Assembly (NCBI RefSeq): GCF_900104625.1 | Contig: NZ_FNVZ01000003.1 | Coordinates: 1-64,000, forward strand | Length of the DNA: 64,000 bases | Reading direction: 5' to 3' | Origin: Leptotrichia massiliensis | GTDB lineage: Bacteria; Fusobacteriota; Fusobacteriia; Fusobacteriales; Leptotrichiaceae | Shown: one piece after another, positions 1-64,000 of the stretch | How the letters are laid out: the number at the start of each line of letters is the position of its first letter | How positions within the stretch are numbered: the stretch's first letter is position 1 | Notes under the pieces: model-generated | Seen by the model: the letters and a program-made list of their open reading frames with translations, nothing else | Database searches by the model: none | Told to the model about the DNA's origin: nothing | Made by a program: the position numbers and the translations under genes

Positions 1-30
1 GAAGAAGCAGTGTAATGAATTAACTCCTTA

Positions 31-1546
<1,516 letters not shown>

Positions 1547-1697
1547 TATTTTACATATATTTAAATTTCACCTTTATCTTGACGAGAATCTTGTTTTACA
1601 ACAAGAGCTCTTGACTATTATTTATCTTTTACACATTATTGCTTCTTCTATTCTTATCTCAATTGTCCTGCGACACGATTTCGTATCGACAAGATAT

Positions 1698-1726
1698 ATA
1701 TTATCATAACTGAATTTATTTGTCAA
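1698..1726 (-). promoter_or_regulatory. rRNA operon promoter
   Basis: On the minus strand TTGACA (1721-1726) is followed after exactly 17 bases by TAATAT (1698-1703), about 150 bases before the 16S 5' end. The spacer ends in TTATGA, which is also seen in the tRNA array promoter at 26748-26776. The leader between 1547 and 1690 contains the palindrome CAAGAGCTCTTG and no gene. Confidence 0.8.
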
Positions 1727-1880
1727 CTACTTTTTTTCAAAAAATTTGTGTTTTTGAATATTTTTATTCGTAGTCTATTTTTTATTTCTTAGAAAGTGCT
1801 TTAAAATTCAATTTTGATTTGTATTCTGTGAAATATTTTATTAGAAAAGTCTGAAAACTTAAAATTTCTATTATTATCTA

Positions 1881-1986
1881 TATAGTAAAACTTCTTTAAT
1901 TTTACACTAAAAAGTTATAATTATTTTGCTCATTCTTTAAATTTATATAATTTTTAGTAGTTTAATTTAAAATAGATTTGAGTGTA
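1881..1986 (+). repeat. AT-rich ~105 bp interspersed repeat, copy 1
   Basis: Diverged copy of a repeat seen again at 29665, 34926, 45234 (reverse) and, in part, 56947. It begins TATAGTAAAAC and ends TAGATTTGAGTGTA, with the shared core ATTTATATAATTTTTAGTAG. In the better copies the right part is bounded by the inverted pair ACTCAAACC / GGTTTGAGT. Apart from this repeat and the apt terminator, nothing recognisable lies between 1730 and 2176. Confidence 0.7.
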
Positions 1987-2176
1987 TTTTTTTTATTACT
2001 TAAAAATGTGTAATAGTTTTTATTTTCAATGAATTGTTAAAATTTTATTATTTTGATAGTTGTCAAATAAGCTTTTTAGATATATAGTAAATAGGTTTTA
2101 AAATTGGAATTATGAATTGTATCTTTTATTTTAATATTTTTTAATTTTCTTTGTTTCAAAATTAAGTGTACAATAA

Positions 2177-2220
2177 AAAGGAATTTTTCCAATTAATATA
2201 ACTTGAAAATAATTCCTTTT
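2177..2220 (-). terminator. terminator after apt
   Basis: Inverted arms AAAAGGAATT and AATTCCTTTT surround a loop of about 20 bases, and the minus-strand transcript continues into T-rich sequence. The hairpin lies directly downstream of the apt stop codon and could act in both directions. Confidence 0.6.
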
Positions 2221-2225
2221 ATAAA

Positions 2226-2756
2226 TTAATATTTTAATTGCGAGTAAACTTCATAACCTTTAAGAAAATCCCTGCCTCCTAAATCAGACAATTCTATCAT
2301 AAAAGCTAATTCATATACTTCTGCTTCTAGTTTTTCTACCAGCTGAGCCATAGCTTTGGCTGTTCCTCCTGTAGCTAGCAAATCATCCACTATTAATATT
2401 TTTGAACCTTTTCCAAAGGCATCCTTGTGAATTTCAATGCTATTTTTTCCGTATTCTAATGAATATTCTACACTTTCCACTTCTGCTGGTAATTTTCCAG
2501 GTTTTCTTGCAGGAACAAAACCTGCTCCAATATTATAAGCTATTGCAGCTCCGAAAATAAAGCCTCTTGCGTCAGCTCCTACCACGTAGTCTATTCCTTT
2601 ATCTTTATATCTGTCTGTGAAATCTTTTATAACAATTTCTAATCCTTCTTTATCTTTTAACGCTGTTGTAATATCTCTAAAAATTACTCCTTTTTCAGGA
2701 AAATCCTTTACTGAACGGATTAATTTTTCTATTTTTTCTTTTTCTTCTATTTTCAT
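2226..2756 (-). CDS. apt: adenine phosphoribosyltransferase
   Basis: Purine salvage enzyme that makes AMP from adenine and PRPP in the cytoplasm. The 176-residue protein has the family's length. The PRPP-binding motif VDDLLATGGT lies at residues 123-132, and the N-terminal FPEKGVIFRDIT block is characteristic of Apt. The start at 2756 is chosen because AGAGGAAA precedes it. The frame is open 24 codons further up, but that extension is rich in Lys and Glu, lacks a ribosome site and is not seen in Apt proteins. It is the last gene of a minus-strand cluster, 176 bases after the Nudix gene. Confidence 0.95.
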   Translation of the reverse strand: MKIEEKEKIEKLIRSVKDFPEKGVIFRDITTALKDKEGLEIVIKDFTDRYKDKGIDYVVGADARGFIFGAAIAYNIGAGFVPARKPGKLPAEVESVEYSLEYGKNSIEIHKDAFGKGSKILIVDDLLATGGTAKAMAQLVEKLEAEVYELAFMIELSDLGGRDFLKGYEVYSQLKY

Positions 2757-2932
2757 TTTCTCTTTTTCCTCTTTTCTAAAATTAATAGCGATATATTTAT
2801 TATTAGACAAATCTAAAAATATTATCACATTTTACCTGTTTAAAATTCAATCGCTCCACGTTATCCTAATTTTTAGGATTTAAATGTTTGATTAAGCTTT
2901 TTTTGTAATAAACTAAATAATATTTACAATCT

Positions 2933-3385
2933 TTAGTCATTCCATAAACTTCCTAAATAAGTTTCTATTTTTTTGGCGTTCATTAATTTTAACAAATTTT
3001 CTTTGATGTCTGGATAAATTATCATCGTTTGTAACTCCTCTTTTGTTACAAATTTTAAATCTGTGAGAATAGCTTCTTCTCCTAATTTAATAACATCATT
3101 ATTCTTGTTAATTCGGTGTATTTTAAAAAATAAATTTAAAATGTGGCGTTCTTTATTAGGAAATATTGTTTCTGAAAGAAATAAAAATTCATCGACTTCT
3201 ATGTCCATATTTGTTTCTTCCTTGTATTCTCGTATTAAAGCTTCTTTTGCAGTTTCACCCCAGTCGTTTCCTCCACCAGGAATAAGCCAATATTTTTTAT
3301 TATTTTTATAATGCTGAATTAATAGAATTTTATTATCTTCTATGAGAATGCCTGCCACACGTATTCGTGGTCTGATTTCTTCCAT
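2933..3385 (-). CDS. Nudix hydrolase
   Basis: 150-residue protein of the Nudix superfamily, which hydrolyses nucleoside diphosphates linked to another moiety. The Nudix box lies at residues 38-60: G38, E44, then REYKEE at 52-57. The last glycine of the consensus is replaced by Asn59. The fold continues with a FFKIHRI strand typical of small MutT-like proteins. The substrate cannot be predicted from the sequence. The start is supported by AAGGAGAG. It lies 9 bases after the CNNM/CBS gene and is probably cotranscribed with it. Confidence 0.9.
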   Translation of the reverse strand: MEEIRPRIRVAGILIEDNKILLIQHYKNNKKYWLIPGGGNDWGETAKEALIREYKEETNMDIEVDEFLFLSETIFPNKERHILNLFFKIHRINKNNDVIKLGEEAILTDLKFVTKEELQTMIIYPDIKENLLKLMNAKKIETYLGSLWND

Positions 3386-3394
3386 TTTCTCTCC

Positions 3395-4684
3395 TTATTT
3401 TTCTTTTTCTTCTTCCTGCTCAATAATAATTGCCCTTACTCTTTCGACACGCTTATTATCCATATCTGTAACTTTTAATATAAAATTTTTATCCTTTACC
3501 TGATCAAAAACATCGGCAACTTTCCCTAATTTATCTTGGATATATCCTGAAATAGTATCATATTCCTCAGACAAGGGAATTTCTATTTCCAATTTATCGT
3601 TTACTTCTTCAATAGGTGTATCTCCTTTTATATCAAATATTTTTTCACGAATTTGCTGAATATTTTCTTCTTCCTGATCAAATTCATCTCTTATTTCTCC
3701 CACAATTTCCTCCAGCAAGTCTTCAATCGTTACAATTCCCTGCGTTCCGCCATATTCGTCAATAACTATTGCCATATGAAGCTGCTTTAACTTAAATTCT
3801 TCTAGCAGCTCAATCAACGATTTTGTAATAGGAACAAAGTAGGCTTCTTTCATGAAATCCTTTATTGGAGGGTTTTCTCCAGTTTGCTTATCATAACGTA
3901 GTAAATCTTTCATATGAACTGTTCCTACAATTTTATCAATTGTTTCAGTGTAAATAGGAATACGTGTGAAACCTTGATCTAGAATTTCATTCCATACATC
4001 GTCAATCTTGCTTTCTGCTTCAAGTGCAAACACATCTCTTCGAGGTGTAAGTATTTCTTTGACTGTTGTTTCAGAAAATTCAAAAATACTGGTAATCATC
4101 TCCTCTTCGCCTTCTTCAAACACACCACTTTCTGTCCCGGCCTTTAAAAATGTCAAAATTTCATCTTCTGTTATTTCAAACATTTGATTTTTTACTTTTA
4201 TCTTAAATAATCCGACAATAAACCTTGAAATATATATAAATAGCCTTATTAATGGTTTTAGTGCAATTCGCAATGCATTTAATGGAATTATTAAAGTTTT
4301 GGAAACACCGTAAATATTATTTCTGGCTATTAATCTTGGAATCATTTCAGAAAATAAAAGAATAGAAATAATTAACACAAAAAACGAAATTCCGATATAA
4401 AGATTGTCTTTATATAGTTTTTTTATTAAATAAGTTCCTGAAAAAACCATAGATGAATATGTGATTGTTTTTATAAATAACAATGTCGTAAGTAATTCAT
4501 TTGGATTTTCAAGCCAAAATTTTAACAATTCACTTTCTTTCGTTTTCTCCTTTTCCTTTGAATCACTTTTCAAATGAATTTGCTTTAACGATGATAATGC
4601 TGATTCAGCCGCAGATAGAAACGATGTAAGAAACAACAAAACCAATAATAGAATAACATCTAACAAAATCCTCTTCTCTTCCAA
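3395..4684 (-). CDS. CNNM/CBS-domain membrane protein (HlyC/CorC family)
   Basis: Inner-membrane protein of the hemolysin-C/CorC/CNNM family, linked in other bacteria to Mg2+ or Co2+ transport. It has an N-terminal block of several membrane helices (about residues 5-150), then EGVFEEGEEEMI and TPRRDVFAL leading into a pair of CBS domains, and an acidic CorC_HlyC C-terminal domain. No ATG lies near the start. A TTG at 4684 preceded by GAAGGG is preferred. Another in-frame TTG at 4708 lacks a ribosome site. It follows accB by 54 bases in the same direction. The transported ion is unknown. Confidence 0.85.
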   Translation of the reverse strand: MEEKRILLDVILLLVLLFLTSFLSAAESALSSLKQIHLKSDSKEKEKTKESELLKFWLENPNELLTTLLFIKTITYSSMVFSGTYLIKKLYKDNLYIGISFFVLIISILLFSEMIPRLIARNNIYGVSKTLIIPLNALRIALKPLIRLFIYISRFIVGLFKIKVKNQMFEITEDEILTFLKAGTESGVFEEGEEEMITSIFEFSETTVKEILTPRRDVFALEAESKIDDVWNEILDQGFTRIPIYTETIDKIVGTVHMKDLLRYDKQTGENPPIKDFMKEAYFVPITKSLIELLEEFKLKQLHMAIVIDEYGGTQGIVTIEDLLEEIVGEIRDEFDQEEENIQQIREKIFDIKGDTPIEEVNDKLEIEIPLSEEYDTISGYIQDKLGKVADVFDQVKDKNFILKVTDMDNKRVERVRAIIIEQEEEKEK

Positions 4685-4738
4685 ATTTATCCCTTCTTTA
4701 TTTTTCAAATTTATAACTTTAAACTTAAATATTTAATT

Positions 4739-5212
4739 TTATTCAATAATCATCAATGTTTGTCCTTTTTTTATACCATCTTTATCTTTTACCAATATTT
4801 TTTTCACTTTTCCTGAAACTGTTGATTTTACTTCATTCATAAGTTTCATTGCTTCAACAATACAAAGTGTTTGTCCTTCTGTTACAGAATCCCCTTCCTT
4901 TACAAATGGACCAGCCGTTGGAGATGGTGAGGCATAAAAAGTTCCAACCATTGGGGAAGTAATTTTTGTTCCTGAAATTTCTTCAGGAGTGGCTACTGTT
5001 TCAACTGATACAGCTACTTCCTGCGTTTCTGCTTCTTGTTGAACATTTGCCGCTACAGGTTGAGCCATTGTACTGCTAAAAATAACATTTCTTTCTTTTC
5101 TTTTTTTTGTTAATGAAACTTCAAAATTGTTATCCTCGTACTTTAATGACTCAATTTTATTTTCATTCATACTTTCAGCTAATTTTTCAATAAATTTAAT
5201 TTTATCTCTCAT
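4739..5212 (-). CDS. accB: biotin carboxyl carrier protein of acetyl-CoA carboxylase
   Basis: Carries biotin for acetyl-CoA carboxylase, the committed step of fatty acid synthesis. The 157-residue protein has an N-terminal region, an Ala/Val/Glu-rich linker (about residues 48-80) and a C-terminal biotinyl domain. The biotin-accepting motif is EAMKLMNEV with Lys123. The companions accC, accD and accA are not in this window, so it is detached from the usual acc operon. A biotin carrier of a decarboxylase is less likely, because the N-terminal region and PVAANVQQ-type linker look like AccB. Confidence 0.9.
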
Positions 5213-5252
5213 TAGTTTTTCTCTCTTTCTTTTTATTTAATAATTTTATTAT

Positions 5253-6101
5253 TTATCTATTTTTTTGTTTATAAGATTTGAATGTATTTTTTATTAACAT
5301 TGCTATTGTCATTGGACCAACACCGCCAGGAACTGGGGTTATAAATGAGGCTTTTTTAGAAACTTCCTCAAAGTCCACATCCCCACACAATTTTCCATCC
5401 ACACGATTTATTCCAACATCGATTACAACAACATCTTCTTTTACATCTATTGCCTTTATCAATTTTGGAGAACCTGCAGCTGCTACAACTACATCAGCTT
5501 TTTGTAACTTTTCAGACAGATTTTTTGTTTTTGAATTACATACCTGAACTGTTGCACGTTTTTTTATAAGTAAGAGTGTCATTGGTTTTCCTACGATATT
5601 GCTCTGTCCAATTACAAGGACATCTTTTCCTTCTAGATTAATGTTGTATTCCTCAAACATGTGAACTACTCCAGCTGGTGTGCAAGGTAAAAATCCTGTT
5701 TCATCTCCAATCATCATTTTTCCAATATTTGTTGTGTGAAACCCGTCCACATCCTTTTCGGCTGAAATTGCATTTATAATTTTCAATCCGTCAATATGTT
5801 TTGGAATCGGCAATTGTACCAGAATTCCATCTATATTGCTATTATTATTCAATTTTTCAATTTCCAAAAGTAAATTTTCTTCTGTAATATTTTCATCAAG
5901 CCTAATTGTTTCAGAATGAAATCCTACTTTTTCACATGCTCTTATTTTATTTCTTACATAAATTTGCGAAGCGGGATTTTCTCCTACTATAATTACTGCA
6001 AGTCCAGCTTTTCTTCCAACTTTTTTTTCCAGCTCACTATGCTCCTTTTCAATTTCTTTCAAAACCTTTTCTGAAAGTGCCTTTCCGTCAATTATAGTCA
6101 T
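5253..6101 (-). CDS. folD: bifunctional methylenetetrahydrofolate dehydrogenase/cyclohydrolase
   Basis: Interconverts methylene-, methenyl- and formyl-tetrahydrofolate with NADP. From the chosen start (282 residues) it opens MTIIDGKALSEKVLKE, as FolD proteins do. The catalytic Tyr-Lys region YVRNKIRACEKVGF, the GILVQLPIP block and the PVPGGVGPMT C-terminal signature are all present. An upstream in-frame ATG at 6143 has no ribosome site of its own but starts a 14-residue extension that contains AAAGGAGA as codons, so the exact start is uncertain. It lies between rex and accB, and it supplies formyl-THF, which the nearby fmt uses. Confidence 0.95.
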   Translation of the reverse strand: MTIIDGKALSEKVLKEIEKEHSELEKKVGRKAGLAVIIVGENPASQIYVRNKIRACEKVGFHSETIRLDENITEENLLLEIEKLNNNSNIDGILVQLPIPKHIDGLKIINAISAEKDVDGFHTTNIGKMMIGDETGFLPCTPAGVVHMFEEYNINLEGKDVLVIGQSNIVGKPMTLLLIKKRATVQVCNSKTKNLSEKLQKADVVVAAAGSPKLIKAIDVKEDVVVIDVGINRVDGKLCGDVDFEEVSKKASFITPVPGGVGPMTIAMLIKNTFKSYKQKNR

Positions 6102-6154
6102 AGCTTTTACCACTAAGTCAGTTCTAGCAGTATCTCCTTTCATTTTTCTATTTT

Positions 6155-6811
6155 TTAATTTGTATTATTTAATCTCCAAAAATTTAATTCCTGTAATTTT
6201 GCAGAAATATCCATGTCTACAACTCTAACTTTCTCATTTAGTTCCAATTTGTAAGTAGTCATATTAAGTATCGCACAAATTCCATTTTTTACAAGCCCTT
6301 CCGCAGCGATTTGTGCCTGCTCCTTTACAACTGCCAAAATAGCTGTGTCTATCTTTATATTAAACTCTTTTTTCATATTTTTTATAAATTCATCAACATT
6401 TTGTATATCCTGAACGATTAAATTATTAGCAGTCGTTTTTCCAATTTTATTCTTATCCTTATCAAATATTCCAACAATTTTAAATCCTTCACCTAGAACA
6501 TCAAGATTTGAGGAAATCATTTCTCCCATTTTACCATGTCCTACAATTATAACATGATTAATTTTATCAATTCCTAGAATTTTTGTAATAATTTCTATCA
6601 AATTATCAATATCATAGCCTTTTCCTCGGACACCAAACTCGCCAAATGTAGATAAATCCTTACGTACCTGAGCAGAAGTGGTGTTCATAATTTTAGCAAG
6701 CTCGATTGAATTTATTTCATTATCCTGTTTTCTAGCTTCTTTTAGAATAGATAAATATTCTGTCAATCTTTGTACAACTCTTTCAGAAATTTCCATTTTT
6801 TTTAATTTCAT
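6155..6811 (-). CDS. rex: redox-sensing transcriptional repressor Rex
   Basis: DNA-binding repressor that senses the NADH/NAD+ ratio and controls fermentation and anaerobic genes. The 218-residue protein has an N-terminal winged helix (SAQVRKDLSTFGEFGVRGKGY is the family signature) and a Rossmann domain with GHGKMG. The start at 6811 follows a strong AGGAGGAAAT. The frame is open 29 codons further into the fmt gap, but that segment is not Rex-like. It lies 46 bases after fmt and 53 before folD. Confidence 0.95.
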   Translation of the reverse strand: MKLKKMEISERVVQRLTEYLSILKEARKQDNEINSIELAKIMNTTSAQVRKDLSTFGEFGVRGKGYDIDNLIEIITKILGIDKINHVIIVGHGKMGEMISSNLDVLGEGFKIVGIFDKDKNKIGKTTANNLIVQDIQNVDEFIKNMKKEFNIKIDTAILAVVKEQAQIAAEGLVKNGICAILNMTTYKLELNEKVRVVDMDISAKLQELNFWRLNNTN

Positions 6812-6857
6812 ATTTCCTCCTATGAAAATTAGAAAATTATAGCCTAGCCTTCTATTC

Positions 6858-7817
6858 TTATTTTGAACTAGAATTGCTATACAATAATTTTTCTCCAATT
6901 ACCATTTTACGTCCATTAATAATATCTACTCCCTTTTGAAGTTTTTTCCCTTCAAATTTTGCCTCCAAAATCAATATTCCCCCATTTGCAACTTTTACAA
7001 CAGGCCCTTTTTTATTGATAATTTCAACAATTGTACCATTTTCTATTTCATCTTCATATTTTTTTTCAATTTTTTCACTTTTGTAAATTTTTATGTTTTC
7101 ACCTTTTTCGTTGGAAGTATGTGCCGATGGAAATGGGTTTAATCCTCGAATCTGATTGTAAATAACTTCTTTTGTGTTATTCCAGTTGATTTTTGCCTGC
7201 TCCTTTGTAATTGGCTTTACTAAAGTGGCTTTGCTATCATCCTGCTTTTCTGCCTGAACTTCCTCATTTTCAATCAGTTTCAACGCCTTTGCAAGTCCAG
7301 TGGCTCCCAAATCCTTCAATTTATCGTGCAGAGTTCCAAGCGTATCATCTTCTGTAATTTCACAATATTCCTTTAAAATCACATCTCCAGAATCAAGCCC
7401 TTCCTCAATATACATTATGCTCACGCCTGTTTCTGTATCTCCGTTTAAAATAGCAGAATGAATAGGCGAAGCTCCTCTATATTTCGGCAAAAGTGAAGAA
7501 TGCACGTTTATTATCCCATATTTTGGAATATCAATTATTTCTTTTGACAAAATTTTTCCATAAGCCACAACCACGATTAAATCAGGATTTATTTCTTTAA
7601 TTTTGTTTATAACTTCTTCATCCTTCATTTTTTTTGGCTGAATAATTTCAACATCATTGTCAATTCCAAACTGCTTTACGGGAGAAAATATAATTTTATT
7701 TCCTCTGGCATTTATTTTATCCTCTTTTGTAAAAATAAGCTGTAAATTAGTATTTTTAAATACAACTTCCAGACTTGGTGTTGCAAATTCTGGCGTTCCC
7801 ATAAATATTGTCTTCAT
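6858..7817 (-). CDS. fmt: methionyl-tRNA formyltransferase
   Basis: Formylates initiator Met-tRNA using 10-formyl-THF. The 319-residue protein has the Fmt length. It opens MKTIFMGTPEFATPSLE, and the formyl-THF binding block with catalytic Asn-His (NVHSSLLPKYRGASPI) and the following GVSIMYIEEGLDSGD are intact. A C-terminal OB-like domain follows (KINWNNT onwards). It is 25 bases after def, the conserved def-fmt pair that acts at the two ends of the N-formyl-Met cycle. Confidence 0.97.
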   Translation of the reverse strand: MKTIFMGTPEFATPSLEVVFKNTNLQLIFTKEDKINARGNKIIFSPVKQFGIDNDVEIIQPKKMKDEEVINKIKEINPDLIVVVAYGKILSKEIIDIPKYGIINVHSSLLPKYRGASPIHSAILNGDTETGVSIMYIEEGLDSGDVILKEYCEITEDDTLGTLHDKLKDLGATGLAKALKLIENEEVQAEKQDDSKATLVKPITKEQAKINWNNTKEVIYNQIRGLNPFPSAHTSNEKGENIKIYKSEKIEKKYEDEIENGTIVEIINKKGPVVKVANGGILILEAKFEGKKLQKGVDIINGRKMVIGEKLLYSNSSSK

Positions 7818-7842
7818 TTAATTTCTCACTTTCCTGACTTTA

Positions 7843-8358
7843 TTAGTCCAAGTCTCTGTAAATTCTGCCTTTTGCAAAATCTTTCTTTAGAACATCTAAT
7901 TTTTTAGCAACTAATCTTTTATTCATAACCGAAAGTTTATCTGTAAACAGGATTCCTTCTATGTGATCAAATTCGTGCTGAAATGCCCTAGCCCACATTT
8001 CATCGAGTTCTTCAATGACTTCTTTCCCATTTTCATTCAAATATTTCACTTTAATTTTTGCAGGACGGTTTACTTTCTTAAAAACTCCAGGAATGCTCAA
8101 GCATCCTTCCTCCATATCTGCAATTTCTTCAGAAAACTCCAAAATTTCTGGATTAATAACTTTTTTTACAACTCCTTCGTGTTCCAGCACAAAAAATCTT
8201 TTGGCAATATCCACCTGATTTGCAGCAAGTCCCACTCCATTGGCTTTTCTCATAAGAGCAACCATTTCATCTAAAATTTCTCTTATATTATCATCAACTA
8301 CGTCAACTTTTTCTGATTTTTCACGTAAAGTTGGGTGTCCGTATAAAACTATTTTCAT
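7843..8358 (-). CDS. def: peptide deformylase
   Basis: Metalloenzyme that removes the formyl group from nascent proteins. The three family motifs are present in the 171-residue protein: GVGLAANQ (41-48), EGCLS (84-88, Cys86 as metal ligand) and QHEFDH (127-132, with His128 and His132 as ligands and Glu129 catalytic). The start at 8358 is preceded by AAGGAGAG. A further 10 codons upstream are open but not family-like. It is the first gene of the def-fmt-rex-folD-accB run. Confidence 0.97.
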   Translation of the reverse strand: MKIVLYGHPTLREKSEKVDVVDDNIREILDEMVALMRKANGVGLAANQVDIAKRFFVLEHEGVVKKVINPEILEFSEEIADMEEGCLSIPGVFKKVNRPAKIKVKYLNENGKEVIEELDEMWARAFQHEFDHIEGILFTDKLSVMNKRLVAKKLDVLKKDFAKGRIYRDLD

Positions 8359-8458
8359 TTTTATTTTTTCTCTCCTTATTAAACTCATTATTGTACATTT
8401 TATTTTATCATATTATTTGATAAATTTTAATACAAAACATCAATTAATTTTTTATTTA

Positions 8459-9343
8459 TTATTCCTCAATTTTCTTAAATCCCAATTTTGTTTCCGACAC
8501 AAGCACTGCAAAAAGCACCAGTCCAGCCCCAACTGCCACTCTTAGTGATAATCTTTCACTTAGTATAAAAAATGCAAAAAGTGGAGCAAAAAGCGATTCT
8601 GTTGACATTAGTATCGAAGCTCTTGTTGAAGTTGTATATTTTTGGCAGAATGTCTGTAATACTGTTGGTATGGCTGTTGAGAAGATTGTTAAATAAATTA
8701 TTGCAATTAACATCATTCCAGCAGGCTTTTGAATTTTGCTCGTATCTGAAAAGATAAAAATATTTATCACAAACAATATTCCCGCTACAAACATCTGCAT
8801 AATGACAAGTTTTAAAGGTTCAACTTTTTTACTGAAATATCCATTCGTAGCAATTTGCCCTGCAAAAAATATCGCACTTATAATTGTCAAAATATCACCA
8901 AAATTAAGATTTGCAAGATTCATCTTCCTGTCAAAACTTATCACAGCAACTCCCATTACACAAATAACCGAAGCCAAAAATGCAAAAATATCAGGGCGCT
9001 TTTTGTGCAAAAACCAAAAAATATAAGGCACAATTATAACATTAATTGATGTAAAGAAGGCATTTTTACTAGCAGTCGTGAGCATTGCTCCATAAGTTTG
9101 AAAGGCATATCCAAAAAACTGAAAAATTCCAACATTTACTCCAGCCAAAATATCCTTTTTCGTAAATCTACCGACTTTCCTAAAGAAAATTCCGTAAAGA
9201 ATAATCCCTCCAACAAGAAATCTAACTGCTGACAAATAGAACGGATCAACTCCTGTATTCAGCCCAATCTTCACAAATACAAACCCAAGTCCCCAAAATA
9301 TCCCTACAAAAAGCAGCCCAAAATCTGCTAAATACTGTTTCAC
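8459..9343 (-). CDS. EamA/DMT-superfamily transporter
   Basis: Ten-helix inner-membrane transporter of the drug/metabolite superfamily, with two EamA repeats (about residues 5-135 and 150-285). The first repeat starts with LLFVGIFWGLGFVFVK and the second ends with SERLSLRVAVGAGLVLFAV. The start is set at a GTG at 9343 because AGGAGAAG lies just before it. The ATG 18 bases upstream has no ribosome site and overlaps that Shine-Dalgarno. The substrate cannot be told from sequence. It is separate from recG by about 110 bases. Confidence 0.85.
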   Translation of the reverse strand: MKQYLADFGLLFVGIFWGLGFVFVKIGLNTGVDPFYLSAVRFLVGGIILYGIFFRKVGRFTKKDILAGVNVGIFQFFGYAFQTYGAMLTTASKNAFFTSINVIIVPYIFWFLHKKRPDIFAFLASVICVMGVAVISFDRKMNLANLNFGDILTIISAIFFAGQIATNGYFSKKVEPLKLVIMQMFVAGILFVINIFIFSDTSKIQKPAGMMLIAIIYLTIFSTAIPTVLQTFCQKYTTSTRASILMSTESLFAPLFAFFILSERLSLRVAVGAGLVLFAVLVSETKLGFKKIEE

Positions 9344-9451
9344 AAAACTTCTCCTTATCATTTTGAAATTTTTCCAAAAATAAATTAGTAAAATTAAATA
9401 AATCTAACTTATATTAAACACTGTTTAAAAATAATTTTACAATTCATTTTA

Positions 9452-11527
9452 TTACTTTGTTTCATCGCTAAAAAACTTCTTATAAATATCCATTTTCAAA
9501 AATTCATTTTCTATTTTCCCATCATTCTTTTTCAAATATTCCATTACAAAATCACGTACAAATTTGATTTCCTTCACATTTTTTACAATGTCCGTAAAAA
9601 GCATATCAGATACTCCACTTTGCCTTGTTCCTAAAATTTCTCCTGAATTACGTAACTTTAAATCTTCTTCTGCAATTTTAAATCCATCTGTTGTTTCTTC
9701 CATAACTTCCAGTCTTTTTACTGAAATTTCATTTGTTGTTTCGGATTCTAAAAAGCAGTAGGACTGGTATTTTCCACGGCCAACTCTTCCACGTAGCTGA
9801 TGAAGTGAAGAAAGTCCAAATCTTTGAGCATCACGGATTACCATAATTGAGGCATTTGGAACGTTTACTCCAACTTCGATTACTGTTGTGGAAACAAGAA
9901 TATCAAGTTCGTGATTTTTAAACTGTTCCATAACTGTCTGCTTTTCCTTGTAAGTTTGCCGTCCGTGCATAAGTCCGATTTTTCTATTTGGAAAAATTGA
10001 AATGTATTCTTCGTATGTTTCCTGTGCTGATTTTACATTCAGGCTCTCACTTTCCTCAATTAATGGCGACACTATGTACACTTGCCGTCCATCTTTCATT
10101 TTCTTTTCCATAAAGTTATACATTTTTTGTCTGTCAATTTCATTTTGTATCCATTTTGTCTTAATCGGACTTCTTCCAGCAGGCAACTCATCAATAATTG
10201 ACACGTCCAAATCTCCATAAATTGTAAGTGCAAGCGAACGTGGAATCGGAGTGGCACTCATAACAATTAAATTGGCAAGATTTCCCTTATCACGTAAAAG
10301 TTTTCGCTGTGTTACCCCAAACCTGTGCTGTTCATCAATTACAATCAGCCCAAGATTTTTGAAAATCACATTGTCCTCAATTAGAGAATGTGTTCCGATT
10401 ACTATGTCAACAAGTCCTTCTTTTATCTCGTTCAGTAATTTTTCCTTTTTCTTTCCCTTCACACTTCCAGTCAAAAGTTCCACTCGTATGTCAAGATTCA
10501 TAAATTCATCTACAATTCCCAGATAATGCTGTGTGGCAAGAATTTCTGTCGGTGCCATAATTACGCCTTGATAATTATTTTCAACCATATAAAGAAGCAT
10601 TATGAACGAAACTATAGTCTTTCCAGAACCAACGTCCCCCTGAATCAGCCTATTTACAATCTTTCCAGCCTTTAATTCAGAATAAATCTCCTTTATTACA
10701 CGCTTCTGTGCTTTTGTCAAATCATAATCCAAACCCTTTATAAATTTGCTCACAAGACTTTTATTGTCCTCAAGTTTGTAAAGATTCTTATTTGCCTTGT
10801 CAACACTAAAACGATTTTGCAAAATCCCCATTTCCAGAAGCAAAATTTCCTCCAGCATAAATCTTTTTCGTGCTTTGCTCTGCTTTTCCTCATTTTCTGG
10901 AAAATGAATATTTAAAACTGCCTCTTTTCTTCCAAGCAGTTTCTCCTTCTGCAAAAATTCCTTTGGTAAATTTTCCTGCAACAAATATCCGTAATCCATT
11001 AGGGCATTTTCCATAACTTTTCTGATTGCCTGCTGTCTAAGCGATTCTGTAGACGGATAAATGGGTAATATCTGTTTTTGTTTCTGCATATCAAAACTAG
11101 CCTGCTTGATTTTTTTATACTCAGGATTCACAAGCTGAAATTTTACAGTCTTTCTCACTTTCCCATAAACTGTAATCTCATCGCCAATATGAATCCCGTT
11201 TTTCACAAACCTGTTATTAAACCACACAAGCTCAACCATTCCGCTATCATCACTCAAAACTGCCCTAAACATAGTTCTTCCAGCTTTTATATACTGATTA
11301 GCCACATTCACAACTGTTCCTTGCAAAATCACAAATTCATCTGCCAAAATTTCTCCTATTTTCTTATGATTACTCCTGTTTTCATAAGCTCTCGGGAAAA
11401 AATAAAGCAAATCATAAAGTGTAAAAACTCCCAATTTTCTGAATTTTGGAATATTTGTTTTTGTAACTCCTTTTATTTTCAAATTTTCTAAATTTTCATA
11501 AAGCAAGTTATATGTTTTCATAGCCAT
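9452..11527 (-). CDS. recG: ATP-dependent DNA helicase RecG
   Basis: Branch-migrating helicase that rescues stalled forks and processes recombination intermediates. The 691-residue protein has the RecG length. It has an N-terminal wedge OB fold (about 55-150), Walker A GDVGSGKT, the DEQH box (IDEQHRFGV), SATPIPRSLALT, and the C-terminal helicase motif QLRGRVGRG followed by the TRAC-type region. AAGGCGG precedes the start. A second ATG two codons in is also possible. Confidence 0.97.
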   Translation of the reverse strand: MAMKTYNLLYENLENLKIKGVTKTNIPKFRKLGVFTLYDLLYFFPRAYENRSNHKKIGEILADEFVILQGTVVNVANQYIKAGRTMFRAVLSDDSGMVELVWFNNRFVKNGIHIGDEITVYGKVRKTVKFQLVNPEYKKIKQASFDMQKQKQILPIYPSTESLRQQAIRKVMENALMDYGYLLQENLPKEFLQKEKLLGRKEAVLNIHFPENEEKQSKARKRFMLEEILLLEMGILQNRFSVDKANKNLYKLEDNKSLVSKFIKGLDYDLTKAQKRVIKEIYSELKAGKIVNRLIQGDVGSGKTIVSFIMLLYMVENNYQGVIMAPTEILATQHYLGIVDEFMNLDIRVELLTGSVKGKKKEKLLNEIKEGLVDIVIGTHSLIEDNVIFKNLGLIVIDEQHRFGVTQRKLLRDKGNLANLIVMSATPIPRSLALTIYGDLDVSIIDELPAGRSPIKTKWIQNEIDRQKMYNFMEKKMKDGRQVYIVSPLIEESESLNVKSAQETYEEYISIFPNRKIGLMHGRQTYKEKQTVMEQFKNHELDILVSTTVIEVGVNVPNASIMVIRDAQRFGLSSLHQLRGRVGRGKYQSYCFLESETTNEISVKRLEVMEETTDGFKIAEEDLKLRNSGEILGTRQSGVSDMLFTDIVKNVKEIKFVRDFVMEYLKKNDGKIENEFLKMDIYKKFFSDETK

Positions 11528-11756
11528 TTCCGCCTTATTTTAACGTCTCCAAACAAAAAACAATTAATAAATAAAATAATTTTTATGTTTGAATTTTAAT
11601 AATATTTTTCAATGTTTGTGTTTTTTATTACTGTTTCTTCTATATCATTACTAATAATACCACAATTTATGGAAATTTTCCATATTTTGAAAAATAAATA
11701 AAAAATTCAAATTAGATATGTTGTTATTTCTTCACTTCTTTCAAAAAAATTTGTAA
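11528..11756. other. divergent intergenic spacer
   Basis: Very AT-rich spacer between the divergent recG and hydrolase genes. No repeat or RNA structure was recognised, and a recG promoter could not be assigned with confidence. Confidence 0.4.
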
Positions 11757-11785
11757 TTGCAAAAAAAATAATATTATATTATAAT
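11757..11785 (+). promoter_or_regulatory. promoter of alpha/beta hydrolase gene
   Basis: TTGCAA (11757-11762), a spacer of 17 bases, then a perfect TATAAT (11780-11785). The transcript would start near 11792 and give a 5' leader of about 60 bases. Confidence 0.65.
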
Positions 11786-11854
11786 GGATGTGTATGTTTA
11801 TTTAACATTAATAAAAAATCGAGATTTTATAATATTTTTTGAGAAAGGAAAATA

Positions 11855-12745
11855 ATGGAAAAACAGTATTTTGAAAGTTTTGATAATAAAAAAATTCCTT
11901 ATTTATTTTTTGAATCAAAAAGAGAAAAATATAAAAACAATGTTGTGATATTTCACGGAATGATGGAGCCTGTCGATAGATATACTGAATTTGGGGAATT
12001 TTTAGCTTCAAATGGATACAATGTGTTTGTTATGGAAATTCGAGGACATGGTGAATTGAAAGAGGATGAAATTGGAGATTTTGGAAAAAACGGAATAAAA
12101 GCTGTCTTTAAAGATATTGATAACTTTTTTGAAAAGATTTTAAGCAAAGTTGGAGCAACTCCAAGTAATACAACAATTTTGGGACATAGCATGGGTACCC
12201 TTATTGGAATGCAGTGGGGAATAAAAAATAAATACAAATACTTCATTTTATCAGCTTTCCCTTTAAAAAATCAATTATCAGCCGTTGGTGGAAACCTTGC
12301 CACTCTTTTGGAAAGAATTATTTTTAGAAAAATTTCTGCATTTAACAAAATTTTTGAAAAATGGAATTCAGCATTTGAGCCAAATACAACTAAATTTGAC
12401 TGGTTAACAAGAGATGAAACTGAAAATAAAAAATATGAAGATGACGAACTTTGTGGTTATCCTGTCACACCAAAGTTTTTTTCTGGAATTTTTTCTATGA
12501 TGGGATTTATCAACAGAAATTACAAAAAATTAGATAATCATGCAAAAATACTCGCCATTTATGGAACTGAGGACAGAGTAGTTGATATTCCATATATTAG
12601 TAAAATTTTTAATACATTAAGAAAGAAAAAAAGAAGAATAAATATTCTTGAAAACAAAAACGGGCGACATGAATCGCTTAATGAAACAAATAAGCACGAA
12701 ATTTATGATGAAATTTTAAAGTGGCTAAATGCAAAAGATTTTTAA
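11855..12745 (+). CDS. alpha/beta hydrolase, monoacylglycerol lipase-like
   Basis: Cytoplasmic serine hydrolase of 296 residues. The nucleophile elbow GHSMG lies at 110-114 (Ser112), the oxyanion HG is in FHGMMEP (about 34-40), the probable Asp is in YGTEDRVVD, and the His is in GRHESLN near the C-terminus. The RGHGELKE segment after strand 4 resembles monoacylglycerol lipases and lysophospholipases. No signal peptide is seen. AAAGGAAA precedes the ATG. The substrate is inferred only from family resemblance. Confidence 0.85.
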   Translation: MEKQYFESFDNKKIPYLFFESKREKYKNNVVIFHGMMEPVDRYTEFGEFLASNGYNVFVMEIRGHGELKEDEIGDFGKNGIKAVFKDIDNFFEKILSKVGATPSNTTILGHSMGTLIGMQWGIKNKYKYFILSAFPLKNQLSAVGGNLATLLERIIFRKISAFNKIFEKWNSAFEPNTTKFDWLTRDETENKKYEDDELCGYPVTPKFFSGIFSMMGFINRNYKKLDNHAKILAIYGTEDRVVDIPYISKIFNTLRKKKRRINILENKNGRHESLNETNKHEIYDEILKWLNAKDF

Positions 12746-12840
12746 TTTATACCAAAAAATTTAAAAAATTTACAAAAAATAATAAATTTTTATCAAAAAG
12801 TATGATATAATTAAGAAAGTTAATTTTAATAGGAGGAAAA

Positions 12841-13872
12841 ATGGGAGCATTTGATTTTGTAAAAATATTTAGAGTAAATAAAAGTATCTCAATAGATTTG
12901 GGAACTGCAAACATATTGATTTATGATAAACAAAGAAAAAAAATAGTCTTAAACGAGCCATCTGTGGTTGCAAGAGATAGAAAAACTGGAAAATTAATTG
13001 CAGTTGGAAGAGAAGCTAGAGAAATGTTAGGAAAAACTCCTGACAGCATTCAAGCTATCAAACCTTTACAAGATGGAGTTATTGCCGACATCGATTCAAC
13101 AAAGGAAATGATTACATACTTCATCCACAAAATTTATGGAAATTCATTATTCAAACCAGAAGTTATGATCTGTGTACCAATTGAAGTAACAAGTGTGGAA
13201 AGAAAAGCATTGTTTGATGCAGTAAAAGGTGCTAAAAAGACATATATTATTGAAGAAGGAAGAGCCGCTATTATCGGTTCAGGCGTAAATATTTCACAAC
13301 CTGAAGGAAGTATGGTAATTGATATAGGTGGAGGTTCTACTGACATTGCAATTCTTTCTCTTGATGAAATTATTGCAAGTAAATCAATCAGAATTGCTGG
13401 AAATAAATTTGATGAAGATATCGTAAAATATGTAAAAAGAAAATACAACTTGTTAATTGGAGACAGAACTGCTGAAAAAATTAAAAAAGAAATGGCAACA
13501 GCAATAAAGCTACAGTCGCCTGAAGTTATGGAAATAAAAGGTAGAGACTTGGAATCTGGTATTCCTAACACAGTAGAAATTAATGCAAATGAAATTTACG
13601 AAGCAATTGAAGATTCTTTATTCCAAATTGTAAACTCTACAAAAGAAGTTCTTGAAAAATGCCCACCTGAATTAGCAGCCGACATTTTAGATAATGGAAT
13701 TGTAATGACTGGTGGAGGTTCATTGATCCAAAACTTTGTTGACATGATGGAAAAAGAAGTTGGAATCAAAGTGTTCTTATCTCCAAACCCATTGGACTCA
13801 GTAGTTTTAGGTGGAGGAGCCGCATTTGATAACAAAAAATTATTAAGAACTCTTCAAATGAAAGAAAATTAA
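12841..13872 (+). CDS. mreB: rod-shape determining protein MreB
   Basis: Bacterial actin that positions the elongation machinery beneath the inner membrane. The 343-residue protein shows the actin-fold nucleotide-binding motifs: IDLGTANILIY near the N-terminus, IDIGGGSTDIAI at about 160, and TGGGSLI at about 295. AGGAGG precedes the start. A TATAAT at 12806-12811 may be its -10 box, but no matching -35 was found. mreC and mreD do not follow, so this gene is detached from the usual mre cluster. Confidence 0.97.
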   Translation: MGAFDFVKIFRVNKSISIDLGTANILIYDKQRKKIVLNEPSVVARDRKTGKLIAVGREAREMLGKTPDSIQAIKPLQDGVIADIDSTKEMITYFIHKIYGNSLFKPEVMICVPIEVTSVERKALFDAVKGAKKTYIIEEGRAAIIGSGVNISQPEGSMVIDIGGGSTDIAILSLDEIIASKSIRIAGNKFDEDIVKYVKRKYNLLIGDRTAEKIKKEMATAIKLQSPEVMEIKGRDLESGIPNTVEINANEIYEAIEDSLFQIVNSTKEVLEKCPPELAADILDNGIVMTGGGSLIQNFVDMMEKEVGIKVFLSPNPLDSVVLGGGAAFDNKKLLRTLQMKEN

Positions 13873-13910
13873 TATTTGTTGTTGATTAAAAAAAGAGAAA
13901 ATGAGAAAAA

Positions 13911-14864
13911 ATGAAATTACAGGAAATAACAGAAAAATTTAAGAACGAAATAAATCAAGATAAAATAAGTGCAAGTTACCTCTTTTACGGTGATAAAAGA
14001 GTTGACTTGCTTTCTTATGCACTAATGTTTTCAAAAATGGTTATGACAAAGAATGTACAGAATGACGCTGAAAAAGACAAAATAGAACGGCTTATTAATA
14101 ATTTCCAGCATCCTGATATTGAAATAATAAATAAAAATAATGAAAACATAAAAATTGACGAAGTGCGGGAAATCATCTATTCGTCAATAGAATCTTCATT
14201 TAACTCGCCAAAAAAAATATTTATTCTATGCGGAATCGAAAACTTACGAAAAGAATCTTCAAACGCACTTTTAAAAATTTTAGAAGAGCCCCCACAAAAT
14301 GTATATTTTATTTTATTATCAAGAACATTAAATATCATTTCCACAATAAAATCCCGTACAATCAAATTTTATCTATCTGGAATGAACAACGAGGAACTGG
14401 GAATCAGCAAGGAAATCTACTATTTCTTTGATGGAAATGAAAACGATATTTTAGAATTTAAAAGGCAAAATCTCTCACTTGAGGATATTCAATTTAAAAT
14501 TAATACAGTGGAAGATATTTTACAAATTATTTTTGAAATGAAAAATTACACAACTGGAGAACTGGCTATAAAAAATAATCTAGATTTGACGATAAAATAT
14601 AATAAAAGTATTGAATTGTTATCACAGCGAATACGTTTCTGGGATATCGAAAATGTATATTTTTTTATAAACGAAATCGAAAGTGAACTAAAAAAGGAAA
14701 AGGAATTTCTGATAAATTTCCTTTCAAAAATTATTATAAATGTAAAACATTCTGTGGAAGCAGAAGATTTGAAAAAATTGATAAATTTGAAAAACAGTAT
14801 TAGAAGCAATGTAAATGTAAAAAGTGTTATTTTTAACTTTTTTGATATTTTACAAAATTCTTGA
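13911..14864 (+). CDS. holB: DNA polymerase III subunit delta-prime (HolB-like)
   Basis: Clamp-loader subunit of 317 residues. The AAA+ signature region ESSNALLKILEEPPQNVYFILLS (about 122-144) and the following IISTIKSRTI sensor are characteristic of delta-prime. The N-terminal P-loop is degenerate (SYLFYGDKRVD), as expected for the non-hydrolysing subunit. No zinc-binding cysteine cluster is present. It starts 38 bases after mreB with only a weak ribosome site. Confidence 0.85.
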   Translation: MKLQEITEKFKNEINQDKISASYLFYGDKRVDLLSYALMFSKMVMTKNVQNDAEKDKIERLINNFQHPDIEIINKNNENIKIDEVREIIYSSIESSFNSPKKIFILCGIENLRKESSNALLKILEEPPQNVYFILLSRTLNIISTIKSRTIKFYLSGMNNEELGISKEIYYFFDGNENDILEFKRQNLSLEDIQFKINTVEDILQIIFEMKNYTTGELAIKNNLDLTIKYNKSIELLSQRIRFWDIENVYFFINEIESELKKEKEFLINFLSKIIINVKHSVEAEDLKKLINLKNSIRSNVNVKSVIFNFFDILQNS

Positions 14865-14997
14865 AAAAGAAGAAATTAACACTATTTCGCATTTAAAGAG
14901 CAAAAATCAAAAATTCATGAAATTAAAATCATTTTTTACATATGCTATTATACAATCTATGTAAATATTAAAATATCCTTTAATTAAATTTTATCAT

Positions 14998-15172
14998 TAA
15001 GTATCCAACTTAAAGACTTTTATAATTTTATTTATAAGTATTATGATTTATAATAGTTTTTTCTATTTTTTTATTCAATTTTTTTTAACGTAAGGGCATC
15101 AGACGCCATGCCCTTACAACCACCGCTTAACGCAAAACTTTCTTATAAAGAAATTTTGCTTATTTAATATTT
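14998..15172 (-). repeat. multi-hairpin intergenic element, copy A (compact)
   Basis: Minus-strand copy of the element described under copy C. The terminal hairpin at 15090-15117 is a perfect 10-bp stem with an 8-base loop, read GTAAGGGCAT-GGCGTCTG-ATGCCCTTAC on the minus strand. The first stem is short here: GCAAAATTTC pairs with GAAAGTTTTGC (15132-15159), with one mismatch. The outer boundary is set by GGATACTTAA (minus strand, near 15000), which also ends copies B and C. Confidence 0.7.
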
Positions 15173-15225
15173 TCCAAATGCAAAAGCCTAGAATTTAAAT
15201 ATAATAATCTATATAATTTAGTACA

Positions 15226-15665
15226 GAATGTCGTGATTTTTTTGGAATGAAAACGACTAAACACATTTATGTGTTTCTTTCGTCAAAACCTTTATAGCAA
15301 ATATATTTTATAGAGTTGTTCTAATATTTATTTGCGAAAGTGAGTGTTAGCGAGTTTCGTTTTCGTAGTAATTCAGGTTTATCCAAATAATAAATGTTTT
15401 GACTACTTTCCCAAATAAAATTTGGGAATATTTCAAAAAAATGCTTAGACGAGCCAGGGTTAGTGCGTAGCACTTTCGCTATTCTCTTTAATATGCCATT
15501 AGTTAAATATGTTAAAATAACTATTATTGCGAAATGAGGGGAAATGGCGACTGATTTCCCTTGCTTTATGAAAAGAAAAAACATAAGATTGTGAAAAAAT
15601 ATTTATTAATAATAAACAGTTTTTCATAATCTAAATAAAAATCCTTTATATGGATACTTAAGAAT
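15226..15665 (+). repeat. multi-hairpin intergenic element, copy B (long form)
   Basis: Begins TGTCGTGATTTTTTTGG and ends near ATGGATACTTAAG. The outer arms GTGATTTTTTTGGAAT and ATTTCAAAAAAATGC pair around a long interior, and ATGCTTAGACGAGCC follows. The middle hairpin is AGTGC-GTA-GCACT (15462-15474). The terminal hairpin is GGGAAAT-GGCGACTG-ATTTCCC (15539-15560), followed by TTGCTTTATGAAAAG. Open frames across it are considered accidental. Confidence 0.75.
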
Positions 15666-15753
15666 TAAATTTGATTTTTTTAATAAAACTATCGAATTAC
15701 TTATTGTAAAATTTTATTTCTATTATTTAAATGAGGTTTAGTATAATAAAGAT

Positions 15754-15798
15754 AAAATGGGAAATAAACTGTGTAGTCAGAATATCTCCCATTTTTTT
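15754..15798 (-). terminator. terminator after the AraC gene
   Basis: AAAATGGGA and TCCCATTTT arms flank a loop of about 25 bases, with T-rich runs on both sides. The hairpin lies 68 bases past the AraC stop codon and could also stop plus-strand transcripts. Confidence 0.55.
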
Positions 15799-15865
15799 AT
15801 AACATTTAAATAGCAGAAATCAGTTAAAATAATTTTTTAAAAGATTTAGAGAAAATATTATAAAT

Positions 15866-16732
15866 TTAATTTTTATCTTTTACTATCGGAACCCAAAGTT
15901 CCATTTCATAGTCAGGATTATACATATCTCCTTCACTATAAACTTCAAAATCAGGCATTCCAGCGTGTCTATAACCTTGTTCTGGAAAAAATGTCCCTGT
16001 CACATATTTCCATCCTTCGTGAATGCAATTTGGAACAATTCCTTTCAATTTCACCACAGCATATTCAGCTTCAGGGACTTCAAGAATACTCAGTCCTAAA
16101 TCTTTTGCCTTGTCAATATTTTGAGCATCATATCCAGCCATATAGCTTACTGTATACTTGCTTTCAGAATTTTCTTTTTCATTTTTTTCGATTTCGTAAC
16201 ATGCTCCATAACTTTGTCCATTTCCTAAGCTTTCCAATTTTTTTTCAGATACTTTTTTAAAAAGTTTGTCCCAAACATTAGGAAAATCGCCACCTTCTTC
16301 AATTCTTTCTGTCAAGCCTGCAACTTTAAAAGCCGATTTTTTCATAATTTTGATGTCCATGTTTTTTCCTCCTTCAATGCTTAAAGATAATCTTATAGGA
16401 GAAAAAATTTGAAATGCACTTCCTTTTCTGACTTCCTTTGGCGTGTGCCCATGGAATTTTTTGAATGCCAAGGAAAATGAATCTTGAGATTCATAGCCGT
16501 ATTTAAAGGCTATTTCTATTATTTTTTCATCGCTTTCACGTAAATCTATCGCGGCGCAGCTTAACTTTCTAAAGCGAATATACTCGCTTAATGGATAATC
16601 CACCATAATTGAGAACATTCTGCTAAACAGCGGATACGAATATCCAGAAAGCAATGCAAACTTTCTCTCGTCAATTCTTTCAGTCATGGTCTCTTCGATA
16701 TATTTCATCGTTTCATTAAATGCCTTAATCAT
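15866..16732 (-). CDS. AraC-family regulator with GyrI-like effector domain
   Basis: Transcription factor of 288 residues. Residues 1-100 hold two AraC-type helix-turn-helix motifs (ALLSGYSYPLFSRMF and AFKYGYESQDSFSLAFKKFHGHTPKEVRKG). Residues 120-288 form a Rob/BmrR-type small-molecule binding domain (IMKKSAFKVAGLTERI, ending ELWVPIVKD). The order is that of regulators that sense amphipathic drugs or metabolites. AGGAGG precedes the start. No adjacent target gene is obvious. Confidence 0.9.
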   Translation of the reverse strand: MIKAFNETMKYIEETMTERIDERKFALLSGYSYPLFSRMFSIMVDYPLSEYIRFRKLSCAAIDLRESDEKIIEIAFKYGYESQDSFSLAFKKFHGHTPKEVRKGSAFQIFSPIRLSLSIEGGKNMDIKIMKKSAFKVAGLTERIEEGGDFPNVWDKLFKKVSEKKLESLGNGQSYGACYEIEKNEKENSESKYTVSYMAGYDAQNIDKAKDLGLSILEVPEAEYAVVKLKGIVPNCIHEGWKYVTGTFFPEQGYRHAGMPDFEVYSEGDMYNPDYEMELWVPIVKDKN

Positions 16733-16811
16733 ATATTTTTCCTCCTTACATTAAAAGTATATATGATTTTTCGACTTTTTTCTCGATAATTCCTGTACAA
16801 ATTTTATAGTT

Positions 16812-17630
16812 TTAAAATTCAAAAAACTCCTCAATCGTAGTTTTCAATCCATGATCCACATTTGATGTTGAAATAAATTTAGCTATTTCCTTAATTTCAG
16901 GAATAGCATTTTCTACAGCCACAGGCATTCCCACGTACTCCAGCAATGGCTTATCGTTCGCACTGTCACCAACTGCAATCATTTCTTCAGGCTTTATATT
17001 TTCAATTTCTCCCAATTTTTTCAATGTTTTTCCTTTATCCACATTTTTGTTGGCAATTTCTAGGAAGATTGGTTTTGAGATGGCGATAAAATAATCGTTT
17101 CCGTGAACTTTATTCATATGTTCCTGAGCAATCAATACTTCTTCAGGCTTTCCAATAATCATACATTTTGTAGTTTTATCAATTCCTTTTTTCTCCAAGT
17201 CTTCAAGTGTATCGAATTTTTGAAATTTCATCTTGCATTGATCGGCTTCATACATTACTCCATCTGTCGCTTCAGTTCCATAAATTGTATCTCCAACGTA
17301 TAAAATCATCGGAACATTTATTTCCTTTGAAACTTTATAAACGTTTTCAATATCCTTTTTTCCAAGCCCTTCGTGAAAAATAACTTCGTTTGTCTTCATA
17401 TCAATTAATTCGCCACCATTAAATGCCAGCACATATCCTTCGTATTTATCCATTTGAAGCTCTTTTGCATATTCAAGCATCGCATAACTTGGTCTTCCAC
17501 TCGCAAGTACAAATTTAACGCCTTTTTCCCTCTGAACTTTAATAATTGCCTCAACATTTTCCTTTGTTATCCCATGCTCCTCATCAAGCAATGTTCCATC
17601 CATATCAGTTGCAATTAATTTGTAATTCAT
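16812..17630 (-). CDS. Cof-type HAD-IIB phosphatase
   Basis: Sugar-phosphate or flavin-phosphate phosphatase of the HAD superfamily, 272 residues. Motif I is DMDGTLLD (8-15), motif II is in LASGRPSY, and motif IV is GDSANDKPLL. The large type IIB cap lies between motifs II and III. The substrate is not predictable. GAGAGG precedes the ATG. It is in the same direction as the AraC gene and 79 bases before it. Confidence 0.9.
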   Translation of the reverse strand: MNYKLIATDMDGTLLDEEHGITKENVEAIIKVQREKGVKFVLASGRPSYAMLEYAKELQMDKYEGYVLAFNGGELIDMKTNEVIFHEGLGKKDIENVYKVSKEINVPMILYVGDTIYGTEATDGVMYEADQCKMKFQKFDTLEDLEKKGIDKTTKCMIIGKPEEVLIAQEHMNKVHGNDYFIAISKPIFLEIANKNVDKGKTLKKLGEIENIKPEEMIAVGDSANDKPLLEYVGMPVAVENAIPEIKEIAKFISTSNVDHGLKTTIEEFFEF

Positions 17631-17953
17631 AAAATCCTCTCACTTTCTTTATTTATAATAATTTTATTCAAATTTTTTTCCGTAGTTGCTCAGTTCGTCG
17701 ACAATCTTATCATTGTGTAATTTTCATCATATTTTCCCCAAAATGAAAAACTGGCACTTTATATCGATGTTATACTTGATATTATACAGGAAATAATGTG
17801 GAATGTCTATATAAGTAGAAATTTCTTAAAAAACTAAATTAAAACGTAACTTCTTAATATTCTTACATAAGGTATTGATTTTTAAATTTTTTTGAAGTAA
17901 AATTATTATATGATAGGTTATCTAAAAATTTAGTAATAAGGAAGGTCTAAATT
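17631..17953. other. spacer with no recognised feature
   Basis: Divergent spacer between the HAD phosphatase and the exported protein. It is AT-rich, with TATGAT-like sequences near 17910 but no convincing -35 partner. No repeat or RNA was recognised. Confidence 0.4.
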
Positions 17954-18514
17954 ATGAGAAAATTTATTTTAATGCTATTATTTATTTTAGGAAGTGTTGC
18001 TTTTTCAGAAATAACGGAACAGGAAGCTGACAGCTTTTTTTCTCCAAAGACACAAGTCTATATTTCAAATCAGAAGGACTGGTTTTTTGGACAATATCCA
18101 GATGATTTTGATGGAGAAAACACTAAATGGGAAAAACATAATTATTTTATCTATGTTCTTCCAGTTGGAAAAAAATATAAAATTGCCTATACTCCTTTTG
18201 AAGAAGTTACTTCTTATGATAAAGAAGGGTATCCTACATTAACTTATACAACAACAACAGGATATGTTGTAAAAAGTAGAAAAAACGAGAAAATACCTGC
18301 AGCATCTTCATACAATTATAATATTATGTTTATAGGTATGCGTACTGGTACGGAAATAAAAAATGGGAAAAAATACGAAAGAGATAGTTATCAAATTCTT
18401 TCAGAAAGTGAATTAAATGCTCTGTTAAAGTCTAAAAATGCAAAAAGACTTGATCCTGCTACAGAAAAAAATACCAAAGCATGGCTAGATTGGCTATTAC
18501 ATAACACTAATTAA
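17954..18514 (+). CDS. small exported protein of unknown function
   Basis: Not recognised. The 186-residue protein starts with a clear signal peptide (MRKFILMLLFILGSVAFSE, cleavage probably after residue 18), so it is periplasmic or outer-membrane associated. The mature part is rich in Tyr, Lys and Thr, has no cysteine pair, and contains no motif I can assign. AAGGAAGG precedes the start. It stands alone between two minus-strand groups. Confidence 0.7.
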   Translation: MRKFILMLLFILGSVAFSEITEQEADSFFSPKTQVYISNQKDWFFGQYPDDFDGENTKWEKHNYFIYVLPVGKKYKIAYTPFEEVTSYDKEGYPTLTYTTTTGYVVKSRKNEKIPAASSYNYNIMFIGMRTGTEIKNGKKYERDSYQILSESELNALLKSKNAKRLDPATEKNTKAWLDWLLHNTN

Positions 18515-18708
18515 TATATTAGTTGAATAAAATATCAAGACTCTTGTTAGTAAATTAATATAATTTTATTTCATAAAAGAGTACACTCTACTGGGAGAAA
18601 TCCCAGTTTTTTCTTTTCTCAAAACTTATCCAAAATAAAAAACCATCCCAAAAAGCTAAAAAACTTTTCAAGACAGTTTTCAAAAACAAATATTCTAATT
18701 TTTTATTT

Positions 18709-19422
18709 TTATCCTCCAAGATAAGCCTTCTTAATTTCAGGATTTGTAAGCAATTCCTTCCCTGTTCCTTCCAGAATGATTTTTCCAGTTTCCAGAACGT
18801 AGCCCCTGTCTGCAATTGATAGTGCCATATTGGCATTTTGCTCTACTAACAGCACTGTTACATTTTCTTCTTTATTAATTCTTACAATTATGTTGAAAAT
18901 TTCCTGCACTAATAATGGTGCTAGTCCCATTGACGGCTCATCTAGCAATAGTAGTGAAGGATTTGACATTAAGGCTCTTGCCATTGCCAACATTTGCTGT
19001 TCTCCTCCACTCATTGTTCCTGCCAGCTGTTTTTTACGTTCGGCAAGTCGTGGAAACAGCGAGAACATATGTTCCATATCTTTTTTTATTTGGTCTGTAT
19101 CATTTCTCGTAAATGCTCCCATTTCCAAGTTTTCCAATACAGTCAATTCTGTAAAGATTCTACGTCCTTCCGGCACGTGTGCCATTCCACGGCTGACAAG
19201 CTTGTAAGCATCTATATTGGTCACATTTTCTCCACTTAGGGAAATTTCTCCTGATTTTATTGGTACAAGCCCTGAAATAGCGTGAAGTGTGGAGGTTTTT
19301 CCCGCACCATTTGCACCAATTAGAGAAACAATTTCACCTTTTTTTATCTGAAATGAAATGTTTTTTATAGCGTGAATTCCGCCATAATATACATTTAAAT
19401 CATTTACATTTAAAATATTCAC
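18709..19422 (-). CDS. livF: branched-chain amino acid ABC transporter ATPase LivF
   Basis: One of the two ATPases that power uptake of Leu, Ile and Val. In 237 residues it has Walker A GANGAGKTS, signature MSGGEQQMLAMARAL and Walker B LLLLDEPSMGLAP, the last being typical of LivF rather than LivG. It starts with GTG after AAGGAGGAAAA. It is the last gene of the livH-livM-livG-livF run. Confidence 0.93.
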   Translation of the reverse strand: MNILNVNDLNVYYGGIHAIKNISFQIKKGEIVSLIGANGAGKTSTLHAISGLVPIKSGEISLSGENVTNIDAYKLVSRGMAHVPEGRRIFTELTVLENLEMGAFTRNDTDQIKKDMEHMFSLFPRLAERKKQLAGTMSGGEQQMLAMARALMSNPSLLLLDEPSMGLAPLLVQEIFNIIVRINKEENVTVLLVEQNANMALSIADRGYVLETGKIILEGTGKELLTNPEIKKAYLGG

Positions 19423-19466
19423 TTTTCCTCCTTTTTGCTAATTTTATTATATTTTCGTCTTAAATT

Positions 19467-20225
19467 TTATTCTCCCAAATAAGCTGCAATAACTTCTTTA
19501 TTATTTTGAATTTCATCAGGCAGACCTGAAGCAATAATTCTTCCAAAATTCAGCACATAAAGTCTTTCACAAATTCCCATTACCAAGTCCATATCATGCT
19601 CGATTAACAAAATTGCAATTTTAAATTTATTTCTTATAAAGCTGATTGTATTCATCAGTTCTCTTGTCTCATTTGGATTCATTCCCGCTGCAGGCTCATC
19701 CAATAGCAATAATTTGGGATTTGTCGCCAAAGCCCTTGCTATCTCGAGTTTTCTTTGCTGCCCATAAGACAAGTTTCCAGCTGTAATATTTGCCATTTCA
19801 GCCATATCAAAAATATCCAGCAAATCAAGTGCCTTATCTGTTATTTCCTTTTCTTCCTTCCAAAATCTAGGAAGCCTAAAAATCGCTTCAAAAGTATTGT
19901 ACTTCATACTGCTGTTAAGTGCCATCTTTACGTTGTCAAGCACTGTTAATTCCTTAAATAGCCTTATATTCTGAAATGTTCTGGCAACTCCTAAAGCAAC
20001 TATTTGTGGAGTAGTTTTTTTATTTATACTAATCTGATTTATAGAAATATCTCCATCAGTAGGCTTGTAAACGCCTGTCAGCAAGTTAAATATTGTCGTT
20101 TTCCCAGCTCCGTTTGGACCAATCAATCCAACCAGTTCCCCTTCTTTAATCTCAATATTTACCTCATCAACAGCTCTTAGCCCACCAAAAGATATTCCCA
20201 AATCTGTCGTTTTTAATAATGACAT
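19467..20225 (-). CDS. livG: branched-chain amino acid ABC transporter ATPase LivG
   Basis: Second ATPase of the transporter, 252 residues. Walker A is GPNGAGKTT, the signature is LSYGQQRKLEIARAL, and Walker B LLLDEPAAGMNPNE is the LivG form. The ARTFQNIRLF block is characteristic of this subfamily. It is 45 bases before livF and 46 after livM. Confidence 0.94.
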   Translation of the reverse strand: MSLLKTTDLGISFGGLRAVDEVNIEIKEGELVGLIGPNGAGKTTIFNLLTGVYKPTDGDISINQISINKKTTPQIVALGVARTFQNIRLFKELTVLDNVKMALNSSMKYNTFEAIFRLPRFWKEEKEITDKALDLLDIFDMAEMANITAGNLSYGQQRKLEIARALATNPKLLLLDEPAAGMNPNETRELMNTISFIRNKFKIAILLIEHDMDLVMGICERLYVLNFGRIIASGLPDEIQNNKEVIAAYLGE

Positions 20226-20271
20226 ATTTTTATCTCCTATTTTACTTCATTTTTATATTTATCAAAAATAT

Positions 20272-21411
20272 TTAGCTTTCGCTTTTCTCACCCTTATTAT
20301 TTCTATAATTTCTAATCCTGTTAATTCTTCTCTTTGTTCCTGCAAATGTAAATTCCTTCGTACCAAAAATCCCTTTTGGACGGAAAATCATTAATGAAAT
20401 TAATATGATTGCATAAACTAAGTATCTAAACTGCGAAACATCTCTTAATCTTTCATTTAGAAGTGTCAAAATCGTTGCAGCGATAATTGCTCCCGTAATA
20501 CTTCCAAGCCCACCTAGCACTACCATAACAAGAATTTCTATTGAGAATAAAAATCCAAATTTATCTGGCGTCAAAATTCCAATATTATGAGCAAATAACG
20601 ATCCTCCAACCCCAGCAAAAAATGCTGAAAAAGCAAACCCATAGAGTTTTACACGATTTAATCCGATTCCTATATTTTCTGCCGCAATTTCATCTTCCCT
20701 AATTGATAGAATTTCCTTCCCTTTTCTGGAAGTCATTGCCATTGCAATTATAATAATTGAAATAACTACAATGAAATATGTGTTTGAAAAATCTAGAATT
20801 GTTGGAATATTATTAAGTCCAGTTGCTCCTCCTAAAAAGTCCAGATTTTGAATAATATATTTTATAATTTCTCCGAAGGCAAGTGTTATAATAGCAAGAT
20901 AATCCCCTCTTAACCTAAGAGTACTTCCACCAACAAAAAATCCAAATACAGCCGCAACCAATCCACCAAACAATGATACTAGTATTAACTGTAAAAATGG
21001 AGGCAAATTATAGTTTACAAGTATTTTTGAAATAAATGCCGCTGAATATCCACCAATTGCGATAAATCCAGCTTGCCCCAAATTAAGCTGTCCCATAAGA
21101 CCAACTGTTATGTTTAGACTCACTGCAAATAAAACAAAAATTAATATGTTTATATATATTCCTTTTGTATAACTGAAAGCATCATTTGGATCAAAAGTAA
21201 AACTTAGGACGATATAAAGTGCAACTATCGAAATAAATGTAACTACATAATTTTTTACATTTAATTTGTTAAAATAATTTAAGTTTTTCCATTTATATTC
21301 TTGTACTTCTTTATTTTCTTTGATCTTATTATTCTGTTCGTTTTGATTTTTTTCTGTATTATCTATATTTTTTGTTTTTACATCTTTATTGTTTTTTTCC
21401 ATATTTCCCAT
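20272..21411 (-). CDS. livM: branched-chain amino acid ABC transporter permease LivM
   Basis: Inner-membrane permease. The core (about residues 55-360) has the LivM features: GLMGQLNLGQAGFIAIGGYSAA and, in the second half, REDEIAAENIGIG and GGLGSITGAI. Two tails are unusual: about 50 charged N-terminal residues dominated by Lys, Asn and Glu, and a basic C-terminus (TKRRINRIRNYRNN). The ATG at 21411 lies 3 bases after GGGAGG, and the ATG three codons in is equally plausible. It follows livH by 15 bases. Confidence 0.92.
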   Translation of the reverse strand: MGNMEKNNKDVKTKNIDNTEKNQNEQNNKIKENKEVQEYKWKNLNYFNKLNVKNYVVTFISIVALYIVLSFTFDPNDAFSYTKGIYINILIFVLFAVSLNITVGLMGQLNLGQAGFIAIGGYSAAFISKILVNYNLPPFLQLILVSLFGGLVAAVFGFFVGGSTLRLRGDYLAIITLAFGEIIKYIIQNLDFLGGATGLNNIPTILDFSNTYFIVVISIIIIAMAMTSRKGKEILSIREDEIAAENIGIGLNRVKLYGFAFSAFFAGVGGSLFAHNIGILTPDKFGFLFSIEILVMVVLGGLGSITGAIIAATILTLLNERLRDVSQFRYLVYAIILISLMIFRPKGIFGTKEFTFAGTKRRINRIRNYRNNKGEKSES

Positions 21412-21426
21412 TTTCCTCCCTTCAAA

Positions 21427-22323
21427 TTAGACTTTTTCTTTCATATTCTTACCAAATAGTCCATTTGGCCTAAAAATTAATATTAATATCAGCACACCAA
21501 ATACAATAGGATTTGCCCAAGTTGTAAGTGATGAACCTTTTACATAAGCTTCAAGAAGTCCTAAGACGTATCCACCAACCATAGCTCCTGGAATACTTCC
21601 AATTCCTCCAAATACAGCCGCAATAAACGCCTTCAGTCCTGGCAACATTCCCATATATGGCTCAATTTGCGGATAAACAATCGCATACAATGCTCCACCC
21701 AATGCACCAAGCCCTGATCCAATTGCAAATGTTATGGCAATAGTCTTATTTACATTAATTCCCATAAGCTGTGCAGCTCCTGTATCCTGCGAAACTGCTC
21801 TTGTCGCTTTTCCCAGTTTTGTATTTTTAATAAACAAGTTCAAAGCGACCATACAAATTAAAGTAACTACAATTACAAATATTGTAAGCATGCTAATTTG
21901 CAAAAATCCTAGATTGATTTTATTATTATTTGATAAAAAACCTGGTATATATTTCTGATCAATAACTTTTGGATTTGCTCCAAATATTATAAGTGCCAAA
22001 CTTTCCAGCAAAAAGCTCATTCCAATCGCTGTAATAAGTGCCGAAATTTTAGGTGCATTTCGAATTGGACGATATGCAAAGAAATCAATTACAACTCCCA
22101 AAATAGCACATATAACAATCGACAAAATAATAGCCACAATTAAGGGCATTCCATGTGACACGGCAATTAAAGTAGCATAAGCCCCTACCATAAGTATATC
22201 ACCATGTGCAAAATTTATAAGTTTAACGATACCATAAACCATTGTATAGCCCAATGCAATCAATGCATAAATACTTCCAGTCTGCAGTCCGTTAATAGTC
22301 TGTTCAATAAAACTCTTTAACAT
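21427..22323 (-). CDS. livH: branched-chain amino acid ABC transporter permease LivH
   Basis: Inner-membrane permease partner of LivM, 298 residues. The family opening is LQTGSIYALIALGYTMVYGI with KLINFAHGDILMVGAY, and the EAA-like region VFGGIGSIPGAMVGG lies near the C-terminus. GAGGAG precedes the ATG. The gene is separated from the upstream binding-protein gene by 251 bases holding a strong hairpin. Confidence 0.95.
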   Translation of the reverse strand: MLKSFIEQTINGLQTGSIYALIALGYTMVYGIVKLINFAHGDILMVGAYATLIAVSHGMPLIVAIILSIVICAILGVVIDFFAYRPIRNAPKISALITAIGMSFLLESLALIIFGANPKVIDQKYIPGFLSNNNKINLGFLQISMLTIFVIVVTLICMVALNLFIKNTKLGKATRAVSQDTGAAQLMGINVNKTIAITFAIGSGLGALGGALYAIVYPQIEPYMGMLPGLKAFIAAVFGGIGSIPGAMVGGYVLGLLEAYVKGSSLTTWANPIVFGVLILILIFRPNGLFGKNMKEKV

Positions 22324-22484
22324 ATTTAAAAACTCCTCATACTCTTTACTTAAAATACGCTTTATTTTTCATTCATATACTTAAGCAACTTTAAAATTAT
22401 ACTCTTCCCCTGTAATTAAATATAATCTTAAAGCTGCTTACGTATATTTACCCAAATTAATTTTCTTCTTTTTAGATAAAAAAA

Positions 22485-22529
22485 GTTCCAGACTGTTAGA
22501 AGAAAGAAAATTTCTCCTAACAACCGAAC
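22485..22529 (-). terminator. hairpin between binding protein and permease genes
   Basis: On the minus strand GTTCGG and TGTTAGGAGAAA pair with TTTCTTCTAACAG and TGGAAC, followed by seven T. This is a good intrinsic terminator placed inside the liv gene order, after the second binding-protein gene and before livH. Confidence 0.75.
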
Positions 22530-22574
22530 TTTATAACAATTATTATTCTCTATATTTTTAGAATTTTTTCTTTC

Positions 22575-23690
22575 CTAGAATTTTTCCTTCAATGAAAGTT
22601 TTCCATCTTTCACTTCAATAAATGTAACTTTTTTCTCAGGATTTCTTTCTGTATCAAATTTTAGCGAACCTGTAACCAAAGTACCATCAAATTTTTTAAT
22701 TGCTTCTTTTATTGCATCTTTAGAAGACAAGTCAGAAACATTTTTCAACGCTGTTTCTAAAATAGTTCCAGTATCATATCCTAAAGCGGCAAAAATAATT
22801 GGATCTATTTTATATTCATTTTTGTATGCTGCAATAAATTTTTGAACATTTTGATCAGGGTCATCTGGTGCAAACTGGCTTGCAAAAACTGCTCCATTTG
22901 CAACTTTTCCAAAGTTAGTCTGGATTCCATCCCATCCATCTCCACCCATGAATTGAGCCTTTATTCCAAGTTCTTTTGCCTGTGTCAAGATTAGTCCAAT
23001 TGTGTTGTAATAATCTGGTACGAAAATTACTTCAGAATTGTATCCTTTTACTTTTGTAAGCAATGCTCTAAAATCCTTGTCATCAGCAGTGTATTGTTCT
23101 TCTTTTACTTGAATTCCTTCTTTTTTAGCTTGTTCCTTAAATGCGTTTGCAAGCCCTACAGAATAGTCACTTCCAGTATTAGTTAAAACAGTAATGTTTT
23201 TATAACCTTTTGCTTTTGCATATTTTGCAACAACGACACCTTGATAAGGATCTGTAAATGTAGTTCTGTAAACAAAATCTTTTCCTTTTGTGATGTCAAA
23301 TGCAGTTCCAGTTGCTGTAATCATAGGAATTTTAGCTTGTTGTGCAAGCGGTGCAATTGCAAGAGATGGTCCAGATGTAACTTCTCCTACAAAAATGTCA
23401 ATTTTATCTTGTGAAACCATTTTTTTGAACGCATTAATCGCTTCCTGCACATCACCTTTACTGTCCGCTTCCACAATTTCAATTTTTTTCCCATTAATTC
23501 CACCAGCGGCATTTATTTCTTTTACCTTCAATTTAAATCCGTTTATTGTACTTGTTCCATATTGTGCCACATTTCCAGTTAATGCTCCTATAACACCAAC
23601 TTTTATAACATTGCTGTCCTTAGACGACTTTGCTCCACAGCTCAGTACGAATAATGCCAACAATGAAACTAAGAATAATATTTTTTTCAT
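22575..23690 (-). CDS. branched-chain amino acid ABC substrate-binding lipoprotein (1)
   Basis: Periplasmic-binding protein of the LivJ/LivK type, 371 residues. The lipobox LSCG places the lipid-anchored Cys at residue 18. The Peripla_BP_6 fold is clear: VGVIGALTGNVAQYG, INAAGGINGKKIEIVEADSKGD, and the C-terminal RNPEKKVTFIEVKDG. A very similar paralogue lies just upstream. AAGGAG precedes the start. The ligand is inferred from the neighbouring transporter. Confidence 0.92.
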   Translation of the reverse strand: MKKILFLVSLLALFVLSCGAKSSKDSNVIKVGVIGALTGNVAQYGTSTINGFKLKVKEINAAGGINGKKIEIVEADSKGDVQEAINAFKKMVSQDKIDIFVGEVTSGPSLAIAPLAQQAKIPMITATGTAFDITKGKDFVYRTTFTDPYQGVVVAKYAKAKGYKNITVLTNTGSDYSVGLANAFKEQAKKEGIQVKEEQYTADDKDFRALLTKVKGYNSEVIFVPDYYNTIGLILTQAKELGIKAQFMGGDGWDGIQTNFGKVANGAVFASQFAPDDPDQNVQKFIAAYKNEYKIDPIIFAALGYDTGTILETALKNVSDLSSKDAIKEAIKKFDGTLVTGSLKFDTERNPEKKVTFIEVKDGKLSLKEKF

Positions 23691-23746
23691 TGTCGTTCTC
23701 CTTCACTATTATATTTTTTATAAATAATTTATTTTATTTCTTAAAT

Positions 23747-24859
23747 TTAAAATTTTTCTTTTAATGTAAGTTTTCCACCTTTTACTTCAATAAATGTAAC
23801 TGCTTTTTCAGGGTTTCTATCAGCATCAAACTTTAACTTTCCAGTTATAAGATCAATTCCGCTAACTGCGTTCATAGCTTCTTTTATAGATGATCCTGTC
23901 AAATCTTTTGAAGATTTTAATGCAGCTTCTACAATTTCCACTGTGTCGTATCCAAGTGCAGCAAACATTATTGGTTCTTTATTAAATTTAGCTTGATAAT
24001 CTTTCATAAATTTCTGAACATTTTCAGCTTTATCTTCTGGAGAAAATTGGCTTGCAAAAATTGCTCCTTCCGCAACTGCTCCAAAGTTAGTCTGAATTCC
24101 ATCCCATCCATCTCCACCAAAATATTGTGCAGTTATTCCCAGATCTTTTGCTTGAGAAATAATTAATCCAATTGTATTGTAATAATCTGGTATAAAGATA
24201 GCCTGTGGATTTTGCCCTTTTACTTTTGTCAAAATTGCTTTAAAATCTTTATCATCATTTGTATATTTTTCTTCAGTAATAGTTATTCCATCTTTTGCAG
24301 CCTGTTCTTTAAATGCATTTGCAATTCCTATAGAATAATCATTTGAAGAATTTGTTAAAATTGCGATTGATTTTACGCCTTTTGATTTTGCATATTTTGC
24401 AGTTGCTGTTCCTTGATAAGGATCTGTAAATGTCGTTCTAAACACGAAATCTTTTCCTTTTGTAACATCAAGGCTTGTAGCAGTTGCCGAAATTAAAGGT
24501 ACTTTTGCACTTTGAGCAAGTCCTGAAATAGCCTGTGAAGTAGCCGAAACAACTTCTCCAATCACGATATTCACCTTATCTTGTGAAACCATTTTTTTAA
24601 ATGCATTCACCGATTCTTGAACATCACCTTTACTATCTGCAATAACAAGTTCGATTTTTTTACCATTAATCCCTCCTGCATTATTAATAGCCTCTACTTT
24701 CAGTTCAATACCTTCTTTTACTGCAATCCCATATTGTGCATAATTTCCAGTAAGTGGTGCAATAACTCCAATTTTTATAATATTACTATTAGTAGTTTTC
24801 TTTCCACAACTAACAATAAGAATGGTGACTAATAACATTGTCAGAAATAATTTTTTCAT
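23747..24859 (-). CDS. branched-chain amino acid ABC substrate-binding lipoprotein (2)
   Basis: Paralogue of the next gene, 370 residues, with the same domain order and long identical stretches such as NAFKKMVSQDK, YYNTIGLI and GGDGWDGIQTNFG. The lipobox is IVSCG with Cys at residue 18. It is first in the liv cluster, 56 bases before the second copy. Differences concentrate in the middle of the protein, so the two may bind different amino acids and share one permease. That is inference. Confidence 0.92.
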   Translation of the reverse strand: MKKLFLTMLLVTILIVSCGKKTTNSNIIKIGVIAPLTGNYAQYGIAVKEGIELKVEAINNAGGINGKKIELVIADSKGDVQESVNAFKKMVSQDKVNIVIGEVVSATSQAISGLAQSAKVPLISATATSLDVTKGKDFVFRTTFTDPYQGTATAKYAKSKGVKSIAILTNSSNDYSIGIANAFKEQAAKDGITITEEKYTNDDKDFKAILTKVKGQNPQAIFIPDYYNTIGLIISQAKDLGITAQYFGGDGWDGIQTNFGAVAEGAIFASQFSPEDKAENVQKFMKDYQAKFNKEPIMFAALGYDTVEIVEAALKSSKDLTGSSIKEAMNAVSGIDLITGKLKFDADRNPEKAVTFIEVKGGKLTLKEKF

Positions 24860-25018
24860 ACTTTCAACACCCTTTCATTATTAAATTTTCAAAGTATAGT
24901 AAATATAAAAATAATCTTTTTTATTGATTAAATATAAACTATAACTTTATTATATGTTTAATATTATATCATAAAAGATAAAGAAATGAAATTATTTTTG
25001 AAAAAATTCCAAAAAAAA

Positions 25019-25038
25019 ACTACCACAAATGTGGTAGT
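25019..25038 (-). terminator. terminator after outer-membrane protein gene
   Basis: ACTACCAC and GTGGTAGT form a perfect 8-bp stem with a 4-base loop. The minus-strand transcript continues with nine T, so this is a textbook intrinsic terminator about 57 bases past the stop codon. The 24860-25018 stretch contains nothing else recognised. Confidence 0.85.
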
Positions 25039-25095
25039 AAAAAATATTTTAATTAAACATATTTTTTATATTCAATTCACAAATTACTTTTTATA

Positions 25096-25692
25096 TTAGT
25101 TTCCTAAATTAAAGTCATAACCTACACCAAGACTAACTCTTTTGTAGTCAGCATTATATTTAGATTTAACACCTAAAGGTCCTTCGTATTCATATTTTCC
25201 TTTGTTTTCTTTGAACATAAGTTCTACGTTTACATTGTTGAAGTTAACTCCTCCACCTACACCGTAGTATGCTCCACCTTTAGCTTTATATTTCCCAACA
25301 TTACCATAGTCATGATCTCCATTATTGAATGAATATCCTAAATCACCTTTAACATAAGGTTTAACTGCTGTTTGTGTATCAAAAGTATATTTTGCAGTTC
25401 CATATAGAGGGAATGAATTATAGTTTTTCAAATTTTGTCCAGAAACTTTATCTTTTAAGTCTTTATGGAATTGGAATGCTGTCCCTCCACCTACTTCTAA
25501 TCCTGGAGTTACTTCGTATCTGTATTCAGCACCAATTTCTCCTGAACTTTTTTTAACTTTTTGGTTTTTATAATTCTTTCCATAATGATATTTTCCACCA
25601 AGATCTATTCCACCTTTAGCTTCAATTTTTCCAGCATCTGCAAACGAAGCTGCTCCTAAAACTAAAAATAATCCAATTAATGTCTTTTTCAT
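25096..25692 (-). CDS. small outer-membrane beta-barrel protein
   Basis: 198-residue exported protein with a signal peptide (MKKTLIGLFLVLGAASFADA). The mature part is made of alternating amphipathic strands with Gly and Tyr/Phe turns (GYSFNNGDHDYG, GGAYYGVGGGVNF) and ends RVSLGVGYDFNLGN. The C-terminal Phe is close to but not exactly the terminal residue of a barrel signature. It resembles OmpX/OprF-type 8-strand barrels, but the exact family is not assigned. The start is the ATG at 25692, 7 bases after AAAGGTG. A TTG two codons upstream is less likely. Confidence 0.8.
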   Translation of the reverse strand: MKKTLIGLFLVLGAASFADAGKIEAKGGIDLGGKYHYGKNYKNQKVKKSSGEIGAEYRYEVTPGLEVGGGTAFQFHKDLKDKVSGQNLKNYNSFPLYGTAKYTFDTQTAVKPYVKGDLGYSFNNGDHDYGNVGKYKAKGGAYYGVGGGVNFNNVNVELMFKENKGKYEYEGPLGVKSKYNADYKRVSLGVGYDFNLGN

Positions 25693-25876
25693 AATCAATC
25701 ACCTTTCTTTTTCAAAAATCTCCTTCGATTTTTATTTTTTTACATCTGAAAACATATCCGTCTTCTGATGTTACTTAATTATACCTCATAGTTCTTATAA
25801 ATAAATTTTTATACATTTATATTTATCTTTGAGCAAAAAATTAATAAATATCCGAAAACTTAGCTGAAAAATAAAA

Positions 25877-25908
25877 AGTGCAACTTATGATAAACACTGA
25901 GTTACACT
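25877..25908 (-). terminator. terminator of the tRNA array
   Basis: On the minus strand AGTGTAACT pairs with AGTTGCACT (one G-U), and TTTTTATTTTT follows. It lies 27 bases after the last tRNA of the array. Confidence 0.7.
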
Positions 25909-25934
25909 ATATATTTAAATTTTAATTGTTTTAA

Positions 25935-26010
25935 TGGTGCCCAGACGCGGAATCGAACCACGGACACAGGGATTTTCAGTCCCTTGCTCTACCGACTGAG
26001 CTATCTGGGC
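25935..26010 (-). tRNA. tRNA-Phe (GAA)
   Basis: 76-base cloverleaf with encoded CCA. The acceptor is GCCCAGA/TCTGGGC, and the anticodon loop CTGAAAA reads GAA. It is the last gene of the eight-tRNA array. Confidence 0.96.
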
Positions 26011-26020
26011 ATATTATATA

Positions 26021-26107
26021 TGGCGGGTGAACTGGGATTCGAACCCAGACATCTTGCGATTTCGCCGGTTTTCAAGACCGGTCCCTTAGCCGTTCGGACA
26101 TCCACCC
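26021..26107 (-). tRNA. tRNA-Ser (TGA)
   Basis: 87-base class II tRNA with a long variable arm and encoded CCA. The anticodon loop CTTGAAAA holds TGA. The acceptor stem is GGGTGGA/TTCACCC. Confidence 0.95.
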
Positions 26108-26184
26108 ACAACTTTACTAAAATATTAAATACTATTTTTTAAAAAAAATACCACAATTTTAAATTATGGTTCCAAAAAAATAAA

Positions 26185-26259
26185 TGGTACGGCCTAGGGG
26201 GATCGAACCCCTGTTACCGGGATGAAAACCCGAGGTCCTAACCACTAGACGAAGGCCGC
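26185..26259 (-). tRNA. tRNA-Glu (TTC)
   Basis: 75 bases with encoded CCA. The anticodon loop TTTTCAT reads TTC. The acceptor stem GCGGCCT/AGGCCGT begins with a G-U pair. An untranscribed-looking spacer of about 77 bases separates it from tRNA-Ser. Confidence 0.95.
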
Positions 26260-26272
26260 ACAAGTTTTTCAA

Positions 26273-26349
26273 TGGTGGATCCAGCTGGACTTGAACCAGC
26301 GACCGCTCGGTTATGAGCCGAGTGCTCTAACCAGCTGAGCTATGGATCC
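26273..26349 (-). tRNA. tRNA with CAT anticodon (probably Ile2, possibly Met)
   Basis: 77 bases with encoded CCA. The anticodon loop is CTCATAA. The arm GGCTCATAACC and the D-arm AGCTCAGCTGGTTAGAGCA resemble minor tRNA-Ile genes whose C34 is changed to lysidine by TilS, more than elongator tRNA-Met. The assignment rests on this resemblance only. Confidence 0.85.
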
Positions 26350-26352
26350 ATA

Positions 26353-26429
26353 TGGCGTGCCTGAAGAGATTCGAACTCCTGGCCCACGGCTTAGAAGGCC
26401 GTTGCTCTATCCAACTGAGCTACAGGCAC
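26353..26429 (-). tRNA. tRNA-Arg (TCT)
   Basis: 77 bases with encoded CCA. The anticodon loop CTTCTAA reads TCT. The acceptor GTGCCTG/CAGGCAC is perfect. Confidence 0.96.
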
Positions 26430-26445
26430 ATATGGTTAAATTAAA

Positions 26446-26521
26446 TGGTGAGCCATACTGGGATCGAACCAGTGACACCTTGATTAAAAGTCAAGTGCTC
26501 TACCGACTGAGCTAATGGCTC
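26446..26521 (-). tRNA. tRNA-Lys (TTT)
   Basis: 76 bases with encoded CCA. The anticodon loop CTTTTAA reads TTT. The acceptor is GAGCCAT/ATGGCTC. Confidence 0.96.
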
Positions 26522-26527
26522 ATATTT

Positions 26528-26603
26528 TGGAGCGGGAGACGAGGGTCGAACTCGCGACATTCAGCTTGGAAGGCTGACGCTCTACCAACTGAGCTACTCC
26601 CGC
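26528..26603 (-). tRNA. tRNA-Gly (TCC)
   Basis: 76 bases with encoded CCA. The anticodon loop CTTCCAA reads TCC. The acceptor is GCGGGAG/CTCCCGC. Confidence 0.96.
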
Positions 26604-26616
26604 ATAATATGATTCG

Positions 26617-26704
26617 TGGTGCCTCGGGCCGGACTTGAACCGGCACGGGATAAATTCCCACAGGATTTTAAGTCCTGTGCGTCTACCGATTTCGCCACCA
26701 AGGC
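26617..26704 (-). tRNA. tRNA-Leu (TAA)
   Basis: 88-base class II tRNA with a long variable arm and encoded CCA. The anticodon loop CTTAAAA reads TAA. It is the first gene of the array, about 45 bases after the promoter. Confidence 0.96.
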
Positions 26705-26747
26705 ATTTGATATTTATTTGTTATTTCTAACTCACAAGTACTCGATT

Positions 26748-26776
26748 AGTATATCATAATTAATTTTAGTTGTCAA
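26748..26776 (-). promoter_or_regulatory. promoter of the tRNA array
   Basis: On the minus strand TTGACA (26771-26776), a 17-base spacer, then TATACT (26748-26753). The spacer ends TTATGA, as in the 16S promoter. Confidence 0.85.
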
Positions 26777-26919
26777 CACTTTTTTTGAATTTTTTTAACA
26801 TTCTCTTATTTTTCTTATTTTTTCCGCTTACATACTAGTTTTATAAAAAATAAAAAAATAAACTTTTTTTGAATTTTTATTCAAAATTTAGTAATTAATA
26901 ACTAGTATTGTGTTTTTTT

Positions 26920-27004
26920 AGGTTGTCTCATAAGTTAAAATATTTTTTTATTAAATTAATGTTTTTAAAAATAAAAAATGTTTCTTTATCTTATGAGACA
27001 TTCC
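26920..27004. repeat. 85 bp inverted-repeat element (MITE-like)
   Basis: The perfect arms GTCTCATAAG (26925-26934) and CTTATGAGAC (26990-26999) extend inwards as an imperfect stem of about 28 bp around a 17-base loop. Neither strand has a U-run after the stem, so a terminator role is unlikely. The ends resemble insertion-sequence termini, and it may be a non-autonomous remnant. No target duplication is obvious. Confidence 0.55.
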
Positions 27005-27034
27005 TGCATATATAAAAAAATAATTTAAATAAAT

Positions 27035-29515
27035 TTAATTCTCAACATATTCTTTTATAATTTTTTCTGCTTTTTGTGTAATTTCATCATAGCTTCCTTC
27101 TGGCGAGAATTTTTCCAGCACTGCTACTTCAATTTTTTTCGGTTTTGGGAACTTCATATATCTTGAATATGCTTCAAATGCACCTTTTATTCCAAGACAT
27201 TGAATATCGACATTCAGTTCCTTTGCAATTATAGCAAATACCTTTTTAAATTGAGCAACTTTTCCATCTTTTGTTCTTGCTCCTTCTGGGAAAATTACAA
27301 TGCTTTTCCCGCTTTTCAGGTATCCGACTATTTCTTCTACACTTTTTCTAATATTTTTGTTAATATCAATTAAAACGACATTTCCATTTGAAACAAGAAG
27401 TTTCATTACACCTTTTTTAAAATACCAGTCAATTGCTAAAAATAATGTATTAAAAACAATTTTATTTGGAAATAGTGATCCTAGAATTAATGGATCTACA
27501 AAACTTTGATGATTTGATACAAAAATTTGCGGATTGTCTGTTAATTTTTTCCTGTCAATTTTTTTTACTCTAAAATATAAATCGACAATTGGTTGAAATA
27601 TTTTTAAAAATTTTGTTACCCAACGGTTTTTATTGTCCTCTATAGGTTTTGTTTCACTTATAATCTGTTTCCAGTCAATATCGTTGTCTTCAAATTTTGT
27701 AGCTTTTTGGTTGATGTATTCAGATAATAGTTTTAAATTGGGCATTCCAGCAAACTTTTCTTCATCCAGCTGAATTCCAAAACTGTTTTCTATAAACGCA
27801 AAAAATTCCACAATATCAAGTGAATCCATTCCGATTTCAAGTTCCAGATTTTCTTCTGGCTGTGGCTCAATTCCTTTATTTTTCTTGACATATTCCTTTA
27901 ATATTTTATATGCTTCATCAGTTGGTTCAGGCGTTTTTTCTTTTTTTACAATCTCATTTTTTTCATATAAGTCTGGCAGCATAAATCTACGTGTCTTTCC
28001 AACTCTAGTTTTTGGCAATTCTTCTTCAAATAACTTGTAATCAAGCACTTTTTCGTAGTTATGTGCCTTTAGGTTATAATCTTCCACTATATTTTTTATA
28101 TAAGCCTTTGTATTTGTAATCCCACGTTTTCTAAACTCCAACAAATCTGGAACGATTATTGCAGCTAACTTATTTTTGTAATTAAAAATACCAATTTCCT
28201 TGATTAATCCATTACTTTGTGCAACCACTCTATTTTCAAGCGTTTCTGGATCAATATTCTTACCATTTGAAAGAACAATCATTGTATTTTTTCTTCCACG
28301 AATTGTAACATAGCCTTCTTCATCAATTGTCGCTAAGTCTCCTGTCTTGAACCATCCGTCTTCAGTAATTACTTCCGCAGTCTTATCAGGCTTATTGTAA
28401 TAGCCTTTCATAACAATCGGACCTTTTACCCACAGTTCTTCATCCACAATCTTTATTTCAATGTTATTAAGTTTTTTCCCAACTGTTCCGATTTTTCTTT
28501 CTTTTTTTGAATTTACAGCGATAACCGGTGCAGTTTCGGTAAGTCCATAACCCTCAAGGGCGTAAAATCCTAATGTTTCATAAAACCTTGAAATTTCAGG
28601 ATCCATTTTTGCTCCACCGACAACGATAAAGTCAAGATGCCCACCAAATTTTTTATGAACTTTTGCAAAGACTTTTCTTTTTATCTTCAATGATTTGACA
28701 TTGCTCATCATTTTGTAAATAAACCGTGTAATGAATTTTGCGTCAATTTGCTGCTTTATTCCATCATAAAATAGCTTGAATACTCTTGGCACACCTATTA
28801 TTGCAGTTACTCTATTTTTTTCAAGAGCGTCAAATATTTCCTTGCTTGCAATTTTTTCTACAAATACAATTGAAGTCTGATATTTTAACATCAAAAGAAC
28901 GCTCGCCGTCAAAGGCAGAACATGGTGAAACGGCAATATTGCCAAAATCTGATCTCTGTAATCAAATATTCCTTTTTCATAAAGTCCTTCCATTTCAGTA
29001 TTTAAATTATTGAAAGACAGCATTACACCTTTTGGACTTCCAGTTGTTCCTGAAGTATAAAGCATAGCCGCTGTTTCATCTCCAGCTGGATTTTCGAGTT
29101 CAAACTGCATATTTTTTATAGCATTCATTTTTCCCTGTTCAACTGTAATCTTATCCACATTTATTATTTTTACAGTATTTTTTGAACTATATTTTTCAAC
29201 TGCTTCAAAAATAGTTTTTTCTGTTTCGTTTGAGCAGAAAATTACGTTTGGATGTGAATCTTCCAGCACGTATAAAATTTCGCCTGAATTGCTATTGGCA
29301 TCAAGGGCGATTCCAGCTGATTTTTTATCCCATACTGCAAAAAAGCTGTAAATCCATTCTGGACGATTTTCCATAACAATCAGTCCAAACTTCTCCTTTC
29401 CCAATTCAACTACATACTCAGAAAAATATTTTATATTATCTATCAAATCAATATAATTAATGTGCTTATTGTCAAAATCAACTAACGCCAGCCGCTCTGT
29501 TCTCTCTAAAAACAT
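27035..29515 (-). CDS. fused acyl-activating enzyme / ACP / acyltransferase
   Basis: 826-residue multidomain lipid enzyme. Residues 1 to about 530 are an AMP-forming acyl-CoA/acyl-ACP synthetase (LYTSGTTGSPKGVML, GYGLTETAPV, WFKTGDLA). About 545-620 is an acyl-carrier domain with the phosphopantetheine site MDSLDIVEF. About 630-826 is a PlsC-type acyltransferase with NHQSFVDPL (H-x4-D) and FPEGARTKDG. The whole would activate a fatty acid, hold it on its own carrier and pass it to a lysophospholipid at the inner membrane. E. coli Aas has the acyltransferase first and no carrier domain. The start at 29515 follows AAAGGAGG. The 11-codon upstream extension is rejected. Confidence 0.9.
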   Translation of the reverse strand: MFLERTERLALVDFDNKHINYIDLIDNIKYFSEYVVELGKEKFGLIVMENRPEWIYSFFAVWDKKSAGIALDANSNSGEILYVLEDSHPNVIFCSNETEKTIFEAVEKYSSKNTVKIINVDKITVEQGKMNAIKNMQFELENPAGDETAAMLYTSGTTGSPKGVMLSFNNLNTEMEGLYEKGIFDYRDQILAILPFHHVLPLTASVLLMLKYQTSIVFVEKIASKEIFDALEKNRVTAIIGVPRVFKLFYDGIKQQIDAKFITRFIYKMMSNVKSLKIKRKVFAKVHKKFGGHLDFIVVGGAKMDPEISRFYETLGFYALEGYGLTETAPVIAVNSKKERKIGTVGKKLNNIEIKIVDEELWVKGPIVMKGYYNKPDKTAEVITEDGWFKTGDLATIDEEGYVTIRGRKNTMIVLSNGKNIDPETLENRVVAQSNGLIKEIGIFNYKNKLAAIIVPDLLEFRKRGITNTKAYIKNIVEDYNLKAHNYEKVLDYKLFEEELPKTRVGKTRRFMLPDLYEKNEIVKKEKTPEPTDEAYKILKEYVKKNKGIEPQPEENLELEIGMDSLDIVEFFAFIENSFGIQLDEEKFAGMPNLKLLSEYINQKATKFEDNDIDWKQIISETKPIEDNKNRWVTKFLKIFQPIVDLYFRVKKIDRKKLTDNPQIFVSNHQSFVDPLILGSLFPNKIVFNTLFLAIDWYFKKGVMKLLVSNGNVVLIDINKNIRKSVEEIVGYLKSGKSIVIFPEGARTKDGKVAQFKKVFAIIAKELNVDIQCLGIKGAFEAYSRYMKFPKPKKIEVAVLEKFSPEGSYDEITQKAEKIIKEYVEN

Positions 29516-29664
29516 AATTTTGCCTCCTTTTTTTATTGTTATACCCAAAATTTAATTTAGTATATCATAATAAATAAGAAAAGTGAACTATTCATTTTTT
29601 TTAATAAATTCAGTTATGCTAAACAACAATTAACACCTGCTATTCCTTAACTTTTAAGCACTTG

Positions 29665-29758
29665 TACAGTAAAACTGCTTTAAAGCCGAACTAAAATTTT
29701 ACTCAAACCCTAAATTTATATAATTTTAGCATTTTAATTTTAAATAGGTTTGAGTATA
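29665..29758 (+). repeat. AT-rich ~105 bp interspersed repeat, copy 2
   Basis: Same family as 1881-1986. The right part is bounded by ACTCAAACC (29701-29709) and GGTTTGAGT (29748-29756), so this half could fold on itself. It lies just downstream of the YciI stop codon. Confidence 0.75.
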
Positions 29759-29782
29759 TGCAAAGTTTTCAAGATCGGAAGC

Positions 29783-30079
29783 CTAATTAAAATATTTTTC
29801 AAATTCCTTATCCAGTAACGCAGGTGTAAATTCAGTTATCACGGTTTCTATCAAATTATTTTTGTAATACGGATCTTCCTTTAATATTTCCTCAAGCTCT
29901 TCCCTAGTTACATTGAACGCAAGAATAAGCCCGCCAGTTGGAGGATTTTGCCGTCCGCCAGCAATAAATTTTCCAGCATCAATATTTTTTTGAATAAACT
30001 CAAAATGCTCCTGTCTAAATTTTCCCACTTCCTCTAGTGATTTTGTATAAGTCGTAGATATAATAAATATTTGCTTCAT
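29783..30079 (-). CDS. YciI-like protein
   Basis: 98-residue member of the YCII/dimeric alpha-beta barrel family, whose cellular role is mostly unknown. The N-terminal strand is MKQIFIISTTYTKSLEEV, with the conserved HFEFIQKNIDAGKFIAGG region and an Asp-Pro-Tyr (EDPYYKNNL) near the C-terminus. AGGAGG precedes the ATG. It follows glutamate dehydrogenase after a terminator. Confidence 0.8.
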   Translation of the reverse strand: MKQIFIISTTYTKSLEEVGKFRQEHFEFIQKNIDAGKFIAGGRQNPPTGGLILAFNVTREELEEILKEDPYYKNNLIETVITEFTPALLDKEFEKYFN

Positions 30080-30189
30080 AAGTTTATTTTCCTCCTAAAA
30101 TTATTTCTTACTCTATTATTTTACAATACATTTTAAAATAATCAACTTTTTTACTGCAAAATTTAAATTATGAAATAAATTTTACAAAA

Positions 30190-30230
30190 AAAGAACCCAT
30201 TCTATAATTAAAAATAGAAATAGGTTCTTT
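30190..30230 (-). terminator. terminator after glutamate dehydrogenase
   Basis: AAAGAACC and GGTTCTTT with an inner TTCTAT/ATAGAA form a long stem. T-rich sequence follows on the minus strand. It lies 33 bases after the stop codon. Confidence 0.8.
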
Positions 30231-30262
30231 ATTTAAATATTTAATATCAAAAACTTAAAAAA

Positions 30263-31516
30263 TTAATACCATCCTCTTAATTTCATTGCTTTTGCAATTC
30301 TTTCAATACTCTTCATATAAGCAGCATTTCTTAAATCTACCTTGTATTCAGCCGCTAAAGCCCATACATCTTCAAATGCTCCTGATAATAGCACATTTTC
30401 CTTTTGTTGAACTTCTTCAAAAGACCAGTAGTAACTTTGCAGGTTTTGTACCCATTCAAAGTATGAAACTACAACTCCACCTGCGTTTGCCAAAATGTCA
30501 GGCACAACTAAGATTCCTTTTTTAAATAAGATTTCATCAGCTTCTGGAGTAGTTGGTCCATTTGCTCCTTCTACAACTACTTTTGCTTTAATTCTGTCAG
30601 CATTTTCAGAAGTAATTTGATTTTCCAAAGCACATGGCGTTAAAACATCGACTTCTAGTTCCAACAGCTCAGCATTTGTAATATCTTTTCCGTAACCTTT
30701 GTTTTCTGAAATACATCCGTTTTCTTTAAAATCTTTGATTACAGCTTCCATATCAATTCCATTTTCATTGTAAATTGCAACATCAACATTTGAGAAAGCT
30801 ACAATTTTTGCACCATCTTTATGTGCATAGTACGCTGTGTAAAAACCTACATTTCCAAATCCTTGTACAGCGTAAGTTGCTCCCTTGACATCAATGTTTA
30901 GTTTTTCTAACGCTTTTTTAGCTGCCAAATTAACTCCGTATCCAGTTGCTTCTGTTCTTGCAAGAGATCCGCCAAATTCTAAAGGTTTTCCTGTGAATAC
31001 ACCTTTTGCTGATTTCCCTTCAATTTCTTCATAAGCGTCAACCATCCAGGACATGATTTGTCCGTTTGTATTAACGTCTGGAGCTGGTATATCTACTTTT
31101 TCTCCAATAATTGGTGAAATTGCTTTTGCAAAGCCTTTAGAAATTCTTTCTAACTCAGCTTTAGAATAATCTTTAGGATCAATTGCCATTCCACCTTTTC
31201 CACCACCATAAGGGATTCCTGCTACTGAACATTTGAATGTCATCCAAGTTGATAATGCTTTTACTTCATCTCTTGTTACGTTTGGATGGAATCTAAGTCC
31301 ACCTTTGAAAGGCCCTACCGCATTGTTATGTTGAGATCTGTATCCTGTAAATGTTTTAACTGTTCCGTCATCTAATCTTACTGGGAACGATACTTCCAAC
31401 ACTCTCATTGGATTTTTTAGGATTTCGTACACAGCTGGATCTGCGTTTAACTTATCACAAGCTGATTTTACTTGTTTTTGTGCAATCTCAAATGGATTCA
31501 ATGTTTCTTTTGCCAT
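30263..31516 (-). CDS. gdhA: glutamate dehydrogenase (Glu/Leu/Phe/Val family)
   Basis: Interconverts glutamate and 2-oxoglutarate plus ammonia, a central step for amino-acid-fermenting anaerobes. The 417-residue protein has the hexameric GDH length. The substrate Lys region is MTFKCSVAGIPYGGGKGGM, the catalytic Asp region is PAPDVNTNGQIMSWMVD, and the nucleotide site is VQGFGNVG. The C-terminal LRGWY is typical. The start at 31516 follows AGAGAGG. The open frame 16 codons upstream lies in the leader. Cofactor choice (NAD or NADP) is not settled by sequence. Confidence 0.95.
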   Translation of the reverse strand: MAKETLNPFEIAQKQVKSACDKLNADPAVYEILKNPMRVLEVSFPVRLDDGTVKTFTGYRSQHNNAVGPFKGGLRFHPNVTRDEVKALSTWMTFKCSVAGIPYGGGKGGMAIDPKDYSKAELERISKGFAKAISPIIGEKVDIPAPDVNTNGQIMSWMVDAYEEIEGKSAKGVFTGKPLEFGGSLARTEATGYGVNLAAKKALEKLNIDVKGATYAVQGFGNVGFYTAYYAHKDGAKIVAFSNVDVAIYNENGIDMEAVIKDFKENGCISENKGYGKDITNAELLELEVDVLTPCALENQITSENADRIKAKVVVEGANGPTTPEADEILFKKGILVVPDILANAGGVVVSYFEWVQNLQSYYWSFEEVQQKENVLLSGAFEDVWALAAEYKVDLRNAAYMKSIERIAKAMKLRGWY

Positions 31517-31588
31517 CTTTTTTACCTCTCTTTTCTCTAGTCTATTTTGATTTTTAAACTTCATGTTAAAAATCTTCTCTACTTTTAC

Positions 31589-31618
31589 ATCATACTACAA
31601 TTTTATATAAAATTGCAA
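31589..31618 (-). promoter_or_regulatory. promoter of glutamate dehydrogenase gene
   Basis: On the minus strand TTGCAA (31613-31618), an 18-base spacer, then TATGAT (31589-31594). This predicts a leader of about 65 bases and supports the start at 31516. Confidence 0.55.
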
Positions 31619-31753
31619 GTATTTTTTATAGAACTTAAAATTTTCCTTTTACCAAAATATTTTAAATTGCATTGTAATTTAGTTATAACTTTATTTTTTA
31701 TTAAATTTTCTGATGAAAATCAATTCTATTTTCGACATTAATAATAACATTGA

Positions 31754-33352
31754 CTAATGATTATTGCTTTTTTTCTGAAAATTCATCCACTCAAATACAT
31801 TTTTAAATGTCTTCCCGTTTACATTGGCCTTTTCATTCCCGCCTTTTCCAGCGTTACTTGGCTCAAATCCAAAAGTTTCGGTATCTTTGGAATTTTTTAT
31901 TTTATTCCTGTTCTGCACACCTTCCACTTGATTATTCAAAAAATATATCCACGAAAAATGTCCAGGAAATCTTGAATTTGGCACATCTGTCCCAACTACA
32001 TTTTCATAATACGAATACCACGCATTGTCCACTCCAGCCCTTAATAAATCCCTATACGTTGGAAGCGAGAATTTTTTCGGCGTAACAATTCCGTCATCTG
32101 CCGCCGCAATGAACCATACTGGCGTTTTTTTCATCTTCTGAATTTTTTCTTTTGTTACCCACAGTTTCTTAGTTTCTACAAATCTTGAAACTGCACTGTT
32201 TTTACCGCCTGCCGAAACTTCAATATTATTTGTCTTATAAGTTCCGTCGCTATTTCTTGCATATTCGTGATAAGCATACGCCTCACAAATCGGTACTGCC
32301 GCTGCAAAATAGTCTGGATAAGTAATTATCATATTTACAGTCATGTATCCTCCGTTTGAATCTCCAGCAAGATAAATTCTGCCTGTGTCAACATACGGAT
32401 TATGTTTTACGTATTCCTTGATTGTATCCATCAAGATTTGAGTGTATCTTGAATTTCCGCTTCCATTTCCATTAGTCCCATCGCCTTCATCCATCCAGTA
32501 AGTTGGAGTTTGTACAGCCAAAACAAATGCTCCTTTTGTATCAGTTCCTCCTGCAGTAAAATATTTCTGAATTTCCTCTTTCGCAAGTGCCGAAGTTTCT
32601 GTACCCAAAATATCAATATCAGGATCTGTTCCACCTTCCCCTTGTCCGTGAAGCCATATAATTAAAGGTTTTTTTACTCCCAATTTTAAGTTTTCAGGCT
32701 CATAAGCTGCCATTTCCAGTTTTAGATTTTCTATTTTTTTAGTAATTGGGTTTTTATAATTTCCACTAAATGAACTTCTGTAATTAAACAATTCTGTATC
32801 AGCCGAAACTCTATTATTAATCACATCCTCTTTTTTACTGACTAAATAATCTTTCCCATCAATTGTAGTTTTCCCCTCGATTTCCACAACATATTCTTTT
32901 ACCCATTCATTAAAAAATTTCTGTCTATTATAAGCAAAGGGCGAACCTTCATATTTCAAGGTATCAGGATTAAACTTATTTTCTAATTCAAGTGTAACAA
33001 TCCCAGTGTCAAAGGCTTTCTCTCCTTTCTTATCTGAAACATGCACATTTGTTACTTTCCTCTCAAACCCATTTGTCCTTACTTTCCAATCATTTTTATT
33101 AAGATTCGTAATTTTATAATCATCCATTTCCAAAATAATCTTGCTCACAGCAGGCCCGCTCTCAAAACCTTGTACAAAAATGTTAATTTTTCTTATCCCG
33201 TCATAATTTGATAAATCCACAGTTTTTTCACTCACTTTCACATTTCCAATTTTTTTCCTGCTAATTCTCTTTCTATTACCACGCGTCACCGCATTTCCAA
33301 TTACTCCAGCAATTAGCATAATAAATAAAATTATTACTAGATTTTTTTTCAT
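31754..33352 (-). CDS. exported esterase / PHB-depolymerase-like hydrolase
   Basis: 532-residue serine hydrolase with an N-terminal signal anchor (MKKNLVIILFIMLIAGVIG). Residues about 45-200 form a beta-rich N-terminal domain. The alpha/beta hydrolase domain has PLIIWLHGQGEGG (oxyanion loop), nucleophile elbow GDSNGG, and a late His in RFPGHFSW. The N-terminal domain plus this hydrolase resembles secreted carbohydrate or polyester esterases. The natural substrate is unknown. AAGGAGAG precedes the start. The gene lies 71 bases after the PTS gene but a terminator intervenes. Confidence 0.85.
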   Translation of the reverse strand: MKKNLVIILFIMLIAGVIGNAVTRGNRKRISRKKIGNVKVSEKTVDLSNYDGIRKINIFVQGFESGPAVSKIILEMDDYKITNLNKNDWKVRTNGFERKVTNVHVSDKKGEKAFDTGIVTLELENKFNPDTLKYEGSPFAYNRQKFFNEWVKEYVVEIEGKTTIDGKDYLVSKKEDVINNRVSADTELFNYRSSFSGNYKNPITKKIENLKLEMAAYEPENLKLGVKKPLIIWLHGQGEGGTDPDIDILGTETSALAKEEIQKYFTAGGTDTKGAFVLAVQTPTYWMDEGDGTNGNGSGNSRYTQILMDTIKEYVKHNPYVDTGRIYLAGDSNGGYMTVNMIITYPDYFAAAVPICEAYAYHEYARNSDGTYKTNNIEVSAGGKNSAVSRFVETKKLWVTKEKIQKMKKTPVWFIAAADDGIVTPKKFSLPTYRDLLRAGVDNAWYSYYENVVGTDVPNSRFPGHFSWIYFLNNQVEGVQNRNKIKNSKDTETFGFEPSNAGKGGNEKANVNGKTFKNVFEWMNFQKKSNNH

Positions 33353-33391
33353 AAACAGTCACTCTCCTTATTTTTGGTATTTTTCAAAAAA

Positions 33392-33414
33392 AGCAGGAGT
33401 TAAAGACTCCCGCT
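33392..33414 (-). terminator. terminator after PTS gene
   Basis: AGCGGGAGT and ACTCCTGCT pair with one mismatch, followed by seven T on the minus strand. It separates the PTS gene from the esterase gene. Confidence 0.8.
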
Positions 33415-33423
33415 AAAATTTTA

Positions 33424-34818
33424 TTATTTATCAAGTTTTACCATTGTATATGTTAATGCAAAACTTACTCCTGAAGCTGCTATTATCGAAATTAAGTATA
33501 AAGGCATTTGTGCATTTAAGAATAACAACATTCCCGGTACTACTGTAACTGCCATTCCAGAAGCCTTAAGTCCAAAAATTGAAGCTAAAAATCCACCTGT
33601 TGCTCCACCAGCAAGACCCATTAAGAAAGGTTTTCCTTTACCTTTAATTAAGTTTACCCCGTAAATTGCCGGTTCTGTAATTCCTAATGCTGCTGACAAT
33701 GCTGATGGCAATGCCAATGCTTTTAATTTCGCATCTTTTGTCTTAATACCAACTGCTAGAACTGCTCCAAATTGCCCTGCTACAGCTGCTGATAATAATG
33801 GATTAAATGGATTGAATCCATCTTTTGCAAGTAATTGAATTTCTAAGAAGTTAAATATATGGTGTACTCCTGTTACAACTATTAATTGCTGAAGTCCTCC
33901 AATTATTATTCCTGCTATTCCAAGCGGTAATTTTAAAATCCATTCTGTAACAATTAAAATATAATTTTCTAGACTGTGAAATACTGGACCAATAACAAAT
34001 AATCCTAATGTACTCATTACTAAAAATACAATAAATGGTGTTAATAATAAATCTAATGCATCTGGGATAACTTTTCTTAATCTTTGTTCTAATTTTGCTC
34101 CTATCATACCTACGAATAATGCTGGTAAAACTGTTCCTTGATATCCAACTACTGGAATAAACTTAAAGAACATTATTGGATGTGCATCTCCCGATGCTAC
34201 TTGATAAGCATTCGGTAAAGAACTGCTAATCAACATAGAACCTAATACAATTCCCAATACAGGCGATCCACCAAATACTTTAAATGCAGACCATGCAACT
34301 AACGCTGGTAAAATAATAAATGCTGTATCTGTTAATACTTGTGTATACATTAAAAAATTAGGATTTATACTTTCTGGCGTTGTTCCCATCAATTTTAATA
34401 AATTTTCATTTGTTAATAATCCACGAAGCCCCATAAATAAACCAGTTGCAACCAACACTGGTATAATTGGGACAAAAATATCGCCAAATGTTCTTGAAAT
34501 TTGTTGAATTATATTCCCCTGTTTTACTGCTTCTTTTTTCATATCCGCTACTGAAGATTCGCTCACTCCTCCAATTCCTTGAACAGCTTCATATACTTTA
34601 TTGACAATTCCTGTCCCAAAGATTATTTGAAACTGCCCCGAATTAAACATCGTTCCTTTTACTTTTTCAATATTATCTACCTTATCCTTATCAATTTTAT
34701 CCTTATCAACTACCATAATTCTAAGCCTTGTGGCACAATGGACAAATGAACTTATATTTTCTTTCCCTCCAATAGCCTCTATTACTTCTTTAGCTATTTC
34801 TTCGTAACTTTTTGCCAT
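33424..34818 (-). CDS. PTS EIIBC permease, sucrose/alpha-glucoside type
   Basis: Membrane sugar phosphotransferase of 464 residues. The EIIB domain (1-85) has the phosphorylated Cys28 in HCATRLRI and the FGTGIVNKVYE block. The EIIC domain (about 105-460) has ten or so helices with GITEPAIYGVNL. The overall pattern is like sucrose- and glucoside-specific enzymes such as ScrA. No EIIA domain is fused, so EIIA must come from elsewhere. No sugar hydrolase or regulator is adjacent. The start at 34818 follows AAGGAGAGG. The 24 upstream open codons are rejected. Confidence 0.88.
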   Translation of the reverse strand: MAKSYEEIAKEVIEAIGGKENISSFVHCATRLRIMVVDKDKIDKDKVDNIEKVKGTMFNSGQFQIIFGTGIVNKVYEAVQGIGGVSESSVADMKKEAVKQGNIIQQISRTFGDIFVPIIPVLVATGLFMGLRGLLTNENLLKLMGTTPESINPNFLMYTQVLTDTAFIILPALVAWSAFKVFGGSPVLGIVLGSMLISSSLPNAYQVASGDAHPIMFFKFIPVVGYQGTVLPALFVGMIGAKLEQRLRKVIPDALDLLLTPFIVFLVMSTLGLFVIGPVFHSLENYILIVTEWILKLPLGIAGIIIGGLQQLIVVTGVHHIFNFLEIQLLAKDGFNPFNPLLSAAVAGQFGAVLAVGIKTKDAKLKALALPSALSAALGITEPAIYGVNLIKGKGKPFLMGLAGGATGGFLASIFGLKASGMAVTVVPGMLLFLNAQMPLYLISIIAASGVSFALTYTMVKLDK

Positions 34819-34925
34819 TTCCCTCTCCTTCACAATATTGTTTAAAATTACATTTGTTATAACCCTATTTTGTTTTAAAGTCAATACCACTTTTTTTAAA
34901 AACTATTTTAAAAAACAAGATGCTT

Positions 34926-35030
34926 TATAGTAAAACCACTTTAAAACAGAACTCAAAAGCTATGAATATTTACTCAAACCTTGAGTTTATATAATTTTTA
35001 ATAGTTTAATTTTAAACGGGTTCGAGTATA
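34926..35030 (+). repeat. AT-rich ~105 bp interspersed repeat, copy 3
   Basis: Full-length copy running from TATAGTAAAACC to GGGTTCGAGTATA. Its left third contains ACCACTTTAAAACAGAACTC, and the right half is bounded by TACTCAAACC and GGGTTCGAGTA. It lies upstream of the PTS gene. Confidence 0.75.
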
Positions 35031-35092
35031 ATTCATTAGTAAATAGTATCCTATTCAAAATTTATTAAATATTCGCTATTCATAAAAAAATA

Positions 35093-35125
35093 AAAACTGC
35101 CATATTATATAAATACAGCAGTTTT
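35093..35125 (-). terminator. terminator after SIMPL-domain gene
   Basis: AAAACTGC and GCAGTTTT arms around a 17-base loop. The minus-strand transcript runs into TTTTTATTTTTTT. Confidence 0.8.
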
Positions 35126-35139
35126 CTTAAATTAGATTT

Positions 35140-36201
35140 TTAGTTCATTTCAAACTCAATGTATACAGTTTTTGAAATATTTAATTTTTTTGGCGAAATT
35201 ACGATGTTTCTTCTTGTGGATTCATCGAGAAGTTCTCTGTCACTTTTTTTCACTTGCACTAAATTAGTTGCGTAACTGGCTTCGTTGTAGTAATTGTAGT
35301 TGTAATCGTAATAAGGCTGGATAACTCCGTATGATTTATCTGTGATTGTAACAGGATTTTTTAGGTTTAAATCTGTTTTTCCTAAGATAACTTGGGCTTT
35401 TTTCAAGGCTTCCTTGTAGGCATTTTCGTAAAGTTCATTTTCCAGCTGCTGCTTATTGTCAATATCGTATTCGATTTGCCCAGTCGTACCGATTCCCAAT
35501 GTGCTTGCTACATTTATGATGTTTCCAAGATTTTTTAAATCTCTTGTTTCAACTTCTATCTGGTGTGAAACGACTTGGATATTTTTTTTATTGCTTGTTC
35601 TTTTTTCAAGGCTCACTTCCTTATTGTCGTATCCTGAGATTTTTACTGAATTTGCGGGAATTCCTGCTTTGATCAATTTTTGCTGAATATCATTAAACTT
35701 TGACATTGCATTCTGGTATGCCTGTTTATTTGTCGCATCCTGAGATTCAACAGTGAAAATATATGTCCCGTTTTTACTTCTGTTCAAGGAATAAATCTTT
35801 TCAGCTGCAAGAACACTCATAAAATTTTTCAACGCATCAAGAGAAATTCTGTCAACTTCTACTGAAAGTTTTGTTTTATATTCCTTTTTCCCTTTATTTT
35901 CAATTACCGTATCCCAATTATATGTTTCATAGGTAGAATATCCTGTCGAATTAATCTTGTTATATTTTGTCCCAGTCTGAGCAAGCAATCTTTTATATCT
36001 TTCTAAAATTTTAGAATTTTCAGCACTTGCCTTATCCAGACTTTCGTTTTCAGTCTGAATTGTAAGGGCAATTTTTGCCAAATTTGGCATAATTTCCTTT
36101 TGTGAAACTCCTCTAACCTGTATTCTTTTTCCAGCAACTTCGCCATCTGCAAATGACAATACTGAAAAAATCATTATAAGTAACGCTATTATTTTTTTCA
36201 T
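35140..36201 (-). CDS. SIMPL-domain exported protein (1)
   Basis: 353-residue protein with signal peptide MKKIIALLIMIFSVLSFADG, followed by a SIMPL/DUF541 domain (VRGVSQKEIMPNLAKIALTIQTE at about 28-50, and a central SGYDNKEVSLEKR). The C-terminal VSPKKLNISKTVYIEFEMN is the usual final strand. The molecular role of the family is poorly defined; E. coli YggE is linked to oxidative stress. It is a diverged paralogue of the next gene, 77 bases away. Confidence 0.85.
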   Translation of the reverse strand: MKKIIALLIMIFSVLSFADGEVAGKRIQVRGVSQKEIMPNLAKIALTIQTENESLDKASAENSKILERYKRLLAQTGTKYNKINSTGYSTYETYNWDTVIENKGKKEYKTKLSVEVDRISLDALKNFMSVLAAEKIYSLNRSKNGTYIFTVESQDATNKQAYQNAMSKFNDIQQKLIKAGIPANSVKISGYDNKEVSLEKRTSNKKNIQVVSHQIEVETRDLKNLGNIINVASTLGIGTTGQIEYDIDNKQQLENELYENAYKEALKKAQVILGKTDLNLKNPVTITDKSYGVIQPYYDYNYNYYNEASYATNLVQVKKSDRELLDESTRRNIVISPKKLNISKTVYIEFEMN

Positions 36202-36278
36202 TTTAAAATTCCTTTCTAAAATTTAATTTTCATTCTTTAAATATAGTCTAGTATAAATATAAAGTTATGCTATTTTTG

Positions 36279-37409
36279 TTATTTCATTTCATACATAACT
36301 GATATATTTTGCACAAGTTTTAATGGTTTTGGAGTATAGTCAACTCTTGAGCTTCTGCTATCCTTTCGTAAAGATGTTGTCTCTGAATAAGCTGAGAGTT
36401 TAGCATTTGAATATTCTGCCATCGGTGCTGCTGCCGCTTCATACTTTACTTCCCAGGCCTGATCAATTCTGTCAATCATTTTTTGCTGAAATTCCACATC
36501 TTCACTCACGATAATCGGTGTTCCCAATTTCATCTTACTGGAACGCAAAATGCTTTCTGCCTTCTGTTTTGTCTGATTATAGGCATCTTTGTACATTTCT
36601 GACTCAATTCTGTCTTTGTCTGACAAGTCAAAGTTAATTGAGCCGTTTATATTTATTCCATTATCATCAGCAATTGAAATTATTGTATTAAGTTCCTTTA
36701 TATTTTTTGTCGTAAGCACGAATTCATCTATAACATAGTAAACATCTTTTTTTGTACCTTTATTTTCAGTATAATTTTCTTTTATTTGATAATCGCTCAA
36801 AATAATATCACTTTCAGGGATTCCAGCCGAAATCAGCTTTCTTCTTGAAGTATTAAGTTTGTTAAATACTTTATTTAAGACTTGATCAACCGTTGTTCCG
36901 TTTTCATTTATGTTAAATGCAAATGTATTTTCATCAAAATTTTTCTGAATGCTTTGCAAATTATCCCCGTCTTCCAAGTCAATCAATGCTGAAATTTTGT
37001 TAAAAGCTGTATTTTTTACTAGCATTGACATTTTCACATCATAAGAAGTTGGCTTTTTATCAGTCTTTTTGACAGTTTTATTTGGAACAGTTTTCACATC
37101 CAGAATATCTTCATCATCTTGATATTCGATTCCTTTCCTATTGTAAAACGCCTTTGTTTCCAAATTTTCAAGCGATATTTTCCTAGCTCTCAATTCACTT
37201 TTAAACTTCTCAATTTTTTTATTAACCTCATTAGTTGTCTGACTCAAGTTACTCCCCTTTTCCTCAATCTTAAAGTTAATCTTTGCCAAATCAGGCATAA
37301 CTTCCCTTTCTGCATTCCCAGTAACACTTATCTTTCTGACAATATTCTCATTCGCACTAAACGAAATTATGCTCATCAGTGAAAAAAGTGCAATTGCTAT
37401 CTTTTTCAT
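36279..37409 (-). CDS. SIMPL-domain exported protein (2)
   Basis: 376-residue paralogue with signal peptide MKKIAIALFSLMSIISFSAN. The SIMPL signature is VTGNAEREVMPDLAKINFKIE, and the domain closes with TPKPLKLVQNISVMYEMK. It is longer than copy 1 because of a charged insertion around residues 90-120. The start at 37409 is used because the ATG four codons upstream is itself part of the GGAGGG ribosome site. Confidence 0.85.
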   Translation of the reverse strand: MKKIAIALFSLMSIISFSANENIVRKISVTGNAEREVMPDLAKINFKIEEKGSNLSQTTNEVNKKIEKFKSELRARKISLENLETKAFYNRKGIEYQDDEDILDVKTVPNKTVKKTDKKPTSYDVKMSMLVKNTAFNKISALIDLEDGDNLQSIQKNFDENTFAFNINENGTTVDQVLNKVFNKLNTSRRKLISAGIPESDIILSDYQIKENYTENKGTKKDVYYVIDEFVLTTKNIKELNTIISIADDNGININGSINFDLSDKDRIESEMYKDAYNQTKQKAESILRSSKMKLGTPIIVSEDVEFQQKMIDRIDQAWEVKYEAAAAPMAEYSNAKLSAYSETTSLRKDSRSSRVDYTPKPLKLVQNISVMYEMK

Positions 37410-37548
37410 ATTTCCCTCCATAATTTTTATTTATTATTTTTTTAAATTCCATATCTTTTATATAAGTATAACACACGTATATTAAAAGTAAATGAGGGTT
37501 TTTATTTTTATTTCAAAATAAAATTAATCAAAAGAATCAAAAATTTTT

Positions 37549-37890
37549 TTGTTTTAATAAACCGACGGAGCTTTTATTTGTTCGACTACGACTGTTTGAC
37601 GACTGAAAGGAGGAGTTTCGGAGTTGGGCAAATAAAAGTCGTAGTCTAGCCATAGGTTATTGCGTAGCAATCTTGCCAAATATTTTGATTATCAGGATAA
37701 ACCTTTACTGCAAGATAAGGATTTACGGCAATGAGCAATCCTACGAAAATAAAAAGAAAAAACATAATAATATGAAAAAATTTTTATTAATTAAAATATA
37801 TAAAAAATAATTTAATTTAATAATTACGAATTAGCTATTAAACAACCCTATTATGAAAATCTTGTATGGATACTTAAAAATTCGATTTAC
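37549..37890 (+). repeat. multi-hairpin intergenic element, copy C (reference copy)
   Basis: Stem 1: AGCTTTTATTTG (37569-37580) pairs with CAAATAAAAGT (37629-37639) and continues inwards through TTCGACT with AGTTGGG. GTCGTAGTCTAGCC follows. Stem 2: ATTGC-GTA-GCAAT (37659-37671). A longer pairing TCTTGC/GCAAGA spans 37671-37715. Stem 3: AGGATT (37718-37723) with AATCCT (37737-37742) around GGCAATGA. The tail GAAAAAACATAATAATATG matches copy G closely, and the 3' end carries ATGGATACTTAA. Confidence 0.8.
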
Positions 37891-37902
37891 AAAGTTACCA
37901 AA

Positions 37903-38100
37903 TTAATTGTTATAGAATTTCATCTCTATTTTACCTGTCACCTTTTTAACATCATTTAATTCTTTGTTATCTTGTATTAGATTAAATTCCATATTTGTAT
38001 AAACTACGCTTTGTAATATGTCACATAAATCAATTTCTTCTAGGTAAGATCTCTTAAAAAATATAAAAGACGAATTACAATCTAAAAAAATAAATTTATA
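37903..38100 (-). pseudogene. possible gene remnant next to element C
   Basis: A 65-codon open frame on the minus strand that ends at TAA (37903-37905) and has no usable start at its left, being closed by TGA. The translated end, VTGKIEMKFYNN, looks protein-like. The same end (IEIKFYNK then stop) is found in the tail of element copy B near 15697-15723, there broken by upstream stops. It may be the 3' end of an ancestral gene that once accompanied the element. Coding today is doubtful. Confidence 0.3.
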
Positions 38101-38167
38101 TCATTTTTTCAATATTTATGATATTATATAGAGTAAAGAATTAACAATAAAAATAACGAGGTGAAAA

Positions 38168-39121
38168 ATGGCCACAAAATATAAATTTAATTATGGAAAA
38201 TTTTTTAGAACTATTATTGTACTGCTTTGTTTAGTGGCATTAATAAGATTTGGTAAGGATGTTTTTGAACGTCATTTTTTTAACACTAGACTTACAGTTA
38301 TTCCAGATGTTATGAACCTTGACAAGAAGGATGCTGTAAAATATTTGAAAAAAGCTGGGTTAAAAGTCAAAGTTATTAATTCCAAAACAGAAAAAGTACC
38401 ACTGGATACGGTTTATAATCAGGATCCACGTCCAGGCAAGGAAGTAAAGGTAAACAGAGTTATAAGAATCTGGGTAAATAATGGGGAAGATGTAAAAGTC
38501 CCTAATATTATTGGATTAGAACTGCTTGAAGCAAGATCTCGGTTAAAAGGGCAAAATATTCAAATAGAAACAATTGATTATTATCCATCTAACCAGAAAT
38601 ATAATACAATTTTAGGAGTTTATCCAAAACCAGGTACAAAACTCGAGATTAACCAAAAAATTTCAATACTGGTTTCTTCACAGCAAATGGTAGATCCGTC
38701 AGTTATGCCAAATATAACAGGACTTGACTTAAACGATGCGAGAGAATTGTTAAAACAAATTGGACTTGATATTGGAAATATTTCACGTACAAGTGACCCA
38801 ACATTGCCTGTAAATACGATTATTTCTACAAATCCTGCAGCTGGAACGAAGATTCAGAGAGGACAGAAGATATCAATTGTGTTAAATACTGGAGCCGCTC
38901 CTAAAAAACGTGAAAAATCAACAGAAGAAATTATTAATCAATCTCAGGAAGATATAGATAATCAAGAAATAGAAAGAATTATCGACAACACCATTAACCA
39001 AATGGATCGGCAAGGTACCGAGCAGCAAAACAATGGAAATTCGCAGTCTTCCCCACGTAATGGTTCAAGAGGCGGTGGAAATAATAATGATTCTGGTGGC
39101 GATGAAGATAGCAGCGAATAG
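38168..39121 (+). CDS. membrane-anchored PASTA-domain protein without kinase
   Basis: 317-residue protein with one membrane helix (13-27) and three extracytoplasmic PASTA domains: about 43-105 (IPDVMNLDKKDAVKYLKKAGL), 106-175 (VPNIIGLELLEARSRL) and 176-240 (MPNITGLDLNDARELL). A Gln/Asn/Gly/Ser-rich tail follows. PASTA domains bind muropeptides in PrkC/PknB-type kinases, but no kinase domain is present here. The gene is followed by rsgA and rpe, the order seen downstream of prkC in Firmicutes. GAGGTG precedes the ATG. Confidence 0.9.
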   Translation: MATKYKFNYGKFFRTIIVLLCLVALIRFGKDVFERHFFNTRLTVIPDVMNLDKKDAVKYLKKAGLKVKVINSKTEKVPLDTVYNQDPRPGKEVKVNRVIRIWVNNGEDVKVPNIIGLELLEARSRLKGQNIQIETIDYYPSNQKYNTILGVYPKPGTKLEINQKISILVSSQQMVDPSVMPNITGLDLNDARELLKQIGLDIGNISRTSDPTLPVNTIISTNPAAGTKIQRGQKISIVLNTGAAPKKREKSTEEIINQSQEDIDNQEIERIIDNTINQMDRQGTEQQNNGNSQSSPRNGSRGGGNNNDSGGDEDSSE

Positions 39122-39196
39122 TTAAAATGATTAAAAATTTAGAAAGGAGATGGGAGTTATTTTGAATGTTATTTTGAAATTTCTCCCAAATATTTT

Positions 39197-40090
39197 ATTA
39201 AAGGAAAAGTTATTAGAAAAATAAAAGGATTTTACTATGTTTTAGATGAAAATTCCAAAAATTTAAATGAAGAAAATATTTATGAATGCAAGTTACGTGG
39301 AACATTAAAAGTAAAAAATGATAAAATGAACTGTATTATCGGGGATATTGTAGAATTTGACGAAAAGGAAAAAGTTATTGAAAAAATTGAAAAAAGGGAA
39401 AACTTTTTATATCGTCCACTAATTGCAAACATTGATTTTATTGGTATTTTATTTGCAATAAAAAGTCCAAATTTTGATTTTACCAATTTTCAAAAAATGC
39501 TGTTAAACGCAAATTCTCAAAATATTCCAATTGTGCTAATATTATCAAAAATTGACTTGGTTTCAGAAGACGAGCTGAAAGAATTTTTTAATAAGTTTAG
39601 ACAAATTTTTAAAGAAACAATTTCTATTTTCCCAATTTCAACTGAAACGAATACTGGAATTAAGGAATTACAGCAATATATAAATAAAAAATCAGTTGTA
39701 ATTTCAGGACCATCGGGAGCTGGAAAATCCACGCTTATAAACACTCTAATTGGTAAAGAAGTACTAGTTACAAATGATATCAGCCAGAAAACAAAAAAAG
39801 GGCGACATACAACAATAGAAAGCCGATTTTTTATGTCAGCACCACATTCGTACATAATAGACACTCCAGGATTTTCGACATTGGACTTTCCAAAACTGGA
39901 AGAAAAAAAGGAACTGGAAAAGTTATTTCCAGAATTTTTAGAATTTATTCCTAACTGCAAATTTCGAGACTGTATTCACGTAAACGAGCCAAACTGTGCA
40001 ATAAAGGAAAATGTGGAAAATGATAATATTTCGCAAGAACGATATGATTTTTATCTATATTCATTACAAAATATAAAATTTAATAAATAA
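39197..40090 (+). CDS. rsgA: ribosome small-subunit-dependent GTPase RsgA
   Basis: Circularly permuted GTPase that checks 30S maturation. G1 is SGPSGAGKST, G3 is DTPGFS, and the zinc-binding end is CKFRDCIHVNEPNC. The OB-fold N-terminus (KGKVIRKIKGFYYVLDEN, about residues 2-19) is clearly coded, but no ATG, GTG or TTG lies in frame before it. The frame is open back to 39143 and the first in-frame ATG is at 39326, which would remove the OB fold. An ATT at 39197 sits where the family begins. A ribosome site (AAAGGAG, 39143-39149) precedes an ATG in another frame. Either a non-standard start or a frameshift in the leader is likely. Confidence 0.88.
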   Translation: MKGKVIRKIKGFYYVLDENSKNLNEENIYECKLRGTLKVKNDKMNCIIGDIVEFDEKEKVIEKIEKRENFLYRPLIANIDFIGILFAIKSPNFDFTNFQKMLLNANSQNIPIVLILSKIDLVSEDELKEFFNKFRQIFKETISIFPISTETNTGIKELQQYINKKSVVISGPSGAGKSTLINTLIGKEVLVTNDISQKTKKGRHTTIESRFFMSAPHSYIIDTPGFSTLDFPKLEEKKELEKLFPEFLEFIPNCKFRDCIHVNEPNCAIKENVENDNISQERYDFYLYSLQNIKFNK

Positions 40091-40123
40091 TTTAAAAATA
40101 AAAAAAGGAAAGAGTTGATTTTT

Positions 40124-40762
40124 ATGATTAAAGAAAAAAGGACAATAATTGCACCTTCACTGCTTGCTGCAGATTTTAGCAAATTAAAAGAAGAAATTAC
40201 GGAAGTGGAAAAACTAGGAGCAGAATATCTGCATTTGGATGTTATGGATGGAAATTTTGTACCAAATATCAGCTTTGGAGCTCCTGTTATTTCATCTTTA
40301 CGAAAACATAGCAATCTTGTATTTGACATTCACCTTATGGTAAACGAACCAGATTACTTAATAGAAGATTTTGCACAATTCTCAGACATAATCACAGTCC
40401 ATGCTGAAGCTACAAAGCACTTAAACAGAACAATCCAGCTAATAAAATCTTTTGGAAAAAAAGTAGGAATTGCATTAAATCCTTCTACTCCACTGGATGT
40501 TATAAAATATGATCTGGATAATATTGATATGATGTTAATTATGACAGTAAATCCAGGATTTGGCGGGCAGAAGTTCATTCCTAAAATGCTTCAAAAAATA
40601 AAAGATTTGCGAAAAATTAACCAAAATATTGATATTGAAGTGGATGGAGGAATCAACGCTGAAACTGGAAAATTAGTAAAAGAAGCTGGAGCAAATGTGT
40701 TAGTTGCAGGTTCATATATTTTTAGCGGAAATTATAAAGAAAAAATTGAATCTTTAAAATAA
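40124..40762 (+). CDS. rpe: ribulose-phosphate 3-epimerase
   Basis: Pentose-phosphate enzyme that interconverts ribulose-5-P and xylulose-5-P. The 212-residue TIM barrel has APSLLAADFSKL at the N-terminus, HLDVMDGNFVPNISFG with metal ligands, DIHLMV, MTVNPGFGGQKF and VDGGI. The ATG at 40124 is preferred. A TTG three codons upstream is closer to GGAAAGAG and cannot be excluded. It follows rsgA by 33 bases. Confidence 0.95.
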   Translation: MIKEKRTIIAPSLLAADFSKLKEEITEVEKLGAEYLHLDVMDGNFVPNISFGAPVISSLRKHSNLVFDIHLMVNEPDYLIEDFAQFSDIITVHAEATKHLNRTIQLIKSFGKKVGIALNPSTPLDVIKYDLDNIDMMLIMTVNPGFGGQKFIPKMLQKIKDLRKINQNIDIEVDGGINAETGKLVKEAGANVLVAGSYIFSGNYKEKIESLK

Positions 40763-40826
40763 TAATTTTAAAAAATAAATAAAGTTATGAAAAAGTCAGA
40801 AATAAAGTAAGAAAGGAACAATTAAA

Positions 40827-41489
40827 ATGTATGAAAAAATAGAAAATCTATTAGACAAATTCTATAAAACATATTATAAAATTGAAGAAATAAATTTAAA
40901 TCAGGTAATTAAATGCTTGACTACATCTGAACTTCATATTATTGAAGCGATTGGGGAAAATGAAATTACAATGAATGAACTGTCTGACAAACTAGGCATT
41001 ACAATGGGAACAGCCTCAGTCGCCGTAAACAAGCTGACTGACAAACAATTTCTGGAACGTTCCCGGTCGGATATTGACAGGCGTAAAGTTTTTGTAAGAC
41101 TTACTTCAAAAGGAAAAGTTGCGTTAAACTATCATGGAGATTTTCACTCAAATATTCTTGAAAAAATTACAGATGATATTCCATCAAAGAAATTAGAAAC
41201 ATTTATCGAGGTTTTTGAAACAATTGTAAAAAATCTTGATAAAGTCAAAAAAGATATTCAGCCTGAATCAATACTAAATTTTGAAAAAGACGATTTGGTT
41301 CAAGTTTCTTCAATAAAAGGAAGTGTTGCAATCAGAAAATATTTAAATGAAAAAGGTGTTATGATAAAATCGCTAATAAAAATTATAAATATTGATAAAT
41401 ATTTGATAACTTTGCTCGTAGATGGGGATGAGAAGATACTAAATATTGAAGATGCAGAAAATATTATGGTTAGAAAAAATGCTCTTTAA
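40827..41489 (+). CDS. MarR-type regulator with FeoA-like C-terminal domain
   Basis: 220-residue DNA-binding protein. Residues 30-110 are a MarR winged helix (TMNELSDKLGITMGTASVAVNKL, then the wing RSDIDRRKVFVRLTSKG). Residues about 150-220 look like a FeoA/SH3-like domain (VQVSSIKGSVAIRKYLNEKGV), as found at the end of DtxR-type metalloregulators. The combination suggests regulation through a metal or protein partner; this is inference. AAAGGAAC precedes the start. It lies 65 bases after rpe. Confidence 0.85.
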   Translation: MYEKIENLLDKFYKTYYKIEEINLNQVIKCLTTSELHIIEAIGENEITMNELSDKLGITMGTASVAVNKLTDKQFLERSRSDIDRRKVFVRLTSKGKVALNYHGDFHSNILEKITDDIPSKKLETFIEVFETIVKNLDKVKKDIQPESILNFEKDDLVQVSSIKGSVAIRKYLNEKGVMIKSLIKIINIDKYLITLLVDGDEKILNIEDAENIMVRKNAL

Positions 41490-41591
41490 GAAAGTCCACT
41501 ATTACAAAATCATTGAATAAGATAATAATAAAACAACATAAGAACAATGACAATTAAATACAGTAACTGTGATAAATTTTTTGATTTTTTA

Positions 41592-41620
41592 TTGACAATT
41601 TTATAAAAATAGAGTAGAAT
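41592..41620 (+). promoter_or_regulatory. strong promoter of the abiF-type RNA
   Basis: Perfect TTGACA (41592-41597), exactly 17 bases, then TAGAAT (41615-41620). The predicted transcription start is at about 41626-41628, 7-9 bases before the first stem of the RNA. It is among the best promoters in the window, comparable to those of the 16S gene and tRNA array. Confidence 0.85.
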
Positions 41621-41626
41621 TAATTA

Positions 41627-41689
41627 TATCAAACCCCCTGCAGTATTTTAAATAATACAAGGTTGCATACCTACGCAGGGCTTTTTTTT
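41627..41689 (+). ncRNA. abiF-type structured RNA (putative antitoxin)
   Basis: About 62-base RNA that folds as a three-way junction. P1 pairs CCCTGC (41636-41641) with GCAGGG (41675-41680). P2 is GTATT-TTAAAT-AATAC (41643-41658). P3 is AGGT-TGCAT-ACCT (41660-41672). Eight T follow at 41682-41689, so P1 doubles as the stem of a terminator. It lies immediately before an Abi_2/AbiF gene. A structured RNA motif named abiF has been described beside such genes; the match here is by position and shape and was not scored against the model. Confidence 0.75.
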
Positions 41690-41705
41690 AGGAGAATTTA
41701 AGAAA

Positions 41706-42611
41706 ATGATGGCAAGAGATGAATTTCTGACTTTTAGAGAACAAGTAAAACTCTTTAAAGATAGAGGAATGATTATTACTGATGAAGAAAAAGCTGAAAA
41801 AATATTGCAATTTATAAATTACTATAAACTAAAAGAATGCTCGTTACCTTATTTTAAAGATGGACAATACACACAAGACATTACTTTTGATGAAATATTA
41901 ACTAGATTTTATGAAAATAAAAATTTAAGAATCAATTTATTAAGATTAACCGAAAAAGTCGAAATTTCATTAAAAACTAAATTTTCTTATTTAATAGGTG
42001 AAAAATTTGGAGCTTATGGATACCTAGATTTCTATAAGTGGGTCGATAAAACAGAATATTGTAGACATTTCCGAGCATTTAAAGAAAAAGATTTTAAAAA
42101 AAGAATAGATAGAAGTTTAGGAAATAGTAAAAATGAATTACTTAAAACATACAAACAAAGTCACAATAAAATACCAATATGGCTAGTAACAGATATTTTG
42201 ACATTTGGGGAAATACTAGATTTATATAAATTACTATATAAAAAATATCAGAATAAAATAGCTAAAGAGCATAATTTATCTGGAATTATATATTTATCTT
42301 GGTTGGAAAATATCAATTTAATTAGAAACTTGTCAGCTCATAATTCAAATATTGTAGATATAAAATTTTCCACAAAGCCCAAAATATTAGATGAATTTAA
42401 AAACAAATTATATTTTGTTAATGGTAAAATATCCGATAGGATAGCAGTATCAATTTTAATATTAGAATATTTAGCTTTTGTAATTAATTTAAAATACCCA
42501 GATGGGGCTATTAGAAAAAGTTTAAAAAAATTATGCCGTAACAAAACAGATGAAGAAGCTCAAAAATTAGGTTTTAAAGATTTTGAAATAATTAAAAATT
42601 TAAAGATATAA
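41706..42611 (+). CDS. Abi_2/AbiF-family HEPN protein (putative RNase toxin)
   Basis: 301-residue protein of the AbiD/AbiF (Abi_2) family, known from abortive-infection phage defence. The N-terminus ([18 protein letters not shown] with [14 protein letters not shown]) is the family opening. The HEPN catalytic motif R-x4-H is RNLSAH at residues 207-212. No signal peptide or membrane helix is seen. AGGAG (41690-41694) lies 11 bases before the ATG, just after the U-run of the RNA; a second ATG follows directly. A terminator closes the unit. The pairing suggests a toxin neutralised by its RNA, as inference. AbiF proteins have been proposed as relatives of Cas13. Confidence 0.9.
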
Positions 42612-42642
42612 TCACAGTTATTAATCTAATTGTGATTTTTTT
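42611..42642 (+). terminator. terminator after the Abi_2 gene
   Basis: ATCACA (42611-42616) pairs with TGTGAT (42631-42636), with an inner TTA/TAA, and seven T follow. The hairpin overlaps the stop codon and isolates the module from the NFACT gene downstream. Confidence 0.8.
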
Positions 42643-42672
42643 GATAAAAATAAAATATATCAAGGAGGGAAT

Positions 42673-44304
42673 ATGCTTTATTTAGATGGAATTGGAATTT
42701 CATTTTTAATAAAAGAGATAAAAGAAAAAATATTACGATATAAATTGACAAAAATTTTTCAATATGATAGAGTTTCATTTTCACTTTTTTTTGGAAAGAA
42801 TAACTTGATTTTTCAAGTAAAGGACAATTCAACAATTTTTTACTTAAAAGACGAAAAAGATCCAAATACTGATTTTCAATCAAAATTTTTGTTATCACTA
42901 AAAAAATATTTACAAAATTCAATTTTAATAAATATTCGTCAGGAAGGTTTTGATAGAATTGTATATTTTGACTTTGAGAAGTTAAATCAGTTTGGAGATG
43001 TGGAAAAATACACATTAATTATTGAAATTATGGGAAAAGCGAGCAATATTTTCTTAACTAGCAAAGATAAAATTCTCTCTGCGCTTTATTTTACTTCAAT
43101 TGATGTTGGAAACCGTGTTATTATGACAGGTGCAAGATATACTTTGCCATTTGAGGAAAAAAAGATTTCGCCACTTTATCTGGAAGACGAAAATTTTCCA
43201 TTTGAAACTGAAACTTTTATGGAAAAAATCGAAGGTGTCGGACGTGCCTTTGCACTGGAATGTTCTCAGGATTATCACACTTTTAAAAAATATTTATCCA
43301 GTTATAAGCCAGTAATGTACGAAATTTTAAATCGTGGAAAAATCCAGAAAGTGCTAACTTACAACGAATTTTCTGAATTTAATCAAAAGGAAAATGCAAC
43401 TTTAGAAAATGAAAGAAAATATTTTGAAACTTTAAATGAAGGTTTAAATGCTTATTTTAAAACAACTATTACTTCCAACGTTATTAGTGAAAAAAAGAAA
43501 AATCTACTAAAATACGTTGATTCACAAATAAAAAAATTCAAAAAAATTAAGAAAAATATAAAAGTTGACTTGAAAAAAAATGAAAATTTTGAAAAATATA
43601 AAAATATTGGAGATATTTTGGCAGCGAATATGCATCAGATAAAATATGGAATGAAAAAGATTACAGTTTTTGATTTTTATAATAATGAGGAAATTACGAT
43701 AAATCTGGATCCACTTTTATCTCCAAATGATAATTTAAACTTTTATTACAATAAGTATAATAAAGGAAAACGTACAATTTCAGCCTTAGATTCCAGATTT
43801 TTAGACATTCAGAATGAAATAAGATATTTTGAGGAAATAAAAATGTTTATCGAAAAAGAAACTGATTTTATTGGAATCGAGGAAATTGAAAACGAACTGA
43901 ATTTAACAAATAATGGACATAAATCAAAAAATAAAATTAAATTGAATAAACCAAAAAAACGTGATTTATTGTCGTTTGACTACAAAGGCTTTCAAATCTT
44001 CGTTGGAAGAAACAACAAGGAAAATGAAGAAATATCCTTTTCAAAAGGACAGCCTAACGACATTTGGATGCACATAAAAGACATTCCTGGAAGCCATGTC
44101 CTTATTTTACGAAATAATAAGGAAGTTCCAGAAGATGTTCTCCTGCACGCTGCAAACCTTGCCTGTGAATATTCTAAAGCAAAAAAAGGGGACAAAGTTA
44201 CAGTCGACTACTGCGAACGAAAATTTCTAAAAAAAATAAAAAATAGTAAACCAGGAAACGTGATTTATACAAACTTCCACTCTTTATTAATTGATGTTCA
44301 ATAA
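42673..44304 (+). CDS. NFACT-family protein (RqcH/FbpA-like)
   Basis: 543-residue homologue of Rqc2/RqcH, which adds C-terminal tails to nascent chains stalled on 50S subunits. It was originally called fibronectin-binding protein. NFACT-N covers about 1-200 with MLYLDGIGISFLIKEIKEKI, a HhH-like region follows, then coiled-coil segments about 285-420, and NFACT-R with DIWMHIKDIPGSHVLIL at about 455-475. AAGGAGGGAAT precedes the ATG. It is rather short at the C-terminus, so the membrane-like NFACT-C of archaeal proteins is absent, as in other bacteria. Confidence 0.9.
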   Translation: MLYLDGIGISFLIKEIKEKILRYKLTKIFQYDRVSFSLFFGKNNLIFQVKDNSTIFYLKDEKDPNTDFQSKFLLSLKKYLQNSILINIRQEGFDRIVYFDFEKLNQFGDVEKYTLIIEIMGKASNIFLTSKDKILSALYFTSIDVGNRVIMTGARYTLPFEEKKISPLYLEDENFPFETETFMEKIEGVGRAFALECSQDYHTFKKYLSSYKPVMYEILNRGKIQKVLTYNEFSEFNQKENATLENERKYFETLNEGLNAYFKTTITSNVISEKKKNLLKYVDSQIKKFKKIKKNIKVDLKKNENFEKYKNIGDILAANMHQIKYGMKKITVFDFYNNEEITINLDPLLSPNDNLNFYYNKYNKGKRTISALDSRFLDIQNEIRYFEEIKMFIEKETDFIGIEEIENELNLTNNGHKSKNKIKLNKPKKRDLLSFDYKGFQIFVGRNNKENEEISFSKGQPNDIWMHIKDIPGSHVLILRNNKEVPEDVLLHAANLACEYSKAKKGDKVTVDYCERKFLKKIKNSKPGNVIYTNFHSLLIDVQ

Positions 44305-44365
44305 TTTTTTTCTAAACAAACTATATTGTTTGACTGACTAACAGAAAAAATGTTTTTCAGACTTA

Positions 44366-44394
44366 TTGACAAATACCAAAAACTGTTGTAAAAT
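44366..44394 (+). promoter_or_regulatory. promoter of HPr gene
   Basis: TTGACA (44366-44371), 17 bases, TAAAAT (44389-44394). The leader is about 26 bases, with AAGGAGGAT before the ATG. Confidence 0.8.
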
Positions 44395-44427
44395 TAAGGT
44401 AGAGATATAATTAAGGAGGATAAATAA

Positions 44428-44688
44428 ATGGCAAGTAAAACAGTTACTATGACAAATCCTACAGGATTACATACAAGACCAGGTGGAGTATTTGTTGCTA
44501 AAGCAAAAGAATTTGAAAGTTCAGTAGAAGTGGAAAACGAAGGAAAAAAAGTAAATGGAAAATCTTTATTGAAATTATTATCAATTGGAATTAAAAACGG
44601 TTCAGAAGTTACAGTTCATGCTGAAGGACCTGATGCTGATGAAGCAGTTGAAGTATTAGGAGAATTATTAGCAACTATCAGAGACTAA
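44428..44688 (+). CDS. ptsH: phosphocarrier protein HPr
   Basis: 86-residue phosphocarrier that passes phosphate from Enzyme I to sugar EII proteins. The active-site His is in GLHTRPG (residues 13-19), where most HPr proteins read G-[IL]-H-A-R-P-A. The regulatory Ser region KSLLKLLSIGIKNG is present. It is monocistronic: a promoter lies directly upstream, a terminator directly downstream, and ptsI is not adjacent. It would serve the EIIBC at 33424-34818. Confidence 0.93.
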   Translation: MASKTVTMTNPTGLHTRPGGVFVAKAKEFESSVEVENEGKKVNGKSLLKLLSIGIKNGSEVTVHAEGPDADEAVEVLGELLATIRD

Positions 44689-44766
44689 TAAATTTGTAGT
44701 AATTAAGTAAAATAAAAATATTGTTTTTTATAGATTTGTTATAGAAAATATGTTTTATTGAACTAG

Positions 44767-44804
44767 AAAAAAAGACTTTCTTATTTTTAAGATTGTCTTT
44801 TTTT
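44767..44804 (+). terminator. terminator after HPr gene
   Basis: AAAAAAAGAC and GTCTTTTTTT arms with an inner TCTTA/TAAGA give a long stem ending in a T-run. Confidence 0.8.
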
Positions 44805-44977
44805 ATTTATTATTTATTTTCAAACTAACTATTCTGTGAATTTATATTTTGAACTGTTTTGTTTAATAATTGTTTTTTCTTATAATAAATCCTATTTAAA
44901 TAACGAATTTATTACAAACTTCTCCAATAAAGGATAAAAAACTAGTATTTCAAAATAATTAAAATATAATTTTTTTG

Positions 44978-45183
44978 TTTTAATAAACCGACGGAGCTTT
45001 TATTTGTTCAACTGCGACTGTTTGACGACTGTAAGGAGGAGTTTCGGAGTTGGGCAAATAAAAGTCGTAGTCTAGCCATAGGTTGTAGGATTTGCGGCAA
45101 TGAGCAATCCTACGAAAAGAAAAAATTAAAAAGTTAAATGATTAGGAATCAGTTTATGAATTAGCTATTGAACAACCAAATTT
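44978..45183 (+). repeat. multi-hairpin intergenic element, copy D (no middle hairpin)
   Basis: Near-identical to copy C in stem 1: AGCTTTTATTTG (44995-45006) with CAAATAAAAGT (45055-45065). After TAGCCATAGG the middle hairpin and its surroundings are missing. The terminal hairpin follows at once: GTAGGATTTGC (45085-45095), loop GGCAATGA, GCAATCCTAC (45104-45113). The end GAATTAGCTATTGAACAACC matches copies C and G. Confidence 0.8.
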
Positions 45184-45233
45184 ATTCTCATTTTTAAACG
45201 GAAGATAATATAATAATTATTTTTTATTAATTT

Positions 45234-45339
45234 TATACTCAAATCTATTTAAAATTAAACTACTAAAAATTATACAAATTTAAGGTTTGAGTCAAATAGT
45301 CATAACTTTTGAATTCAGTTTTAAAACAGTTTTATATAG
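45234..45339 (-). repeat. AT-rich ~105 bp interspersed repeat, copy 4 (reverse)
   Basis: Minus-strand copy. Read on that strand it ends GATTTGAGTATA and contains ACTCAAACCTTAAATTTG and, further left, AAAACTGTTTTAAAACTGAA. It lies about 50 bases after element copy D. Confidence 0.75.
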
Positions 45340-45362
45340 AATTATTTTAAAATTTATAAAAA

Positions 45363-45401
45363 AAGCAGAAAAACTCCTAATTAATAAAAATTTTCCTGCT
45401 T
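45363..45401 (-). terminator. terminator after pyrG
   Basis: AAGCAGGAAAA and TTTTTCTGCTT pair, and the minus-strand transcript continues with seven T. Confidence 0.75.
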
Positions 45402-45425
45402 AATTTGTTTTTCAATTAATTACTA

Positions 45426-47039
45426 TTATTTTTCGCTTCGTTTCTTTAATGCCGCTTTTATCCAGCCTGTGAACAATGGATGTGGACGATTTGGACGGCT
45501 TTTGAATTCTGGATGGTATTGTGAGGCTATGAAGTATGGGTGATCCTTTATTTCGATTACTTCCACGTAATTTCCGTCTGGAGATAATCCTACGATATCC
45601 ATTCCAGCTTTTTCAAATTCTTCTCTGAAAGCGTTATTAAATTCGTATCTATGTCTGTGTCTTTCAGCAATCTGAGTTCTTCCATAAACTCTTGCAGCTA
45701 AACTGTCGTCTTTTAATATACATGGATATGCCCCAAGACGCATTGTTCCTCCCATATCTTTCAGACCTTTTTGCTCTTCCATAAGGCTTATAATTGGATA
45801 TGAAGTGTCCTTTTCAAATTCTGTTGAAGTAGCACCTTTATAGCCAAGCACATTTCTTGCAAATTCTACACACGCCATTTGCATTCCAAGACAGATTCCA
45901 AAAAATGGAATGTTATTTTCCCTTGCAAATTTAATCGCTTCAACTTTTCCATCTATTCCTCTGTCGCCAAATCCACCTGGCACTAAAATTCCGTCATAAT
46001 CAGCCAGTTTTTTCACGTCAAATTCTCCAGCCTTAAAATAGTCAATTTCAACTTTTGTATCAAGATTAAACCCAGCATGCTCTATTGATTCATGAATACT
46101 TATGTAAGCATCCTTTAATTCGATATATTTTCCAACAACTGCTACTTTTACAAGTTTTTTAGGATTTTTGAATTTTTCCACCATTTTAGTCCATTCAGTC
46201 AGTAATGGCTTTTCATTTCTTATTTTAAAATGCTTGCAAATTACATCGGCAAGTCCTAATTTTTCCATGGTTAATGGTATTTCATAAAGGCTTTTTGCAT
46301 CAAGCGATTCAATAACCGCTTCTTCATCAATATCACAGAAAAGTGAGATTTTTTTCTTGATATTTTCATCAACAGGATGTTCACTTCTCACTACAATCAC
46401 ATCTGGCGAGATTCCAAGTCCTTGAAGCATTTTTACGCTGTGCTGTGTAGGTTTAGTCTTAAGCTCCCCAGCTGCTTTTAAATAAGGCAATAATGTTACA
46501 TGAATGTAAGCAATATTTTCTCTTCCAACTTCTCTTTTCAACTGGCGAATCGCTTCAATAAACGGATCACTTTCAATATCCCCAATTGTCCCACCAATCT
46601 CAGTAATTACAATATCAGAGTTATTCTCCTCAGCAGCTTTTATAACATTGTACTTAATTTCATCTGTCATGTGAGGCACAGTTTGTACAGTCCCTCCCAA
46701 AAATTCCCCACGACGCTCTTTTGCAATAATTTTTGACATAATTTTCCCAGTTGTCAAATTATTATACTTTGTCAGATTCTCATTGATAAATCTTTCATAA
46801 TGTCCTAAATCCAAGTCAGTTTCTGCCCCATCCTCTGTAACAAAAACTTCCCCATGCTGATAAGGGCTCATAGTTCCTGGATCCACATTTATATATGGAT
46901 CAAACTTTTGAATTGTAACCTTATAGCCTCTTTCTTTAAGTAATCTCCCTAAAGAAGAAGCCACAATTCCTTTTCCAAGCGATGAAACAACTCCACCTGT
47001 AACAAATATATATTTTGTTGAATCATTATGTGTATTCAT
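45426..47039 (-). CDS. pyrG: CTP synthase
   Basis: Makes CTP from UTP, ATP and glutamine. The 537-residue protein has the family length. The amidoligase domain (1-270) has [38 protein letters not shown] and [13 protein letters not shown]. The glutaminase domain (290-535) has FFGICLGMQ with the catalytic Cys and [10 protein letters not shown] with the His. It is monocistronic. AGGAGG precedes the start. Confidence 0.98.
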
Positions 47040-47221
47040 TTTTCCTCCTATTTTCTATTCCTATTTATTCAATTTTAAATATTTTGGCATTTTTATAAAA
47101 TATCACTTAATTTAGTAAGATATTATTTTTTAAATTATTCTATTAAATCTCTTTTTTCAATTTTGATATATGATGATTAATAAGTATTTTTTTTATTTTT
47201 ATTTATATTCAAGTTTATTTT

Positions 47222-47467
47222 AAGCAGGGAGATCAATCGCCATCTCCCCTGTTTCGCAATAACAGTTATTTTAGCATAATTAACTAGTTAACACTTAATA
47301 ATGTTCGCGAAAGTTCTACGAACTACCCACGCTTTACGCAAAACTTTCTTATAGAAAAAAATAGAACTTGCTTTTGAATATAGATTATTTCATCATAAAT
47401 AACTATATATAATTCAAAATTTATTCCAAAAGTTCAGACAGCTATTTTTCTTCTAACGAAATTTTGC
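47222..47467 (-). repeat. multi-hairpin intergenic element, copy E
   Basis: Minus-strand copy, closest to B. Middle hairpin AGTTC-GTA-GAACT (47312-47324). Terminal hairpin CAGGGGAGAT-GGCGATTG-ATCTCCCTG (47225-47251) with one bulged G. Stem 1 arms GAAATTTTGC (47458-47467) and GCAAAACTTTC (47338-47348) flank a 110-base interior. GTTATTGCGAAACAG matches GCGAAATGAG of copy B. A plus-strand fragment of a 5' arm (ATGTCGTGATTTTTT, 47512-47526) lies just outside. Confidence 0.7.
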
Positions 47468-47588
47468 TTATTTTTTGTTTTAGTTAAATTAATTGTTTTA
47501 ATTAAACTAAAAATGTCGTGATTTTTTAAAATAAAATTATCATGAGTTTTTACATTTTTTCAGTTTGTTGCAATATATTTGCCACAAA

Positions 47589-47620
47589 AAAAGAGGAAAA
47601 AAAAAATTTTCACCTCTTTT
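47589..47620 (-). terminator. distal terminator after fba
   Basis: AAAAGAGG and CCTCTTTT pair around an A/T-rich loop, with T-rich sequence on the minus strand after the stem. It is the second of two hairpins in series. Confidence 0.6.
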
Positions 47621-47650
47621 AAACAAATTTTATTTATGTAAAACTCAAAA

Positions 47651-47688
47651 GGAATATCCCAAGTTTGAGAATAAACTTGAGATAATCC
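47651..47688 (-). terminator. proximal terminator after fba
   Basis: On the minus strand GGATTATCTCAAGTTT pairs with AAACTTGGGATATTCC over 16 positions with two mismatches and a 6-base loop, then TTTTGAGTTTT. It lies 28 bases after the fba stop codon. Confidence 0.75.
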
Positions 47689-47715
47689 AAATTAATTTTC
47701 ATTTTTTATTTGTTA

Positions 47716-48699
47716 TTATCTTGCAGCTCCAGCTTTGTAAGCTCCATTTGATCCAAATACGTTTCTGATTTTATCTTTGTAGTATTCTTTCATGTAATCT
47801 TTTGCAGGTCCTACATATTTTCTAGGATCAAATTCTCCTGGGTTTTTAGCGAATACTTCTCTGATTCCTGCTGTGAAAGCCAATCTTCCATCAGTATCTA
47901 CGTTAATTTTGGCTACTGCTGATTTAGCAGCTTTTCTTAATTCTGAATCAGGGATACCAATTGCATCTGCAATTTTTCCACCATATTGGTTAATCATTTC
48001 AACAAATTGGTGAGGTACTGCTGATGAACCATGTAATACGATTGGGAATCCAGGTATTCTTTTTTCGATTTCTTCCAAGATATCCAATCTTAATTTAGGA
48101 TCGTCTCCTGGTTTGAATTTGTGAGCTCCGTGAGAAGTTCCAATTGCGATTGCTAATGAATCAACTCCTGTTTTTGTTACGAAGTCTTCAACTTCATCAG
48201 GTTGAGTATAAACATGTTCTGCTGCTACTACATCGTCTTCGATTCCAGCTAAAACTCCTAATTCAGCTTCAACTGTAACATCGTGTTGGTGAGCGAAATC
48301 AGCAACTTGTTTTGCTTCTGCAACGTTTTCATCGTAAGGGTGGTGAGATCCGTCATACATTACTGAAGAGAATCCGTATTCGATACAGTCTTTTGCTTCA
48401 GCGAAGTTTGGACCATGATCCAAGTGCAATGCTACTGGAATATCTGATCCTGATGCTTCTACATAAGCTGTTGCAGCTTTTGCAAGCCAAGGTAACATTT
48501 CTTTACCAATATATTTTCTTGCACCTGTCGATACTTGAAGAATTACTGGTGACCCTTCTTCAACACACGCTTCGATAATTCCTTGTAATTGTTCCATGTT
48601 GTTAAAGTTAAAAGCAGGTACTGCATAACCTTCTTTATTTGCTTTAGCAAACATTTCTTTAGTGTTGCTTAATCCTAAATCTTTAAAATGATATTTCAT
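47716..48699 (-). CDS. fba: class II fructose-bisphosphate aldolase
   Basis: Zinc-dependent glycolytic aldolase, 327 residues. The zinc and substrate motifs are present: LHLDHGPNFAEAKDCIEYGFSSVMYDGSH near residue 95, the second motif around VEAELGVLAGIED, and IVLHGSSAVP. Codon use is cleaner and less AT-biased than its neighbours, as expected for a highly expressed gene. AGGAGG precedes the ATG, and two terminators follow. Confidence 0.97.
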   Translation of the reverse strand: MKYHFKDLGLSNTKEMFAKANKEGYAVPAFNFNNMEQLQGIIEACVEEGSPVILQVSTGARKYIGKEMLPWLAKAATAYVEASGSDIPVALHLDHGPNFAEAKDCIEYGFSSVMYDGSHHPYDENVAEAKQVADFAHQHDVTVEAELGVLAGIEDDVVAAEHVYTQPDEVEDFVTKTGVDSLAIAIGTSHGAHKFKPGDDPKLRLDILEEIEKRIPGFPIVLHGSSAVPHQFVEMINQYGGKIADAIGIPDSELRKAAKSAVAKINVDTDGRLAFTAGIREVFAKNPGEFDPRKYVGPAKDYMKEYYKDKIRNVFGSNGAYKAGAAR

Positions 48700-48917
48700 T
48701 TTACGCCTCCTAATATTTATTAATTAGATTAACTTCTTTAATTATATGTTACCAAATTTTCGTATAAAAATCAATAGAAAACAAAAAATAATAGTTAAAA
48801 ATAAAATATTTTTTTAAATATATGCTTAAATACCACCAAAATAAAATTTTAAATTAAATTTTGATATTGGTAATTCATACTTACTATTAATTTTAAAATT
48901 TTTTATAACAATGGTTA

Positions 48918-49637
48918 TCAATTTATTTTATTTTGATTTATCAATTCTTCCACTGTCATTCCTTTTCTAAGTACATTTTTATCTGTAAAGCCTGGAATTC
49001 CTTCAATTCTTCCACGTCTTGAAACTTGCCAGATTATCCACCTGCTATCTTCTTCTATTTTTGGAAAATATTTATAATCTGTAATCCAAATTTTATTTTC
49101 AGGAAATTCACCTTTTATATATGCATTATAAGTGTTATAATTTACATAAAAAATTACTCTCTTTTGATAGTGTTTTTCAAGTTTTTCAACCATATCTTTT
49201 AAATGCTTGATTACATCTGGTTTTTTATATTTTTTTGTAGATATTTCCAAATCAATCATTGGTGGTAAAGTTTTGTCAGAAGCTGGCACTTTGCTTATGT
49301 AAAAATCAGCTTGCGCTTCTCCACTGCTCGTCATTGTAAAAAAATGATATGCTCCCACTATAAAGCCATTCAATCTGGCATTATTCCAGTTATATAAAAA
49401 ATCTGTATCAAGAAAATTTTGTCCTTCAGTTGCTTTCAAAATAATAAATTTGTATTTCTTATCTACACGAGTCCAGTTGACTTTTTCCTGATGATGTGAA
49501 ATATCCAGCCCCTGAACTTTATATCCAGCTAATTCCGCTAAAATATCATTATGATATAAATATCCGCTAAATTCCAAAAACCCCGCTATACCTCCAAAAA
49601 TTATCATAATTGTCAAAAATTTTATAAATTTCGCCAT
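48918..49637 (-). CDS. GH25 lysozyme-like muramidase, membrane-anchored
   Basis: 239-residue protein with an N-terminal membrane helix (about 5-22) and a glycoside hydrolase family 25 domain: GLDISHHQEKVNW, FIILKATEGQNFLDTDF, VGAYHFFT and the acidic pair in PPMIDLEIST. It would cut the peptidoglycan glycan strand in the periplasm. GGAG precedes the ATG. A role in wall turnover is inferred; no phage genes are nearby. Confidence 0.9.
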   Translation of the reverse strand: MAKFIKFLTIMIIFGGIAGFLEFSGYLYHNDILAELAGYKVQGLDISHHQEKVNWTRVDKKYKFIILKATEGQNFLDTDFLYNWNNARLNGFIVGAYHFFTMTSSGEAQADFYISKVPASDKTLPPMIDLEISTKKYKKPDVIKHLKDMVEKLEKHYQKRVIFYVNYNTYNAYIKGEFPENKIWITDYKYFPKIEEDSRWIIWQVSRRGRIEGIPGFTDKNVLRKGMTVEELINQNKIN

Positions 49638-49787
49638 ATTTTCTCCATTCAGTCGTTTTTAATAACAAAATTGTTTTCAAAATTTTAATAATTTATTTTT
49701 ATTATTGAACTTGATTTTAAAGTGGTTTTTTAACAGTTTATGAAAAAAATCAGATTAATCTTATAGCTGGTTGTTATAGCGATTTTA

Positions 49788-51059
49788 TTATTTTATAACT
49801 GTCATTCCACCCATATAAGGCACTAATACTTCTGGAACTTTTATAGTTCCGTCATTCTGCTGGTAATTTTCCATAATTGCAAGCAATGTTCTTCCCACTG
49901 CAAGCCCCGATCCATTCAGAGTATGTACAAAATGGCTCTTTCCAGTTTCCTTTTCCCTGTATTTAATCATTGCACGTCTAGCTTGAAAGTCCTCTGTATT
50001 TGAGCAAGAAGAAATTTCCCTGTATTTTCCTTGGCTTGGCACCCAAACTTCCAAATCATAAGTTTTTGCCGCACTAAATCCTATATCTCCGCTGCAAAGT
50101 GCCAGCACTCTATATGGCAATTCGAGTTTTTGCAATATTTTTTCTGCACAGTTTACCATTTTTTCAAGTTCATTGTAAGAAGTTTCAGGTTTTACAATTT
50201 TTACCATTTCTACTTTGTTAAACTGATGCTGTCTTATAAGACCTTTTAAATCACGCCCTCCAGAACCGGCTTCCTTTCTGAAGCAAGCTGTATATCCACA
50301 GTAATATTTAGGCAATTCCTCTTCATCTAGAATTTCACTGTTATGCAAGTTCGTAAGTGTAACTTCTGCGGTTGGAATCAAGTACATTTCATCACCTTCA
50401 ATTTTATAGGCATCATCAGCAAATTTTGGAAGTTGTCCTGTTCCCACCATCATTTCTCGTCTAACTAATTGTGGCGTAAAAATCTCCTCAAACCCATGTT
50501 CCCCAGTATGAACATCAATCATAAACGCAATCAAAGCTCTTTCCAATCTTGCAGCTGCATTTTTATAAACTGTAAATCTTGAACCACCAAGTTTTGCCCC
50601 TCTTTCAAAGTCCAAAATCCCTAGTTCTACTCCTAGTTCATCATGTGATTTTATTTCAAAGTCAAACTCTCTTGGAGTTCCCCATTTTCTAACTTCTACA
50701 TTATCATCTTCATCTTTTCCAACTGGAGTCGTATCACTTAATTTGTTTGGAATCGTATAAGCAAGTTCCAACTGCTTTTCATCAATTTCTGCTACCTTTT
50801 GGTCAAGTTCCTTAATTTTTGCACTGACAGTCTGCATTCTCGCAAGTAATTCAGCAGGATCTTTTCCTTCCTGTTTATATTTTCCTATCAACGCACTTGA
50901 TTCATTTCTTTCTTTCTTTAACATTTCCACTTCCTGAAGCAAATTTCTTCTATCTTCATCAAATTTCAGCAATGAATCCAAATCAAAGTCACTATTTCTA
51001 TTTTTTAAATATTCTCTGACTTTATCAGCATTTTCCCTTATGTATTTCATTTCCAACAT
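49788..51059 (-). CDS. serS: serine-tRNA ligase
   Basis: Class II aminoacyl-tRNA synthetase, 423 residues. It has an N-terminal coiled-coil tRNA arm (about 25-105), motif 2 [21 protein letters not shown] and motif 3 [27 protein letters not shown] lies 12 bases before the ATG, rather far, and a second ATG three codons in is possible. It lies 21 bases after the unknown gene and is probably cotranscribed with it. No T-box leader is visible. Confidence 0.97.
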
Positions 51060-51080
51060 AATTTTTTATTTCCTTTCTTT

Positions 51081-51860
51081 TTATATATATTTATATAGTA
51101 TTTTTTTACTTTCACTTAAATTTTCAAAATCATAATTTTTACTAAATTCTATTTTTTTTACGTTTTGGATATTATACTTTTCCACAATTTTATCATAATT
51201 TTCCACATAAATTTTTTTATAAAGTTCATCAGCTTGATTTTCCACAAAATAGTTTAAGTTTTCCATATTTTCAAAATTTAGGAAAGCTGAATCAGATTTT
51301 GTGAAATAATTTATGATATTTTTTATTATCTCATCTATTTTATCACGAATTTCGTTAAATTTTGAACCATTTTCAGTTTCAATTTTTTCTATCATTTTTT
51401 TTGCAAAAAAAGTTTTTACAAGTTTATTTGTATCTGTTGAAATTAATGAATAGTTGTATAAAATTTCAAAAAATTTATTTTTATCCCGATACAGCAGTTC
51501 ATTTCCTAATTTTACAGCATAAATTGATTCTTTGTTAAAAATACTTCTTATAAATCCATCTATTAATTTTGGAAGCTCAACTTTGCTTAACCGTTCTATT
51601 TTTTTGTCTTTTTCTTTAAATGTTTCTAAAAATTGTTTGCTTATGATTTGTTTTACATTTTCATTTTTTTTGTTTTTACTAAAATAAATATATCCCAATT
51701 CTAGTATAAATGATGGTTCTTTAACTATTATCTTAAAATTTTTGTCAAGCTGAAAATATTTTCGTTTTTCAAAATTATTTTTATATTTTAGAATAAATTC
51801 TGAAAAATTTTCTGTATTTAAAAAGACATTTTCACTTTCCAGCTTTTTATTTTCAGTCAA
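51081..51860 (-). CDS. cytoplasmic protein of unknown function
   Basis: Not recognised. The 259-residue protein is rich in Lys, Asn, Phe and Ile, has no signal peptide or membrane helix, and is predicted mostly helical (FFAKKMIEKIETENGSKFNEIRDKIDEIIKNI). It starts with TTG after GGGAGGAATT. It is sandwiched between lpxK (148 bases upstream) and serS (21 bases downstream) and most likely shares their transcript. No catalytic motif could be assigned. Confidence 0.75.
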   Translation of the reverse strand: MTENKKLESENVFLNTENFSEFILKYKNNFEKRKYFQLDKNFKIIVKEPSFILELGYIYFSKNKKNENVKQIISKQFLETFKEKDKKIERLSKVELPKLIDGFIRSIFNKESIYAVKLGNELLYRDKNKFFEILYNYSLISTDTNKLVKTFFAKKMIEKIETENGSKFNEIRDKIDEIIKNIINYFTKSDSAFLNFENMENLNYFVENQADELYKKIYVENYDKIVEKYNIQNVKKIEFSKNYDFENLSESKKILYKYI

Positions 51861-52008
51861 AATTTAATTCCTCCCTTCTGCTTCATTTTATAATCTTTGT
51901 AAAAATTTTAATTTTTTTAATAACTACAATATTTTTTATATTTGATTTTATAACTTTTATTTTTAAAATTTTGTAAAATTTTAATTTTTCCAAAACCTTA
52001 AATCCACT

Positions 52009-53022
52009 TTATTTTTCAACAATTTTAAATTCCATTTTTAAAATCATTAAATTTTCTATATTTTCATCAATTTTCACAATATCCTTTTCCGTTGTCAAAA
52101 CATAATCATAATTTTGGGCTTTTTCCTTTATTTCCAAAATTTCTTCACTTGTGTAAATGTGATGATCTGGAAATTTTATTTCATCAATATTACTTGGATT
52201 TAATTTTTTTATTGTCTTATAAAATACGACTGGATTTGCTATTGAAGAAAAAATCAGAACATTTTTATTTTTAATAATTTCTAATGGAAATTTTTCATTT
52301 CTTATATTGTTTTCATTATTTATTTTACCCAATTTTTTCCTATTTTCAAAATTTAATTTGTAAAAATAACTTTCTTCAAAAGTAGCAACAGAAATCGGTT
52401 TTTGATATTTTGCCAGTCTTTCCTTAATTTTCACAATTTCTTCTCTCGAAACATAATTACTTTTTGTAATAATAGTTTCATCAGCTCTTTTTAAAGAGTC
52501 AAGTGATTCCCGCAATCGTCCTTTTGGCAAATAATCATTCATTCCAAAAGGATTTGTTGCATCAATCAGAATTATATTTTTATCCTTTTTCAATTTTCTA
52601 TGCTGAAAGCCATCGTCCATAATAATTGTTTCCACACCACATTTTTCTTTTAAAAAAGTTGCACCTTCATAACGATTTTTACAGACTACGACAGGAATTT
52701 GAAAATTTAAGGCATGCAAATAGGCTTCATCTCCTGATTCCTTGGAAGTCGCATAAATCTTTTTTTCATCCCGTACAAGCAGTAAATCAGTTTCCCGTTT
52801 TCCTTTGTAACCTCGACTTAGAATTCCAACTTTTTTATTTTTTTCTAGATATTTCTGCACAAAATACTGCACAGCTGGTGTTTTCCCAGTCCCTCCTGCC
52901 ACAATATTTCCAATGCAAATTATTTCCACTCCATCAACCTTTTTTTCTTTAAAAATATTCAAATCATAAAGTTTATTTCGTAAAAAAACAATAAATCCAT
53001 ATATAATCGACAATAATTTCAT
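52009..53022 (-). CDS. lpxK: tetraacyldisaccharide 4'-kinase
   Basis: Phosphorylates the lipid A disaccharide at the inner membrane. In 337 residues it has an N-terminal membrane-associated helix (LLSIIYGFIVFLRNKLYD), P-loop GNIVAGGTGKTPAV, the LSRGYKG block and DDGFQHRKLKKD. Its presence shows that the organism makes lipid A. The C-terminus is divergent. It lies 28 bases after whiA. Other lpx genes are outside the window. Confidence 0.93.
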   Translation of the reverse strand: MKLLSIIYGFIVFLRNKLYDLNIFKEKKVDGVEIICIGNIVAGGTGKTPAVQYFVQKYLEKNKKVGILSRGYKGKRETDLLLVRDEKKIYATSKESGDEAYLHALNFQIPVVVCKNRYEGATFLKEKCGVETIIMDDGFQHRKLKKDKNIILIDATNPFGMNDYLPKGRLRESLDSLKRADETIITKSNYVSREEIVKIKERLAKYQKPISVATFEESYFYKLNFENRKKLGKINNENNIRNEKFPLEIIKNKNVLIFSSIANPVVFYKTIKKLNPSNIDEIKFPDHHIYTSEEILEIKEKAQNYDYVLTTEKDIVKIDENIENLMILKMEFKIVEK

Positions 53023-53050
53023 TAATTTTTCCTCAGCTTAACTTTCTTAA

Positions 53051-53953
53051 TTAGTTTTCTACCAGTCCTTTGTAAATTGTTTCCAGCCGTCTAAATCTAT
53101 TTTTTATTCCAGATTTAGAAATTTCCATTAAGTCTGCTAGTTCCTGTAGAGACATTTCCTGATTCTCTAGCCGAATTCTTGCTGTTTCGCTTAATACGTC
53201 TGTCAATTCTGAAAGACCCATTTTTTCATCAATTACCTTTATCATGTTAATCTGCTTTTCAGAAGCCGATAATTTTTTTGTTTCATTTGCGATTTCCCAA
53301 TTCATATTTCTATTAATTTTATTTCGAATTTCCTTATTTATCGTAACTTCCTCAAATTCAAAAAACGAATTTATTCCCCCAATTAAAAAAATTATATCCA
53401 AAATGTCTTCTGAATTTCTTAAATAAACAAGGCTCTTATTTTTTTTCTCTGTCTGAAAAACTTTTTTCCCCATCTGTTTAAACAAATAATACAAATAAGT
53501 GGCAGAATCTTCAGTATCCACAAAAAAGTCCATTGCATAAGCTTTTTCTGGAGACTTTATATATCCACAGCTAAGGAAAAAACCTCTAATTATACCAGCT
53601 AGCTGTTTTTCATTCTCCACAACTGAAAAATTTTTGTGAAAATAAATTTTTTTTAAAAATGATTTGTATTCCTGCTGGTTGTGCTGAGTGGGAAAAAGTA
53701 TCACTTCATACATTTTATGTGTTCCAAGACGCTTACTAATAACGTATTTTAGTTGAATTGGGATATTTGTTACTGCCCGTAAATTTGAATAAATTCTTTT
53801 AGCAAGCGATACATTTTCAGTGCTGAAATAAATTCCATGTTCTGTAATTACATTCTTTGCAATAAAAATTCCAAAAAGCTCTGCATAAACAGTATCTTTA
53901 TCTGAATTTTCCAAGTTGAAGATTTCTCTTTTTACATTTGCTGAATACGACAT
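53051..53953 (-). CDS. whiA: DNA-binding protein WhiA
   Basis: 300-residue protein related to LAGLIDADG homing endonucleases without nuclease activity, with a C-terminal helix-turn-helix (LQELADLMEISKSGIKNRFRRLE). The N-terminal SYSANVKREIFN and the central GIIRGFFLSCGYI match the family. WhiA is known from Gram-positive bacteria in cell division and sporulation control. It directly precedes lpxK here, and the usual rapZ-mgfK neighbours are not present. AAGGAGGGGG precedes the start. Confidence 0.92.
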   Translation of the reverse strand: MSYSANVKREIFNLENSDKDTVYAELFGIFIAKNVITEHGIYFSTENVSLAKRIYSNLRAVTNIPIQLKYVISKRLGTHKMYEVILFPTQHNQQEYKSFLKKIYFHKNFSVVENEKQLAGIIRGFFLSCGYIKSPEKAYAMDFFVDTEDSATYLYYLFKQMGKKVFQTEKKNKSLVYLRNSEDILDIIFLIGGINSFFEFEEVTINKEIRNKINRNMNWEIANETKKLSASEKQINMIKVIDEKMGLSELTDVLSETARIRLENQEMSLQELADLMEISKSGIKNRFRRLETIYKGLVEN

Positions 53954-53984
53954 TTTCCCCCTCCTTTTTCACTACAATAAACTT

Positions 53985-54800
53985 CTAATAATTTACTTTT
54001 CTAGGATTTCCTGATTTATCATAATAAGTCCAAGTTCCTGTTCTTCTTCTGCCTTTAATACTTCCCTCAAATCCAAGGCTTCCATCTGTATAATATCCTC
54101 TTACAGTTCCAGTTTCTCCATTCATGTTTGCTTCGTACAAAGGTCTTCCACTTTCGTAGTAGACATTCATTTTCCCATTTATTTCATCATTTACATAATT
54201 GATTTCAGATTTTTTACCTCCGTTAGTGTTCCATTCACTAAATAATCCATTTTTCTGTCCATTTGAATAATTTCCTTGTGATTTTTTCGAGCCATTTTCA
54301 TAATACTCAGTCCAAGTTCCTGTCATTTTTCCATTCTCATAGTTCCCAACTGTTTCCTGAGACCCTGTTTTTCCATAATATGAAGAATAACGTCCATTTA
54401 ACTGATCGTCTTTATATTGATATTTTTTCCAGACTTTTCCATTTTCAGTATAAACTGTCCATTCTCCTTCTTTTTTTCCATTTCTATAATTTCCTATCGT
54501 AAATCTATTTCCGTTTGCATAAAATTCATCATATTTCCCATTCAACATTCCATTATTTAAATTAACAACAAGTCTTCTTCCGCCTTCTTCCATAATTCTG
54601 TACTCTCCACTTCCTGTCAATTCATAAGTATTAGAATCAATTCTTTTTACATCATCCATACTCGAAGAACTAAGTTTCGACAACCTAACCTTCCCAAAAT
54701 TTGTCCCATAATTTGCAAATACATCTTTTCCGTATGCAACTGCTGATAACATCATCATTCCAGCGATAAAAAATATTTTTTTGCTATTATTTCTTTTCAT
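53985..54800 (-). CDS. exported MORN-repeat protein
   Basis: 271-residue protein with a signal peptide (IFFIAGMMMLSAVAYG) and about seven MORN-type repeats of the pattern NG-x-x-x-G-x-W/F (YRNGKKEGEWTVYTENG, YENGKMTGTWTEYYENG, YSNGQKNGLFSEWNTNG). YwqK-like proteins share this pattern. The function is unknown; a periplasmic or surface location is inferred. GGAGATGAG precedes the ATG. It is separate from whiA by 31 bases but faces the same way. Confidence 0.88.
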   Translation of the reverse strand: MKRNNSKKIFFIAGMMMLSAVAYGKDVFANYGTNFGKVRLSKLSSSSMDDVKRIDSNTYELTGSGEYRIMEEGGRRLVVNLNNGMLNGKYDEFYANGNRFTIGNYRNGKKEGEWTVYTENGKVWKKYQYKDDQLNGRYSSYYGKTGSQETVGNYENGKMTGTWTEYYENGSKKSQGNYSNGQKNGLFSEWNTNGGKKSEINYVNDEINGKMNVYYESGRPLYEANMNGETGTVRGYYTDGSLGFEGSIKGRRRTGTWTYYDKSGNPRKVNY

Positions 54801-54918
54801 TTTCTCATCTCCTATTATTTTATAAAGTTTGTTTTTTTATTTTATTAATTCACCTTTTTACATTATAACAAATTTTTCTCATTTTTTAAACTAAATTATT
54901 GATTTTTCTGGTTTCAGT

Positions 54919-56208
54919 TTACATTATAAGCAAACTAGGCTTAATCAACATTATTAATCCTAAAATTATCATTAAAATTCCGCCAAACAGATTTACCCAT
55001 TTAGAATATTTTGTAGTTAATTGCAGTTTATTTATGCTCATTAATGCAAATCCAAAAACTATTATATCGTCCACCATATAGCCAATTATGTAGATAAATG
55101 TGTAAAATTGTCTAGTCCAGAAAGGAACTTCGTTTATTTGAAGTATTTTTGTGTATGTTTGAGGAATTCCAACTGAACAGGCAAATTCTATTACGTTTAC
55201 TGAAAGTGCTAAGCCAATAATTGCAAGTGCTGTCAGTAATGTAAATGGCTTGTTGGCAATATCCTTTATCTTTTTAGAAATTTTTGCCCTCTGCTCAAAA
55301 TCTGTCACTTCACATTCCAGCGTATCACCTTTTTTCAAGTAATTTCTGATAAAGAAAATTCCACCAGCAATTCCAATAATTCCAACAAGCGGAGTTACCC
55401 ATTTATCCAGTCCCACAAAGTCCCAAGCATAAATCCACGCATTCAAAATAAAAAAGTACATGGCAGCTTCCGCAAAAATAAACAGCCCTGCCACACGGAA
55501 CATTTTCACTTTATTTCCAACGGCAATCAAAGCTGTCAAAAATAATACCAGAACCCACATTGCACAAGGATTAAATCCGTCAATTGTTCCCAAAATCAAC
55601 GACATTGTAAACAGCGAATAATTTGTCAAGTCAACAATCTTATTAATAATTGGAATATTTACAAGAACTTGATTTTCAGCACCTTTCGTAAGTCCCGGCA
55701 CTTCACATACCGTATCGCCTGTACAAACTGCACCATTACTGCTCACATTGCCAGCCTGCCCACTTTCCACATATTCCTTTAAAGTCAAAATCTTGTCCTT
55801 TGTTTTCCCAGAATTTATCAAATTTTCAATTTCTTTCCCAGTCGTATCAGCCGTATTAAACCCTTGAATAATATGTCCGTCAATGTAAATAATCGGAGTC
55901 CCCTTCACAAGTTTTAACTTCGATGTAGTTTCATCAAAAAACGCTTTTTCTTCCTTACTTTCATCAATTTTATGCTCCACATATTCAAAATCATCCCTTT
56001 TAGTAGATAATTCCTTCAAAAACTTCTCCAAATTTGCACAATTTTTACAGTCTTTTCTACCAAAGTACTCAATTTTTACTTTCTTTGACTGACTATTTCC
56101 ATCAGAATAACCAATCTGACTTATACAAAATATACCAAAAAGCATAATCATCAACGCAAAAAATCTACTTTTCTCTATCCCAATATTAAAATCTTTTCTC
56201 CAAACCAT
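54919..56208 (-). CDS. thioredoxin-like/CcdA-type membrane fusion protein
   Basis: 429-residue protein. A signal-like N-terminal helix (about 15-33) is followed by a thioredoxin/glutaredoxin-like domain with the redox pair in KDCKNCANLEKFL and a cis-Pro region GTPIIYIDG. A membrane domain of six or more helices follows, carrying DGFNPCAMWVL and EFACSVGIPQ, the paired Pro-Cys sites of CcdA/DsbD-type electron carriers. It probably moves reducing power across the inner membrane. AAAGGTGTG precedes the start. Confidence 0.87.
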   Translation of the reverse strand: MVWRKDFNIGIEKSRFFALMIMLFGIFCISQIGYSDGNSQSKKVKIEYFGRKDCKNCANLEKFLKELSTKRDDFEYVEHKIDESKEEKAFFDETTSKLKLVKGTPIIYIDGHIIQGFNTADTTGKEIENLINSGKTKDKILTLKEYVESGQAGNVSSNGAVCTGDTVCEVPGLTKGAENQVLVNIPIINKIVDLTNYSLFTMSLILGTIDGFNPCAMWVLVLFLTALIAVGNKVKMFRVAGLFIFAEAAMYFFILNAWIYAWDFVGLDKWVTPLVGIIGIAGGIFFIRNYLKKGDTLECEVTDFEQRAKISKKIKDIANKPFTLLTALAIIGLALSVNVIEFACSVGIPQTYTKILQINEVPFWTRQFYTFIYIIGYMVDDIIVFGFALMSINKLQLTTKYSKWVNLFGGILMIILGLIMLIKPSLLIM

Positions 56209-56229
56209 CTTTTTTCACACCTTTCTTTT

Positions 56230-56598
56230 CTATTTTTTGTAAATAATAACCGTACTAACCGCATATTCCCTGCTATGCGAAATACTAATCTGAACTGTAA
56301 GCCCCTCTGCCTTCTCCTTTATGGCATTATAAAGCATCACGTAAGGTTTCCCCAACTCATCATTCAAAATCTCAATATCATTCAGCGAAAACCCATGCAC
56401 CCCAGTCCCAAACGCCTTGGAAACCGCCTCTTTCGCAGCAAATCTCCCTGCATAACTGGCATACGGATGCCTTTTCTTTTCGATATGCTCAATTTCTTTT
56501 TCCGTATAAACTTTCCTTTTAAAAAGGCTTGTCTGATTAATCGCTTTTTCAATTCGGGATATTTCAATAATATCTGTCCCAATACCGTATATTTCCAT
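56230..56598 (-). CDS. acpS: holo-[acyl-carrier-protein] synthase
   Basis: Transfers phosphopantetheine from CoA to acyl carrier protein. In 122 residues it has GIGTDIIEISRIEK with the metal Asp and FAAKEAVSKAFGTG with Glu-Lys. The start at 56598 lies 11 bases after GAGGGA; an ATG three codons upstream is only 2 bases from it. It would activate ACP and possibly the carrier domain in the fusion at 27035-29515. It is 21 bases before the thioredoxin-CcdA gene. Confidence 0.95.
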   Translation of the reverse strand: MEIYGIGTDIIEISRIEKAINQTSLFKRKVYTEKEIEHIEKKRHPYASYAGRFAAKEAVSKAFGTGVHGFSLNDIEILNDELGKPYVMLYNAIKEKAEGLTVQISISHSREYAVSTVIIYKK

Positions 56599-56710
56599 AT
56601 TTCTCATCTTCCCTCATTTTCTATTTATTTAAAAACTAATTTTATGAATAATTATTTTTTTATTTATATAGCTATCTTTTTTTTAATAAAATTATTTGTT
56701 ATAATCAAAT

Positions 56711-56905
56711 AAAAATGTCGTGATTTTTTGGAAATAAAATCGACTGTTTGAGCGAAGTTTTACGTAGCGAGTTTCGATTTTGTTTTCAAAAAATGCTTAG
56801 ACAAGCGGGGATTGCAAAGGGGATGGCGACTGTTCCCCTTTGCTTTATAAAAAAAGAAAAAATATAAAAATAAAAAAATTAACTATTAATACCAAAAAAT
56901 TTATG
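56711..56905 (+). repeat. multi-hairpin intergenic element, copy F
   Basis: Stem 1 is long: ATTTTTTGGAAATAAAATCG (56723-56742) with CGATTTTGTTTTCAAAAAAT (56775-56794), few mismatches. Its interior is CTGTTTGAGCGAAG then ACGTAGCGAGTTT. TGCTTAGACAAGC follows. The terminal hairpin is a perfect 10-bp stem, GCAAAGGGGA (56814-56823) with TCCCCTTTGC (56834-56843), around GGCGACTG. There is no separate middle hairpin. Confidence 0.8.
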
Positions 56906-56946
56906 TTTTGCTATTGTTAGATTATACTACAAATTTTTAAAAATAC

Positions 56947-56994
56947 AAAATTTGTATAATTTTAGTAGTTTAATTTTAAATAAGTTTACGTATA
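56947..56994 (+). repeat. AT-rich interspersed repeat, copy 5 (partial)
   Basis: Only the right half is clear: TTTGTATAATTTTAGTAG followed by TTTAATTTTAAATAAG and TTTACGTATA. It sits between element copies F and G. Confidence 0.55.
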
Positions 56995-57024
56995 TTTTTT
57001 TCATTTTTCAAACATAGTCTAGCA

Positions 57025-57263
57025 TAAATAACCCGTCGGAGCATTTTTCTGTGCTGGCAAAACTGTTTGAGCATAGCGAGTTTTTTGTCAGTATAGAAAA
57101 ATGTCGTAGACTAGCCATAGGTTGTAGGATTTGCGGCAATGAGCAATCCTACGAAAATAAAAAAGAAAAAACATAGTAATATGAAAAAATATTTATTAAT
57201 CAAAATATCTAAAAAATAATTTAATTGAATAATTACGAATTTGCTATTAAACAACCTTATTAT
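57025..57263 (+). repeat. multi-hairpin intergenic element, copy G
   Basis: Stem 1 differs in sequence from C and D yet pairs: CATTTTTCT (57042-57050) with AGAAAAATG (57095-57103), continuing GTGCTGGCAAAAC with GTTTTTTGTCAGTAT. The interior AACTGTTTGAGCATAGCGAG is shared with F. Terminal hairpin GTAGGATTTGC-GGCAATGA-GCAATCCTAC (57124-57152) is the same as in D. The tail to GCTATTAAACAACC is nearly identical to copy C. Confidence 0.8.
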
Positions 57264-57310
57264 AAAAATTTATTCCTATTTCTAAACGGGATTTAGTATT
57301 AATATTTATT

Positions 57311-57360
57311 AAAAAAAAACTCTACATAAGAAAAAATAATTCCTAAATAGAGATTTTTTT
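57311..57360 (-). terminator. terminator after tyrS
   Basis: AAAAATCTCTA and TAGAGTTTTTT pair across an imperfect stem with an inner TA-rich helix. The minus-strand transcript runs into a T-run of at least eight. Confidence 0.65.
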
Positions 57361-57375
57361 ATTTGTTAAAATTTA

Positions 57376-58614
57376 CTATTTCACTTTCACAATTTTCTTT
57401 TTCCCAGCCCTAATAATCATTCCGCTTTCGACATTTACACTTGCCTTAATATCTTTTATCGGCTCATCATTTATTTTGAATCCGCCTTGTGAAATTAGCC
57501 TTCTTGCTTCACTTGTTCCTCCAAGTAATTTTGCTTCTTTTACAAGCAAGTCAATTACATTAATTTCTCCATAAGGAACTTCCACTTCTGGCAAATCTAC
57601 ATCAAGATTTCTTTTACTGAATACGTTTTCAAACCAGTCTCTTGCTTCCTTAGCGGCTTCTTCACCGTAGTAAATTTTTACAACTTCAGCTCCTAATTGC
57701 TTTTTGGCTTCCATTGGATGTAAACTTCCATTTGCGATTTGAACCTTGATTTCTTCAATTTTTTCAAAAGGAACATCTGTTATCATTGTATAGTAATTTT
57801 CCATTAATTCATCTGAAATTGACATAACTTTACCAAACATATCATTTGGAGTGTCTTTTACACCAATGTAATTTCCAAGTGATTTAGACATTTTTTCCAC
57901 TCCATCAAGTCCTACCAGAATTGGCATTATCATACAGACTTGCTGCTCCTGTCCAAAGTTTTTCTGTAAATCTCTTCCTCTTAGCAAATTAAATTTTTGT
58001 TCTGTTGCTCCCAATTCCACATCAGCCTTCAGTTCAACTGAATCATATCCTTGTAAAATTGGATACATAAATTCAATCAATGAAACTGGTTTATTTTCAG
58101 CCAGCCTTTTTGAAAAATCCTCTCTCGAAATCATTTGCGATACAGTAAACTGTGACAATAAATTCAATGCATCTGAAAGTGATAATTTTTCCAGCCAGTC
58201 AGCATTGTAAACAACTTTTATCTTATCCAAGTCCAATATCAATTTTACTTGATCTAAATATGTTTTTATATTTTCATTTACTTGCTCCTCTGACAACATC
58301 TTCCTAGTTTCAGATTTTCCAGTTGGATCCCCAATTCTCCCAGTAAAAGTCCCAATCAAAAACAGCACTTCATGCCCCAAATCCTGAAACTGCTTCAATT
58401 TTCTCAAAGGTACAGCATGTCCCAAATGCAGCTCCGAACCTGTCGGATCTATCCCCAATTTAACCCGTAGAGGAGTATTAGTTGAAATTGATTTTTCCAA
58501 CTTTTTCTTAAATTCATTTTCATTAATTATTTCATCGCACCCACGACTCAAAATATTAAATTGTCTTTCTACTTCATTTTTTACTTCTATTTCATTATTT
58601 CTATCTATACTCAT
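57376..58614 (-). CDS. tyrS: tyrosine-tRNA ligase
   Basis: Class I aminoacyl-tRNA synthetase, 412 residues. HIGH motif is HLGHAVPL, KMSKS motif is EKMSKSLGN, and the C-terminal S4-like domain (RRLISQGGFKINDEPI) is present. The LGIDPTGSELHLGHAVPLRKLKQF opening is that of the TyrZ-like second bacterial type. No T-box is visible upstream; the 218-base spacer holds only a fragment of the multi-hairpin element. It is monocistronic. Confidence 0.96.
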   Translation of the reverse strand: MSIDRNNEIEVKNEVERQFNILSRGCDEIINENEFKKKLEKSISTNTPLRVKLGIDPTGSELHLGHAVPLRKLKQFQDLGHEVLFLIGTFTGRIGDPTGKSETRKMLSEEQVNENIKTYLDQVKLILDLDKIKVVYNADWLEKLSLSDALNLLSQFTVSQMISREDFSKRLAENKPVSLIEFMYPILQGYDSVELKADVELGATEQKFNLLRGRDLQKNFGQEQQVCMIMPILVGLDGVEKMSKSLGNYIGVKDTPNDMFGKVMSISDELMENYYTMITDVPFEKIEEIKVQIANGSLHPMEAKKQLGAEVVKIYYGEEAAKEARDWFENVFSKRNLDVDLPEVEVPYGEINVIDLLVKEAKLLGGTSEARRLISQGGFKINDEPIKDIKASVNVESGMIIRAGKKKIVKVK

Positions 58615-58766
58615 TTTTATTTTTTCTCCTTCTTCTGTTTTATTTTTTATCCATTCAATAACTTGATTTTATAATTTTCCTTTAAATATCCTGATTTTAA
58701 TTAATATCTATTTCTTTAATTATTTTTATTATATTAGTTTTTTAACGCAAAAGTATTGTAATTACA

Positions 58767-58800
58767 CTAAAAATTGTCGTGATTTTTTGGAAATAAAAAC
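58767..58800 (+). repeat. fragment of the multi-hairpin element (5' arm only)
   Basis: AATTGTCGTGATTTTTTGG and the following AAATAAAAA match the start of copy F almost base for base. The rest of the element is missing. Confidence 0.6.
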
Positions 58801-58832
58801 TTCTGTAACAGTTTTAAAGTTACGCTTAACTT

Positions 58833-59759
58833 TTATAAATATGCCACATACTTCATAAAATAATACACAATTGGCAATACGAATAACGCACTGTCAAATC
58901 TATCTAAAAATCCACCATGTCCCAAAAGCAAATTCCCAGAATCCTTTACTTCAAGTTCTCTTTTTATCTTAGATTCCACTAAATCTCCCAATTCTGCAAA
59001 AATTCCTATTGCGAGTGCTAAAATAAAGGCTTTTCCTCCGCTAATCGCCACATAATCATAATTTACTGAACAGTTTGGTGACAAAAAGGATATTCCGCAT
59101 ACAAAATTTGCTATAAATAAATATATTTTGTCAAAAAATAAAATTACTAAAAATACTCCCAAAATTCCTGCTATTGCACCTTCAATTGATTTTTTCGGAC
59201 TGATTTTTGGTGCAAGCCTGTGCTTAAATATTTTTCCACCAATTGCCATTCCAACTAGGTAAGCAGAAATATCACATGCCCAAATTAGCATAAATGTCAT
59301 TACAACTAAAATATTCCCATTTGGAAATTCATATTTTATAAGCAAAATATGTGAAAATAAATATGAAACATAGATTATTCCAAACAACGTGTAGGAAATT
59401 TCTGCCATTGCATTTTGAATTTTTACCTTTAAAACCTGTCTTAAAGCCAGTAACATTATTGCAAATACAATAAATCCACCCATATCAAAGTTAATTTGTT
59501 TAAAAAAAGCAAATTTAAAATATGAAAATATATTTTTTGAATTTTCCTGAAAATATATTGCTAGAGGTAAAAACAGACCAAGTCCCATTCCAATCCTGCT
59601 TGCCACCTCAAAGCCTTTATCCTTTAACATTTTATAAAATTCAAACAGTGACATTCCAATTATTACAAGAGTAAATACTAGAAACATCACATTTCCCTTT
59701 AAAAATATCCATAAAAGGAAAGGTACAAATAACAAAATAATAAATAATCTACTTAACAT
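58833..59759 (-). CDS. cdsA: phosphatidate cytidylyltransferase
   Basis: Makes CDP-diacylglycerol for phospholipid synthesis at the inner membrane. The 308-residue protein has about eight helices. The C-terminal signature region runs from KISPKKSIEGAIAG, with its key Lys-Ser, to GDLVESKIKRELEVKDSG and HGGFLDRFDS. The start overlaps the uppS stop by 11 bases, which suggests translational coupling. Confidence 0.95.
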   Translation of the reverse strand: MLSRLFIILLFVPFLLWIFLKGNVMFLVFTLVIIGMSLFEFYKMLKDKGFEVASRIGMGLGLFLPLAIYFQENSKNIFSYFKFAFFKQINFDMGGFIVFAIMLLALRQVLKVKIQNAMAEISYTLFGIIYVSYLFSHILLIKYEFPNGNILVVMTFMLIWACDISAYLVGMAIGGKIFKHRLAPKISPKKSIEGAIAGILGVFLVILFFDKIYLFIANFVCGISFLSPNCSVNYDYVAISGGKAFILALAIGIFAELGDLVESKIKRELEVKDSGNLLLGHGGFLDRFDSALFVLPIVYYFMKYVAYL

Positions 59760-60567
59760 TCAGTCCTCCGTATCTTCTATCCCTTTTATTAAAGGATAAA
59801 ATCGCTTTATCTAATTCATTTTCATCAAAATCAGGCCAGTAAACATCTGTTATGTAAAACTCTGAATAAGCAACTTCCCAAAGTAAAAAATTACTTATTC
59901 TAAATTCTCCACTTGTTCTAATCACAAGCTCTGGATCTGGAATTTCTGGACGATACATAAATTTAGAAAATTCTTCTTCTGTAATTTTCATATTTTCCAA
60001 TTTTTTCCTTTTATCCACAAACCCATTTACCACTTTTTCCGTAACGTTCAATCCATTATTTTCATTATTAAACTGTTCAGACACTACTCCACTTATTTCA
60101 TTCAAAAGTTTAGTTTCCAAAATTTTATTTACAGCGTCAACAATTTCCCGTCGGCCACCATAATTAAACGCTATATTAAAAACAATCTTTTCACAATCTG
60201 CCAAATAATTTTCAGTTTCTTCAATTTTCTTTAATAATTTTTGTGAAATATTTTCCTTTGCCCCTGTAACAAGCAATCTCACACCCTGTTTTTTCAAATT
60301 TTTCTTCTCTTTATCGAGATATTTTGCAAACAAGTCCATAAGTCCTTTTACTTCCTTTTCAGGCCTCTTCCAATTTTCAGTAGAAAATGCATACACGGTT
60401 AAATATTTTACACCAATATCTCCTGCATATGTCAATATTTTTTCAAGACTGTTAGCTCCTGCCCTATGACCTTCCAGCCGAATTTTTCCACGCTCCTTAG
60501 CCCAACGCCCATTTCCATCCATAATAACAGCAATATGCTTAGGAATCACCAATTCATCTCTATCCAT
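59749..60567 (-). CDS. uppS: isoprenyl (undecaprenyl diphosphate) synthase
   Basis: Cis-prenyltransferase that makes the lipid carrier for peptidoglycan and LPS. The catalytic opening is AVIMDGNGRWAKERG with Asp; AFSTENWKRP and NYGGRREIVDA follow. The C-terminal DPELVIRTSGEFRISNFLLWEVAYSEFY is complete. It is 272 residues, about 20 longer than usual because of a charged insertion at about 155-180. GAGAGGG precedes the ATG. The uppS-cdsA pair is common in bacteria. Confidence 0.95.
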   Translation of the reverse strand: MDRDELVIPKHIAVIMDGNGRWAKERGKIRLEGHRAGANSLEKILTYAGDIGVKYLTVYAFSTENWKRPEKEVKGLMDLFAKYLDKEKKNLKKQGVRLLVTGAKENISQKLLKKIEETENYLADCEKIVFNIAFNYGGRREIVDAVNKILETKLLNEISGVVSEQFNNENNGLNVTEKVVNGFVDKRKKLENMKITEEEFSKFMYRPEIPDPELVIRTSGEFRISNFLLWEVAYSEFYITDVYWPDFDENELDKAILSFNKRDRRYGGLNVK

Positions 60568-60782
60568 ACATCCCTCTCAAGATATTTTTTACATTTTTTC
60601 AAAAATATTATTGCTATAATTATAACAGCCAAATCATTATTTTTCAAGGTATTTATAAAATTATTATATAAAAAATAAATATAAAAAATTGATTTTTATT
60701 ATCGCTATGTAGAAGAAGATTAATAGATGTTTTTAATTTAATAACTTGAAATGATTAAATCGAAATTGAAATGTGTATCAGA

Positions 60783-60827
60783 GAGAAAACCATTTTTTAA
60801 TTTTATAATTACTGGTTTTCTCTTTTT
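60783..60827 (+). terminator. hairpin downstream of glycosyltransferase operon
   Basis: GAGAAAACCA and TGGTTTTCTC form a perfect 10-bp stem with a loop of about 20 bases. The T-run is on the plus strand (CTTTTT), while minus-strand transcripts of the glycosyltransferase would meet a U-poor tail. The rest of 60568-60867 holds only the uppS leader. Confidence 0.55.
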
Positions 60828-60867
60828 AATTTATTGAAATTGTTTGTTTTTAATTTTTTATGAAAAG

Positions 60868-61911
60868 TTACTTATTTTTTTGATTTAATATGTACTCATA
60901 ATATTCCTTGTATTTTTTCCCGACATTTAATAAATCCCGTTCTTTTGCAATATTATAAGCAGTTTCTGTAATTTCATCCAAATTTTCCACATTGTTTTCC
61001 ACAATATCTCTTATTTTTTGGCAAAATTCCTCATTATTTCTAGCCTTAAAGCAAGTTTTTCCATCTTCCAACCAATCATTATAAACAGGAATATCCCTTA
61101 CTACTAATGGTAATTTAGCTGAAAGTGATTCCAGCACCACAATTCCTTCGTTTTCTTCGTAAGTCATAAATAAAAAGGCTTTTGCAGCACTAAATGCTCC
61201 AATTAGAATATCTTTATCGACATATCCTGGAAAAATTAGATTTTTTGGCGGATTTTCAATGATTTTCTGTATTTTGTCAGGAAGCATTGATTTTACGCTT
61301 GATGAGCCGAACCAAAGAAATTGATAGTCACTGCATTCCTGTGCCACTTTTACAAAATCTTTTATCCCTTTTCTTTCAAAAGGCAGTCCAGCTGTTATAA
61401 TTAAGGGTTTATTTATGTCATACACTGATTTGTATTCATTTAAAAATTTTTCTTTTAAAACTTCATTTTTATTAAATTTATTTATGTTTACACCGTTTGA
61501 AATTACCCTAATTTCTTTGTCCTTTTCCAAATATTTTGATTTTATCAAGTTCTTAGTGTATTCTGACGGAGAAATTAAATAATCTGCTTCATTGTATAAT
61601 TTCTTTGTCCAGAATTTTATAATTGGCGATAAAACATAACTTCCTTTTATACTTCCACGAAAATCTTCATAAGTTGTATGCGTGTGATAAATTACAGGTT
61701 TCCCTTTTTTCTTTGCCTGTTTCAACACTTCATAAGATTTTAACGCAACAGTATTTATATGTGCCAAATCATAATCATCTTCAGGATCCTGCGTAACTTC
61801 AATATTATTTGCTCCAAGGGCTTCTACCTGATGATTTAAGGCTTGTCCAACGCCGGATTTGCTGAAAGAACTTTTCCCCTCTGAATATAGTAAAACTTTC
61901 ACGACTATCAT
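60868..61911 (-). CDS. GT4 glycosyltransferase, probable second glycolipid transferase
   Basis: 347-residue GT-B fold glycosyltransferase family 4 protein. It opens KVLLYSEGKSSFSKSGVGQALNHQ, has the C-terminal nucleotide-sugar motif E-x7-E (EENEGIVVLE), and resembles enzymes that add a second hexose to monoglucosyl-diacylglycerol (LafB/DGS type). The first codons overlap the upstream gene by 107 bases in another frame. ATG at 61911 sits 2 bases from GAGGAG; a GTG three codons in has better spacing. The acceptor and sugar are inferred. Confidence 0.82.
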   Translation of the reverse strand: MIVVKVLLYSEGKSSFSKSGVGQALNHQVEALGANNIEVTQDPEDDYDLAHINTVALKSYEVLKQAKKKGKPVIYHTHTTYEDFRGSIKGSYVLSPIIKFWTKKLYNEADYLISPSEYTKNLIKSKYLEKDKEIRVISNGVNINKFNKNEVLKEKFLNEYKSVYDINKPLIITAGLPFERKGIKDFVKVAQECSDYQFLWFGSSSVKSMLPDKIQKIIENPPKNLIFPGYVDKDILIGAFSAAKAFLFMTYEENEGIVVLESLSAKLPLVVRDIPVYNDWLEDGKTCFKARNNEEFCQKIRDIVENNVENLDEITETAYNIAKERDLLNVGKKYKEYYEYILNQKNK

Positions 61912-63061
61912 ACTCCTCTATTGTTTTTTTGTAAACTGCTTCTACTCGTTCTCCAAATTTCTGTGCTGTGTAATCTTGTGAAGCGACAAAAGCATTTTCG
62001 ATAATTTTTTCTCTAAATTCCTTATCTTCTTTTAAAAGCATTATAGAATTAATAAATTCTTCTTCTGTTCGGTAAACAAGCCCTGCTTCGTTCTTTACAA
62101 GCAAGTCTTCCAGATTTAAGTCATATCTTGCCACAACAGGTGTTTTAGCAGCCATTGCCTCAACAAATGTAAGTCCTTGCGTTTCTGATATGCTCGCATT
62201 CAAAAATACATCTCCCATTTGATAATAAGCAGCAACTTTATCATGTGGCACTTCCCCTGTAAAAATAACTCTATCTGAAATACCAAGATCTTCAGCTTGT
62301 TTTTTCAAGTCCTCCAAAATTCTCCCACGCCCAACAATCATAAATTTAAAGTTTTCATCCTTAATTTTAGAAAACATATCAATTAATAAATCAATACTTT
62401 TTTCTTCAGCAATCCGTCCAATATACACACAAAGAAAATCACTTTTCTCTATTCCAAAATTTTCTCTCATAAATTCCAAATCTTCATCGGAATAATTTCC
62501 ACGATAAAATTTATCCAGTTCCAGCCCAGTTGGAATAATATTCATTGTCTGGTCAACACCATAAGAATACAAGATATCTTCAACTTTCCTTGTTGGCACA
62601 ATCAGTCCATTACATTTTTCACAATAAAATTTACTAATCGCAGCTGCAATCTTTTTCCCCGCTGAAACAAATCTCGAACCAAAAATATAATGTGTATAAT
62701 ATTCATATAATGTATGGTACGTATGAACAAGTGGTATTTCAAGATTAATTGCAGCGAATCTCGCAAATGTTCCTACACCCCATTCTGTCTGTGAATGAAT
62801 AATATCTAACTCCAGTCTTTTTATTTTTTTTATTATTTTTGAAGAATATATCATTCCTAGCCGATACTGAGGCAACGGCTTGAATTCCATACTTGGTATT
62901 CGTAAAACATTTGGCTCGACTTGAGGTGCATCAGGATCAGTTGTAGTAATAATATACACCTTATGCCCCAACTTTCTAAGCTCCTTTTCAAGCGTCATAA
63001 TCGAACTCACAACCCCATTTACCTGAGGTCTGTATGTATCTGTAAATATTCCTATTCTCAT
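61805..63061 (-). CDS. GT4 glycosyltransferase, probable diacylglycerol glucosyltransferase
   Basis: 418-residue GT4 protein. The opening MRIGIFTDTYRPQVNGVVSSI, HSQTEWGVGTFAR, the VYIGRIAEEKSIDLL block and ETQGLTFVEAMA are those of 1,2-diacylglycerol 3-glucosyltransferases (LafA/MGS type). Together with the next gene it would make mono- and dihexosyl-diacylglycerol in the inner membrane. The last 35 codons run into the next gene in another frame, giving a basic tail (FFQQIRRWTSLKSSGRSPWSK) unlike the family end. AAGGAGAAG precedes the ATG. Confidence 0.85.
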   Translation of the reverse strand: MRIGIFTDTYRPQVNGVVSSIMTLEKELRKLGHKVYIITTTDPDAPQVEPNVLRIPSMEFKPLPQYRLGMIYSSKIIKKIKRLELDIIHSQTEWGVGTFARFAAINLEIPLVHTYHTLYEYYTHYIFGSRFVSAGKKIAAAISKFYCEKCNGLIVPTRKVEDILYSYGVDQTMNIIPTGLELDKFYRGNYSDEDLEFMRENFGIEKSDFLCVYIGRIAEEKSIDLLIDMFSKIKDENFKFMIVGRGRILEDLKKQAEDLGISDRVIFTGEVPHDKVAAYYQMGDVFLNASISETQGLTFVEAMAAKTPVVARYDLNLEDLLVKNEAGLVYRTEEEFINSIMLLKEDKEFREKIIENAFVASQDYTAQKFGERVEAVYKKTIEEYDSRESFTIFRGEKFFQQIRRWTSLKSSGRSPWSK

Positions 63062-63137
63062 TTTACACTTCTCCTTCTATAGCAAAACCCTCTTTCAAAT
63101 TCTATTTCTTCCCTTTGATAATTTTCATGATCTTATT

Positions 63138-64000
63138 CTAATTTTTAGGAATTTCTAAAAAGAATTTTCCAATTTTCCCCATTCTATAATCTCTCAATAA
63201 TCTTCTCGAAATAATCTCATAGTTATGTTCATCATTTTTAGATACTCCTAATCTCTTTTCCAAAATTTCCAGTATCTTATGATTTTCCATTGTAAAAATT
63301 TCCTCATCAGTTGTATATTCTTCCAGATTATACACTTTTACTAGATTTTGAATTTTCCCCAAATCCTTTAATTTATCCAAAAACTTCATAGCAACTTGTT
63401 CTAGCTGCAATACATTATCCTTTATTGAACCAGTAATTGCTAAATTATAAGCCACTTCATCATCTTCAAACTTTGGCCATAAAACTCCTGGCGTATCTAG
63501 CAACTCTAATTTCTCATCAATTTTTATCCATTGCTTTCCACGTGTAAATCCTGGTGTATTACCCACTCTTGCCTTATTTTTATTCACAAATTTATTAATA
63601 AATTTAGACTTCCCAATATTAGGAATCCCAACAATCATGGCTCTTACTTCAGTTTTACGAAGCCCTTTTTTTTTCATTTTTTCCAATTTTTCTGCATAAA
63701 TCTTATCTGTAATTTTTCGCAGTTCATTAAAATTAGTCCCTTTTTCCACACTCAAAGCTACAAAATAATCAGAAAAATTATTTTCCAGAAAATAATCTTC
63801 CCAAACCTTCAATTCCTTATTGTCAATTAAATCAACCTTATTCAGTACAATAATCTTTTTCTTATTATTTGCCAACTTTGAAATATCTGGATTTTTACTA
63901 GAAATCGGAATTCTTGCATCCAAAATCTCAATCACAATATCAATTATTTTGAGATTTTCGATAATTAAATCCTTTGTCTTCTTCATATGCCCCGGATACC
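63138..64000 (-). CDS. rbgA: ribosome biogenesis GTPase RbgA/YlqF (partial at window edge)
   Basis: Circularly permuted GTPase for 50S maturation. Motifs appear in the order G4 NKVDLID, G1 GIPNIGKS, G3 DTPGVLWP. An ATG at 63986 is not the true start: the frame continues upstream to the window edge and reads (W)YPGH before MKKTKDL, exactly the N-terminal block of RbgA. So the first few residues lie beyond 64000. The C-terminal domain ends IGKFFLEIPKN. It faces the same way as the glycosyltransferases, 76 bases before them. Confidence 0.93.
   Translation of the reverse strand, partial: YPGHMKKTKDLIIENLKIIDIVIEILDARIPISSKNPDISKLANNKKKIIVLNKVDLIDNKELKVWEDYFLENNFSDYFVALSVEKGTNFNELRKITDKIYAEKLEKMKKKGLRKTEVRAMIVGIPNIGKSKFINKFVNKNKARVGNTPGFTRGKQWIKIDEKLELLDTPGVLWPKFEDDEVAYNLAITGSIKDNVLQLEQVAMKFLDKLKDLGKIQNLVKVYNLEEYTTDEEIFTMENHKILEILEKRLGVSKNDEHNYEIISRRLLRDYRMGKIGKFFLEIPKN

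What the first reader, a model, noticed from the sequence alone, without database searches (positions are those of the whole stretch)
37549..37890. Family of multi-hairpin intergenic elements with conserved loops and covarying stems
At least seven copies (14998-, 15226+, 37549+, 44978+, 47222-, 56711+, 57025+) and two to three 5'-arm fragments lie only between genes. Shared parts: an outer stem with CTGTTTGAGC...GCGAGTTTC inside, a CTTAGAC/TAGTCTAGCC linker, an optional GTA-loop hairpin, a terminal hairpin with an 8-base loop, and an A-rich tail. Stem sequences differ between copies but stay complementary. Ordinary insertion sequences keep sequence, not pairing, so a folded RNA or single-stranded DNA seems to be under selection. 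I know of no named family that fits with confidence.
Basis: seen in the sequence. Interest (0 to 1): 0.85.

Follow-up and report, generated by a model that had tools for sequence, protein, structure and literature searches.

The report
Mobile repeats with a conserved fold
The repeats between genes in this probable Leptotrichia genome belong to a so far unnamed, mobile, non-coding DNA family whose transcribed-looking strand keeps the same folded shape although its letters change, and relatives of it are scattered through genomes of many bacterial phyla.

Summary
Seven copies and two 5'-arm fragments lie between genes in the window, and 54 model matches lie in the genome. Stems change while pairing stays. 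The fold is real. The apical loop CTGTYTGA/GAGTTT and its closing stem occur across phyla (Bacteroidota, Bacillota, Pseudomonadota and others), with 251 double-changed pair cells against 93 in shuffles. A model built only from those other phyla finds four window copies as its top four hits. One strand is clearly the functional one: it folds better than its complement in 98 of 108 copies, against 45 of 96 in a control. The elements are also mobile. In a sister species 35 copies of about 470 bp share defined ends, and 25 have an exact 10-bp target duplication (0.8 expected). Here, several type-B copies sit inside a different inverted-repeat MITE. Private changes in young copies mostly break pairs, so the fold seems selected in the spreading lineage, not at each site. 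No transposase partner was found. Rfam has no match. Best reading: an unnamed cross-phylum family of mobile repeats carrying a strand-specific, probably transcribed RNA.

The parts
56717..56858 (+). Type A unit: GTC:GAC outer pairs, 21-bp stem, CTGTTTGA/GAGTTT apical loop, TTAGACAAGC linker, terminal hairpin GCAAAGGGGA-TGGCGACTGT-TCCCCTTTGC, start of A-rich tail
   Evidence: R1 E 2.5e-37; R2 built from other phyla E 8.9e-10; fold z -4.06
56699..56715 (+). -10-like TATAAT (in TTATAATCAAATAAAAA) at the conserved distance upstream of the type A unit
   Evidence: across 48 upstream regions exact TATAAT in 17 against 6.1 in shuffles, mostly 17-19 nt before the core
57030..57168 (+). Type B unit with start of A-rich tail; terminal hairpin loop GGCAATGA
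   Evidence: R1 E 4e-14, R2 E 3.4e-8, fold z -5.07
57281..57299 (-). Right terminal inverted repeat (ATACTAAATCCCGTTTAGA) of the MITE that carries the 57030 type B unit
   Evidence: 57 matches in the genome against 1 for the reversed control
44988..45128 (+). Type B' unit (stem CTTTTATTTGTTCAACT, outer GAC:GTC instead of GTC:GAC)
   Evidence: R1 E 2e-11, R2 E 3e-5, z -4.95
44884..44900 (+). Degenerate left terminal repeat of the MITE around the 44988 unit
   Evidence: sequence AATAAATCCTATTTAAA
37558..37766 (+). Type B' unit with the extra GTA-loop hairpin (ATTGCGTAGCAAT) and A-rich tail; the copy named in the finding
   Evidence: R1 E 6e-7, R2 E 0.001, rod fold z -2.88; repeated tail homology
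15229..15585 (+). Type A unit with a long insert in the apical loop (several further hairpins) and GTA-loop hairpin
   Evidence: fold z -4.38; R1 hit 15495-15579
15726..15744 (-). MITE-type terminal inverted repeat right of the 15229 unit
15070..15161 (-). Type C unit, apical part deleted but arms still pairing; head-to-head with the 15229 unit
   Evidence: R1 E 4e-7, z -3.36
47209..47472 (-). Type C unit with GTA-loop hairpin (AGTTCGTAGAACT) and terminal hairpin
   Evidence: R1 E 0.026; C arms and loop found directly
47515..47546 (+). Type A 5'-arm fragment, head-to-head with the 47209 type C unit
58776..58788 (+). Type A 5'-arm fragment

Best explanation
These are copies of a non-coding, structure-conserved repeat unit of about 130 to 350 nt that spreads as mobile DNA. 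The sense strand folds into a long rod with conserved internal loops, capped by CTGTYTGA-GC..GC-GAGTTT, followed by a linker and a terminal hairpin. In relatives from other phyla the linker pairs with that hairpin's loop as a likely pseudoknot. SHOWN by computation: the fold is maintained by double changes, is strand-specific, is shared with many other phyla, and the units move or ride on moving DNA (target duplications in a sister species, terminal inverted repeats here). INFERRED: the strand is used as RNA, made from a promoter just upstream (conserved TATAAT at a fixed distance). INFERRED: the fold serves the element's own spread or survival, because young copies lose pairing by private mutations while differences between subfamilies keep it. 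INFERRED: in Leptotrichia the unit is carried in trans by cut-and-paste (DDE-type) transposases that recognise the outer terminal repeats. Two unrelated end types carry the same unit, so the unit looks like cargo that different vehicles have picked up.
For: Covariation: type A, 0 of 500 shuffles reach the observed score; cross-phylum apical stem, score 0.541 against 0.171 shuffled and 0.21-0.26 when slid by one column. Homology across phyla: R2, built without Fusobacteriota, ranks four window copies 1-4. Pseudoknot linker/loop: 53 exact complements of 94 parsed, against 14.6 permuted (maximum 23 in 1000), with three matching variants CTTGAT, CTTGAA, CTTGAC. Strand: 98/108 against control 45/96; arms alone 92/107; Leptotrichia A 26/26, B 19/19. 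Mobility: 46 left ends in G012, 25 of 35 complete copies with an exact 10-bp duplication; copy number 1-53 per genome within the genus; terminal repeats in this genome 57 against 1. Cargo behaviour: coreless or core-reduced copies (L346, L352; 117-143-bp pairs). Promoter. Not tied to host genes: of 84 copies with both neighbours called, the upstream gene is in the sense direction in 40 and antisense in 44.
Against: No transcript data. G.T pairs are also tolerated in single-stranded DNA, so the strand test cannot separate RNA from ssDNA. Private substitutions show no G.U over A.C excess in G012 (6:10 and 6:7), so strand selection is seen between lineages, not within young copies. Type B in G012 keeps more pairing in private changes (10 of 27) than type A (4 of 43). 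Copies are related, so counts of cells are not independent events. The TATAAT may be conserved by descent. No autonomous element or transposase with matching ends was found. The link between the Leptotrichia terminal hairpin and the pseudoknotted hairpin elsewhere is by position and partial motif only.
Confidence: 0.66

Rival explanations
1. REP-like single-stranded DNA element: the sense strand folds as ssDNA and is recognised by a Y1 (HUH) transposase, as REPs are by RAYTs, including the 'atypical secondary structures' reported for TnpA-REP subclass 2.6 of Bacteroidetes.
For: Strand-specific hairpins, intergenic, no orientation to genes, dozens of copies, many phyla; published atypical structures flank subclass 2.6 genes and have copies elsewhere in the genome (PMC6006769).
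Against: No Y1_Tnp gene in the window's genome, G008, G010, G026 or G029, although they hold copies. 29 of 30 loci holding a Y1 hit have no apical motif within 1.5 kb; the exception is one copy of a multicopy IS200 in G012. Exact 10-bp target duplications in G012 are not produced by Y1 transposases (established knowledge of IS200/IS605).
Confidence: 0.17
2. Ordinary MITE: a deletion derivative of an insertion sequence whose internal hairpins are an incidental or transposase-related part of the ends.
For: Terminal inverted repeats and 10-bp target duplications in G012, TA-flanked repeats here.
Against: The same folded core sits behind two unrelated sets of ends, and stems covary across phyla.
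Confidence: 0.1
3. Host non-coding RNA or regulatory element that works at each site (3' UTR element, attenuator, sRNA).
For: Conserved fold, promoter-like hexamer, intergenic placement.
Against: Orientation to neighbours is mixed; decayed and truncated copies abound; private mutations mostly break pairs in type A of G012; copy number runs from 1 to 53 within one genus.
Confidence: 0.07

Closest known systems
Bacterial MITEs with folded transcripts (NEMIS/Correia, ERIC, bcr1, RUP, BOX)
   Same: Non-coding, intergenic, multicopy, terminal repeats and target duplications, strong secondary structure, modular (BOX-like)
   Different: Here the pairing is kept while stem sequence is replaced, the same core has two different sets of ends, and relatives reach many phyla
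REP/REPIN elements with RAYT (TnpA-REP), including subclass 2.6 atypical structures and CGTC REPs/TIRtrons (PMC6006769, PMC3733652)
   Same: Strand-specific hairpins, dozens of copies, often inverted pairs
   Different: 130-350 nt instead of 20-65, no GTAG foot, no Y1 gene in several host genomes, 10-bp target duplication in G012
MRSC-65-2 mobile/repeat sequence candidate (PMC11109978)
   Same: Single long stem with strong covariation, dozens of copies per genome, diverse phyla
   Different: Its reported conserved repeat is UYCCGG; ours is CTGTYTGA/GAGTTT. Alignment not available here, so identity is unlikely but not excluded
131-bp intergenic repeat of Fusobacterium nucleatum (PMC1924603)
   Same: Intergenic, tens of copies, same phylum
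   Different: Sequence is in a figure only and could not be compared

Membership tests
[quoted passage not shown]
   G012 compound GACAGAG...AACCATC with imperfect repeats; type B here ATACTAAACCCC. For type A of this genome none was found
[quoted passage not shown]
   25 of 35 copies 10 bp in G012; not shown for the window copies
[quoted passage not shown]
   Not found: PF01609 absent in G012; PF00872 present in 15 near-identical copies but with other ends and 8-bp duplications; other families not searched. Not required of a decayed MITE family
REP / RAYT system | Y1 transposase gene flanked by the repeats | tested here: not met
   No PF01797 in G000; no flanking motif at Y1 genes elsewhere bar one likely coincidence
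REP / RAYT system | GTAG/GTGG tetranucleotide at hairpin foot, 20-65 nt | tested here: not met
   Units 130-350 nt; core starts GTCGTG/GTCGGAGC
Any Rfam 15 family | Score at or above gathering threshold | tested here: not met
   Window and 16 loci from other phyla; permissive search best chance hit E 0.036
MRSC-65-2 (PMC11109978) | UYCCGG repeat in a single long stem | tested here: inconclusive
   Not seen as a conserved repeat in the alignments; published alignment not available
23S rRNA intervening sequence elements (PF05635) | Four-helix-bundle gene associated with the hairpin | tested here: not met
   Absent in all seven Leptotrichia genomes tested; no motif beside the 10 genes found elsewhere

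The most novel reading that the evidence does not exclude
A cross-phylum class of selfish structured RNA: a pseudoknotted, rod-shaped transcript that acts with an unidentified partner protein to spread or protect its own DNA copies, and that has been picked up by unrelated transposons as cargo.
Probability: 0.3. Interest if true: 0.87.

Novelty: new variant of a known kind. Interest (0 to 1): 0.62.

Why it matters
Most bacterial interspersed repeats are known as short DNA palindromes or as MITEs defined by their ends. Here the thing conserved over many phyla is a strand-specific fold with invariant loops, while the ends, stems and hosts change. That makes a long-standing question testable: what are such folded repeats for, and which protein recognises them? 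It also gives a search model for a family that Rfam does not yet hold.

Tried and rejected
IS4-type transposase as carrier in G012: none. An IS1182-like gene near a G005 copy: ends do not match. IS256 (PF00872): 15 near-identical copies in G012 and tempting end similarity (GTGTAAAAATTTT), but its ends and 8-bp duplications differ. Y1/RAYT. 23S IVP gene. A shared neighbour protein within 800 bp in 119 loci: only housekeeping families, large common families and ORFs on the element itself. Two copies 1.6 kb apart flanking a gene: the gene between is an ordinary chromosomal gene, not a transposase, by its sequence. Terminator role: the terminal hairpin is followed by A, not T. Literature by sequence string: only unrelated papers. 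Phage or plasmid origin: no blastn match in phage or plasmid records; only 2 exact motif hits in 2.9 million viral contigs.

Full report
THE OBSERVATION. The window is C3:1-64000 of a 2.54-Mb genome in five contigs, probably Leptotrichia (inference from genome sizes of the 13 genomes of the genus and its sister genera; names are withheld). A covariance model of type A (R1, nine genome copies, 37 pairs) finds the seven window places. Whole-genome searches find 54 places by blastn with one stretch and 54 by R1. The units fold better than shuffled sequence, except the 3' part of the 37549 copy on its own.

ANATOMY. Four subtypes (A, B, B', C) share one plan, read directly from the sequences: a short outer closure, an internal loop, a long stem of about 20 bp, the apical loop 5'-CTGTYTGA / GAGTTT-3' around a short helix, a linker (TTAGAC-GAGC or TAGTCTAGCC), an optional GTA-loop hairpin, a terminal hairpin with an 8-base loop GGCRAYKR, and an A-rich tail. 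The stems differ between subtypes but pair in each. Type B closes with GTC:GAC, B' with GAC:GTC. In type A, 8 pairs carry double changes (3.8 in shuffles) and 99.4% of cells pair. In this genome type A and type C units often stand head to head, so one element can hold two diverged inverted units.

MOBILITY. R1 finds the family in all 13 genomes of the genus, 1 to 53 copies each. In G012 the copies are young: 46 left ends match GACAGAGTAAAATAGTTAGGGG against 0 for the control. The element is a B unit and an A unit head to head, 428-480 bp in the 35 copies with both ends, and 25 of these have an exact 10-bp target duplication, against 0.8 (maximum 5) when flanks are permuted. In the window's genome several type B units lie between other ends, ATACTAAACCCC...GGGGTTTAGTAT (57 genome matches against 1 for the reversed control). 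Copies with those ends but without or with reduced cores exist in both genomes. So the folded unit travels behind two unrelated sets of ends.

A WIDER FAMILY. Reading the flanks shows the same plan: stems of quite different sequence, internal loops of the type GCGTTAAG/TTTAGC, often an AGCC linker and a terminal hairpin. In many of these the linker CTTGAN is complementary to the hairpin loop NTCAAG, a likely pseudoknot: 53 exact complements against 14.6 permuted. The arms were not used for selection, so their pairing is a fair test: covariation score 0.541 against 0.171 in shuffles, 251 double-changed cells against 93. A model from these sequences, with no Fusobacteriota in it, ranks the window copies at 56732, 57051, 45006 and 37580 first to fourth (E 9e-10 to 1e-3; next hit 0.34).

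STRAND AND LEVEL OF SELECTION. If double-stranded DNA were what matters, both strands would fold alike. The sense strand is more stable in 98 of 108 cross-phylum copies; 900 nt away it is 45 of 96. With the conserved apex left out it is still 92 of 107, and 26/26 and 19/19 for Leptotrichia A and B arms. So one strand, as RNA or as single-stranded DNA, is the working form. A TATAAT-like hexamer stands 17-19 nt upstream of many type A cores (17 of 48 exact within the window searched, 6.1 in shuffles), which favours RNA, although common descent contributes. Private changes of single young copies mostly break pairs in type A of G012 (33 of 43 not pairing, 6 G.U, 4 Watson-Crick) and fall in stems nearly as often as outside, while shared and between-subfamily changes keep pairs more often. 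That fits selection in the propagating lineage and decay after insertion. Type B of G012 shows this less clearly.

PARTNER. No transposase with matching ends was found: IS4-type absent in G012 and G000, IS256 present in G012 but with other ends and 8-bp duplications, Y1/RAYT absent from the window's genome and, with one likely coincidence, not flanked by the motif elsewhere, 23S-IVP not flanked, no shared neighbour protein. The family is chromosomal, not phage or plasmid borne as far as searched.

KNOWN OR NOT. Rfam 15 has no match. Nearest published things are TnpA-REP subclass 2.6 'atypical secondary structures' (PMC6006769), CGTC REPs and TIRtrons (PMC3733652), the MRSC-65-2 motif and the 250 mobile/repeat candidates counted in PMC11109978, and a 131-bp repeat of F. 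nucleatum (PMC1924603). None could be shown to be the same; their figures and supplements were out of reach, so prior listing under a code number is possible.

VERDICT. A real, mobile, structure-conserved repeat family with a strand-specific fold, of a known general kind (small non-autonomous repeats) but an unusual variant: the fold is what is conserved, across phyla, behind different ends. The RNA step, the role of the fold and the partner protein are inference or open.

Noticed in passing
G012:C1 (L358, L362, L365, L367-L378): Fifteen near-identical IS256-family transposase genes (409 aa) with 8-bp target duplications, present only in this species of the genus apart from fragments; a recent burst parallel to that of the folded repeats.
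   Followed up: partly
own genome, e.g. L038, L056, L060: A separate MITE family of about 120-145 bp with ends ATACTAAACCCC / ATACTATTTCCC, TA-flanked, without the folded core.
   Followed up: partly
L382-L401 (G058): Upstream of the folded unit three different leader sequences recur (CACAGAGAAAAAGAGAGAGTTTCACAGAG..., GATTTCACAAGATGATTTCTTAACGG..., AAGCGCAAAGGTTTACC...), so the repeat is longer and modular on its 5' side there.
   Followed up: no
L397, L401 (G058): Two copies carry the same extra hairpin-like insert of about 40 nt inside the terminal hairpin GGTTAC...GTAAC.
   Followed up: no
L424 (G050:C2:1373732-1374046): A GC-rich stretch with a 23S-IVP gene in an otherwise AT-rich fusobacterial genome; looks like foreign or contaminating sequence in that assembly.
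   Followed up: no
L140 (G003:C1:582500-593500): Three type A units within 8 kb, one about 200 bp beyond and antisense to a TnpB-like gene (7675-8772).
   Followed up: partly
L178, L245, L248: In three of 119 cross-phylum loci (Gammaproteobacteria, Ralstonia, Arcicella) a neighbour gene is a citrate synthase; probably chance.
   Followed up: partly
window 15229-15585 (+): This copy and the left half of L082 replace CTGTTTGA by TAAACAC...GTGTTT with further hairpins: a swapped apical module.
   Followed up: no

Follow-up and report, generated by a model that had tools for sequence, protein, structure and literature searches.

A probable AUU start codon behind a predicted looped-out hairpin in Leptotrichia massiliensis rsgA, and AUU, AUC or AUA at the homologous position in most sampled Fusobacteriota

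The described systems closest to the present locus are summarized here from excerpts of the papers cited. IF3 represses non-canonical start codons, and infC, the gene for IF3, autoregulates through its own ATT codon (PMC5472188). In E. coli, infC and pcnB are both AUU genes (PMC4245954), and S. aureus infC uses AUA (PMC13009471). Output from AUU or AUA starts combined with an extended Shine-Dalgarno (SD) sequence was roughly 10% of that from AUG in poor medium (PMC13009471). Weak start codons are also carried, besides pcnB, by Streptomyces sigR (GTC) and by cvfC1 and ccpN of S. aureus; in the last three genes the weak codon is conserved and accompanied by a strong SD, and repression by IF3 has been demonstrated for sigR (PMC5472188, PMC13009471 and PMC4245954 for this group). 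A different arrangement was described for phage T4 genes 38 and 25, where a hairpin shortens the SD spacing from 22 to 5 and from 27 to 11 nucleotides (PMC3014915). As for ribosome assembly, RsgA checks the decoding centre and IF3 can release RbfA (PMC9032327).

The gene described below shares features with each of these systems. It resembles infC in its near-cognate AUH start (AUU, AUC or AUA), in its strong SD and even in its next codons, and it resembles sigR, cvfC1 and ccpN in having a conserved weak start codon with a strong SD. However, its product is an assembly GTPase rather than the discriminating factor, so that control by IF3 would be control of a second gene and not autoregulation. 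In Leptotrichia, unlike in infC, a hairpin separates the SD from the start codon. Whereas the descriptions of sigR, cvfC1, ccpN and pcnB each concern one genus or a few, the AUH start of rsgA spans a phylum and concerns 30S maturation. As in T4 genes 38 and 25, a hairpin shortens an SD spacing that is too long, here from 47 to 9 nucleotides by prediction; the T4 genes use AUG, however, whereas rsgA is chromosomal, uses AUU, AUC or AUA, and has folded-out lengths of 38 to 154 nucleotides.

The stretch of DNA analysed (the window) comprises 64,000 nucleotides of a Leptotrichia massiliensis contig; the nearest named genomes are Leptotrichia sp. oral taxon 879 F0557 and L. hongkongensis JMUB5056. 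On its plus strand, a gene for a PASTA-domain protein (38168-39121) is followed by rsgA (39197-40090; 297 codons plus stop) and by rpe, which encodes ribulose-phosphate 3-epimerase (TIGR01163) and has an ordinary ATG (40124-40762). The PASTA protein has no kinase domain; only PF03793 was recognized in it, and it matches a PknB-type PASTA kinase model in its C-terminal part only. The identity of RsgA, the small-subunit-dependent GTPase A, was given by a profile search: TIGR00157 matched with an E-value of 1.9e-60 and 204.5 bits, as compared to a curated cut-off of 100. Both domains of the RsgA/YjeQ/YloQ proteins are present, the N-terminal OB domain (PF16745) and the GTPase domain (PF03193).

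Downstream of the TAG at 39140-39142, the rsgA frame contains no stop until the end of the gene at 40090. Coding of KGKVIRKIKGFYYV begins at 39200, and the first in-frame ATG, GTG or TTG is the ATG at 39326. That the frame offers no standard start before this ATG had been stated in a preliminary description made from the sequence alone, and reading the sequence together with the list of open reading frames bore it out. The same description had placed the beginning of the OB fold at 39200 in a frame open since 39143. Indeed, PF16745 covers residues 20-76 of the frame counted from 39143 (39200-39370) with an E-value of 1.6e-11. The EngC/YloQ structure 1t9h, which we take to be that of the B. subtilis protein, aligns over residues 2-295 of the query, a protein begun at 39197. 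Within the first 30 rsgA codons of ten close Leptotrichia genomes, ten third positions vary, as compared to two first and two second positions. Judged from the sequences, the residues coded before 39326 are the conserved RsgA N-terminal domain, beyond what chance would give, because the PF16745 match, the 1t9h alignment and the dominance of third-position change coincide.

The only near-cognate in-frame position kept in all ten close relatives, as ATT, ATC or ATA, is the ATT at 39197-39199. We consider that rsgA translation very probably begins at this AUU. Another AUU, at -36 with GGGAG as SD, is present in four genomes (G003, G004, G008 and G010) but was not preferred: G000-G002 have it out of frame, and it is missing from G006, G011 and G012.

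The SD of rsgA, AAAGGAG, was read at 39143-39149; the same element occurs in the ten Leptotrichia genomes, in one of them as AAGGGAG. In the window, 47 nucleotides separate the GGAG, ending at 39149, from the AUU at 39197. This linear distance is too far for ordinary use. The interval contains a hairpin of 38 nucleotides (39151-39188) with a two-part stem, the outer part pairing 39151-39156 with 39183-39188 and the inner part 39159-39166 with 39173-39180. Its folding energy is -15.1 kcal/mol (z = -4.46), none of 200 dinucleotide shuffles was as stable, and the probability of the closing pair is 1.0. The wider stretch of 78 nucleotides around it is only modestly stable (z = -1.77). With the hairpin looped out, base 39150 and the spacer AATATTTT (39189-39196) would leave 9 nucleotides between GGAG and AUU. 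By prediction, the site thus corresponds to a split ribosome-binding site, in which a hairpin shortens the spacing of a distant SD to about 5-11 nucleotides.

The succession of SD, hairpin and AUH is the same in the ten Leptotrichia genomes, the window's included, with residual spacings of 9-12 nucleotides. Long inserts in the loop bring the total hairpin to 122, 154 and 145 nucleotides in G012, G011 and G006, respectively. The G012 insert, matched 16 times within the G012 genome and 27 times in G006, is therefore a dispersed repeat; in both genomes the stem flanking the repeat-bearing loop, the SD and the AUA are still kept. This repeat (L013 in G012, L015 in G006) carries a GC-rich hairpin, and the similarly long loop of G011 (L014) has fewer matches. 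An unrelated structure of 85 nucleotides, with a residual spacing of 11, was found in another genus (G014), and a third unrelated hairpin, palindromic, lies between AGGAGGTG and ATA in a genome of another family (G096; the shuffles for this hairpin preserved base composition but not dinucleotides). The insert is missing from other genera, whose SD and AUH stand at direct spacing. Few distinct hairpin sequences exist among the close species and few independent base-pair changes were seen in the stem. The simplest reading would be that spacer insertions survive when they fold. By prediction, the hairpin probably acts as a folded-out spacer, and the joint proposal, an AUU start served by the SD across the hairpin, appears quite likely to us.

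A regulatory role of the hairpin was also considered, with AUU as the start codon and the hairpin as a protein site or a temperature-sensitive structure gating access to the SD or the start codon. Indeed, the stem abuts the SD, and in minimum free energy structures of this leader and of those of some relatives, bases flanking the SD are paired as well; regulation would also be in keeping with a near-cognate start that lies in a structured leader. However, searches of the leader against Rfam and for terminators found nothing on the rsgA strand. Moreover, the loop tolerates inserts of about 100 nucleotides and the hairpins are of three unrelated sequences; a role in spacing accounts for this better than a specific ligand site would. 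We regard gating by the hairpin as rather improbable when set against the folded-out spacer.

The start region was then compared across Fusobacteriota. In the 98 genomes searched, rsgA was found in 96; G033 and G076 gave no match at an E-value of 1e-15. The comparison used the best match per genome only, leaving out second RsgA-like copies, and the G003 entry is an N-terminal piece. The codon preceding the conserved K/R/E/Q-G-x-V motif was ATT in 43 genes, ATC in 28, ATA in 18 and another codon in seven, so that AUH occupies the homologous position in 89 of the 96 genomes. Like the window, 64 of the 96 genes offer no ATG, GTG or TTG for the conserved N-terminus, counted from the nearest upstream in-frame stop to the conserved start; in 19 of the 96 an in-frame stop lies at most three codons upstream with no standard codon in between. 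In 18 of 28 genera, one genome or more combines AUH with the absence of a standard codon. The preliminary description had proposed comparison with other strains as a check; the lack of a standard start was seen to recur in other species and genera across the phylum. This phylum-wide pattern and the hairpin between the SD and the ATT are the two points that it had missed.

An SD at functional spacing accompanies most of these codons. In 68 of the 96 genomes, AUH stands directly before K1 and an SD matched exactly over 5 nucleotides or more lies at an aligned spacing of 4-10 in the linear RNA, 49 of these at 7 or 8; in the window such a spacing is reached only with the hairpin looped out. In four genomes (G005, G009, G072 and G073), the AUH codon with its SD sits a few codons further upstream. 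An in-frame ATG, GTG or TTG is also present upstream in 21 of the 68 well-spaced cases, G013, G027 and G028 included; these codons are mostly inside the SD or touching it, without a 5-nucleotide SD of their own. A plausible standard start was seen in eight of the 96 genes (G018, G019, G029-G032, G048 and G068) and three are ambiguous (G013, G027 and G028). In our judgement from these counts, the remaining 85 genes would be best explained by an AUH start. Since eight genomes use a plausible standard start and three are ambiguous, the AUH start of rsgA is not indispensable.

These comparisons bear on the other ways of reading the locus. The preliminary description had noted a ribosome site with ATG and TTG candidates in another frame stopping near 39222, and these elements are found in the sequence: the SD-type site AGAAAGGAG lies at 39141-39149, followed by an ATG at 39150 and by TTG at 39162 and 39174, in a frame ended by the TAA at 39222-39224. 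Translation could begin at ATG 39150 or TTG 39162 and shift into rsgA, the SD being just upstream and the two frames overlapping up to 39222. However, in relatives the same ATG opens a different short reading whose stop is a TAA overlapping the ATT, G011 and G012 have ACG in place of this ATG, and genera without the insert have the SD directly before AUH and no such frame. A conserved upstream frame overlapping rsgA, as a programmed frameshift would call for, was looked for in the leaders of three genomes, then of more species, and was not found. We judged the out-of-frame ORF (39150-39224, plus strand), whose ATG abuts the SD and whose reading and stop differ between relatives, not to be a gene. 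A frameshift is very improbable, because the other frame is not conserved in relatives and is absent in other genera.

A start at ATG 39326, giving a short RsgA, is equally hard to maintain. This is the first in-frame ATG, GTG or TTG and hence the choice of gene finders limited to these codons. However, the short form would lose most of the N-terminal domain, although this domain is kept under third-position-dominated change, and residues 1-20 of YjeQ are needed for tight 30S binding according to the excerpt of a review (PMC9032327). An error of sequencing or assembly can be ruled out, as can a gene broken in this genome, because species and genera sequenced independently have no standard start at this position either, and the rsgA frame in the window runs open to 40090, although single-base indels separate its leader from those of relatives and rsgA of L. 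hongkongensis JMUB5056 reads as two overlapping pieces with stops. The latter pieces (G003; L019/L020, L004) reflect a frameshift or assembly error in that entry. Of the three options offered in the preliminary description, an ATT start at 39197, a frameshift and a sequencing error, only the first is thus retained; absence of a standard start in other species and genera removes the error, and the lack of conservation of the other frame disfavours the shift.

To see how specific the AUH start is, other genes of the same family were read. The rpe start is ATG in 25 of 25 genes readable among 30 longer loci, and rpmI and rbfA start with ATG in 30 of 30 each; era has 27 ATG and 3 TTG (n = 30). For infC, rbfA and era, 30 loci each were taken from 33, 32 and 30 genomes with a match, respectively; the rplT motif was loose and was not relied on. 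With ATG or TTG in rpe, rpmI, rbfA and era, the AUH start is therefore particular to rsgA among these genes. Among the other window frames of at least 90 codons (n = 93), three have an AUH that follows a good SD and precedes the first standard codon; in each, a standard codon comes right after the AUH.

In the 30 infC loci of the family, AGGAGGTG is followed at a constant distance by ATA or ATT, as parsed automatically in 29 loci and by reading in the last; infC of the window's own genome starts with AUA. E. coli infC begins ATT AAA GGC, rsgA of the window ATT AAA GGA, and most infC genes of the family AUA AAA/AGA GGA. The SD of the infC genes (L055-L084, the own genome being L065) contains an in-frame GTG, which gene finders would probably annotate as a false start.

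Our preferred reading, initiation at the AUU with the SD used across the hairpin, suggests the following scheme. The AUU at 39197-39199 would be read by the initiator tRNA, giving a protein that begins fMet-Lys-Gly-Lys-Val. The hairpin at 39151-39188 would fold out and leave 9 nucleotides, near the spacing seen in genera without a hairpin. Because AUH codons are of the kind rejected by IF3, near-cognate initiation at rsgA would be weak and restrained by IF3 as it is for infC. The output of RsgA would then most likely be low and adjusted according to the strength with which IF3 acts on 30S subunits, in the manner of infC autoregulation. By analogy with infC, we lean towards IF3 control of rsgA. 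The supply of RsgA would thereby be tied to IF3, and a feedback connecting it with IF3 action and immature 30S subunits would follow naturally. More tentatively, IF3 and RsgA might form a translational circuit in Fusobacteriota through the shared IF3-sensitive AUH starts of infC and rsgA, a folded-out hairpin having been inserted into the start signal without breaking it, in Leptotrichia as well as in two or more other lineages. If such a circuit exists, less IF3 action on 30S subunits, or more immature subunits that initiate loosely, would raise RsgA and restore 30S maturation.

Near-cognate starts controlled by IF3 and SD spacings shortened by a hairpin are already known kinds. What appears new is their occurrence in rsgA, the AUH start being phylum-wide and combined with a hairpin in Leptotrichia; in the open-licence papers searched, we found neither this start across the phylum nor its combination with the hairpin. 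Gene finders restricted to ATG, GTG and TTG would place the starts of such genes wrongly, and for rsgA this appears to concern an entire phylum. That a second gene related to translation has retained a near-cognate start phylum-wide suggests that weak, IF3-sensitive translation has been selected for, and makes a link between initiation fidelity and 30S assembly directly testable. The natural hairpins, some with long loop inserts, also provide a ready series on SD displacement by RNA folding.

Finally, rsgA was inspected in 14 genomes of other phyla. Most have a usable ATG, GTG or TTG; one of them, G135, has GGAGGTG and then ATT. In the class of G135 (L163 and L195-L214 except L201), GAGGTG or GGGGTG is followed by ATT or ATC in 20 of 21 genomes, namely G135 and 19 of 20 others, G246 being the exception. 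The GTG inside the SD is in frame, and the ATT or ATC lies nine bases after it. From these sequences, the class possibly has an independent AUH start of rsgA. E. coli rsgA is annotated with the weak start TTG (L277:3958-5010), and weak rsgA starts may be more general.
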